Below, piece by piece: positions 1-44,312 of a stretch of DNA of 44,312 bases. The stretch covers positions 1-44,312 of the forward strand of contig JAMBLJ010000208.1 in the NCBI GenBank assembly GCA_023336815.1. The letters are read 5' to 3'. This DNA comes from Actinomycetes bacterium (GTDB lineage: Bacteria; Actinomycetota; Acidimicrobiia; Spongiisociales; UBA5794). The translations under genes were made by a program, and so were the position numbers. The notes below the pieces were generated by a model. The model was not told the DNA's origin, searched no databases, and saw only the letters and a list, made by a program, of their open reading frames with translations. The stretch's first letter is position 1, and every line of letters starts with the position of its first letter.

Positions 1-130
1 GGATTGGGAACCTATGCGTTGTCCGCTCGTCGTGGGCGCTGTGCGCTTGTAACCCCGCTCCGCTTGGGCCGTTGAGACGCCACGGAGGCTCAAGAGCAGG
101 CGCGCAGCGAAGGATTGGGAACCTATGCGT
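1..130. repeat. 19-bp direct repeat GGATTGGGAACCTATGCGT at 1-19 and 112-130, flanking a GC-rich potentially structured unit
   Basis: Exact identity of the two 19-mers, 111-bp period. The intervening unit contains CTTGGGCC (63-70) pairing with GGCTCAAG (87-94), one G-U wobble. Confidence 0.7.
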
Positions 131-186
131 CGTGTGGCGCCCTCTGGAAATCGGTGTCATATGGTGCAGCCGCTATCCTTGTTGCC

Positions 187-981
187 ATGGATGAGGCGAT
201 GTTCGAGGGAACCGAAGGTAGGGTTTTCTACCGGAATTGGGAACCCGACGGGGACCCGTTGCGTATCGTCCAGATCGTTCACGGATACGCCGAACATGGC
301 GGTAGGTACGCCCATGTCGCCGACGCGTTGTGCGCTCGTGGCGCCGTTGTATATGCCGACGATCACATCGGCCACGGCCGCTCGGACGGCACCCCGGGTC
401 TCATCACGGACTTCGGTCATGTGGTGGACGATCTCCACTCACTGGGAGATGTCGCGCGAGCCGAACACCCCGGTCTCCCTCTTGTGCTCGTCGGACATTC
501 GATGGGAGGGCTGCTTTCGGCGCTCGTTGCTGAGACATGGCCACAAGAGATCGCCGGAATCGCCTTCTGCGGCTCCGTTATCGGGGACTGGGCGTGGGCA
601 CGACAGGTGATCACCCTGGCTGAACTACCTGAAACGGTGTTCGATCCTCTCGCCATCTCGCGGGACCCCGCCGTCGGTGCGGCGTACGCTTCCGATCCTC
701 TTGTCTATCACGGGCAGTATCAGCGGGGGCTCCTCGAGGCCGAAGTCGCTGCCCTCGACCGCTACAGCGAAGGGAACTCCAAACTCACCATGCCGGTGGC
801 CGTCTTCCACGGAACGGAAGATCCGTTCGTCCCGTATAGACGATCGGTGCAAGCGGTCAGGGACATGCCGACAGAAGATGTCACCATCCAGCTCTACGAG
901 GGAGCACGGCATGAAGTTCTCAACGAGCTGAACAAGGACGAGATCGTCGGTGACCTCGTCGACTGGATCGATCGTTTCTGA
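187..981 (+). CDS. alpha/beta hydrolase, monoacylglycerol lipase/lysophospholipase-like
   Basis: HGYAEHGGRY, DHIGHGRSDG, GHSMGG nucleophile elbow, C-terminal GARHEVLNE. Internal ATG at 187 preferred over the ORF start at 115. Confidence 0.88.
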   Translation: MDEAMFEGTEGRVFYRNWEPDGDPLRIVQIVHGYAEHGGRYAHVADALCARGAVVYADDHIGHGRSDGTPGLITDFGHVVDDLHSLGDVARAEHPGLPLVLVGHSMGGLLSALVAETWPQEIAGIAFCGSVIGDWAWARQVITLAELPETVFDPLAISRDPAVGAAYASDPLVYHGQYQRGLLEAEVAALDRYSEGNSKLTMPVAVFHGTEDPFVPYRRSVQAVRDMPTEDVTIQLYEGARHEVLNELNKDEIVGDLVDWIDRF

Positions 982-992
982 CGTTCTGCCTT

Positions 993-1029
993 TCTTCTAG
1001 CGCCGGACGGTCTTCTAGCGCCCGAATGG
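993..1029 (+). repeat. Two tandem copies of TCTTCTAGCGCC (18-bp period) upstream of the DAHP synthase promoter
   Basis: TCTTCTAGCGCC at 993-1004 and 1011-1022; the second unit abuts TTGACG at 1030. Confidence 0.6.
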
Positions 1030-1057
1030 TTGACGACGGTTGATCGTCCGTTAGCAT
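1030..1057 (+). promoter_or_regulatory. Putative sigma70-type promoter for class II DAHP synthase
   Basis: TTGACG (1030-1035), 16-bp spacer, TAGCAT (1052-1057); start codon at 1087. Confidence 0.5.
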
Positions 1058-1086
1058 CCGTCCGCAGACAAACCATCTCTCACGCA

Positions 1087-2445
1087 ATGGGACTCTCGAT
1101 GTCTTGGACACCCGGCAGTTGGCGTTCGAAGCCAGCCTTGCAACAACCCATGTATCCCGACTCTGCGGCGCTCGAGGCCGTCGAGAAGGAACTTGCGTCA
1201 TCGCCACCCCTCGTGTTCGCGGGTGAGGCACGACGTCTTCGGAAACAACTTGGAGAAGTGGCACGTGGAGAGGCGTTTCTGCTTCAGGGTGGTGACTGCG
1301 CCGAGTCCTTCGCCGAGTTCCACGTGGATACGATCCGCGACACGTTCAAGGTCATGCTCCAGATGTCAGTCGTGTTGACCTACGGTGCCGGCCTTCCCGT
1401 AGTCAAGGTCGGACGTATGGCAGGGCAGTTCGCAAAACCTCGCTCAGACGACTTCGAAACGCAGGGTGATGTCACGCTTCCCAGCTACCGCGGAGATATC
1501 GTCAATGGGATCGCGTTCGATGCCGAGGCTCGTGTGCCAGATCCATCGAGACTCATCAAGGCATACAACCAGTCAGCTCTCACACTCAATCTTCTTCGAG
1601 CTTTCGCTCAGGGTGGGATGGCGAACCTCGAACAGGTACACAGGTGGAACCTCGAATTCATCGATGACACCGATCAATACAAACGGTACGAAGCTCTTGC
1701 GAACGAACTCGAGCAGACACTCGGGTTCATGCGGGCCATAGGGCTTACACCTGAGACCGCCCGTCAGCTGCGAGAGACCGACTTCTACACAAGCCACGAG
1801 GCTCTCCTCCCCGGCTTCGAACAAGCGTTGATCCGAGTCGACAGCCTCACCGATGATTGGTACGCAACATCCGCCCACATGTTGTGGATCGGCGATAGGA
1901 CCAGACAGATCGATGGCGCACACGTCGAACTTCTTACCGGTGTTCACAACCCGATCGGTCTCAAGTGCGGACCTTCCATGACACCCGACGAACTCGTTCG
2001 GCTGATCTCGGTACTCGATCCCGACAATGATCCTGGACGTTTGACGCTCATCACCCGCCATGGTGCTGAAGGAATAGCCGACCACCTACCGGGGCTCATC
2101 GAAGCGGTGACGCGGGAGGGTTTCGATGTCGTGTGGTCCTGTGACCCAATGCACGGCAACACGATCGTCTCCTCAACGGGTTACAAGACGCGGCCCGTAG
2201 CGAAGGTCGCATCCGAAGTCGAACAGTTCTTCGCCATCCACCGATCACTCGGTACACATGCCGGTGGCGTGCATTTCGAGATGACGGGGAAGAATGTCAC
2301 CGAGTGCACTGGCGGATCGGCGAACGTCGCTGAGGAGAACCTCGCCGATCGCTATCACACACACTGTGATCCACGGCTCAACGCCGGGCAGGCGCTCGAG
2401 TTGGCGTTCGTCATCGCGGAGCATTTGAAAACGGCCCGGAACTGA
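1087..2445 (+). CDS. aroG: Class II 3-deoxy-7-phosphoheptulonate (DAHP) synthase
   Basis: [65 protein letters not shown]: class II DAHP synthase motifs. Confidence 0.95.
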
Positions 2446-2455
2446 CAGCGGGATC

Positions 2456-3376
2456 ATGGCCGCCCAACCGCTCCACGTTGGTGTCGAACTCGGTGGAACG
2501 AAGATCGTCGTCGGAACAAGCACAGGTGGACCCGACCTCGAGGCAAGGACGACCATCGCCACGGGCGAACCCGAGTCGACTCTCGGTGCGGTACGTGATG
2601 CGATCGTCAGCGCTACCCGTGGTCGGAGTCTGAGCGGCGTTGGCATCGGCACGTTTGGACCGATCGACCTTCGTCCCTCGAGCCCGAACTTCGGCCGTTT
2701 GGTGAACACTCCGAAACCTGGCTGGTCAGGAGTGGATATCGTTCGGGGCGTCAGAGGCAAACTCGAGACACCGATCGCGCTCGACACCGATGTCAACGCA
2801 GCACTCCTCGCCGAGCACCGGTGGGGTGCTGCAACAGCGGACGAGGCTGCCTATCTGACGATCGGAACCGGAATCGGCGGAGGAGTGTGGGCTGGGGGAG
2901 GTGTCATCTCCGGTGCCAACCATCCCGAAATCGGGCACCTTCGGGTACCCAGGCATCCCAACGATTCCTATGCCGGTGGATGTCCGTACCACGGCGGATG
3001 CCTTGAAGGCATGGCCTCAGGGTCTGCCATCAACGAACGGTGGGGGAGTCCCGCCGATGCCCTCGGCCCGGGTACGGACGAGGCCGTAGCCATGATCTCG
3101 TGGTACGTCGCGCAGGGGATTGCTGGCCTGTGTGCTGTCGTTCCTGTGACGCAGGTGGTAGTCGGTGGGGGCGTCTCAAGGCTTCCGGAGTTCCACACGG
3201 CCATCGCGGGTCACCTTGAAGAGGTAACCGGGGGATACCCTCCCGTGCCCTTCGCCGAGGGGGGTCCTGGAATTCTTTCGCCCGGCCTGGGAGACGACTC
3301 AGGTGTCATTGGGGCGATCGAACTTTCTCGATCCGTCCTGCAGAACCCCACCGGAGGCTCAGCCTCGTCTGGATGA
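2456..3376 (+). CDS. ROK-family sugar kinase (fructokinase/glucokinase-like)
   Basis: N-terminal GVELGGTKIVVG, GTGIGGGVWAGG, zinc-site type CPYHGGCLEGMASGSA. Confidence 0.9.
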   Translation: MAAQPLHVGVELGGTKIVVGTSTGGPDLEARTTIATGEPESTLGAVRDAIVSATRGRSLSGVGIGTFGPIDLRPSSPNFGRLVNTPKPGWSGVDIVRGVRGKLETPIALDTDVNAALLAEHRWGAATADEAAYLTIGTGIGGGVWAGGGVISGANHPEIGHLRVPRHPNDSYAGGCPYHGGCLEGMASGSAINERWGSPADALGPGTDEAVAMISWYVAQGIAGLCAVVPVTQVVVGGGVSRLPEFHTAIAGHLEEVTGGYPPVPFAEGGPGILSPGLGDDSGVIGAIELSRSVLQNPTGGSASSG

Positions 3377-3388
3377 TGTTTAGACGAG
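3364..3388. terminator. Hairpin spanning the ends of two convergent genes (candidate bidirectional terminator)
   Basis: CTCGTCT (3364-3370) - 11 nt - AGACGAG (3382-3388), perfect 7-bp arms covering both stop codons; no strong U-tract. Confidence 0.35.
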
Positions 3389-4105
3389 AATCGGGAGCGT
3401 TGCAAGGATGAAGATGCCACCAACGAGCATCACCACACCGAAGGACACCACGAGGATCCGATTGCGGCGCCTGACCAGCTTGGTGCTGACACCACCGAAG
3501 AAAAGAACCGATGCGAACAAGACCATCGTGAGGACGTAGTTGTCGCCATTCTGGTTCGCTTCACGAGCAAGGGTTGCCTTCTCGTCCGCCAGGACCGCGA
3601 GTTCCTGCGCTTCTACCTGTTTCGCGACAACGTACGCCTTCATGACGAACGGTGTCTTTGGGGCGTCCTCGTCCTGGATCGGATCGGTAGCGAGCCATGC
3701 ATCGAACGCGGGGACGAACTCGTCGCGGAATCGCTTGTAGAGGAAGCCGGTAACGGTGCCGTCGGTGGGCTGGAACGGTGTGCCAGGCGCGTATGTGATC
3801 TCACCGCTCTTCGTCTCATTGCTGAAGGCCGTGATCCAGTCGATGTACATCGCGACATCGATCTGAACAAGTTGACCTCCAGCGGTGTCAGCCCTCGTCG
3901 ACTCGGTGCGCGCTGCACCTGCCTCGCTGAAGTTGATGGCCTGCGTGCCTCCCCACTTTCCTGCCTCGAAGGCGGACCACGCTGTGAGGATGGTGGCGAT
4001 CGCCAGAGCGATGGTCGCAACGAGTTCGATCCTGTCGTTGGAGGCGAAGAGACCCTTGGGCTCGTCGAAATCGCCTTCGATGTTGGGTGAGTCAGTATCA
4101 GGCAT
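3380..4105 (-). CDS. Conserved-type hypothetical membrane protein (about 3 TM segments)
   Basis: 241-aa ORF; TM at N-terminus (IELVATIALAIATILTAWSAF) and two C-terminal TMs with an Arg-rich loop (KLVRRRNR). Confidence 0.75.
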   Translation of the reverse strand: MPDTDSPNIEGDFDEPKGLFASNDRIELVATIALAIATILTAWSAFEAGKWGGTQAINFSEAGAARTESTRADTAGGQLVQIDVAMYIDWITAFSNETKSGEITYAPGTPFQPTDGTVTGFLYKRFRDEFVPAFDAWLATDPIQDEDAPKTPFVMKAYVVAKQVEAQELAVLADEKATLAREANQNGDNYVLTMVLFASVLFFGGVSTKLVRRRNRILVVSFGVVMLVGGIFILATLPILV

Positions 4106-4147
4106 GGCGGGGAGCTTAGACCGAGTGGAGCCGAATGGGTCGAGGTG

Positions 4148-5101
4148 TTATCTGACGACGACGCCGAGGTGGTTCTCTAGAACGCTCCAGACCGATGGTC
4201 GAGCGAGTTCGAACCTCATGGATCGAAGCGTTGTAAGAAAGGCCGGTATCGCAGCACCTACCGACATCGGATTCGGTCGGGCGATGTCGAGGACCGTCTC
4301 GTCGGGGCGTAGCACGAGGATCTCAGTTTCAGGCCATGCAGAGCGAATCGATGCCAACTCGGCTGCGAGCGCCGTTCGGCCAGCACGGTCGAACATGTCC
4401 TCGTAGAACCGCCCACGTTTGCGTGGTTCCGTTGCGGCAAGGGGTGCGATCACGAGGACGAGATCGAGAGGATCGGGGTGGGCGAGCAAGAGATCGGCCG
4501 ACGTACCTGAAGCAAGACCTCCATCGGCGTACCAGCGGTTCGCGATCTTGACAGGCTCGTAGACGAAAGGCACGGCACTCGAGGCGGCGACGGCGTCCGC
4601 AAGTGAAACCTCAGGTGCGCCTTCGGTACCGAAAGGTGTGCGAGTCCGGGCTTCAACGTCGTAGGCAACGATCGCCGTCGGCTTCTCAGGCCACGATGCG
4701 GCGAGATCTCCAGCGATATCCGTCACCCACTCCGCAAGACCCTCCGTCCGGTAGAGCCCCGGGCTCCCAAGCGTCACATAGAGGTTCGGTTTCCGGATCG
4801 CAGGGATCAGACCCTTCCTGATCCATCGAATTGCGCCACGGGGGGTGCCGCGCCGGTACAGGTAGCCGTTGAGCCACTCGTGGATCTCCTCCTCCGTGTC
4901 GCCCGTTCCTGCAAAAGCGTTGAGATGTAGGGAATTCGCACGAATCGTTGCTGCAACGAAGGCGCCTGAAGATGTGCCGATGAGCACTTCGCTGTCGTTC
5001 GGATTCCACCCGGTCGCCATCTCGATGGCGAGAAGTGTTCCGAAATGGAACGCGGCGCCTGTGATACCACCACCGCCAAGAACGAGACCTACCTTGCTCA
5101 C
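4148..5101 (-). CDS. Patatin-like phospholipase
   Basis: GLVLGGGGITG oxyanion hole, GTSSG serine motif, DGGLASGTSADLLLA. GTG at 5101 (VSKVGLVLGGGG) chosen; the longer ORF to 5452 is spurious. Confidence 0.88.
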   Translation of the reverse strand: MSKVGLVLGGGGITGAAFHFGTLLAIEMATGWNPNDSEVLIGTSSGAFVAATIRANSLHLNAFAGTGDTEEEIHEWLNGYLYRRGTPRGAIRWIRKGLIPAIRKPNLYVTLGSPGLYRTEGLAEWVTDIAGDLAASWPEKPTAIVAYDVEARTRTPFGTEGAPEVSLADAVAASSAVPFVYEPVKIANRWYADGGLASGTSADLLLAHPDPLDLVLVIAPLAATEPRKRGRFYEDMFDRAGRTALAAELASIRSAWPETEILVLRPDETVLDIARPNPMSVGAAIPAFLTTLRSMRFELARPSVWSVLENHLGVVVR

Positions 5102-5174
5102 GACCGGGAGACTATCCGACTTGCGGGTCGAGTCGTGGGTTGTTCCGATGCCGACGCCACCTATCGTCCATGGA

Positions 5175-6035
5175 GTGACGATCGACCAAAACATTCTCGA
5201 CTTTCTCTCCGAGCTCGCATCGGCAGACGGGTACAACCCAATCAGCGATGCCAAAGTTCCATCGCTTGAGGATGCAACCGGCCATGTCGTGATCGCCGAG
5301 GACGATGTGATCAGAGCCGTGGGATCGATAGCCAGCCACAACGACGAGGAGGATGTACGCGTTGCGTTGGAAACCGCAGTGGAGCGGTCGATGCGGTTTC
5401 CGGCATTCGAGAAAGCGGTCGTCGAGGCAACCACCTCCCTCGTGCCCTCCAACGCGAACGTGTCGGTCTGGTCTCAGCGAGTGTCACTGGACAGGGCCCT
5501 CGAGGAGCTGGGGTATGAGGCAAAGCGATCCCTTGCCTATATGACTGTGGATCTGCCTTTGCGCAACGCACAGGGGCTCCCGGATCACGTGTTCGGATTG
5601 CGTACCTACACCGACGAGGACTCAGCTGCGGTGGTCTCAGTGAACAATGATGCCTTCAGTGACCATCGGGAGGCGAGTGGGTTGACAATGGGAGAGTTCG
5701 CGGCGACGACCCGGTCTTCTTGGTTCGAAGACAGCGGGTTGATCATCGCTGAGGATGAAGCGGGTGTGAACGGATTCTGCTGGACACGAGTGCACCCCGA
5801 CGGGGACGGCGAGATCTATCGGATTGCAGTTGCGCCGTCACACCAGGGAGTAGGTCTCGGCAGGGTTCTCGTCATGGCGGGGTTCGCCCACCTGGCGGAC
5901 CTCAAGGCAGTAAAGCGAGGAACACTATGGGTCGATACGGCAAGCGAGGGGGCCATACATCTGTATCGATCGATCGGTATGCAGACCGTCAGGACAAATC
6001 GAGAGTTCGAACGCGCCGGTCAGCCAAAACGTTGA
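5175..6035 (+). CDS. mshD: Mycothiol synthase (MshD-like), tandem GNAT acetyltransferase
   Basis: IAEDEAGVNGFCWTRVHPD, GEIYRIAVAPSHQGVGLGRVLVMAGFAHL, C-terminal GNAT fold; about 286 aa from GTG 5175, which fits MshD. Confidence 0.8.
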   Translation: MTIDQNILDFLSELASADGYNPISDAKVPSLEDATGHVVIAEDDVIRAVGSIASHNDEEDVRVALETAVERSMRFPAFEKAVVEATTSLVPSNANVSVWSQRVSLDRALEELGYEAKRSLAYMTVDLPLRNAQGLPDHVFGLRTYTDEDSAAVVSVNNDAFSDHREASGLTMGEFAATTRSSWFEDSGLIIAEDEAGVNGFCWTRVHPDGDGEIYRIAVAPSHQGVGLGRVLVMAGFAHLADLKAVKRGTLWVDTASEGAIHLYRSIGMQTVRTNREFERAGQPKR

Positions 6036-6220
6036 CCACACGTCGGGCAATGGTTGTCCGCCTCGCGGGTCTGGGCCAGACACCAGGGACATGGCAGGTC
6101 GCTTGAGTCATCGATCGCTGTGCGAATGAGCGACGCCGATCCCTGTGGTGCAACCCTCTTTCCACCCATTGCAACGAGTGCAACGGTGACGAATACTGCT
6201 GCGAGTGTCATCTCCAACAT
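6020..6220 (-). CDS. Small protein with one N-terminal TM helix and a C-terminal zinc ribbon
   Basis: 66 aa; MLEMTLAAVFVTVALVAMGGK ... CPWC...CPTCGQRFG; 3' end overlaps the convergent mshD by 16 nt; AAGGGAG SD-like sequence upstream. Confidence 0.65.
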   Translation of the reverse strand: MLEMTLAAVFVTVALVAMGGKRVAPQGSASLIRTAIDDSSDLPCPWCLAQTREADNHCPTCGQRFG

Positions 6221-6277
6221 CGCGCTCCCTTGATCGGTTGGGGCAATGTTGGCACAGAGCGCGAAAAACCCCGGTAT

Positions 6278-7192
6278 TTAGCGTGTACCTGCGCCAAGAA
6301 CCGCGCGGCTGAATTCATGAACCAGGTTCGATGGAGAGCTACTCGGGCGAGACAGCAAGTTGCGCTCGACATCAGAAACAAGGGCCTGTGCGGCGTGATA
6401 GACGATCCACCGGTCGAGTTGAACGAGATCCATAGACCGGCCATATCCTTCGACAAGCGCAGCAGCGGCTGACGGACCCGCGTGCACCCCAACACTCCAC
6501 AGTGCCCGAGAGAGATCCCATTCCGGGGGAGCGAGGGTCGCCCATTCCCAGCTGATCAATGTGATCTTCCCCGCGTCATCCACAACGAAGTTGCGTGGCG
6601 TCGGATCGGTGTGAGCTACTACCGGTTCGGATGCGAATGGAGCATTGAGATCGAACGCTGCCTCCACGAGTTCCGCACTCAGACCGATCCGACCCCGGTA
6701 CCGATCGACGCGTCTGAGTGTCGCTTGGAAGTCGACCGACACCCATTCCTGATCGATGCCCCGTGTGAGGTTGGTGACAGCCGCAGTGCTGTGCGCATGG
6801 AGTTCTTGCAGGATCTCGCCTGCCGCCCGAGCGAGACCTGGATTCTCAGGAAGGCTCTGTAGGTTCCAGCGTCCCGCATCGGTAAACAGGATCCAGTGTG
6901 TTGCGGAGTCTGCGCCGCTGTCGAGGATGACAGGCAGGTTCTCCAGATCGTCGAGTGCGTTCAGCGCGTGGTGCTCTCGCCGCTCACGCGCATCGGATCC
7001 GTAGATCTTGACGACCGCCGTCCCGCCCGACCGCCATACACGGAAGACCTGGTTCGCACCGCTCGATGATGTGGTCGCGGTGAGCTGCTGAACAGTTCCA
7101 CCAGCTGCGATCCCGCGAGCGATATCTTCCGGTTCCAGTACGGTGCCTCCCGACGAGATCCATTGTGACACGTTGAGAGACACAGAGCGCAA
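6278..7192 (-). CDS. Aminoglycoside phosphotransferase (APH)/choline kinase-family protein
   Basis: HTDPTPRNFVVDDAGKITLISWEWATLAPPEWDLSRAL: APH catalytic loop and downstream motif. Start codon uncertain. Confidence 0.85.
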   Translation of the reverse strand: MRSVSLNVSQWISSGGTVLEPEDIARGIAAGGTVQQLTATTSSSGANQVFRVWRSGGTAVVKIYGSDARERREHHALNALDDLENLPVILDSGADSATHWILFTDAGRWNLQSLPENPGLARAAGEILQELHAHSTAAVTNLTRGIDQEWVSVDFQATLRRVDRYRGRIGLSAELVEAAFDLNAPFASEPVVAHTDPTPRNFVVDDAGKITLISWEWATLAPPEWDLSRALWSVGVHAGPSAAAALVEGYGRSMDLVQLDRWIVYHAAQALVSDVERNLLSRPSSSPSNLVHEFSRAVLGAGTR

Positions 7193-7269
7193 TGCGACGT
7201 TCAGGCGACCTCAACGATGGAGTCGAGGTGCGGTAGCCTTGTGCACTCCTCTCGACGAAAGCGAATACC

Positions 7270-9216
7270 GTGTCAATACGCATCACTCTCCCTGACGGCT
7301 CAGAGCGCACCATGCCGGATGGTGTCACGGGATACGATGTAGCCGCTGACATCGGTCCACGTCTTGCTAAAGCGGCGGTCGCTGTGACCGTTGACAGCGC
7401 CATGTACGACCTCCACCGGCCGATCCCCCACGATGCCACGGTGTCGATTATCACAGACAACACAGAGGCGGGACGTCACGTGCTTCGCCACTCAGCAGCA
7501 CACGTCATGGCTCAGGCGGTACTCGAACTGTTTCCCGGATCCACGTTCGCTATCGGTCCGGCGATCCAGGACGGCTTCTACTACGACTTCAGCGTCGATG
7601 CGCCGTTCACACCCGACGACCTCGAACGCATCGAAGCGAAGATGGCGGACATCGTTGCTGCTGACCAGCCGTTCGAACGAGACGAACTTTCGATAGCCGA
7701 TGCGCTCGTCCAATTCGAGGATCATCCGTTCAAACGCGAGATCATCGCCGGTGTCGATGCCGATGAGGGCGTGGAAGGTGACACCGTCAGCACATACCGC
7801 AATGATGCCTTCCTCGACCTGTGTCGGGGTCCCCACGTACCTTCGACGGGCAGGCTGAAGGCGTTCCAGCTGATGCGCTCCGCTGGTGCGTACTGGCGAG
7901 GGGATGAGACGAAAGCCCAACTCCAGCGGATCTACGGAACAGCGTGGGAGTCACGCAAAGCATTGGATGCGTATCTCGTCCAGCTCGAAGAAGCTGCCAA
8001 GCGTGATCACAGAAAGCTCGGAAACGAACTGGATCTCTACTCGTTTCCCTCAGAGCTGGGAAGCGGACTGGCGGTCTGGCACCCCAAAGGTGGCATCCTG
8101 AGGCGGACCATCGAGGACTATTCGCGCCGCACACATATGACGCACGGCTACGAGTACGTCGTGTCACCCCACGTCGCGAAGGCAGATCTCTGGGAGACCT
8201 CGGGCCACCTCAACTTCTATCGCGATGGCATGTACCCGGTGATGGAGCTCGACGGTGGGGAAGGCAAACCTGGCCAGGAGTACTTCGTCAAACCGATGAA
8301 TTGCCCATTCCACATCCTTATCTACCGCGCCAGAAGCCGGTCTTACAGAGAGCTTCCGCTCAGGCTGTTCGAACTCGGAACGGTGTACCGGTACGAACGC
8401 AGTGGTGTACTCCACGGGTTGATGCGGGCACGTGGGTTCACACAGGATGACAGCCATATCTTCACAACGGAAACCGATCTTGCCGGAGAGCTCCAGCGGC
8501 TGTTGGACTTCGTTCTGATGGTGCTGCGGGATTTCGGATTCGACGAGTTCGAGGCAGATCTCTCGACGAGACCCGACAAATACGTAGGAAATGTCGAGGC
8601 GTGGAAACGGGCCGAGGAGTACCTCGCGGCATCACTCGACAGTGCTGATCTGTCCTACCAGCTCGCACCAGGCGAGGGAGCGTTCTATGGGCCCAAGATC
8701 GACATCCACATCAAGGATGCGATCGGCAGAAGATGGCAATTGAGCACGATTCAGGTCGACTTCGCCCAGCCGGAGAACTTCGGACTCGAATATGCGACCA
8801 ACGAGAACACGAGGGAACGTCCCGTGATGATCCACAGAGCATTGCTCGGTTCGGTCGAGCGGTTCGTTGGCATTCTCGTCGAACACTACGCGGGGGCTTT
8901 CCCGATGTGGCTCGCCCCCGTACAGACAACCGTGATCCCCGTGGCAGATCGACACGCCGAATACGCACGGTCTGTTGGTGATCAGTTGCTTGGTGTTGGT
9001 ATTCGTGCACACGTGGATGATGCGGACGAAACCGTGGGTGAGAAGATCCGGCGAGCGATCACAAGCAAGCACCCTGCCGTGATCGTTGTGGGGGACAACG
9101 ACGTCGAGCACTCCACTGTTGGACTCCGACTTCGAGGCGAGGACTCGGAGCAGCGCGGTATCCCAGTGGTCGAAGCGGTTGCCCAACTTGCGGAGATGGC
9201 GCGACCGCCTAGGTAG
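7270..9216 (+). CDS. thrS: Threonyl-tRNA synthetase
   Basis: N-terminal TGS domain, HSAAHVMAQAV, MNCPFHILIY, TRPDKYVG; C-terminal anticodon-binding domain; GTG start. Confidence 0.97.
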   Translation: MSIRITLPDGSERTMPDGVTGYDVAADIGPRLAKAAVAVTVDSAMYDLHRPIPHDATVSIITDNTEAGRHVLRHSAAHVMAQAVLELFPGSTFAIGPAIQDGFYYDFSVDAPFTPDDLERIEAKMADIVAADQPFERDELSIADALVQFEDHPFKREIIAGVDADEGVEGDTVSTYRNDAFLDLCRGPHVPSTGRLKAFQLMRSAGAYWRGDETKAQLQRIYGTAWESRKALDAYLVQLEEAAKRDHRKLGNELDLYSFPSELGSGLAVWHPKGGILRRTIEDYSRRTHMTHGYEYVVSPHVAKADLWETSGHLNFYRDGMYPVMELDGGEGKPGQEYFVKPMNCPFHILIYRARSRSYRELPLRLFELGTVYRYERSGVLHGLMRARGFTQDDSHIFTTETDLAGELQRLLDFVLMVLRDFGFDEFEADLSTRPDKYVGNVEAWKRAEEYLAASLDSADLSYQLAPGEGAFYGPKIDIHIKDAIGRRWQLSTIQVDFAQPENFGLEYATNENTRERPVMIHRALLGSVERFVGILVEHYAGAFPMWLAPVQTTVIPVADRHAEYARSVGDQLLGVGIRAHVDDADETVGEKIRRAITSKHPAVIVVGDNDVEHSTVGLRLRGEDSEQRGIPVVEAVAQLAEMARPPR

Positions 9217-9302
9217 TCCGCAGGTTGCGTAAGTCGATACATGGCTCCGGTATCCTGTCCGGCGGAAGGCACAATCGACATTCTTGAGTCGGAGGAATCT
9301 GC

Positions 9303-12008
9303 GTGAAAACACTCGTCAACGCCCTTGCAACGGCGGTGCAAAAGGCTCCATGGGTCGTGATCGCGGTCACGATCGTCATCACGATGATCCTTGGCAGCTT
9401 CGCCAGCAAGTTCCAACCTACGGACGATCCGAATGCTTCGTTCGCTCCGGAAGCTCCGGAGCTGACAGCTGCGACCTACATCAACGACACCTTTGGTGCA
9501 GTATCTCGGATGCAGGTCCTCACGACGTCAGCGAGCGGTGACGCCATCACGTTGGAGGCGTTACAGGCTGCCGTGTCGCTCGATGAAACTGTTCGTGCGA
9601 GCGAAACAGCTGAATATCTCGTCGATCTCGATCAGACCCCTGCCGTGTTGAGCTATCTCGTGCCGGTCTTTCTTGCTGTCGAAAACGGTGCTCCGTTTCC
9701 GACCAGCGATGCTGAGGTCAAGGCGCTGTACACAGCAGGTCTCGAAGAGGTGCCTTCTCAGTTCAGATCCTTCCTCGTGGCCTTGTTATCGGAGGATGCA
9801 GATCTCGAGACCGCAACGGCAGAGCTTGGACTGAGCGCCGTCACCTACCGTTCGACCGACGATCTCGATGAACAGGCAGCCCGAGCTTTGGGGTTCGCCG
9901 AAGCGGTAACCCTTGCGCCGACGCCGGACTCGATCACGATGGATCCGTTCAGTGTGGAGCTGATCTTCGGTGATTCTGCCGAATTCGAAAAGGAGATCGC
10001 GCGATTGTTCGCCGCAGCAGCGCTGATCATTCTCCTGGTGCTCGCGATCATCTTCCTGGTGAAACCGAAGAGCAGCCGCGACCGTGTGGTGTACTTCGCC
10101 GGTCTAGCTCTCATGTTTATCGGATCAGGTATCGCCATAGTTCCAGGCCTCGCGCAGATCTTTCCCGACTTCTTTCCCGAGGCGTGGGGGGATCTCGAAC
10201 TTGGACCGGTATTGCTCGCAGCCCTCGGGTTCTACCTCGTGGCCTTCCTGATGTGGACGTTCACCGCGCGTCGACTCCGGCGCACCACGGCTGACACACT
10301 CCTCACCTTCCTCACGATCGGTATCGGGATCCAGTGGATGAACGGATACGGCTTCCTGCGATTCGAGGACATGTCCCAGATGGCGCAGATCCTGCCGATT
10401 CTGCTTATCGGACTTGGAGTCGACTACTCAATCCATATGACAACGCGATATCGACAAGAACTCGTGGCTGGCGGCTCAGTGGACGCTTCGATGAGAACGG
10501 CCATCCGTACCGTTGGTGTTGCCCTCGTACTGGCGACACTGACCACAGCTGTCGGTTTCCTGACGAACGTCACCAATGATCTTCCGGCTCTCGCCGAGTT
10601 CGGCGAACTAGCGGCCGTCGGAATCACCGCGTCGTTCGTCCTCATGCTGACGTTCGTGCCTGCAGTCAGAGAGCTTCTCGATCGTAAAGCTGAGCGGGCG
10701 GAAACGCTCGATACCGGCGGACTCGAAACGGGTGATTCACGCGTACTTCCGAAGCTCATCGGCAAGACTGCGGTGCTACCGCGACGGTTCGCTACAGCGA
10801 CGATCGTCGTTGCGGTGCTGCTGACGGGGATTGGCGCCTACGCCATGACAGGGCTTTCGACAGAGTTCTCTTTCCTTGATTTCGTACCTACCAACTCACC
10901 GCTGCGAGACACTGCCGTGACCGTGAGCGAGCGATTCGACTTTCCCGAGACAACTTCGGTACTCGTCCAGGGAGAGGTGGCAACAGGCGCCGCGTGGAAC
11001 TCGATGGTCGGTGCCTATACCGACTCGAGCGACGTGGGCGATGTTCAGACCATCACGCTGCCGACGGGTGAAACCGTTGCAACCGGCCAGACATTCGTGG
11101 GCGTGATGTTTGGATTCCTCGATCCGGACCTACCTACTGCCGAACCAACAATGCTCGCCGCAGCGCAAGCTGCTGGATTCCAGGAGGGCACCTTCCCTCC
11201 AGATGCGAACCTCGGAGGGTTGTACGACGCTGCTGTAGCCGCGAATCCTGCTGCAATGGCAAGCGTGCTAGCTGCTGACGCAAACGGATACACGGCGGCT
11301 CTCTTCAACTTCGATACTGTGGCAGGCGAATCAGGCGCTGCAGACCTGGCGTGGGGTCTCAATAGTGCGTTCGCGGTGACCGACCAGGCTGGACTCGAGT
11401 CGGTTGCGACCTCGACGTTCATCATCAACAATCTGGTTGTCCAGAGCCTTACGGACTCGCAGCTCTCGTCGCTACTTCTCACAATGGGTGCTGCGCTCCT
11501 GCTCCTGGTTATCAACTTCTTCTTCGAGTCGAGACGGCCAATGCTTGGTGTTATCACGACGCTTCCCGTTGTGATGGTCGTGATCCTTGTGTTCGGGATC
11601 ATGGCAGGACTCGGTATCCCGTTCGGTCCGGTGACCGCGACCATCTCGGCGCTCGGCATCGGCATTGGCATTCCTTACATGATCCACGTCACCCACCGTT
11701 ACCTTGAGGAACGGCTCACTTGGCCAAACGAGAATGAAGCTATCGAGCAAACCTTGACGCATACGGGCGGTGCGCTTGCCGGTTCCGCGGTCACAACGAT
11801 TCTCGGGTTCGGCATCCTGGTCACCTCCACGACTATTCCGTTCCGTCAGTTCGGGTTCGTCCTCTCATACACCATTCTGCTCGCATTGCTCGCAGCGGTT
11901 CTCGTGCTTCCGTCGATGCTGGTTCTTTGGGACCGTTGGCACCGCCGCCATGGTGACCCTGCCCTTGACGCCGCAGTCGTGCGCGAAGCGTTCCAGGACG
12001 GGGCATAA
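9303..12008 (+). CDS. RND/MMPL-family transporter (HAE3-like), 901 aa
   Basis: Two RND repeats with GLGVDYSIHMTTRYRQE and GIGIGIPYMIHVTHRYLEE; GGAGGA SD at 9291-9296; GTG start. Confidence 0.88.
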   Translation: MKTLVNALATAVQKAPWVVIAVTIVITMILGSFASKFQPTDDPNASFAPEAPELTAATYINDTFGAVSRMQVLTTSASGDAITLEALQAAVSLDETVRASETAEYLVDLDQTPAVLSYLVPVFLAVENGAPFPTSDAEVKALYTAGLEEVPSQFRSFLVALLSEDADLETATAELGLSAVTYRSTDDLDEQAARALGFAEAVTLAPTPDSITMDPFSVELIFGDSAEFEKEIARLFAAAALIILLVLAIIFLVKPKSSRDRVVYFAGLALMFIGSGIAIVPGLAQIFPDFFPEAWGDLELGPVLLAALGFYLVAFLMWTFTARRLRRTTADTLLTFLTIGIGIQWMNGYGFLRFEDMSQMAQILPILLIGLGVDYSIHMTTRYRQELVAGGSVDASMRTAIRTVGVALVLATLTTAVGFLTNVTNDLPALAEFGELAAVGITASFVLMLTFVPAVRELLDRKAERAETLDTGGLETGDSRVLPKLIGKTAVLPRRFATATIVVAVLLTGIGAYAMTGLSTEFSFLDFVPTNSPLRDTAVTVSERFDFPETTSVLVQGEVATGAAWNSMVGAYTDSSDVGDVQTITLPTGETVATGQTFVGVMFGFLDPDLPTAEPTMLAAAQAAGFQEGTFPPDANLGGLYDAAVAANPAAMASVLAADANGYTAALFNFDTVAGESGAADLAWGLNSAFAVTDQAGLESVATSTFIINNLVVQSLTDSQLSSLLLTMGAALLLLVINFFFESRRPMLGVITTLPVVMVVILVFGIMAGLGIPFGPVTATISALGIGIGIPYMIHVTHRYLEERLTWPNENEAIEQTLTHTGGALAGSAVTTILGFGILVTSTTIPFRQFGFVLSYTILLALLAAVLVLPSMLVLWDRWHRRHGDPALDAAVVREAFQDGA

Positions 12009-12014
12009 CGCAAC

Positions 12015-12461
12015 GTGACGGGTGACATGCCGTTGGGTGATGACACCGGATATGGGGTATCCCCGTACCGCCAGCTCGACACCGCGAAACGACGGCGAGC
12101 AGGATCCGTGTACCTTGGAATGGCAGCGGTCGCCGTGTATCTCACTGTCGCTTCGGGGGTCGACGAGATGTGGGTATTCGCTGTCGTACCTCTCGTAGGG
12201 ATCGCGGTGTACTCGTTCGCCGGTGGGTGGAAGATCAAGATCACTGACATGGATGCGATCGGTCTGGCTGCTGACGCGGCATCGTTCGATTTCGGTCACG
12301 GATCGGCGACGCTCGGCTTCCGTGGCGCGTTAGCGAAACCTGTGTGGCAGGTGCTCGTATTCGCCGCTGGATCGACACCAGACCATCAGGCCCTCGTCAC
12401 CATCGATGCCCTCACCGGTGATGTCACGGGTATCTATGAGGAGGCCGTGGCCGCACCCTGA
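12015..12461 (+). CDS. Small membrane protein, two predicted TMs and a C-terminal weakly PepSY-like segment
   Basis: 148-aa ORF 6 bp after the MMPL gene; TMs YLGMAAVAVYLTVASGV and VFAVVPLVGIAVYSFAG; C-terminal WQVLVFAAGSTPDHQALVTIDALTGDVTG. Confidence 0.7.
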   Translation: MTGDMPLGDDTGYGVSPYRQLDTAKRRRAGSVYLGMAAVAVYLTVASGVDEMWVFAVVPLVGIAVYSFAGGWKIKITDMDAIGLAADAASFDFGHGSATLGFRGALAKPVWQVLVFAAGSTPDHQALVTIDALTGDVTGIYEEAVAAP

Positions 12462-12500
12462 CCCCGCCTCACGGCGGCGGAGGACAAAGATGGAATCGGT

Positions 12501-13793
12501 TCAGCGATCGTCGAGTGCAGGGAACGGACGCTCTGGTTCACCTATATACAACTGGCGGGGACGCATGATGCGCGTCTCTGGATCAAGGTTCATTTCCATC
12601 CAGTGTGCGATCCATCCAGGCAAACGACCGATCGCGAAGAGCACCGTGAACATCCGCAATGGGAAACCCAGCGCCCGGAAGATGATCCCCGAGTAGTAGT
12701 CCACATTCGGGAAGAGCTTGTGATCAACGAAGTAGTCGTCGCTGAGTGCGGCTGCCTCAAGTTCCCGAGCGATTTCGAGCAAGGGATCATCCTGTCCCAT
12801 CCTTGCGAGGACATCCTCAGCGAACGATGCCAGAACTCTGGCCCGTGGATCGTAATTGCTGTAGACACGGTGGCCAAAGCCCATCAGACGAAACTCGTCA
12901 TTCTTGTCCTTTGCACGAGCGATCGTCGATTCGATAGTTGCGTCTGGGTCGTCATGAATCGCCTGGAGCATCTCGATGACCGCCTGATTCGCACCCCCGT
13001 GGAGCGGACCCCACAGGGCACCCATCCCTGCTGCAACCGATGTGAACATGTTCGCGCGGCTCGAACCAACACCGCGGACGGTAGATGTCGAACAGTTCAT
13101 CTCATGATCCGCGTGGAGTATCAGCAGCACGTTCAAGGCCTTCACGACAACGGGATCGATGGTGGTTTCCTCGACGGGCGTGGCGAACATCATGTGGAGG
13201 AAATTCTCCACGTAGCCAAGCTTCGCATCCGGGTACACGTACGGCTCACCGATCGACTTCTTGTACGCCCACGAGGCAACGGTTGGCAACTTTGCGATAA
13301 GGGTGCGCGCACCTGCGTCGATCTCGTCTGCCCTCATCGGACGTCGGTAAACGTCGTAGAACGTCGAGATAGCGTTCGTAGCCGACGCCAGGACAGCCAT
13401 GGGATGTGACCGCCGAGGGAATGCGTCGAAGAAGGAACGCATCTCCTCGTTGAGTAGCGTCTGTGATCCGATCTGATCGGTCCACGTGGCGAGCTCTGCC
13501 GCAGTGGGTAGCGACCCGTAGAGCAGCAGATAGGAGATCTCGAGGAATGAACACTGTTGAGCGAGGTCCTCGATGCGGTACCCGCGGTGCAACAGGACAC
13601 CTGCAGCGCCATCGATATAGGTGATAGAGGAATGCGCAGATGCCGTATTCCCGAATCCGGGATCGAACGTCACATACCCGGTGGTAGCGCGTAATTTGCG
13701 AATATCGAAGCCAGGCTGGCCGACCGTGGACTGATAGACATCGAGTCCGGTTGGGCCGCTTCCGAGGTCTAGGTGAACCGTGTTCTCGCTCAT
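12501..13793 (-). CDS. gltA: Citrate synthase
   Basis: LLHRGYRIEDLAQ, HADHEMNCSTSTVRGVGSS, GALWGPLHGGANQAVIEML, GFGHRVYSNYDPRA. Confidence 0.97.
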   Translation of the reverse strand: MSENTVHLDLGSGPTGLDVYQSTVGQPGFDIRKLRATTGYVTFDPGFGNTASAHSSITYIDGAAGVLLHRGYRIEDLAQQCSFLEISYLLLYGSLPTAAELATWTDQIGSQTLLNEEMRSFFDAFPRRSHPMAVLASATNAISTFYDVYRRPMRADEIDAGARTLIAKLPTVASWAYKKSIGEPYVYPDAKLGYVENFLHMMFATPVEETTIDPVVVKALNVLLILHADHEMNCSTSTVRGVGSSRANMFTSVAAGMGALWGPLHGGANQAVIEMLQAIHDDPDATIESTIARAKDKNDEFRLMGFGHRVYSNYDPRARVLASFAEDVLARMGQDDPLLEIARELEAAALSDDYFVDHKLFPNVDYYSGIIFRALGFPLRMFTVLFAIGRLPGWIAHWMEMNLDPETRIMRPRQLYIGEPERPFPALDDR

Positions 13794-13819
13794 ACGTATC
13801 AGACCCTTCGTCGTCGAGG

Positions 13820-13855
13820 CGGGAGTCCCTCAGACGCATCATCCAGGGACTCCTG
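13820..13855. promoter_or_regulatory. Inverted repeat in the gltA/pgsA divergent intergenic region
   Basis: GGAGTCCCT (13822-13830) and AGGGACTCC (13845-13853), 14-nt spacer. It lies between a minus-strand TACAAT (13871-13866) and the gltA SD-like AAGGG. Confidence 0.55.
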
Positions 13856-13926
13856 AATACTGAGAATTGTAGTGGAGGGATGGACCGTCGCCGTCTGTGG
13901 TACCTTTGCGGCGCGAAGGAGCATCT

Positions 13927-14514
13927 GTGCTTGATCTCAAGGGACGAAAACGAGTCGCACCCATCCTCGAACCGGTGGCGGCCGTCATGGCGAAAATGGG
14001 CTTCACTCCGGCCGTCGTCACCATCATTGGACTCTTCGTCACGATCGCGGGCGCGGCACTGATCGCGACAGGCACACTCCTCATCGGAGGCTTGGTCGCC
14101 GGAACAGGTGTTGCCCTCGACGCACTCGACGGCCCCCTCGCTCGGCGACAAGGAACCGTCTCGGACCGTGGTGCGTTCCTCGACACGATGTCTGACCGAT
14201 TCGGTGAGATTGCCGTCTGGGTTGGACTGTCGGTCTACCTCCGCGCAGAGCCGAGACTCCTGGTTCTCTGCGTTGTGGCACTCGCCTTCTCTTTGCTCGT
14301 GCCGTATGTACGATCCAAGGCCGAACTCTTCGATCTCGACGGCATGGGTGGATGGATGGGCCGGGCTGAACGGATGATTCTGATACTCATCGGCACGATG
14401 TTCGTCGGGGGAGGCCTGGCGATCATGGAGCCGCTGTTGTGGGTGTTCGTGGTACTCACTGGCTTCACGGTCATCCAGCGAATTCGGAAGACCTGGCAGC
14501 AGCTCGAAGCGTGA
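13927..14514 (+). CDS. pgsA: CDP-alcohol phosphatidyltransferase, phosphatidylinositol-phosphate synthase-like
   Basis: DALDGPLARRQGTVSDRGAFLDTMSDR = CDP-OH-P transferase motif; GTG 13927 with upstream AAGGAG; followed by acyltransferase and PimA genes. Confidence 0.88.
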   Translation: MLDLKGRKRVAPILEPVAAVMAKMGFTPAVVTIIGLFVTIAGAALIATGTLLIGGLVAGTGVALDALDGPLARRQGTVSDRGAFLDTMSDRFGEIAVWVGLSVYLRAEPRLLVLCVVALAFSLLVPYVRSKAELFDLDGMGGWMGRAERMILILIGTMFVGGGLAIMEPLLWVFVVLTGFTVIQRIRKTWQQLEA

Positions 14515-15410
14515 GAGCCTGGATCGCGTACATCCCATTCCGTATCGCGGCACTGTTGTTCGGTCTCCTCCCCGAACCGGCCGTTCGCTGGCTCGGTGAA
14601 ACAGGCGGCGACCTATGGCATCGGCGGGCAACCGACAAGCGTCCCCTCCTCGAGCGTCACATGAGGAGGGTCCTCGGTCCAGATGCAACGGACGAGGAGA
14701 TCGATATAGCGGTTCTCGGCATGTTCCGCTCGTATGCACGCTATTGGACGGAAACCTTCTGGTTCCGTCCAAGAAGAAAGGAAGCGATCTCCAACAGGGT
14801 CGAGAGAATCAATTTCGACCCGATCTTCGCTGCCCAATCCAAGGGACGTGGAATCGTGTTCGCCGTCCCTCACATAGGGAACTGGGAGATCGCTGGGATC
14901 ATCGCGAACGAAATCGGATCGCCCATTCTTGCAGTGGCAGAGGATCTCCCGAACGAGTTGATCACGAAGTGGTTCGTCGACGTACGCAACGAGTTCGATA
15001 TCGACATCGTCCTCACCACGGATCCGAAGCGACGTTCGAAGCTGATCCGCCGGTTGAAGGAGGGGAAGGCGATCGCTCTGCTTTCAGACAGAGACGTCAC
15101 CGGTCGAGGTATCGATGTTGAGTTCTTTGGAGAACGTACGAACGTTCCTGCGGGTCCTGTGGCGCTCGCCGAGATGACCGACTCAGCATTGATCCCCGTT
15201 GCTGTCTACTTTCGGCAGGGCGCGGGACACCGGATCGTCGTGCACGATGCCGTCGAACTCCCTGGTGGTACGTCGAGGGTCGAGCGTGTCGCCGCAGGTG
15301 CCCAGACGCTCACGAGGATCCTGGAGGAGATGGTGCGTGATAGCCCCTCGCAATGGCATCTGTTCCAGCCGAACTGGCCATCCGACGAAGTCGATGAAGG
15401 TCTTCAGTGA
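14511..15410 (+). CDS. Lysophospholipid acyltransferase (LpxL/HtrB family), phosphatidylinositol mannoside acyltransferase-like
   Basis: GIVFAVPHIGNWEIAG, LSDRDVTGRGIDVEFFGERTNVPAGPVALA; GTGA overlap with pgsA. Confidence 0.85.
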   Translation: MRAWIAYIPFRIAALLFGLLPEPAVRWLGETGGDLWHRRATDKRPLLERHMRRVLGPDATDEEIDIAVLGMFRSYARYWTETFWFRPRRKEAISNRVERINFDPIFAAQSKGRGIVFAVPHIGNWEIAGIIANEIGSPILAVAEDLPNELITKWFVDVRNEFDIDIVLTTDPKRRSKLIRRLKEGKAIALLSDRDVTGRGIDVEFFGERTNVPAGPVALAEMTDSALIPVAVYFRQGAGHRIVVHDAVELPGGTSRVERVAAGAQTLTRILEEMVRDSPSQWHLFQPNWPSDEVDEGLQ

Positions 15411-16450
15411 ACATCGCCCTCGTGTGCCCGTACGATCTTGGATTGCCCGGCGGCGTCCAGGACCAGGTCGTGAAGCTCTCTGGCTGGTTGCGCGATCTTG
15501 GAAACGAAACCTTGATTCTCGGTCCAGGTACCGAGGGGCCAGACGGTGCGGTTCTTCTCGGATCCGCGAGGATCGTCAAGGCGAATGCAGCGTCAACACC
15601 GATCTCGTTCAATCCGAGGATGCGGGCCCGGATCGTAGAGGCGGTCGCCGGTGTTGACGTGGTCCACATCCACGAACCCCTGATGCCGACCGTTTCACTG
15701 TCAGCGGCGCGCATTACAGATCTTCCCACAGTGGGGACATTCCACGCGGATCCTCCAAGGTGGGCGAGAGCGAGCTACTCGGCGCTCTCACCGATTGTCT
15801 CTCGTGTGCTGACACACCTCGACATCATCACGACCGTGAGCCCTGTGTCGTTATCGGCGGTCGTGCACTTGGGGGATGTGCGAGTCATCCCTAACGGAAT
15901 CGATCTCGAAAGGTACAGCGGACCGGACAAGGTCCACGGACGGGTTGTATTCCTCGGAAGAGACGACCCACGGAAAGGTCTCGATACGCTGGTCGAAGCG
16001 TGGGAGATCGTTCGCAGACGTTGCCCGGCCGCAACACTGCACGTGGTTGGAGCCGACCGCAAGATCACCATCCCAGGAATCACCTTCCTTGGACGGGTGA
16101 CGGAAGCGGTGAAGCAGCAAGAACTCGCCAAGGCCGAAGTGTTCGTAGCTCCAAATCTTGGCGGCGAATCGTTCGGGATCGTGGTTGCAGAGGGCATGGC
16201 TGCCGGAGCCGCTGTCGTCGCTTCCGGTATACCGGCGTTTCTGCACGTGCTCGGTGGCGCAGGCGAGATCGTCGCACCGGGAGACGCTGCGGGTCTCGGG
16301 GACCGCATCGCGGACGTCTTACGTGATGACGAAAGACGGGGCACGCTGAGCAAGGCTTCCAAGGAACGTGTGCGTCGCTTCTCCAGCCACGTAGTGGCAG
16401 ACCGGTATCTCAAGGCTTACGCCGATGCGATTGCCCACCATCGCACGTGA
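15407..16450 (+). CDS. pimA: GT4-family glycosyltransferase, phosphatidylinositol mannosyltransferase PimA-like
   Basis: MNIALVCPYDLGLPGGVQDQVVKL, FLGRDDPRKGLDTLVEAW, EVFVAPNLGGESFGIVVAEGMAAG; GTGA overlap with the acyltransferase gene. Confidence 0.88.
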   Translation: MNIALVCPYDLGLPGGVQDQVVKLSGWLRDLGNETLILGPGTEGPDGAVLLGSARIVKANAASTPISFNPRMRARIVEAVAGVDVVHIHEPLMPTVSLSAARITDLPTVGTFHADPPRWARASYSALSPIVSRVLTHLDIITTVSPVSLSAVVHLGDVRVIPNGIDLERYSGPDKVHGRVVFLGRDDPRKGLDTLVEAWEIVRRRCPAATLHVVGADRKITIPGITFLGRVTEAVKQQELAKAEVFVAPNLGGESFGIVVAEGMAAGAAVVASGIPAFLHVLGGAGEIVAPGDAAGLGDRIADVLRDDERRGTLSKASKERVRRFSSHVVADRYLKAYADAIAHHRT

Positions 16451-16550
16451 CCGGACCCTGGCAGCCAGACACCGTGTTCCACCATCACGTCACCAGCATC
16501 CCGCCATACTCTCCTACAATTGGGACTACAGCGACTAAGGGAAGCATGCG

Positions 16551-17444
16551 ATGACGGACGCAACAACGCAACACGGAACAGAAAAGGTCAAACGAGGTCT
16601 CGCCGAGATGCTCAAAGGTGGCGTCATCATGGACGTCGTCAACGCCGAGCAGGCAATGATCGCCGAGGCGGCTGGCGCGTGTGCAGTGATGTCACTCGAG
16701 AGGGTACCCGCCGATATCCGAGCTCACGGTGGAGTCGCACGTATGGCGGATCCTGCAAAGGTCGAGGCGATCATCAACGCTGTGTCGATCCCGGTCATGG
16801 CGAAATCACGGATCGGCCACTTCGTCGAGGCTCAGATTCTCCAGTCGCTCGGCGTTGACTACATTGACGAGTCCGAGGTGCTCTCGCCCGTCGATGACAA
16901 TCACATCGACAAACACGCTTACACGGTGCCGTTCGTGTGCGGGGCCAAGAACCTGGGTGAGGCACTGCGTCGCATCGGCGAGGGGGCTGCCATGATCCGC
17001 ACCAAAGGTGAGCCAGGTACAGGGAACGTCGTCGAGGCCGTGAAACACATGCGCATGATGAACACGCAGATCCGGAACCTCACGACCTTGATGCCCGACG
17101 AGATCATGAACGCCGCCCGAGACCTTCGAGCTCCGTACGACCTCGTCAGCGAGATCGCGGAATCGGGAACACTGCCGGTCGTGAACTTCGCCGCGGGTGG
17201 TATCGCCACACCGGCTGACGCAGCACTCATGATGCAACTCGGCTGTGACGGCGTATTCGTTGGGTCAGGGATCTTCAAATCTGGCGACCCCTCTGAACGA
17301 GCAGAGGCGATCGTCGAAGCGACGACGTTCTACCAGGACGCTGAGAAGATCGCCAAGGTATCACGCAATCTTGGGGAGGCGATGGTGGGAATCAACATCG
17401 ATACGCTGCCCGAATCCGAGATGATGCAGCTCCGAGGCTCATGA
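16551..17444 (+). CDS. pdxS: Pyridoxal 5'-phosphate synthase subunit PdxS
   Basis: [73 protein letters not shown]. Confidence 0.98.
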
Positions 17445-18025
17445 CTGTCGGGGTACTCGCACTCCAGGGCGACTTCAGGGAACACATCTCTCTGCTCACC
17501 TCCATGGGGGTCGCTACGCTCGAGGTCCGCACCGCGGAGGATCTGAAACTCGCCGATGCCCTTGTGATTCCCGGCGGAGAATCGACGACGATAGGGAAGC
17601 TCGCCGACCGATACGGTCTCATCGGACCCATCCGCGAACGATGCCAACAGGGGATGCCAACACTTGGAACGTGCGCAGGCATGATCTTCCTCGCCGAGAG
17701 CACCGTGTCGGGGCACCAGCCACAACTCGGAGTGCTCAATGCAGTCGTCGAGCGCAATGCTTTCGGTCGTCAGGTCGACTCGTTCGAAGCGGACTTGACG
17801 GTGATCGGACTCGCCGAACCGATGCGGGCAGTGTTCATCCGCGCCCCGTGGATGGAGAAGATTGGATCCGATGTGGAGATTCTCGCCACCGTCGTTGACC
17901 TCAAAGGATGCGAACATCCGGTTTTGGTACGGCAAGGTCGTATCCTTGCGAGCTCATTCCATCCGGAGCTGACCGGCGACACGCGTCTGCACCAGATGTT
18001 GGTGGAATCTATCGACGCATCCTGA
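17441..18025 (+). CDS. pdxT: Pyridoxal 5'-phosphate synthase glutaminase subunit PdxT
   Basis: [50 protein letters not shown] overlap with pdxS. Confidence 0.97.
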
Positions 18026-18034
18026 GGGGATCGT

Positions 18035-18772
18035 ATGGCCGGACATTCAAAATGGGCGAATATCAAACACCGCAAGGGTCGTCAGGATGCAAAACGCGGC
18101 AAACTCTTCGCCAAACTGATCAAGTCGATCGAATCCGCGGCGCGCACGGGTGGCAGCGACATCTCAGCGAATCCGACCCTGGCGACCGCTATTCAGAAGG
18201 CGAAGGACAACTCAGTCCCCAAGGACAATATCGACAGAGCCGTCGCTCGTGGCGCAGGCGATGTTGACGGGGTCGACTACATCGAGGCTTTCTACGAAGG
18301 ATACGCGCCAGGTGGCGTAGCCCTCTACGTCCAGATCCTCACGGACAACCGGAATCGGGCATCGTCCGACGTTCGTTCGGCGTTCAGCAAGAACGGTGGG
18401 AACCTTGGGGAGCCGGGTTCGGTCGGTTATCTCTTCGAACAGAAGGGGTACATCCTCGTTACAGGTGACGAGGACACCGTCATGATGGCGGCACTCGAAG
18501 GGGGAGCAGAAGACATCACTGCTGAGGGAGATCAATGGGAGATAATCTCAAGTCCCGCAGACATCCAGACGGTTAGATCCGAGCTGGAGGCCGCTGGTGT
18601 AGCGATCGACACTGCCGACGTGACATACCTCCCATCAGTGTCAGTTCCGGTCGACGAGGCAACTGCACCCAAAGTGCTCCGACTCGTCGACGCGCTCGAG
18701 GATCTCGACGACGTCCAGGCGGTATTCGCGAATTTCGACATCCCCGACGAGGTTCTGGCCGGTCTGGAATAG
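18035..18772 (+). CDS. yebC: YebC/PmpR-family protein
   Basis: MAGHSKWANIKHRKGRQDAKRGKLF. Confidence 0.97.
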   Translation: MAGHSKWANIKHRKGRQDAKRGKLFAKLIKSIESAARTGGSDISANPTLATAIQKAKDNSVPKDNIDRAVARGAGDVDGVDYIEAFYEGYAPGGVALYVQILTDNRNRASSDVRSAFSKNGGNLGEPGSVGYLFEQKGYILVTGDEDTVMMAALEGGAEDITAEGDQWEIISSPADIQTVRSELEAAGVAIDTADVTYLPSVSVPVDEATAPKVLRLVDALEDLDDVQAVFANFDIPDEVLAGLE

Positions 18773-18841
18773 ATACGGGCGACGCATCCCTCGTGAGATC
18801 ACCTTCACGTGTGCCTCCTGCTCGATACGCCACGTCGATTG

Positions 18842-18886
18842 TTGGCAATGCGTTCCACCCATCCTATGATTCGAACATATGTTCGT
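18842..18886 (+). promoter_or_regulatory. ruvC promoter with overlapping LexA/SOS box
   Basis: TTGGCA (18842-18847) - 17 bp - TATGAT (18865-18870); perfect palindrome CGAACATATGTTCG (18872-18885) covering the predicted +1 and the ATG at 18879. Confidence 0.8.
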
Positions 18887-19373
18887 TCTTGGAATTGACC
18901 CTGGTTTGACGCGTACGGGCTACGGGATCGTGGATTCGTCACGTGGAGTTATCACAGCCGTGACTGCCGGCGTGATCAGAACCGATCCGGTAGCCACCGT
19001 TGCGGAGCGCCTTGTTGAGCTCCAGCAGGACATGATCGGAGTGCTCGATGACCACCCCATCGACATGGCCGCTATCGAGCAGGTATTCGTGAACCGCAAT
19101 CGAGGAACTGCAATGGCTGTTGCACGTGCATCCGGCGTCATCATGGCCACGATCGCCACACGAGGGATCGCTGTTGCCGAATACTCACCATCGCAAGTGA
19201 AACTCGCAGTAACCGGCGCGGGAGATGCCGACAAACAGCAAATCGCCGCGGTCGTAGCGATGCGCTTGGGGCTCGCCAAGGTGGACGGACCGGCGGACGT
19301 CGCCGATGCACTTGGCATTGCCATGTGCCACGTTCAACATGCAGGAGCCGCCTCGATGGGTTCAGTCCGATGA
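18879..19373 (+). CDS. ruvC: Crossover junction endodeoxyribonuclease RuvC
   Basis: MFVLGIDPGLTRTGYGIVD, AIEQVFVNRN, DVADALGIAMCH. Confidence 0.97.
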   Translation: MFVLGIDPGLTRTGYGIVDSSRGVITAVTAGVIRTDPVATVAERLVELQQDMIGVLDDHPIDMAAIEQVFVNRNRGTAMAVARASGVIMATIATRGIAVAEYSPSQVKLAVTGAGDADKQQIAAVVAMRLGLAKVDGPADVADALGIAMCHVQHAGAASMGSVR

Positions 19374-19942
19374 TCGGCCGGCTCCGGGGTGTTCTTTCCC
19401 AACGTACGGACGAGCGTGTCGTGCTTGATGTCGGAGGAGTGGGTTATCTCGTAGCCGTGACGCCGCGGACCCTTGCTGATCTCCCTGGGATCGGCGAAGA
19501 GGTCGTTCTCCACACACATCTTCACGTACGCGAGGATCAGCTTGCGCTATTCGGATTCGAAACGTCAGAGGACAAGGAACTGTTCGGATTGTTGCTCGGC
19601 GTGTCAGGCGTTGGTCCAAAGGTCGCTCTGGCGATCCTCGCTACCATGACACCCGAACAGCTTCGTGTCGCAGTTGTGTCTGACGACACTGCTGCACTCA
19701 CCTCCGTCCCTGGCATCGGCAAACGATCTGCAGAGAAACTGATGGTTGAACTACGCCCAAAGATGGACGTCATATCAGAACGATCCTCTTCGTCGGGTCC
19801 GATAGCGGAGGTGCGAGAGGCTCTCGTTGGTCTCGGATATGCACCCGATGAGATACGGGGTACGCTCGCTTCCATGCCACACGACCTTTCTGTTGAGGAG
19901 TTGTTGAAGCGCTCGCTTCAGGAACTCGGGAGAGCACAATGA
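19370..19942 (+). CDS. ruvA: Holliday junction branch migration protein RuvA
   Basis: MIGRLRGVL, GVSGVGPKVALAIL, VPGIGKRSAEKLMVEL; ATGA overlap with ruvC. Confidence 0.96.
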   Translation: MIGRLRGVLSQRTDERVVLDVGGVGYLVAVTPRTLADLPGIGEEVVLHTHLHVREDQLALFGFETSEDKELFGLLLGVSGVGPKVALAILATMTPEQLRVAVVSDDTAALTSVPGIGKRSAEKLMVELRPKMDVISERSSSSGPIAEVREALVGLGYAPDEIRGTLASMPHDLSVEELLKRSLQELGRAQ

Positions 19943-19975
19943 CGTCTAGACCATCTAGTTCATTAGCCGGTGCTC

Positions 19976-21007
19976 ATGCGTGAAGAAGGGCTCCTGTCGG
20001 CAGCTCAGGCCACGGACGAACTCGATGTCGAGATCGAAGTTGGACTCAGGCCGCGCAAGTTGGACGAATTCGTCGGCCAGGAAGCACTCAAGGAACGCCT
20101 GTCGATTCTGATCGAGGCAGCGTCAGTACGCAATGAATCGGTCGATCACATCCTCTTCTCCGGGCCACCAGGCCTCGGAAAGACAAGCCTTGCCGCAATC
20201 GTCGCGGCCGAAATGGGTGCCGCGTTCCGATCGACATCCGGCCCGGCTCTCGATCGACCTGGAGATCTCGCCGCCGTGATCACCAACCTCGAGCCGGGCG
20301 ACGTGTTGTTCATCGACGAGATCCACAGGCTTCCCCGCCAGGTGGAAGAGGTGATGTACCCAGCAATGGAGGACGGCCAACTCGACATCGTCGTAGGAAA
20401 AGGTCCTGCCGCTCGATCGATCAAGATCGATCTGCCGAGGTTCACCCTCGTCGGCGCCACAACGCGGGTCGGGCGGGTTGCGCCACCACTCAGGGACCGA
20501 TTCGGATACGTGGCACGTCTGGACTACTACGGCCCTGATGATCTGACGACGATCGTGAAGCGGTCGGCATCGTTGCTTGAAACTACTGTGACAACCGATG
20601 GCTGCCAGGCGATCGCTCGCAGATCGCGTGGGACCCCGAGGATCGCCAACCGGCTGCTTCGCAGAGTGCGGGATTATGCCGCAGTAAGGGCTGACGGAAC
20701 GGTCGATGGCGCAACCGCAGACGTAGCGCTCGAGGTGTTCGAGGTCGACGAGGCCGGTCTCGACAAGGTAGATCGTTCGATTCTCGGTTCCATGATCTCG
20801 AAGTTCGGAGGAGGACCCGTTGGACTCTCAACTCTGGCGATCGCTGTCGGGGAGGACCCCGAGACGGTGGAGGACGCCTACGAACCGTTCCTTATTCTCG
20901 AGGGGTACCTCCAACGGACCCCAAGGGGCCGAATCGCTACGGAACGTGCATACCGACACCTTGGTCTTGATATGCCGATCGAACGTGACCAGGGCACATT
21001 GCTCTAG
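19976..21007 (+). CDS. ruvB: Holliday junction branch migration helicase RuvB
   Basis: [59 protein letters not shown] 19970 is an alternative start. Confidence 0.97.
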
Positions 21008-21028
21008 CAACCCGACTTTCTTCACTAC

Positions 21029-22048
21029 ATGGACATCCAGACATCCGATTTCGACTACACCTTGCCCGATATGGCGATCGCCCAGGAGGCGATCGAGCCG
21101 CGGGATGCGGCGCGGCTTCTCCTGGTTGACGGACTCGAGGACCGCCACTTTGCGGAACTGCCTTCGATCCTTTCGAGCGGAGACCTTCTTGTTGTGAACG
21201 AGACGAAGGTCCGTTCGGCACGTCTCATGGGAACCCGAAGACCCGGCGGGGGCCGGACAGAGGTTCTTCTCACCCAACGAGTCGATCCGGAAAGGTGGCG
21301 GGCCCTGGTGCGGCCAGCGAACAAACTGGGTGCGGGTTCGATCGTGGATTGTGGAGCCATTGAGATACGCCTTCTCACCGAACCTGAGAACGGTGTCGTG
21401 ACGGTGTGCGTTGAGGCTGCGGGTGACGTTGAGACCGCGATCGAGGAATCGGGGACGCTCCCGCTGCCGCCGTACTTTCATGGCGATCTCGCCGATTCGT
21501 CTCGTTACCAAACGATGTTCGCCACGAACCTCGGCTCATCAGCGGCACCAACGGCGGCACTGCACTTCACACCAGCACTCATCACACGTCTCCGCTCGCG
21601 TGACATCACGGTCGTTGCTGTGAACCTCGAAGTGGGGATCGATACATTCCGCCCGATGAGCGATGGATACGTGATGGATCACGTGATCCATACCGAACGG
21701 ATAGACGTCAGCGAACGGGCCGTTGAGGCCGTTGCACAGGCGCGGGATCGAGGTGGGAAGGTTGTTGCAGTTGGAACCACAGTCGTGCGGGCTCTCGAGT
21801 CGACATCCCGAACCGATGGCACGATATCCGCCTACAACGGACCCACGGATCTCTTCATAGCCCCCGGTTATCAACCTGGTGTGGTCGACGCCATGATCAC
21901 CAACTTTCACGCCCCGAGGACAACCCTCCTCGTGATGCTCGCAGCTTTCATGGGCGAACGGTGGAGGGAAGCGTATACCCATGCTCTCGATCGGGGCTAT
22001 CGCTTCCTATCGTTCGGTGATGCGATGTATCTCGAGATCGACCGATGA
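21029..22048 (+). CDS. queA: S-adenosylmethionine:tRNA ribosyltransferase-isomerase QueA, with a non-textbook motif
   Basis: LPDMAIAQEAIEPRDAARLL, LPLPPYFHGDLADSSRYQTMFA, AAPTAALHFT, VDAMITNFHAPRTTLLVMLAAFMG, YRFLSFGDAMYL. Confidence 0.93.
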   Translation: MDIQTSDFDYTLPDMAIAQEAIEPRDAARLLLVDGLEDRHFAELPSILSSGDLLVVNETKVRSARLMGTRRPGGGRTEVLLTQRVDPERWRALVRPANKLGAGSIVDCGAIEIRLLTEPENGVVTVCVEAAGDVETAIEESGTLPLPPYFHGDLADSSRYQTMFATNLGSSAAPTAALHFTPALITRLRSRDITVVAVNLEVGIDTFRPMSDGYVMDHVIHTERIDVSERAVEAVAQARDRGGKVVAVGTTVVRALESTSRTDGTISAYNGPTDLFIAPGYQPGVVDAMITNFHAPRTTLLVMLAAFMGERWREAYTHALDRGYRFLSFGDAMYLEIDR

Positions 22049-23160
22049 GTGAGCCTGTCACTTTCAGAACCGCCACGACCGACGGGGATGCCAGGACCGG
22101 GATCCTCACGACACCTCATGGTGATGTGCAAACGCCCAACTTCATGGCGGTAGGTACCAGAGCGTCCGTGAAAACGATCGACACCGAAGACCTCGAGAGG
22201 CTCGACGCACAGATCGTTCTCGCGAACACGTACCACCTCATGCTGCGTCCAGGGGAGACCATCGTCGAGGGACAGGGAGGCCTCCATGGGTTCATGGCGT
22301 GGAACGGTCCGATCCTGACCGACTCCGGTGGCTATCAGGTGTTATCTCTCAAACCTCAGATCACCGAAGAGAACCTCGTTTTCGCGTCCACTTACGATGG
22401 ATCGCGTGTCACCCTCAGCCCTGAGCGATCAGTCCGCGTACAGGAGGCGCTCGGCGCCGATATCGCGATGGTCCTCGATGTACCCGTCAATCTTCCGGCA
22501 TCCTACGAAGATGCAAATAGTGCAATGCGTCAAACGTTGCGGTGGGCTGAGCGATCCAAGAACGCCAAGACAAGATCTGATCGGGCTCTTTTCGGGATCG
22601 TCCAGGGTGGAGCCGATGCCGAACTTCGCCGTATCTCTGCGCGTGAAACCGCGAACATCGGGTTCCCGGGTTACGGCATCGGAGGACTCGCTGTCGGTGA
22701 GAGCCCGCATGAGCGTGTCACAGCTATCGAAGCGACGATTCCCGAGCTCCCCGACACCGCTGCACGTTATGTCATGGGCCTCGGGGACACGGAGGGTTTG
22801 CTCGACGCTGTTGCACATGGTGTCGATCTGTTCGATTGTGTACTTCCCACGAGACTGGCCCGCCACGGCAAGGCACTCACCAGGACAGGGGACATCTCTA
22901 TCAAGCGACTCGAGTTCGCGCATGACTCTCAACCGATCGAGGATGGCTGCTCATGTGTAGCTTGTCGTCGGTACTCGAGGGCGTATATACGACACCTTCA
23001 CCGAACACACGAAGCAACAGCTGATCGATTACTCACTCTGCACAATCTGTCGTACACGTACCGATTGATGGCAGATATCCGAACATCGATCGAGACAGGC
23101 TCCTTTGCAAGCTTCCGCGGTGAGGTCATCGGGCGTCGGTCCCAGAGCGGTAGCGGCTAG
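22045..23160 (+). CDS. tgt: tRNA-guanine(34) transglycosylase, with a non-textbook substrate-pocket motif
   Basis: TDSGGYQVLSL, FGIVQGG, GIGGLAVGE, DLFDCVLPTRLARHGKALT, zinc motif CSCVAC-x25-H; ATGA overlap with queA. Confidence 0.95.
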   Translation: MSEPVTFRTATTDGDARTGILTTPHGDVQTPNFMAVGTRASVKTIDTEDLERLDAQIVLANTYHLMLRPGETIVEGQGGLHGFMAWNGPILTDSGGYQVLSLKPQITEENLVFASTYDGSRVTLSPERSVRVQEALGADIAMVLDVPVNLPASYEDANSAMRQTLRWAERSKNAKTRSDRALFGIVQGGADAELRRISARETANIGFPGYGIGGLAVGESPHERVTAIEATIPELPDTAARYVMGLGDTEGLLDAVAHGVDLFDCVLPTRLARHGKALTRTGDISIKRLEFAHDSQPIEDGCSCVACRRYSRAYIRHLHRTHEATADRLLTLHNLSYTYRLMADIRTSIETGSFASFRGEVIGRRSQSGSG

Positions 23161-23170
23161 AAGTGGGCGG

Positions 23171-23193
23171 GTCGGACATGCAGCAGGTCCGAC
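23171..23193. terminator. Stem-loop downstream of tgt
   Basis: GTCGGAC - ATGCAGCAG - GTCCGAC, perfect 7-bp stem starting 11 bp after the tgt stop; no U-tract. Confidence 0.35.
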
Positions 23194-23297
23194 GATGACA
23201 TACGTTGATCAGCGCATTCCAGCGTGTATTGCTCCTTAGTCTCCTACCATCCCCTCGTTCCGCACGGAGCCGACAGATCGCTCTTGGAGACCACCCC

Positions 23298-23624
23298 GTG
23301 ATCGCATCAGTAACATTTCTCACGCTCGTGTTCGCACAGACAGACGGTGGGACCAACGCCCTGGCGTTCCTCTTTCCGCTTGTCGTCATGGGAGGTCTGT
23401 TCTACGTTCTGTTGATCCTTCCCCAGAAGCGCCGCCGTCGAAAATCCGAGGCGATGCGTTCAAGTGTCAGCGTCGGTGATGAGGTTCGTACCATCGGTGG
23501 CATCATCGGTCACATCGTGGATGAGGACGACGACACCTTCACGCTTGATCTTGGAGGACACACGATGCGCATCGTCAAGCGGGCGGTTGCAGAGCGGATG
23601 ACCGGGGACGACGATGAATCGTAA
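23298..23624 (+). CDS. yajC: Preprotein translocase subunit YajC
   Basis: LAFLFPLVVMGGLFYVLLILPQKRRRRKSEAMRSSVSVGDEVRTIGGIIGHI; GTG 23298 likely start; precedes secD. Confidence 0.9.
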   Translation: MIASVTFLTLVFAQTDGGTNALAFLFPLVVMGGLFYVLLILPQKRRRRKSEAMRSSVSVGDEVRTIGGIIGHIVDEDDDTFTLDLGGHTMRIVKRAVAERMTGDDDES

Positions 23625-25155
23625 GAAGGCGTGGATCACCCTGATCCTCACTGTCACGATCGCATGGGGATCGCTCGCAGCGATGCTCGCAGCCGGTTGG
23701 GCGCCAAAACTCGGTCTCGATCTCCAGGGTGGATTCGCTGTGACGCTCGTTGCACCCGAAGGGACAGACAAGGACACACTGATCACAGCGGCCGACATCA
23801 TGCGCCGCCGGATCGAGAATCTTGGTGGTGTGCAGGAGCCAGAAATCGCTGTGGTCGGTGAACGGTCCATCGTCGTGCAACTCCCTGGCGTTGACGACCG
23901 AGAACGCGCCCTCCAGGCGGTCGGAACGACGGGGGAACTCTCTTTCAGGGCGGTGATGTCCGAGAGTTTCGAATCACCAACGATCACCGATCCCGACCTC
24001 ATTCAGGCCGACGGCAATCCGAGCCAGAATCCAATACTTCTGCCGCTCAACGAGGTAGATCCTCTCACAGGGATCGCGATCGAGGATGTCATCACCGGTC
24101 GGTCGATTCTCGAGCTGGCTGATGGTCCGCTCATCTACCAGGTCGATGGGACGGTCATCGAATTTCAGGACGGGTCGAACATCGAGTTCCCGACGGGAGC
24201 TGACATCACCGATGCCTCGGCGCAGTTCTCCTCAACAGGATTCGGTGGTCAGTGGGTTGTTGTGCCCGAGTTCACCGATGAGGGGGGCGAGAAGTTCCGC
24301 GAAGCCACGGGATACCTGGCAGGGTTCCCTGCCGGCAGTCCACAGCGCCAGATCGCCATCGTCGTCGACGGTGAAGTATTCTCCGCTCCCGCCGTTGCGA
24401 CCGATGTCCTCCCTGGAGAAGGCCTGGATCCCAACGCGGTGATCATCACCGTGGGAACATCCGAGAATGCCCAACAGGAGGCCGAGAACCTCGCGGCAAT
24501 ACTCCGGTATGGTGCACTACCAACGACGTTCGAACGTGAGCGCGTCGAGTCGATCTCAGCGTCGCTCGGCGCGGACTCCCTCAGGGCCGGACTGATCGCA
24601 GGTCTCGTGGGGCTCGCGATGGTCGCCGGGTATCTCCTCGTGTACTACCGGTCCCTTGGTGTGATCGCCATCGTAGGTCTCACCGTCTTCGGGTCTTTCC
24701 TGATCGGAATCATCATCCTTCTTGGTCAAACCCAGGGAACAACGCTGACGCTGGCAGGGGTCACGGGTGTGATCGTGTCTGTCGGAATCACGTCGGACTC
24801 CTACATCGTGTACTTCGAACGTACGAAAGAGGAATTCAGGCGCGGGCGCGGTCTCCGACCAGCGATCTCTCACGCCTTCGAAGGAGCCTTTCGGACCATC
24901 CTCACCGGAGATACGGTCACGTTTCTCGGTGCCATACTGCTCTTCGTGCTTGCGATCGGTCAGGTTAAGGGCTTTGCACTCACGCTTGGTCTTGCAACCG
25001 TGATCGATGTGTTCGTTGCCTACTTCTTCACGCGACCAGCAACGTATCTCATGGGTCGGGGCCCGCTCGGCGACGGAGGTAGGTTCTCGGTCAGGGGGGC
25101 AATGGGTCAGGGAGAGATCGAAGAAGTGAGAGAACCGGCGGAGGTGTCATCGTGA
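23614..25155 (+). CDS. secD: Protein translocase subunit SecD
   Basis: LGLDLQGGFAVTLVAPEG, IMRRRIENLGGVQEPEIAVVGERSIVVQLPGVDD, FERTKEEFRRGRGLRPAISHAFEGAFRTI. Confidence 0.96.
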   Translation: MNRKKAWITLILTVTIAWGSLAAMLAAGWAPKLGLDLQGGFAVTLVAPEGTDKDTLITAADIMRRRIENLGGVQEPEIAVVGERSIVVQLPGVDDRERALQAVGTTGELSFRAVMSESFESPTITDPDLIQADGNPSQNPILLPLNEVDPLTGIAIEDVITGRSILELADGPLIYQVDGTVIEFQDGSNIEFPTGADITDASAQFSSTGFGGQWVVVPEFTDEGGEKFREATGYLAGFPAGSPQRQIAIVVDGEVFSAPAVATDVLPGEGLDPNAVIITVGTSENAQQEAENLAAILRYGALPTTFERERVESISASLGADSLRAGLIAGLVGLAMVAGYLLVYYRSLGVIAIVGLTVFGSFLIGIIILLGQTQGTTLTLAGVTGVIVSVGITSDSYIVYFERTKEEFRRGRGLRPAISHAFEGAFRTILTGDTVTFLGAILLFVLAIGQVKGFALTLGLATVIDVFVAYFFTRPATYLMGRGPLGDGGRFSVRGAMGQGEIEEVREPAEVSS

Positions 25156-26234
25156 ACGTCTTGAAGCGCCTGTACCGCGGAGAAACCACGTTCGACTTCG
25201 TCGACATCTCCAGGAAGACTCTGATGGTATCCGGCGCTCTCGTCGTGGCATCGATTCTTCTTATGGTCATCAAGCCGTTCAACCTCAGCATCGACTTCAC
25301 CGGTGGAGTCATCATCACCGTCGAGAACCGCTCAGATGCGTCCGTGGAATCGATACGCTCCGATCTTCGTGACATCGGGTACGGAGATGCGCGGGTCCAG
25401 ATTACCGGTGACGGTTTCATTCACATCCAAACCGAGACACTCGAACCTGGCGAACAGGACGACCTCGCCGAGACGGTTGCTGCGGAGGCCGGTGCCACGG
25501 TGAACGACCTCAATATCTCTGCTGTAGGTCCTACGTTCGGAGCGGAGGTCACACGAAAGGCCATCGAGGCGCTCGCTGTGTTCATCATCGTCGTCGCGTT
25601 GTTCATCACCTGGCGTTTTGAATGGAAGATGGCCATGGGTGCACTTGCAGCGCTATTCCATGACCTCATGATCGCAGGTGGCATCTATGCATTGATCGGC
25701 CTCGTCGTGACACCATCGACGGTGATCGCGGTTCTGACCATCCTGGGATACTCGTTGTACGACACAGTGGTCGTCTTTGACAAGGTCAAGGAGAATATCC
25801 ACGAGGAGGACACCAGAACAACGTATCGATCGATCGTCAACCATTCCATGAACCAGGTACTCATGCGATCGATCAACACATCAATGACATCGCTGTTGCC
25901 TGTTGGTGCCCTTCTGTTCGTCGGGTTCCTAGCCCTCGGTGCCGAGACGTTGAAGGAGTTCGCACTCGCTTTGTTCATCGGGATCGCCGTGGGAACGTAC
26001 TCGTCGATATTCGTAGCAGCACCACTCCTCGCCCGCTGGAAGACGCGGGAACCAGAGTGGGAGCGTCGTGAGACACGTGCGGATAAGCGTTCTGGCAAGT
26101 CCACTGCGGACGAACCATCCGATGCAACGACTGACGTCGCGGCCGATAGCAACGAGACGCCAGCCCCAGCAAAGGCCCCGGCGGGCCAGGCGGCCGTGGC
26201 AAAGCCTCCCAAGCAGAGGCGGAAACGCCGGTAA
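25152..26234 (+). CDS. secF: Protein translocase subunit SecF
   Basis: SIDFTGGVIITV, IVVALFITWRFEWKMAMGALAALFHDLMI, LGYSLYDTVVVFDKVKEN; GTGA overlap with secD. Confidence 0.96.
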   Translation: MNVLKRLYRGETTFDFVDISRKTLMVSGALVVASILLMVIKPFNLSIDFTGGVIITVENRSDASVESIRSDLRDIGYGDARVQITGDGFIHIQTETLEPGEQDDLAETVAAEAGATVNDLNISAVGPTFGAEVTRKAIEALAVFIIVVALFITWRFEWKMAMGALAALFHDLMIAGGIYALIGLVVTPSTVIAVLTILGYSLYDTVVVFDKVKENIHEEDTRTTYRSIVNHSMNQVLMRSINTSMTSLLPVGALLFVGFLALGAETLKEFALALFIGIAVGTYSSIFVAAPLLARWKTREPEWERRETRADKRSGKSTADEPSDATTDVAADSNETPAPAKAPAGQAAVAKPPKQRRKRR

Positions 26235-26243
26235 ACTCGGCAG

Positions 26244-28463
26244 ATGCACGACGATGCCGCTCCCGAGACCGCTCAGCAGAGTCCGTTCGTTGACCCTGCC
26301 GTGGGTGGGCGAACCCCGGACGAGATGTTCGACGACATTCTAGAAAACTACGGCGCTTCACACGCGGCTGGCGACGTTGACATGCTCGAAAGGGCGTACC
26401 GGGTTGCACAGAAGCAACATGCCGGTCAGATAAGGGCAACGGGTGACCCGTATATCGTTCATCCTCTTGCGGTCACGGAGATACTCGCGGGATACGGCCT
26501 CGATGGTGCTTCACTCGCCGCGGCATTGATGCACGACACTGTCGAGGACACCGATCTCACGCTCGAGGGGGTCGCCAACGAGTTCGGCGACGAGGTAGCG
26601 CTTCTCATCGATGGTGTGACGAAGCTGGACAGGATCAAGTTCTCGAGCCGTGAACTCGCTCAAGCTGCGACCATTCGAAAGATGGCCGTTGCGATGGCAA
26701 AGGACATACGCGTTCTCGTGATCAAGCTCGCTGACCGTACTCACAACATCCGAACGCTTGCGCCTCTGCCACAGGACAAGCAGCAACGAGTCGCATCCGA
26801 GACGCTTGACGTGTATGCCCCGCTTGCACACCGACTTGGCATGCAAGAGATCAAACATGAGATGGAAGAAACATGTTTCGGTGTCCTCTTCCCTGGACCC
26901 AAGGCCGAGATCTCTGCTGCGGTTGCGCGACGGTCACCGCAGCGAGAGTCGTATCTCGAACACGTTATCGACGACGTGTCAAAGACACTCGCAGATTCTG
27001 GGATCCATGCAGAAATCACCGGTCGACCAAAACACCTCTACTCCATCTATCGCAAGATGGTGGCCTCCGGTCTTGCTTTTGAAGACATTCACGATCTGAT
27101 CGGTATCCGCATCATCGTGAACGAGGTCAGGGACTGCTACGCCTCCCTCGGTCTGGTTCACACGATGTGGCCACCGATCCAGGGACGTTTCAAGGACTAC
27201 ATAGCGATGCCGAAGTTCAATTTCTACCAATCGATCCATACGACCGTCGTCGGCCCTGGCGGGAAGGCCCTGGAAGTCCAGATACGCACACACGAGATGC
27301 ACGACAGGGCAGAAGCGGGGATCGCTGCCCATTGGCGCTACAAGGAGGGTGTTTCCGGCGATGAGGATCTTCCCGGTCTCCAGGAGATACGGGATCTTCA
27401 AGAGGATGCTGAAGACCCAAAGGAGTTCTTAGAGAATCTGAAGCTTGACCTTTACCAGGACGAGGTTTTCGCGCTCACGCCGCGTGGCGACGTCAAGACC
27501 CTGCCCAAAGGTGCGACACCCGTCGACTTTGCCTATCGGGTACATACCGACGTCGGCCACCGCTGCTCGGGTGCAAAGGTGAACGGGCGGCTGGTTCCCC
27601 TCTCTACCGAACTCGAAAGCGGCGATATCGTCGAGATCATCACGTCCAAGGCACAGGATGCGCATCCGAGCAGGGATTGGCTCGAATTCGTGAAGTCATC
27701 AAGGGCGACATCGAAGATCAAGGGATGGTTCACCAGGGAGCGTCGCGAGTCAGCACTTGCGGACGGCAAGGAGGCTGTGCTGACCGCCATGCGTCGCGAT
27801 GGTGTGCCGATCAAGGGAACAGAAAAAGAGCTTGCCAGGGTCGCAGCTGATCTCGGATTCGAGGAGATGGACAGTCTGTACCAATCGGTCGGCGAGAATC
27901 GTACGAGCCCGCAGACCGTTTCGCAGCGCCTTGCGTGGCGACTCAAGCCTGAAGAATCGGCCGAAGCAGTCGTCGCCGAACGTCTACCGATACCGCACAA
28001 ACGCCGTCTCCGGACATCGGGCGATGTGATCGTAGAAGGTCTCGAGGACATGCTCGTTCGGATGGCGAAGTGTTGTGGACCGGTGCCAGGCGATGACATC
28101 GTCGGATTCGTCACCGTCGGACGTGGCGTTTCGGTCCATCGAGCCGATTGTGCCAACATTGGATCCCTCACGTTGCAGGCCGAACGTATGATCGACGTCG
28201 CATGGGCCGCTGAACAGACGGGCACGTTCTTTGTGTGGATCCAGGTGGAAGCGCTGGATCGGACCAAACTGCTGAGAGACGTCACAGCTGCTTTGTCCGA
28301 CTTCGGCGCGAATATCCACGCATCTTCGTCGGTGACGGGCCGTGATCGAATCGCCCTGTTGCGGTACGAGATCGAGCTGTCCGACAGAGAGGCACTTGAG
28401 TTCGTGCTCGGCGGACTGCGTGCGATCGAGGGTGTGTACGACGCATACCGCCTCGTGCTGTGA
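26244..28463 (+). CDS. rel: Bifunctional (p)ppGpp synthetase/hydrolase (RelA/SpoT family)
   Basis: HD motif LMHDTVEDTDLT, synthetase RFKDYIAMPKFNFYQSIHTTVVGPGGKALEVQIRT, TGS and C-terminal ACT domains. Confidence 0.96.
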   Translation: MHDDAAPETAQQSPFVDPAVGGRTPDEMFDDILENYGASHAAGDVDMLERAYRVAQKQHAGQIRATGDPYIVHPLAVTEILAGYGLDGASLAAALMHDTVEDTDLTLEGVANEFGDEVALLIDGVTKLDRIKFSSRELAQAATIRKMAVAMAKDIRVLVIKLADRTHNIRTLAPLPQDKQQRVASETLDVYAPLAHRLGMQEIKHEMEETCFGVLFPGPKAEISAAVARRSPQRESYLEHVIDDVSKTLADSGIHAEITGRPKHLYSIYRKMVASGLAFEDIHDLIGIRIIVNEVRDCYASLGLVHTMWPPIQGRFKDYIAMPKFNFYQSIHTTVVGPGGKALEVQIRTHEMHDRAEAGIAAHWRYKEGVSGDEDLPGLQEIRDLQEDAEDPKEFLENLKLDLYQDEVFALTPRGDVKTLPKGATPVDFAYRVHTDVGHRCSGAKVNGRLVPLSTELESGDIVEIITSKAQDAHPSRDWLEFVKSSRATSKIKGWFTRERRESALADGKEAVLTAMRRDGVPIKGTEKELARVAADLGFEEMDSLYQSVGENRTSPQTVSQRLAWRLKPEESAEAVVAERLPIPHKRRLRTSGDVIVEGLEDMLVRMAKCCGPVPGDDIVGFVTVGRGVSVHRADCANIGSLTLQAERMIDVAWAAEQTGTFFVWIQVEALDRTKLLRDVTAALSDFGANIHASSSVTGRDRIALLRYEIELSDREALEFVLGGLRAIEGVYDAYRLVL

Positions 28464-28476
28464 TCGGGACACGGCT

Positions 28477-29133
28477 ATGAACATCCTCATCGATACGGCA
28501 TCTCTGTGGTACTTCCAGTCGAACGCGTACGTTGTCGCGGCGGAAACGGGAGGAGCTGCGGTGGTGGTGGACACACCTCCGGACCCTGCGGGCATCGCAG
28601 CGCTTCTCGCACAACACGATCTGACACCGATCGCAGCGCTCATCACTCATGGACACATCGACCATGTCGGTGGAGCCGACGGAGTCATCGGCCCGACCGT
28701 GACGGGGTATTTGCATCCCGACGATATCGACATGGCACGCCACCCGGGCGAACAGCTACGCGCACTGCTCGGTGAGCAGGTCGACGGTCTGAGTGGGGAT
28801 GTCATCAGATCTTCGTTCTCAGACCTAGCACACGGCCAGCACCTTTCTCTCGCAGGGGTCGCCTTCGACGTTATCCACACCCCGGGGCACACACGGGGCC
28901 ACTGTTGTTTTCACGTTCCCGATGAAGGGGTGCTGTTCTCTGGGGACCATCTCTTCGCCGGTTCCATAGGTCGCACTGATCTCCCTGGAGGGTCGCTCGA
29001 CGCCTTGATGGACTCCATGGCTCACCGGATCCTCCCTCTGCCAGCACAGACAGACGTCCTCCCAGGACACGGCCCCGCCACTACGCTTGCTGCCGAGCGC
29101 GCTTCCAATCCCTTCCTTCAGGAGCTCTCGTGA
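28477..29133 (+). CDS. MBL-fold hydrolase (glyoxalase II-like)
   Basis: THGHIDHVGG metal motif, HTPGHTRGHCCFH, FSGDHLFAGSIGRTDLPGG; ATG at 28477. Confidence 0.92.
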   Translation: MNILIDTASLWYFQSNAYVVAAETGGAAVVVDTPPDPAGIAALLAQHDLTPIAALITHGHIDHVGGADGVIGPTVTGYLHPDDIDMARHPGEQLRALLGEQVDGLSGDVIRSSFSDLAHGQHLSLAGVAFDVIHTPGHTRGHCCFHVPDEGVLFSGDHLFAGSIGRTDLPGGSLDALMDSMAHRILPLPAQTDVLPGHGPATTLAAERASNPFLQELS

Positions 29134-30362
29134 GCATGTTTCGAGCGCCGAAAGGCACCTTCGATGTTCTTCCACCCGAGTCGGGTCAGTGGAGAACGGC
29201 ACACCGCGTGTTCGAAGAACTCGCGGTGCAGTTCGGCTATGGGCTCGCCCTCACCCCACTCTTCGAAGACACGGACGTCTTCTCGCGAGGAGTCGGAGGC
29301 GACACAGAAGTCGTCGAGAAGCAGATGTACACCTTCACAGACAGGGGCGGTAGGTCGGTCACGCTGCGCCCCGAGGCGACAGCCTCCGTAGTGCGCGCAG
29401 CCATCCAATCCGGTGGTGTCAGCACACGGCTGAAAGCATCGTATTGGGGGCCGATGTTCCGATACGAGCGACCCCAGAAGGGGAGATATCGGCAGTTCTA
29501 CCAGGGAGGTGTCGAATATCTCGGTTCATCTTCTCCCGAAGCAGATGTTGAGGTAATCGAATTCGGTTACAGATACCTTGAACGGATGGCCGTACCGGAT
29601 GTAGAGGTCCGTGTGAATACGATCGGTGATACTGCGGATCGGGAGCGATATAGCGATGTCCTCCGAGCGTACTTACATGAGCGATACGATCATCTCTCCT
29701 CCGATGCTCGCAAACGCGTTACAACCAACCCCATGCGAGTTCTCGATTCAAAGGTGGACGCCGATGTGGTTCGTGACGCCCCGACACCAGGTCAGTACCT
29801 CGGCAAAGCGGCAGAAGATCATTTTGCAGCGGTGAGAACCGGGCTGGAATCGCTTGCCATCCCGTACACGGTCGATCCCAAGCTGGTGCGCGGGTTGGAC
29901 TACTACAACCGCACCGTTTGGGAATACGTGCCCCTGTCCTACGACGCCGCACAATCGAGCGTGGGCGGCGGAGGGCGGTACGACGGTCTCTTCGAGTTGC
30001 TTGGAGGTAAACCGACACCTGCAGTTGGGCTTGCAATGGGTGTCGACAGGATCCTCCTAGCCTCCCGTCCTTCGGGAACGTCACTCGAACTCGATGCCTT
30101 CGTCGTTGTTGCAGAGGACACCCTGCGGTCGGAAGCAAGACAGCTGGTGTCCGACCTCAGACGGTCTGGTATTCGTGTCGATATGAATGACGAGCCACGT
30201 TCGGTGAAGGCGCAGTTCAAGGAGTCGGACAGGCGTGGCGCTGCCCACGCCGTCGTTGTCGGTGATGAATGGTCCCATGGTGATGTCACCGTCAAGGATC
30301 TCCGCACGGGCGAACAGAGACAGATACAGGTGAAGGAGATCGAGACATGGCTACGGGCCTGA
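29130..30362 (+). CDS. hisS: Histidyl-tRNA synthetase
   Basis: PKGTFDVLPPES, TLRPEATASVVRA, YWGPMFRYERPQKGRYRQF, VRGLDYYNRTVWEY; GTGA overlap with the MBL gene. Confidence 0.97.
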   Translation: MSMFRAPKGTFDVLPPESGQWRTAHRVFEELAVQFGYGLALTPLFEDTDVFSRGVGGDTEVVEKQMYTFTDRGGRSVTLRPEATASVVRAAIQSGGVSTRLKASYWGPMFRYERPQKGRYRQFYQGGVEYLGSSSPEADVEVIEFGYRYLERMAVPDVEVRVNTIGDTADRERYSDVLRAYLHERYDHLSSDARKRVTTNPMRVLDSKVDADVVRDAPTPGQYLGKAAEDHFAAVRTGLESLAIPYTVDPKLVRGLDYYNRTVWEYVPLSYDAAQSSVGGGGRYDGLFELLGGKPTPAVGLAMGVDRILLASRPSGTSLELDAFVVVAEDTLRSEARQLVSDLRRSGIRVDMNDEPRSVKAQFKESDRRGAAHAVVVGDEWSHGDVTVKDLRTGEQRQIQVKEIETWLRA

Positions 30363-32143
30363 TGAAGACCATCGGCGCAGGTGAACTGCGTTCAGACCAT
30401 GTGGGGAGTGTGGTCACCCTGGCGGGTTGGATCGCCCGCAGACGCGATCATGGGGGTGTGATCTTCGTAGATATCCGTGACTCGAGCGGGATAGTCCAGG
30501 TTGTTCTCAACCCGGAAGATGCACCGGCGTCTGAAGAGACACTGCACGGCCTCCGCCTCGAATACTGCGTCCAGATCGAGGGCTCGGTGAGACCACGTCC
30601 AGAGGGAACGGTCAATCCAGACCTCCCATCGGGTGCGATCGAAGTCGTCGCTTCGACCATCACCGTCCTCAGCCCAGCCGATGCGCTTCCGTTCCAGCTC
30701 GATGATCGCACCGATGTCGACGAGTCCTTGCGACTGCAGTACCGGTACCTCGATATGCGCCGTTCACGGATGGCAGAGAACCTCAAAGCACGTTCGCAAG
30801 CCATTCGAGCGATGCGACGAGTTATGGATGACCAGGGATTCCTCGAAGTTGAGACGCCAACGCTCATCGCTTCGACACCTGAAGGAGCGCGCGACATGCT
30901 CGTGCCGTCCCGTTTGAGGGAAGGTAACTTCTACGCTCTGCCACAGTCCCCCCAGCTCTTCAAGCAACTCCTGATGATCGGTGGCGTCGAGCGCTACTAC
31001 CAGGTGGCGAAGTGCTACAGGGACGAGGACTTTCGTGCTGATCGCCAGATCGAGTTCACACAACTGGACTTCGAAGGTTCATTCTGGGGTCAGGATGATG
31101 TTCTCGCTGTGCTCGAAGAGGTTGCAGCTCGTGTTGTCGCTGATCTTCGGGATGCACCGATCGAGCTTCCCATCCAGCGACTCACCTACGCGGACGCTAT
31201 GGCGAGGTTCGGGTCGGACAAGCCAGATCTGCGATTCGACATGGAGCTCATCGACATCTCAGCCGTCTTCGCATCTACAGAGTTCAAGGCCTTCGCCGGT
31301 GTACTCGGTGAAGGTGGTTCCGTGCAGGCGATCAACGCTGGGAACCTGGCGCTCGCACGTTCGGGACTCGATGCCCAGGTCGCCAGAGCGCAAGAGCTCG
31401 GGGCGAAGGGGTTGGTGTGGATGGTGGTCGAGGACGACGGTGGCCTTCGGTCACCGGTCGCGAAATTCCTGTCGGATTCAGAGAAGGCAGCGTTGATCGA
31501 CGCCTGCGATGGACAGCCGGGTGACACGTTGTTGATCATCGCCGATCGTACCAAGACCGTTCGCAACATCCTCGGCCAGCTGCGACTCGACCACGGGCAA
31601 CCCGAGGGTCACGAGGAGCTCGCCTTTGCGTTCGTAACAGACTTTCCCGTGTTCGACGTCGATGATGACGGCAACCTCTCTCCGGCTCACCACCCGTTCA
31701 CCGCTCCTGCGGACATCGACGAGATGGTCACGTCGCCCGAGACGGCGATCTCACGATCCTACGACCTCGTCCTCAACGGGTCAGAACTCGGATCAGGAAG
31801 CGTGAGGATCCACGATCCCATCATCCAGGCGAAGGTCTTTGAGGTGATGAACATCTCCAGTGAGGTCGCCGAAGAACGATTCGGCTGGTTTCTCGAGGCA
31901 TTACGGTATGGCACGCCGCCACACGCTGGCTTCGCCATCGGGATCGACAGGTTCGTCAGCATCCTTCGCGGAGAACCGAACATCAGGGAGATCATCCCGT
32001 TCCCGAAGACCCAGACGGGAGCGGATCCGCTGACCGGTTCTCCGAGCAAGGTTGAGGAAGTCCAACTCCAGGAACTCGGGATCCAGATCCGGCCGGAGGT
32101 CCTCGAGGCCTGGGCCTTGCGGGAAGCCGAACAGCAGGACTGA
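30347..32143 (+). CDS. aspS: Aspartyl-tRNA synthetase
   Basis: VTLAGWIARRRDHGGVIFVDIRDSSG, LQYRYLDMRRSRM, FRADRQIEFTQLDFE, GFAIGIDRFVSILRGEPNIREIIPFPKTQTGADPLTGSPS. ATG 30362 is an alternative start. Confidence 0.97.
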   Translation: MATGLMKTIGAGELRSDHVGSVVTLAGWIARRRDHGGVIFVDIRDSSGIVQVVLNPEDAPASEETLHGLRLEYCVQIEGSVRPRPEGTVNPDLPSGAIEVVASTITVLSPADALPFQLDDRTDVDESLRLQYRYLDMRRSRMAENLKARSQAIRAMRRVMDDQGFLEVETPTLIASTPEGARDMLVPSRLREGNFYALPQSPQLFKQLLMIGGVERYYQVAKCYRDEDFRADRQIEFTQLDFEGSFWGQDDVLAVLEEVAARVVADLRDAPIELPIQRLTYADAMARFGSDKPDLRFDMELIDISAVFASTEFKAFAGVLGEGGSVQAINAGNLALARSGLDAQVARAQELGAKGLVWMVVEDDGGLRSPVAKFLSDSEKAALIDACDGQPGDTLLIIADRTKTVRNILGQLRLDHGQPEGHEELAFAFVTDFPVFDVDDDGNLSPAHHPFTAPADIDEMVTSPETAISRSYDLVLNGSELGSGSVRIHDPIIQAKVFEVMNISSEVAEERFGWFLEALRYGTPPHAGFAIGIDRFVSILRGEPNIREIIPFPKTQTGADPLTGSPSKVEEVQLQELGIQIRPEVLEAWALREAEQQD

Positions 32144-33480
32144 TGGCGGACGATGATCTCTTTGCGGTGAATCGTGACGAGATCAAGCGCGCACAGGCAC
32201 CTTTACCGGCGCGTATGCGGCCTCGAACCCTGGATGAAGTAGCCGGTCAGACCCACTTGTTAGGCGAGGGCGCAGCCTTTCGATCGATGGTGGACTCCGG
32301 CAACCTCAGTTCGATGATCCTGTGGGGTCCTCCCGGAACTGGAAAGACAACGCTCGCGAGGCTGATCGCAACAAGTATCGGTGGATCGTTCGAACAACTT
32401 TCCGCAACATCAGCTGGAGTCAAGGATGTCCGAGAGGTACTGGCACGCGCTGACCAACGCCTCGGTGAGGGCAGGGGCAAGACCATCCTGTTTCTCGACG
32501 AGATCCACCGTTTCAACAAGGCCCAGCAGGATGCGCTCTTGCCTGGTGTCGAAGACGGAACTGTGGTCCTGATCGGTGCAACAACCGAGAACCCGTTCTT
32601 TGAGGTCAACTCTCCGCTCATCTCCCGCGCAACGGTGTATCGAACGGAGCCGCTCGCACCTCCGGAGCTCATAAATGTGATGCAGAACGCCCTTGCGGAC
32701 TCCATGCGGGGCCTCGCGAATGTGGAGGCCGACGGTGATGCTCTGGAAGCCCTGGCTGAACGTGTCGGCGGCGATGCGCGCCTTGCACTGAACGCACTCG
32801 ATGTAGCTGCCACGATCGCCACGGGTCGCCACCACCCATCCATCGAGATCGAAGACGTCGAAGAGGCGTTGCAGCGACGCATAATCCGCTATGACCGGGC
32901 TGGAGACAGACACTACGACGTGGTATCTGCATTCATCAAATCGATGCGAGGGAGCGATCCTGATGCCACCGTGTACTGGCTTCACACGATGCTTGAAGCG
33001 GGTGAAGACCCCAGGCTGATCGCTAGACGTATGGTCGTGTTCGCCTCCGAAGACGTGGGACTTGCCGATCCCGGCGCCCTCACCACAGCTGTGGCGGCGT
33101 TCCATGCCCTCGAATTCGTTGGGCTTCCCGAGGCGACCTACAACCTCACCCATGCCGCACTTGCCCTCGCCCTTGCGCCGAAGTCCAATTCGGTGACGGC
33201 GTCGATCGGATCAGCGCGCGATGCCATCGAACACGGTCCTCATGGAGAGGTTCCTGCACACCTGCGCTCCGGTGCAACGGCAGGCGACCGGGAACTTGGC
33301 TTCGGTGTCGGGTACCAATATCCCCATGACGACAAGCGGTCAGTCGTTGCCCAGCAGTACCTCCCCGACGGAGTCGAGGCTGCTGTTCTCTACCACCCGA
33401 AACGGGTCGGCGCCGAGTCGGATCTCGCAGATCGGCTCGCCCGTATCGACGAGATCCTCGGGAAGCCCACACGTTCCTAA
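32143..33480 (+). CDS. rarA: Replication-associated recombination protein A (RarA/MgsA AAA+ ATPase)
   Basis: MRPRTLDEVAGQTHLLGEG, LWGPPGTGKTTLARLIA, FLDEIHRFNKAQQDALLPGVEDGTVVLIGATTENPFFEVNS. Confidence 0.95.
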   Translation: MADDDLFAVNRDEIKRAQAPLPARMRPRTLDEVAGQTHLLGEGAAFRSMVDSGNLSSMILWGPPGTGKTTLARLIATSIGGSFEQLSATSAGVKDVREVLARADQRLGEGRGKTILFLDEIHRFNKAQQDALLPGVEDGTVVLIGATTENPFFEVNSPLISRATVYRTEPLAPPELINVMQNALADSMRGLANVEADGDALEALAERVGGDARLALNALDVAATIATGRHHPSIEIEDVEEALQRRIIRYDRAGDRHYDVVSAFIKSMRGSDPDATVYWLHTMLEAGEDPRLIARRMVVFASEDVGLADPGALTTAVAAFHALEFVGLPEATYNLTHAALALALAPKSNSVTASIGSARDAIEHGPHGEVPAHLRSGATAGDRELGFGVGYQYPHDDKRSVVAQQYLPDGVEAAVLYHPKRVGAESDLADRLARIDEILGKPTRS

Positions 33481-33554
33481 CACCTTGTTCCTGGGGCCAG
33501 GCGGCTTGACGTGTACCCGTCCACTGGGACCAGCGACGGGTTACGATTCCAGGC

Positions 33555-33779
33555 ATGTTCACACGACTTCGCTGGTTCGCATATGGCACAGCAGTAACAC
33601 TCGGCGCAACCGTTCTTGTGGTCACACGGGCCAGATCCATGCGCGAACGTCTCGATGCCGAAGGTGTCACACGTGTCGGGGCGTCGTTTGCGGCTGATGC
33701 GGTGGAATACGCCGGCCGCAAACTCCAACGGTCTGCGATCAAGGCTACACCTGAACCACCCGACTCCCGGGCTGGCTAA
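33555..33779 (+). CDS. Small single-TM protein upstream of alaS
   Basis: 74 aa, MFTRLRWFAYGTAVTLGATVLVVTRARSMRERLD; TACGAT 7 nt upstream of ATG. Position resembles the small membrane proteins upstream of alaS in Streptomyces. Confidence 0.65.
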   Translation: MFTRLRWFAYGTAVTLGATVLVVTRARSMRERLDAEGVTRVGASFAADAVEYAGRKLQRSAIKATPEPPDSRAG

Positions 33780-33790
33780 CCTCGCTCAGC

Positions 33791-36412
33791 ATGCGAACCA
33801 ACGAGATCCGAAGCACGTACCTCGAATTCTTTGAGACCAGGGGACATACGGTCATTCCCTCGGCTTCTCTCATACCCGTCGATCCAACGCTTCTCCTCAA
33901 CGTCGCGGGTATGGTGCCCTTCAAGTCGTACCTCCTCGGTGAAGAGAAGCCACCGACACTCCGCGCGACCTCGAGCCAGAAGTGCATACGTACGGAGGAC
34001 ATCGATATTCTCGGGACAACGGCCCGACACCTGTCCTTCTTCGAGATGCTCGGGAATTTCTCATTCGGTGATTACTTCAAGGAACACGCGATTCCCCTGG
34101 CATACGAATTGATCACCGAAGGTTTCGGACTGGATCCCGACAGACTCTGGTATACAGTGCACGACACGGATGACGAGGCGGCAGAGATTTGGCTCGACGT
34201 CGTAGGTGTACGTCCTGACCGGCTCCAACGCCGCGATCGAGACAATTTCTGGCAGATGGGCGTCGCTGGCCCTGCCGGTCCATCATCCGAGATCTTCTAT
34301 GACAAGGGACCCCAATACGGTCCAGACGGTGGCCCTGTCGTCGACGAGGAACGGTTCATGGAGTTCTGGAACCTCGTGTTCATGCAATACATCCAGGATG
34401 AGCCGTACCACGTGGTCGGCGACCTTCCTGCAAAGTCGATCGACACCGGAATGGGCCTCGAGCGGATGGCGGTGCTGATGCAGGGTGTCGATTCAGCATT
34501 CGATACGGACACGATCAGGGCGATCCTGGCCGTGGGGGAGTCCCAGACGGGTGTTCCGTATGGGACAGCGGAAAAGACCGACATCTCGCTACGCATACTC
34601 GCAGACCACGCTCGGGCGGTCACGTTCTTGATCTCGGATGGCGTTGTTCCATCGAATCAGGGTCGTGGATATATCCTGCGTCGCCTGCTTCGACGTGCGG
34701 TCAGACACGCACACATGCTTGGTGCAACAGAACCCGTTATGGCAGGGCTGATCGGCGCAACGGCTCGCGAAATGGGTGAGGCCTACCCAGCGATAGTTGA
34801 GCGGCAGGACTTCATCACCGAAATGGCCGCCCGTGAGGAGTTCGCATTCGTCAGGAAGCTGGCTTCCGGCGAACAGATGCTTGATGTGGCGCTCGAGGAT
34901 CTTGAAGCGGGTTCACCTGTACCAGGTGCCACCGCGTTCAAGCTCCATGATACGTTCGGCTTTCCCATCGAACTCACGACCGAGATCGCTGGTGAACGCG
35001 GCATCTCCGTAGATCGTGACGCCTTCGATGTCGAGATGACCAAACAAAAGGAACGCGCTCGTGCAGCGTTCACGAGTGAAAGCACCGCAGACGCAGCCGA
35101 GGCGTACCGGCAGGTGCTCCGTGGGATCGATCCAACGGAGTTCGTCGGCTATGAGCACCTGGAGGCGCGCGGCTCTGTGCTTTCGATACTTCGTGAGGGC
35201 GAGGCCATCGAACGTGCGGAGTCCGGTAGCAGTGTCGAGGTGTTCCTTGACGTGTCACCCTTCTACGCCGAATCCGGTGGGCAGGTAGGCGACACCGGAA
35301 CCATCACGACGGAGAGTGGCACGGTGAAGGTGACCGACACCCACCTCGCACTTCCTGGGGTCCATGGCCACAGGGGCAAAGTCACAAGAGGGTACATCCA
35401 GCATGGCCAGGATGCGAAGATGACGATCGATCGCATGCGCAGGGAGACCACGCGCAAGAACCACACCGGTACGCACATCTTGCACTGGGCACTGCGCGAC
35501 GTTCTCGGTGATCATGTACACCAGGCGGGGTCCCTCGTGGCACCCGATCGGCTCCGTTTCGATTTCTCGCACTTTGCTGCCGTCGATACCGAGACATTGC
35601 ATCACGTCGAGAAGGTCACCAATGATCGGATCATCGAGAATGGGGCTGTGACCACCGTCGAAACATCCAAGGACGAAGCCGAGCAGATGGGTGCCATCGC
35701 GTTCTTCGGCGACAAGTACGGGGACCGAGTCAGGGTCGTCCGTACGGGTGATTTTTCGACCGAGTTCTGTGGTGGAACACACGTCCCGAGCACCGGTCAG
35801 GTCGGTCCGCTGGTTCTTGTCAGTGAGGGTTCGGTCGGGAGCAACATCCGACGGGTGGAAGCGCTCACCGGCTCGGCTGGATACGCCTATCTCTCAGGCT
35901 TGCGCGATCAGTTGAACCAGGTGTCGAGCGTCCTCAAGACACAACCGGATCGAGCTGTTGACGCCGCTACGTCACTGAGTGATCGGCTGAAAGCGACTGA
36001 AATGCGTTTGGGCGAGTTCGAAGATCGCGAGCGCGCCGATGCCGCCATCACCATTGTCGAGGACGCAGAGAATCTCAACGGTCGGATTCTGGCCACCGGA
36101 CGTGTCGACGGCGTCGGTGGTGATGGCCTTCGGTCATTGGCCTTTGCAGTGCGAGACCGTATCGCATCCGGTGTTGGCGTTCTCGGGTCTGTGACCGACG
36201 GCAAGGCTGCCGTTGTGGTATTCGTCACAGACGACCTCGTCAGTATGGGACTATCGGCTGGCGATATCGCAGGATCTGCCGCAGGCACCCTCGGCGGCGG
36301 TGGCAGCCGTGATCCGAAACTCGCACAAGCTGGTGGCCCAAACGCTGCTGCCATGGACGAGGCGATTGCCGCGGGCCGATCTGCAGCTCACTCGGCGATG
36401 ACGGACCGGTGA
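33791..36412 (+). CDS. alaS: Alanyl-tRNA synthetase
   Basis: MRTNEIRSTYLEFFETRGHTVIPSASLIP, HTGTHILHWALRDVLG, FCGGTHVPSTGQVG. Confidence 0.97.
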   Translation: MRTNEIRSTYLEFFETRGHTVIPSASLIPVDPTLLLNVAGMVPFKSYLLGEEKPPTLRATSSQKCIRTEDIDILGTTARHLSFFEMLGNFSFGDYFKEHAIPLAYELITEGFGLDPDRLWYTVHDTDDEAAEIWLDVVGVRPDRLQRRDRDNFWQMGVAGPAGPSSEIFYDKGPQYGPDGGPVVDEERFMEFWNLVFMQYIQDEPYHVVGDLPAKSIDTGMGLERMAVLMQGVDSAFDTDTIRAILAVGESQTGVPYGTAEKTDISLRILADHARAVTFLISDGVVPSNQGRGYILRRLLRRAVRHAHMLGATEPVMAGLIGATAREMGEAYPAIVERQDFITEMAAREEFAFVRKLASGEQMLDVALEDLEAGSPVPGATAFKLHDTFGFPIELTTEIAGERGISVDRDAFDVEMTKQKERARAAFTSESTADAAEAYRQVLRGIDPTEFVGYEHLEARGSVLSILREGEAIERAESGSSVEVFLDVSPFYAESGGQVGDTGTITTESGTVKVTDTHLALPGVHGHRGKVTRGYIQHGQDAKMTIDRMRRETTRKNHTGTHILHWALRDVLGDHVHQAGSLVAPDRLRFDFSHFAAVDTETLHHVEKVTNDRIIENGAVTTVETSKDEAEQMGAIAFFGDKYGDRVRVVRTGDFSTEFCGGTHVPSTGQVGPLVLVSEGSVGSNIRRVEALTGSAGYAYLSGLRDQLNQVSSVLKTQPDRAVDAATSLSDRLKATEMRLGEFEDRERADAAITIVEDAENLNGRILATGRVDGVGGDGLRSLAFAVRDRIASGVGVLGSVTDGKAAVVVFVTDDLVSMGLSAGDIAGSAAGTLGGGGSRDPKLAQAGGPNAAAMDEAIAAGRSAAHSAMTDR

Positions 36413-36861
36413 GCTGCAGGATCATCGGCCTCGATCCTGGAGAGCGTCGTATAGGCGTGGCGATAGCGGACCCCACCGGTACCATCGCCTCACCGGATCG
36501 GTATATCGACAGGACCAAGGTAGACCTTGCAGCGACCCTCATCGCACTGTGTGAAGAGTTCGAAGTATCGGTCTTTGTTATCGGGCTGCCCATCGCTCTG
36601 GATGGCAGCGAGGGCCCCTCGGCACACGCCGCGCGGGCCTTCGGATCGCTGGTCAATGAAGCGACAGGCGTAACGGTTGCGTTCCAAGACGAGCGATTCA
36701 CATCGAAGACGGCGGATAGTGCGCTCATCTCGGGTGGCGTGCGTCGGAGAGAACGAAAAGAGAAGCGGGATCAGATCGCAGCAGCGGTGATGCTGCAGAA
36801 CTATCTGGACCGACGGAGACACGATGCAAGATCAGGAAACCAGGGAGATGCCACCAACTGA
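36409..36861 (+). CDS. ruvX: Pre-16S rRNA processing nuclease RuvX/YqgF
   Basis: IIGLDPGERRIGVAIADPTG, VIGLPIALDGSEGPSAHAARAF, FQDERFTSKTADSAL; GTGA overlap with alaS. Confidence 0.93.
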   Translation: MSCRIIGLDPGERRIGVAIADPTGTIASPDRYIDRTKVDLAATLIALCEEFEVSVFVIGLPIALDGSEGPSAHAARAFGSLVNEATGVTVAFQDERFTSKTADSALISGGVRRRERKEKRDQIAAAVMLQNYLDRRRHDARSGNQGDATN

Positions 36862-37918
36862 GCCGCCACGGCGACGACGTTGGTACCTCATCCCTTCGCT
36901 GGTTGTCGTCGGTCTGCTTGCTATGGTCGCACTCGCGCAGGTCGCAGCGAACCTCGTTGCAGGTGATCCGTGGAACGTGGAACCCGGCCAGACCGTCGTT
37001 GTCGCCGTCTCACCTGGCACACCGGCGTCTGTGATCTATCAGTCGCTCCACGACGCTGGAGTCGTCCGTGCGAGCCAGGTGCGCGAAGCCGCCCGCAGTG
37101 CCGGTGTTGAAGACCAGCTCCAGGCAGGCACGTACGCCTTTGTCACAGACATGGACCCGGACGACGTCGTTCGGCAACTTCTCCTGGGTGGCGATGATGT
37201 CGACGGTGCATCATTCACCGTCGTTGAGGGCTGGACGACCAGTCGGATCCTCGACGAGCTCGGGTCACAGACCCAATACACGAGGAGCGATTTCGAGGCT
37301 GTCCTCATGTCCGACACCCTGTCATCCCCGTACCTCCCGGAGGCGACTGCCGACATCACAGCGATCTCCCGATGGGAAGGTCTCCTGTATCCAGCGACCT
37401 ATCCCGTGGGCGGCGATGCAACGCCTCGGAGCATCCTGTCCCAGATGACAACCGAGATGACGATCCGCACTACCGACCTTGTCGGTTGGTCGCGCACCGA
37501 GGAACTTGGAATCACACGTTACGAGGCGTTGATCATCGCCTCGCTGATCGAGCGAGAGGCTGGCACCGATGCCGACCGACCGTTGATCTCGTCGGTCATC
37601 CACAACAGACTCGACGAGGACATGCGCCTCCAGATCGATGCCACGGTGGTGTACGCGCTCGGTGGTGTCAACGGGAGAGTCACCGGCGAGGACCTCAAGA
37701 CCGAGTCACCCTACAACACCTATCTCGTCGATGGATTGCCGCCGACACCGATAGGGACGGTGCGAGACCTCAGTATCGCGGCTGCACTCCGCCCGGCGGA
37801 CACTGACTTTCTCTTCTACGTGCTCGCCGAGAAGGACGGATCACACGCTTTTGCGCGAACCTATGAGGAGCACCAGGGGAACATCGCTGATGCAAAGAAG
37901 GCCGGTGTGTTGCCATGA
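36848..37918 (+). CDS. mltG: Endolytic transglycosylase MltG
   Basis: N-terminal TM, YEALIIASLIEREAG, IQIDATVVYALG, SPYNTYLVDGLPPTPIG. ATG 36824 is an alternative start. Confidence 0.92.
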   Translation: MPPTEPPRRRRWYLIPSLVVVGLLAMVALAQVAANLVAGDPWNVEPGQTVVVAVSPGTPASVIYQSLHDAGVVRASQVREAARSAGVEDQLQAGTYAFVTDMDPDDVVRQLLLGGDDVDGASFTVVEGWTTSRILDELGSQTQYTRSDFEAVLMSDTLSSPYLPEATADITAISRWEGLLYPATYPVGGDATPRSILSQMTTEMTIRTTDLVGWSRTEELGITRYEALIIASLIEREAGTDADRPLISSVIHNRLDEDMRLQIDATVVYALGGVNGRVTGEDLKTESPYNTYLVDGLPPTPIGTVRDLSIAAALRPADTDFLFYVLAEKDGSHAFARTYEEHQGNIADAKKAGVLP

Positions 37919-38697
37919 GGTTCGGGATCATCGGAGACCCGGTGGAGCATTCGATGTCACCGGCGATACACAACGCTGGCTTCGCCGCGCTCGGCATCGA
38001 CGCTGTGTTCGAGTTCGTACCAACGCCAGTAGACCGTTTCGCAGATGCCGAGCGACTCCTACGAGACGGAACGTTCGACGGCGCCAGCATCACGATGCCA
38101 CACAAGGGGAACGCGTTCGCTGCGGTCGACGTCATCGATCCGCTTGCGGAAAGGGCGCGGGCGGTGAACACCATCATCGCTCGTGACGGCGTTCTCACGG
38201 GGTACAACACCGACATCGAGGGCGTACGCTTCGCCACCGAGCAGATCGGACTGCCTACAGGGACACCTGTCTTGCTCCTCGGCTACGGTGGGGCCGCCGC
38301 AGCGGCCCTCGTGAGTACTCCCCGTGGCACACCTATCACAATCTCGGGACGACGTACCGGTGCAGCGGCTCGCCTGGCGAACGAGATCGACGTCCAGGCA
38401 GCTGTTGTCGCTTGGGGCGAGCCGGTGGCTGGAGCCATCGTGGTGAACGCAACACCGCTCGGTATGCACGGGGAGTCTCTCCCTGAAGCTGTGGTCACAG
38501 AAGCGGCAGGACTTTTCGACATGACGTATGGCGATGCCCCTACCGACGCGATCGCTACAGCTGCAGCCCTCGGCATCCCCTATGCCGATGGTCTTGACAT
38601 GCTCGTAGGCCAAGCCGTGTCCGCATTCGAGCTCTTCACCGGTAGGGCGGCGCCCACGAATGTCCTGCGAACCGCAGCGCGGATCCGTCACCGATAG
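37915..38697 (+). CDS. aroE: Shikimate dehydrogenase
   Basis: GIIGDPVEHSMSPAIHNAGF, ITMPHKGNAF, AVNTIIARDGVLTGYNTDIEG, NATPLGM; ATGA overlap with mltG. Confidence 0.95.
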   Translation: MRFGIIGDPVEHSMSPAIHNAGFAALGIDAVFEFVPTPVDRFADAERLLRDGTFDGASITMPHKGNAFAAVDVIDPLAERARAVNTIIARDGVLTGYNTDIEGVRFATEQIGLPTGTPVLLLGYGGAAAAALVSTPRGTPITISGRRTGAAARLANEIDVQAAVVAWGEPVAGAIVVNATPLGMHGESLPEAVVTEAAGLFDMTYGDAPTDAIATAAALGIPYADGLDMLVGQAVSAFELFTGRAAPTNVLRTAARIRHR

Positions 38698-38744
38698 ACA
38701 TCGAGTCGCTCAATCCCCTGGGGAGCGCCCTATGCTCGCCGTCG

Positions 38745-39479
38745 ATGTGGGTTTCCGTTCTTCTGTCCGTTGTTGTTGGTGCGATCGCCGGTCGTTCGAT
38801 CGCGGCCGAGGTATCGGCACATCGCAAGCAACGCCCTGACCGCTGGTGGGATCCCGAATGCGATGTCTGCGATGGGTCGCTCACCGCAACGATGATCCGG
38901 TGTACCCCGGAGGGACACCCGCAACGAGTGATGACACCTCTGTTGACAGTCATCTCTGGAATCACTTTCGGAGCGGTGGCCTCTGCGGTGCCCTCGCTGT
39001 GGGTATTGCCCGCCTATCTCGTGTTCGCTGCAGCGATGGTTACTCTCACCGTTACCGATCTCGACACGAAACTGATACCAAATCGTATTCTCGGACCGGC
39101 AACCGCCATTTCGGGAACGGCCCTCATCGTTGGCGGATTGATCGACGCAGACATCTCTGCCGTCGTGCGGGGGGCTGCGGGAGGTCTCATCTACTTCGGT
39201 GGCATGTTCTTGCTTGCGCTGATCGCCCGCGGCGGTCTCGGTTTCGGCGATGTCAAACTTGCGTTCCTGATCGGCGTCTTTGCCGGGTACATCGGATGGG
39301 GACCGCTGGTGGTGGCAGCCGTTGGCGGATTCCTGATCGGTGGTCTCGTAGCGATCGTGCTGCTGGTGACCCGACTGAGCCGTCGCAAGGACTCGATCCC
39401 GTTCGGACCGTTCATGACTCTTGCGGGCATCATCGCCGTCGTGTTCGGAGACGACATCACCCGCTGGTATCTCCGATGA
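38745..39479 (+). CDS. A24-family (type IV) prepilin peptidase
   Basis: TDLDTKLIPNRIL and GLGFGDVKLAFLIG catalytic Asp motifs, polytopic membrane protein; ATG 38745 preceded by TATGCT. Confidence 0.88.
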   Translation: MWVSVLLSVVVGAIAGRSIAAEVSAHRKQRPDRWWDPECDVCDGSLTATMIRCTPEGHPQRVMTPLLTVISGITFGAVASAVPSLWVLPAYLVFAAAMVTLTVTDLDTKLIPNRILGPATAISGTALIVGGLIDADISAVVRGAAGGLIYFGGMFLLALIARGGLGFGDVKLAFLIGVFAGYIGWGPLVVAAVGGFLIGGLVAIVLLVTRLSRRKDSIPFGPFMTLAGIIAVVFGDDITRWYLR

Positions 39480-41062
39480 GTGCGCCCAGCGTTGGCATGA
39501 AACGCGCGGTGTGGGTATTCCTGGGTGGACTCGTACTCCTGGTTGCGGTGATCGTCGTGGGATCCCTGCGCCAGACCGGGGGGGAGCCCGGCAATCTCGC
39601 AGAAACGTTGTACGATATCCCGCCGAGCCTCACCGTACCCACACTGATCGACGACACCGCCAGCTGGGGACTCGCTGGCTGGGAGAACACGTCGCAATCA
39701 CACCTGAGTGGCGGTGCGGCCCTCGGGGATCTCAACGGAGATGGACTCCTCGATCTGGCGCTCGCTGGCGGCAACATCGGTGTATTCCTGAATACAGGCG
39801 ACTCCTTCGTTCCGGTCGACAGCGTACCTCCGGATCTTGTCGGCGTGGCCCTGAGCACTGCCATGGCCGATATCGACGGAGACGGCAACACAGACATCCT
39901 TTTCGGACCCGCCGCAGGTGACGTCCTCATCGTTTGGGGGGGGTCCTGGGCAGCGGACAACAACTTTGCGCAGGCTGAAACGCTTGCGTTGCCAGGTGGC
40001 GCGTTCAGCACAGGATTCGCCACAGGAGACCTCGATGCTGATGGCCGTCTCGATATCGTGCGTATCGCGTATGGGCGGACGCAGCCCGCAGATGACGTGA
40101 TCTTCATGCAAACCGATTCCCGCTCCTTCGAAATGGTGGACCTCCCAAACGGCGGGGGTAAGTCGCTCGCTGCTGAGATCGCAGATGTCGATGGTGATGG
40201 CACACTCGAGATCTGGATCACGAGGGATGTCGGTTGGACGGCGGGAGCGGACTCGCTGTACCGCAGGACACAGAGTGGCAACTGGGCCGACGTTGCCCCG
40301 ATCGTGGGGGCTGCCATGGAGATCGACGGCATGGGGGTGACCGTTGCGGATTTCACCGGGAACGGATATCTCGACGGATATCTCAGCGACATCGGAGAGA
40401 ACGATTTTCTCGAAGGATCCGCATCCGGGTTCGTACCTATTGTGGATTCTGGCGCATCAAGGATTCGGCCTCCCGGTGCGGACGACGATGTCGTTTCGAG
40501 CTCCTGGGCATCCGCGGCAACGGATATCAACCTGGACGGGATACTCGATCTCGTTGTCGTCAACGGGGGATTCCCCTTCTTTGCTGTACCGAACAAGATC
40601 TCGAACACAGGGATCGCACTTGACGACCCGCCAGCTGTTTTTCTGGGACTCGGGGATGGAACATTCACAGACGCCTGGCCCTCGTTGGGTTTGACGTGGG
40701 AAGGCCCCGGCAGGGGACTTGCCGTAGGGGACATCGACAACGATGGGGATATCGATCTGATCATCACCCGGTTGGAAGGAACCGCTGTCGTCTATCGCAA
40801 CAACACCCTGGGGCCGTCGGTAACCGTTCAACCTGCTGCGGGATGTGCCGGCAACGGTGCGACCGTTTGGGTCCCTACGGAAGCTGGCACGTCGATGCAA
40901 CTGCTGTCGAGTCACAGCTTCCTCGGTTCCCACGCACCAGGCGTCGTCCTCGGCGCTCAAGACGAGGGTGCCGAGGTACGTGTTCAGTGGCCAGACGGCG
41001 AGCTGACGTCAGCACCTGTACCAGCCGGTTCGAGGACGGTTGTCAGCATTCCGTGTCCGTAG
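39476..41062 (+). CDS. Membrane-anchored FG-GAP/VCBS repeat beta-propeller with C-terminal ASPIC/UnbV (CRTAC1-like) domain
   Basis: N-terminal TM AVWVFLGGLVLLVAVIVVGSL; DLNGDGLLDLAL, DIDGDGNTDILF, DLDADGRLDIVR, DVDGDGTLEIWI, DFTGNGYLDGYL, DINLDGILDLVV, DIDNDGDIDLII; C-terminal AEVRVQWPDGELTSAPVPAGSRTVV. ATGA overlap with the A24 peptidase gene. Confidence 0.87.
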   Translation: MSAPSVGMKRAVWVFLGGLVLLVAVIVVGSLRQTGGEPGNLAETLYDIPPSLTVPTLIDDTASWGLAGWENTSQSHLSGGAALGDLNGDGLLDLALAGGNIGVFLNTGDSFVPVDSVPPDLVGVALSTAMADIDGDGNTDILFGPAAGDVLIVWGGSWAADNNFAQAETLALPGGAFSTGFATGDLDADGRLDIVRIAYGRTQPADDVIFMQTDSRSFEMVDLPNGGGKSLAAEIADVDGDGTLEIWITRDVGWTAGADSLYRRTQSGNWADVAPIVGAAMEIDGMGVTVADFTGNGYLDGYLSDIGENDFLEGSASGFVPIVDSGASRIRPPGADDDVVSSSWASAATDINLDGILDLVVVNGGFPFFAVPNKISNTGIALDDPPAVFLGLGDGTFTDAWPSLGLTWEGPGRGLAVGDIDNDGDIDLIITRLEGTAVVYRNNTLGPSVTVQPAAGCAGNGATVWVPTEAGTSMQLLSSHSFLGSHAPGVVLGAQDEGAEVRVQWPDGELTSAPVPAGSRTVVSIPCP

Positions 41063-41084
41063 CCGGTTCCCACGATCGAGGGCT

Positions 41085-41882
41085 CTAGCGCCTCACACCC
41101 GATGTAGCAAAAACCCGATGAGGGATCGACAGCGTTCCAGGGAACTCGTCCTTCAGGAGTCCTTCGAGATCTGCATCGAAGCGGTCTGCCTCCTGATCGG
41201 TGAGAGCTGATCCGACGCCGTTGCAGGTTCTGATCCTTCCTCGCCAGGACGTGTGAGAGAACTCGATGTCGACGACGTAGCTGAATGACTCAACTTTGAG
41301 AAATCCACCATGATCAAGCGCACCGACCTGTTCGGGATGGATCCGTGTACCACCAGACATCGTCCAACCAGGATTGTGGGCGAGCACGAGATCCTCAGTG
41401 CGCTCAGCTACGTTTCCAGGCAGCGGGAGGTAGCTGAAGTCACAGATGATCAATCGTCCGCCAGGTCGAAGCACCCGTTTGGCTTCAGCGACTGCGATGT
41501 CACTATCGAACCACCACCAGCATTGCCCAGCAGTTACCACATCGAAGGTCGAATCCATATATCCAATGGACTCGGCCGTTCCTTCGACGAACGAGACCAC
41601 AAGTTCCCTTAAGCTCGCTTCGCTGCGGGCCGCCACGAGGAGTTCCCTTGATATGTCGAGTCCTGTCACATTGAGTCCCGCGGAAGCGAGTCCGAGCGCA
41701 ACCGAACCTGTACCGGTCCCAAGATCGAGAGCTGCCAGTCCGCGAGTGATCCAGCCGTGCTCGACGAGGATGTCAAAGAACGTGTCTGGAAATCCCGGCC
41801 GATATCTGTCGTAGTCGGCGGCTGTCCGGCCAAAATCGATGGATCTCCCCACATGGTCGATCGGACCCTGATGTGCTTTCAT
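41085..41882 (-). CDS. Class I SAM-dependent methyltransferase
   Basis: ALDLGTGTGSVALGLA, FDVVTAGQCWWWFDSDIAVAEAKRVLRPGGRLIICDFS. Confidence 0.9.
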   Translation of the reverse strand: MKAHQGPIDHVGRSIDFGRTAADYDRYRPGFPDTFFDILVEHGWITRGLAALDLGTGTGSVALGLASAGLNVTGLDISRELLVAARSEASLRELVVSFVEGTAESIGYMDSTFDVVTAGQCWWWFDSDIAVAEAKRVLRPGGRLIICDFSYLPLPGNVAERTEDLVLAHNPGWTMSGGTRIHPEQVGALDHGGFLKVESFSYVVDIEFSHTSWRGRIRTCNGVGSALTDQEADRFDADLEGLLKDEFPGTLSIPHRVFATSGVRR

Positions 41883-41955
41883 GGAAGGAATCTACCTCAA
41901 CAACGATCGGTGACAATCCGGCTCCGATGAGACGGGCTTCGGAGGAGCCTGTCGC

Positions 41956-42567
41956 GTGGCCCGGGATGCAACCTCCCTCGAGATCTTGGATCCGTGTCAA
42001 CTCTTGCCCCGAGAAGGTGGGAACCGTCAAGTGATCCCCTCGCCCGAATGTGCGACGTGGGCGATCGGTGAGGTCGATGCGGCCACCACGGCGGTATCGA
42101 CCAGAAGAGCCTTCGAGCTCTCTCTCCGTGCAGCCGCAATGTGTCAGTCCCCAACGCCCTACACGATCGGTGATGTCAATCCCTACGAGGTTTCGGTCGT
42201 ACCAGTCGATGCGATTCCTCCAGGCGACGGATTCTGGTGGAGTATCGTTCCTGACGTAGCGGTGACCAGCGAATGGCTGACGTTCTACGACAGTCGACGT
42301 CCGTTTGAGGCCGATCTATCGAACGCGATCAGCAGCTACGCCGTGTCGCGTTTCGATCCAGAAGTACGTCACGAGGCGTGGCGAGAATTCCAGGCGCGTT
42401 TCGCAGCGGCCATCGCAGCGCGCGTCCTACTCGTAGACACCCTGCGTGACACATCGCAAGATCGTGATCAAGTATGGTTCGACACGTTGGCGAATCTGAT
42501 GCGCGACGCACAATCGCGGTGCAGAGATGTCAGCGATTCCTCAGATGAGTTCTTTCCCGATCGCTGA
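41956..42567 (+). CDS. Hypothetical protein, no recognisable family
   Basis: 203-aa ORF from GTG 41956 with a strong SD (GGAGGAG, 41941-41947); no motif I recognise. Confidence 0.6.
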   Translation: MARDATSLEILDPCQLLPREGGNRQVIPSPECATWAIGEVDAATTAVSTRRAFELSLRAAAMCQSPTPYTIGDVNPYEVSVVPVDAIPPGDGFWWSIVPDVAVTSEWLTFYDSRRPFEADLSNAISSYAVSRFDPEVRHEAWREFQARFAAAIAARVLLVDTLRDTSQDRDQVWFDTLANLMRDAQSRCRDVSDSSDEFFPDR

Positions 42568-42631
42568 AGTGGTCCCACCGGCTCGTCCATGACAACGGAC
42601 GCTTGCGAGGTCACCGCTACGCTGTTGCACC

Positions 42632-43786
42632 ATGTTGAGATTTATCACGTCAGGTGAGTCACACGGTCCTGGTCTCGTCGGAACGGTCGAGGGTTTGCCC
42701 GCGGGACTCGATGTCACTCTGCCAGGAATCGCCGCTGAACTTGCACGTCGTCGTTTGGGATTCGGGCGTGGACCACGGATGCGACTCGAGAAGGATGAAC
42801 TCGAGATCCTGGGCGGAGTCCGTTTCGGTAGGACGATCGGCGGACCGGTCACCGTCCTGATCCGCAACACGGAATGGCCCCGCTGGCAAGCCGAGATGTC
42901 GAGCGAGCCTGGAATCTCGAGCAAGCCAGAAACGAAGCCCCGCCCTGGCCATGCGGATCTCGTCGGGATGCAGAAGTACGACACTCACGACGCTCGAGAC
43001 ATCCTGGAACGGGCGTCTGCCCGAGAGACAGCGGCACGAACAGTGGTCGGCTATCTCGCGAAACAACTCCTGGCCACCATCGATGTCTTCGCCATCTCAC
43101 ACGTGACGTCGATAGGTACGGTGGCTGTCCCGCCCGATGTGCCAAGACCGCTCGCTTCAGACATCGAGGCGATCGATGCTTCGGAGGTCAGGGTGTTCCA
43201 CACAGAGACCGCTCAGGCCATGATCACGGAAATCGAGTCGGCGAAGAAGGACAGAGATACGCTCGGAGGATCCGTCGAAGTCCTTGCGTATGGTGTTCCG
43301 CCAGGACTCGGTAGCCATGTCCATTGGGACCGCAAACTCGATGGTCTCCTCGCCGGGGCACTCATGTCCATCCAGGCGATCAAGGCAGTTGAGATAGGGG
43401 ATGGCCTCACCCAGGCTCGGTCACGTGGATCGGCAGCACATGACGAGATCATCCACACCGGTGAAGACTACGCCAGGCGGACGAACCGTGCAGGTGGCCT
43501 CGAGGGTGGCATGACAACGGGGGAACCCCTCGCTGTAACTGCTTACATGAAGCCGATCTCAACGCTGATGCGTGCGCTCGACACCGTCGATGTGACGAAC
43601 AGGCAAGAAGCCAAGGCCTTCAGAGAGCGCAGCGATGTGTGCGCTGTTCCCGCCGCCGGCGTCGTCGCGGAGCAGATGGTCGCTTACGTGCTCGCAAACG
43701 AAACACTGCGGAAATTCGGCGGCGACACCGTCGGTGACCTGGTCGCTGCCAGGGATGCCTACGTGGCGCGACTCGCCACGTTCTGA
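42632..43786 (+). CDS. aroC: Chorismate synthase
   Basis: MLRFITSGESHGPGLVGTVEGLPAGL, RPGHADLVGMQKYDTHDARDILERASARETAARTVVG, SRGSAAHDEI, GGLEGGMTTGEPL. Confidence 0.97.
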   Translation: MLRFITSGESHGPGLVGTVEGLPAGLDVTLPGIAAELARRRLGFGRGPRMRLEKDELEILGGVRFGRTIGGPVTVLIRNTEWPRWQAEMSSEPGISSKPETKPRPGHADLVGMQKYDTHDARDILERASARETAARTVVGYLAKQLLATIDVFAISHVTSIGTVAVPPDVPRPLASDIEAIDASEVRVFHTETAQAMITEIESAKKDRDTLGGSVEVLAYGVPPGLGSHVHWDRKLDGLLAGALMSIQAIKAVEIGDGLTQARSRGSAAHDEIIHTGEDYARRTNRAGGLEGGMTTGEPLAVTAYMKPISTLMRALDTVDVTNRQEAKAFRERSDVCAVPAAGVVAEQMVAYVLANETLRKFGGDTVGDLVAARDAYVARLATF

Positions 43787-43787
43787 A

Positions 43788-44282
43788 ATGGGTCACATCT
43801 GGCTGATCGGGATGACGGGGACAGGGAAGACGTCGGTAGGCGCCCTCGTCGCCACGGGGCTTCAGATTCCCTTCGTTGATGTCGATGCCCTCATCGTGGA
43901 GCACGAGAACAGATCGATCCCTGAGATATTCGCCGAGGGCGAGGACGTCTTTCGCTGTCTCGAATCTCGTGAGATCGCCGCCGTAGCCCGCAACGATGCG
44001 GTCGTTGTAGCGACAGGCGGGGGAGCGGTGCTTGATCCCGTGAACGTGCAGACCATGCGATCGTCCGGCACAATCGTCTTGCTGAGTGCTGACATCGAAA
44101 CACTTCACCTGCGACTCGCTGGCACAACAGATCGACCCCTGCTCGATCGACCTGGGGCACTTGCAGCACTCGCCGCCCAAAGGGGAGCCGTCTACCGACA
44201 CGGCGCTGACCATGTCATCGACACGACCGGTCTCGATATCGAGACGGTTGCGAGAGAGGTTGTAGCATGCGCCGTCACGTGA
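43788..44282 (+). CDS. aroK: Shikimate kinase
   Basis: IWLIGMTGTGKTSVGALVA (Walker A), DVDALIVEHENRSIPEIF, VVATGGGAVL, RPLL; ATG 43788 directly after aroC. Confidence 0.94.
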   Translation: MGHIWLIGMTGTGKTSVGALVATGLQIPFVDVDALIVEHENRSIPEIFAEGEDVFRCLESREIAAVARNDAVVVATGGGAVLDPVNVQTMRSSGTIVLLSADIETLHLRLAGTTDRPLLDRPGALAALAAQRGAVYRHGADHVIDTTGLDIETVAREVVACAVT

Positions 44283-44312
44283 TCTGGAACGATACCGAAC
44301 CGGTATCGACGA
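44267..44312 (+). CDS. Truncated start of the next ORF, probably 3-dehydroquinate synthase by gene order
   Basis: ATG 44267 opens MRRHVIWNDTEPVST..., overlapping aroK by 16 nt. Identity rests on the common aroC-aroK-aroB order only. Confidence 0.4.
   Translation, partial: MRRHVIWNDTEPVST

Follow-up and report, generated by a model that had tools for sequence, protein, structure and literature searches.

The window, that is, the whole 44,312-nt stretch of DNA that was analysed, belongs to a 94%-complete draft genome of about 3.0 Mb in 299 contigs and carries a ruvCAB cluster on its forward strand. The Holliday-junction resolvase gene ruvC (18879..19373, + strand) encodes 164 amino acids and is predicted to be leaderless; its product scores over the cut-off of TIGR00228 (107.5 bits) and also matches NF000711. 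The ruvA gene (19370..19942, + strand; TIGR00084, 194.7 bits) overlaps the ruvC stop codon through an ATGA, and the Holliday-junction helicase gene ruvB (19970..21007, + strand; TIGR00635, 453.8 bits) follows after a gap of 27 nt, an order that a sequence-only reading of the window had given and that the NCBIfam models uphold. A queA-like ORF (21029..22048, + strand) begins 21 nt past ruvB and its stop is overlapped by a tgt-like ORF (22045..23160, + strand), both being named from their sequence. The 21-nt gap, and a scan of the window that found no terminator-like site on the + strand between ruvC and the queA-like ORF, are consistent with a possible read-through of the ruvCAB transcript into queA-tgt. 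On the other side, yebC ends 106 nt upstream of ruvC on the same strand, and the same scan found no + strand terminator-like site from 18700 to ruvC.

Direct reading of positions 18842-18886 gives a -35-like hexamer TTGGCA (18842..18847, + strand), a 17-nt spacer, a -10 hexamer TATGAT of the TANNNT class (18865..18870, + strand), a single T, and then CGAACATATGTTCG (18872..18885, no strand assigned), a perfect 14-bp palindrome and predicted LexA operator (SOS box) that would lie over both the predicted +1 and the start codon. The ruvC ATG (18879..18881, + strand) is located inside this palindrome, 8 nt past the end of the -10 hexamer and 14 nt after its first base, and no Shine-Dalgarno sequence is visible before it. 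The sequence-only reading had described this arrangement, and its coordinates were confirmed. Operator bases are also the second codon of ruvC (TTC) and the first base of the third (G); since one strand serves as operator and as coding start, codon 2 is fixed as TTC (Phe) and codon 3 must begin with G.

The SOS motif set of the source genome

A search of the window for CGAACN4GTTCG gives a single site, where shuffled sequences lead one to expect 0.14, and the ruvC palindrome matches the SOS consensus at 10 of 10 positions. Genome-wide there are 20 such sites, against 3 for a reversed control pattern. An alternating purine/pyrimidine (RYRY) core is found in 9 of the 20, namely at lexA (two sites, besides which the gene has a third, imperfect box), recA, imuA’-imuB, dnaE2, a DEDD-exonuclease/UvrC-like gene, a UvrD-like gene, an HNH-type gene and ruvC, while the remaining sites, with a non-RYRY core, lie mostly within coding sequences. 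By its core the ruvC site is thus an ordinary member of the SOS motif set of this genome, and the matching palindromes before lexA, recA, imuA’-imuB and dnaE2 argue that it is a LexA operator. Profile searches identify one LexA in the genome (PF01726, 92.7 bits; TIGR00498, 238 bits), with full-length matches to solved LexA structures and with the A-G cleavage motif, the Ser and the Lys recognizable by inspection. The sequence-only reading had named the box as a CGAAC-N4-GTTCG element, had proposed a scan of the genome for it upstream of lexA, recA and dnaE2, and had made its claim depend on a LexA homologue of matching specificity; the scan found the box before all three genes, and the identification is borne out by the LexA gene and by the same boxes at lexA, recA, imuA’-imuB and dnaE2.

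Other sites in the set are also worth recording. The imuA’-imuB (G000:C155:948) and dnaE2 (C155:29266; L017, L018) genes each have a CGAACGTATGTTCG box, and together they make up a mutasome cassette that is predicted to be SOS-controlled. At G000:C111:37347 (L011), an SOS-type box lies closely 5’ of a gene whose product, with its HNH-like C-terminus (a weak match to IscB), we take to resemble the 13E12/DUF222 proteins; these are LexA targets in mycobacteria. A UvrD/PcrA-like paralog (G000:C85:17486-17499; L008, L396) has a -10-like TTAGTCT followed by CGAACACATGTTCG, with an in-frame ATG in the box, and such an in-box start is also present in one of its three nearest relatives. The layout of promoter, box and start was not seen at the main PcrA copies, and an in-box start codon was not found at lexA, recA, dnaE2 or imuA’.

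Regulation of ruv genes by LexA has been described in other members of the phylum. In Streptomyces venezuelae, which has a single lexA, LexA controls ruvC-ruvA and has the motif tCGAAC-N4-GNNCGa, and Streptomyces LexA binds CGAAC-N4-GTTCG-type sites including a CGTAC variant; there, unlike at the locus studied here, the SOS box begins upstream at -23, matches the consensus poorly and does not contain the start codon (PMC9380542). The ruvC of Mycobacterium tuberculosis (Rv2594c) is likewise an actinobacterial ruvC with an SOS box, and passages of PMC8151990 report, from proteomics, that mitomycin C induces RuvA, RuvB and RuvC, which are not present in a recA mutant, whereas an earlier report cited there (Dawson 2010) has ruvC induction as RecA-independent even though the SOS box is well placed. 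A leaderless SOS transcript is also established in the phylum, since translation of M. tuberculosis lexA starts at its mapped transcription start (PMC2897130, in part); this is a different gene, and the passages concerned describe no operator on its start codon.

Conservation of the box on the ruvC start codon

Acidimicrobiia is a class of soil and marine bacteria. RuvC proteins were drawn from 247 genomes of this class and ruvC start regions were read in 155 genomes besides the source genome, a box being called at 9 or more matches out of 10. The box lies over the ruvC start codon in a single register (-7 to +7) and in frame in 138 of the 156 genomes, window included, and in 45 of 50 families, the in-box start codon being ATG or GTG across the class. 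An earlier set of relatives (80 named loci) was excluded as evidence and the unbiased class draw was used instead, because MFVLGIDP had been among the search peptides of that set and biased it; the unbiased draw shows the same pattern. The non-coding left arm was assessed by a threshold-free test, in which CGAAC at -7 is matched at 4 or more of 5 bases in 89 of 104 genes with a short N-terminus, against 1.75% at other upstream offsets; roughly half of the genomes have an imperfect version of this arm (CGTAC, AGAAC, CAAAC or GGAAC).

The position of the -10 is conserved as well. In each of the 138 boxed rows of relatives (137 genomes, one of them sampled twice) a TANNNT has its first base 13-16 nt upstream of the in-box start codon, compared with 0-3 in background windows. 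According to passages of PMC3160421 and PMC3898074, roughly 20-25% of genes in Actinobacteria are leaderless, and such genes are recognizable by a TANNNT some 12 bp upstream of their start codon. In the window, where the motif starts 14 nt before the ATG, ruvC agrees with them in position and motif class; those passages treat leaderless genes in general and describe no superimposed operator that dictates codons. The near-consensus promoter that had been proposed from the letters alone stands in part: both hexamers are present (10 of 12 positions together) and TANNNT is kept in relatives, but a promoter consensus scan of the window gave 1 match against 1.5 expected, which is not significant, and the -35 is not class-wide, TTG at a spacer of 16-18 nt being found in only 22 of 138 rows. 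As the scan is non-significant alone, the evidence for a promoter comes from conservation. Among relatives, GGAG, GAGG or AGGA at -18 to -4 occurs in 30 of 138 rows, partly derived from TAGGAT -10 hexamers. Additionally, in a -10-aligned class sample, 41 of 138 ruvC promoters have TCC[AG]C at exactly -26 relative to the first T of TANNNT, a position that no standard -35 would occupy, and GTCC stands at -27 in 29 of 138.

Exceptions to the pattern relate only partially to loss of LexA. Family f42 (two genomes, G181 and G242; L170, L328) fits a joint loss, having no LexA by PF01726 or TIGR00498 and no ruvC box, although TANNNT is kept at -12. Genus g32, in contrast, has lost the ruvC box with TANNNT kept at -14, and three of its four genomes encode LexA and have good boxes, while G006, G051 and G186 (91-97% complete) have no detectable LexA and retain the ruvC box; perhaps their LexA falls in assembly gaps. 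In the roughly 1-Mb genomes of family f12, LexA is kept and no RuvC match was obtained.

In a sample of the phylum outside the class, a recognizable ruvC box mostly lies directly after the -10 with the start codon further downstream, and high-GC genomes of that sample (L220-L223) have a leader between the ruvC box and the start codon. In the simplest history, the promoter-operator pair would be the older element and the start codon would have moved into its right half in Acidimicrobiia, a half-site whose consensus, RTGTTCG, itself includes ATG or GTG.

The operator imprint on the RuvC N-terminus

RuvC has Phe as its second residue in 137 of 138 boxed genes and in none of 11 unboxed ones (Fisher p = 9e-16, uncorrected for shared ancestry). 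In 88 rows the protein starts with M/V-F-V-L-G or a close variant, and the other 50 have N-terminal extensions of 2 to 21 extra codons before the RuvC core, in 15 different lengths, all of them multiples of three. These extended proteins still have their start codon in the box; all 50 have TTC as codon 2 and some GNN (for D, A, V, G or E) as codon 3, whereas at the core position that corresponds to F2 they mostly have P, V or R, and F does not occur there. Since TTC and GNN are retained on extended proteins and F2 is absent where there is no box, Phe2 and the first base of codon 3 (G) reflect constraints at the DNA level, and translation most likely begins inside the operator.

Two groups use the in-box start in a different manner. 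In genus g27 of family f7 (L146, L149, L330, L331, L332 and L333), all 6 of 6 genomes have an ORF of 11-14 codons that starts at the in-box ATG, begins MF, ends in C-S or C-L before its stop and overlaps the ruvC start out of frame, with lengths that differ in threes; it is possibly a leaderless leader peptide coupled to ruvC. In G157 (L185), the in-box start is a GTG; the ORF that it opens has 7 codons, its stop codon overlapping the ruvC ATG in a TGATG.

Interpretation and significance

Taken at the level of the class, these features very probably represent a LexA operator into which the transcription start and the start codon of a leaderless ruvC(AB) mRNA are merged. RNA polymerase would read the -10 and initiate some 7 nt further on, 0-2 nt upstream of the ATG, and a LexA dimer on the palindrome would cover the +1 and the first codons, sterically blocking initiation. 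Upon DNA damage, RecA-stimulated self-cleavage of LexA would free the operator, and the freed promoter would yield an mRNA whose 5’ end is the right half of the operator itself (AUGUUCG), on which ribosomes would start directly at the leading AUG. Such a layout could be glimpsed but not seen as class-wide from a single sequence, and the feature is now better supported than one sequence could show: the leaderless start that the sequence-only reading had proposed gains strong comparative support from the fixed -10 distance, the in-frame in-box start and the operator-dictated codons 2 and 3 in 138 of 156 genomes. Family f42 and the box directly after the -10 elsewhere in the phylum also speak for the model, whereas the frequent left-arm imperfections, the box kept in G006, G051 and G186, its loss in g32 and the RecA-independent induction reported for M. 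tuberculosis ruvC speak against it.

Different explanations of the same data have to be weighed against this one. The box could be a genuine LexA operator while the transcript begins at a promoter further upstream (read-through from yebC would be one case) and carries a 5’ leader, the overlap with the start codon being incidental and translation not leaderless. The leader seen between box and start codon outside the class, the 106-nt distance from yebC and the lack of a terminator-like site in between would accommodate such a transcript, which is nevertheless very unlikely given that TANNNT is fixed at 13-16 nt in every boxed row of relatives and that, with few exceptions, extensions share the reading frame of the in-box start (50 against 7). 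A longer transcript could also fold the AUG into a hairpin through the palindrome (-4.5 kcal/mol), but this hairpin is no stabler than those of shuffled sequences (z = 0.15) and is a weak argument against a leader. Control of damage induction of ruvCAB mainly by a LexA-independent activator of the PafBC type, with a box of little effect, is likewise very unlikely; it draws on the RecA-independent induction of M. tuberculosis ruvC cited in passages of PMC8151990 and on one class member (L153) with TGTCCGTG-N8-TANNNT, and it leaves the strong conservation of the box unexplained. The PafBC (RecA-NDp) promoter TGTCRGTG-N8-TANNNT itself was rejected for the ruvC of the window, where it has mismatches at 6 of 8 positions, and it occurs with at most 1 mismatch in only 1 of 138 relatives.

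That the palindrome reflects chance and protein constraint, RuvC requiring MFV and ATGTTCG then giving half of the palindrome for free, has a negligible probability. The right arm is indeed coding and the 80-locus set was biased by its search peptide, but the unbiased class sample gives the same result, the non-coding left arm is conserved, and the extended proteins, with M-F-(GNN) at their new ends and P, V or R at the core position, refute it.

The merged operator and start codon therefore stay the preferred reading, and a broader version of it can be put forward tentatively, as a proposal that is somewhat doubtful as a whole. Operator, transcription start and start codon may form one selected dual-coding unit across Acidimicrobiia that dictates the first three codons, and the extensions may have arisen as buffers, relieving the enzyme core of the Phe that the operator imposes; one genus would use its in-box start to open a short overlapping leader ORF coupled to ruvC, and a similar in-box start would serve the SOS-type UvrD-like gene of the source genome.

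Leaderless genes are known, as is the control of ruvCAB by LexA; what appears to be new is their fixed class-wide superposition together with its imprint on a protein. The merged layout, present in some 45 families, appears to be undescribed in the openly licensed literature that was searched, and no treatment of LexA or leaderless regulation in Acidimicrobiia was found among the titles and abstracts of that literature. On the practical side, the annotation of ruvC start codons can be fixed to the in-box ATG or GTG, extended proteins included. The model predicts a class-wide leaderless SOS transcript, and the class offers a natural test of the joint loss of operator and LexA. More generally, it provides a clear comparative case of a repressor operator that overwrites a protein sequence, with Phe imposed at position 2 of a core recombination enzyme, a constraint that vanishes where the box is lost or where an extension buffers the coding start.
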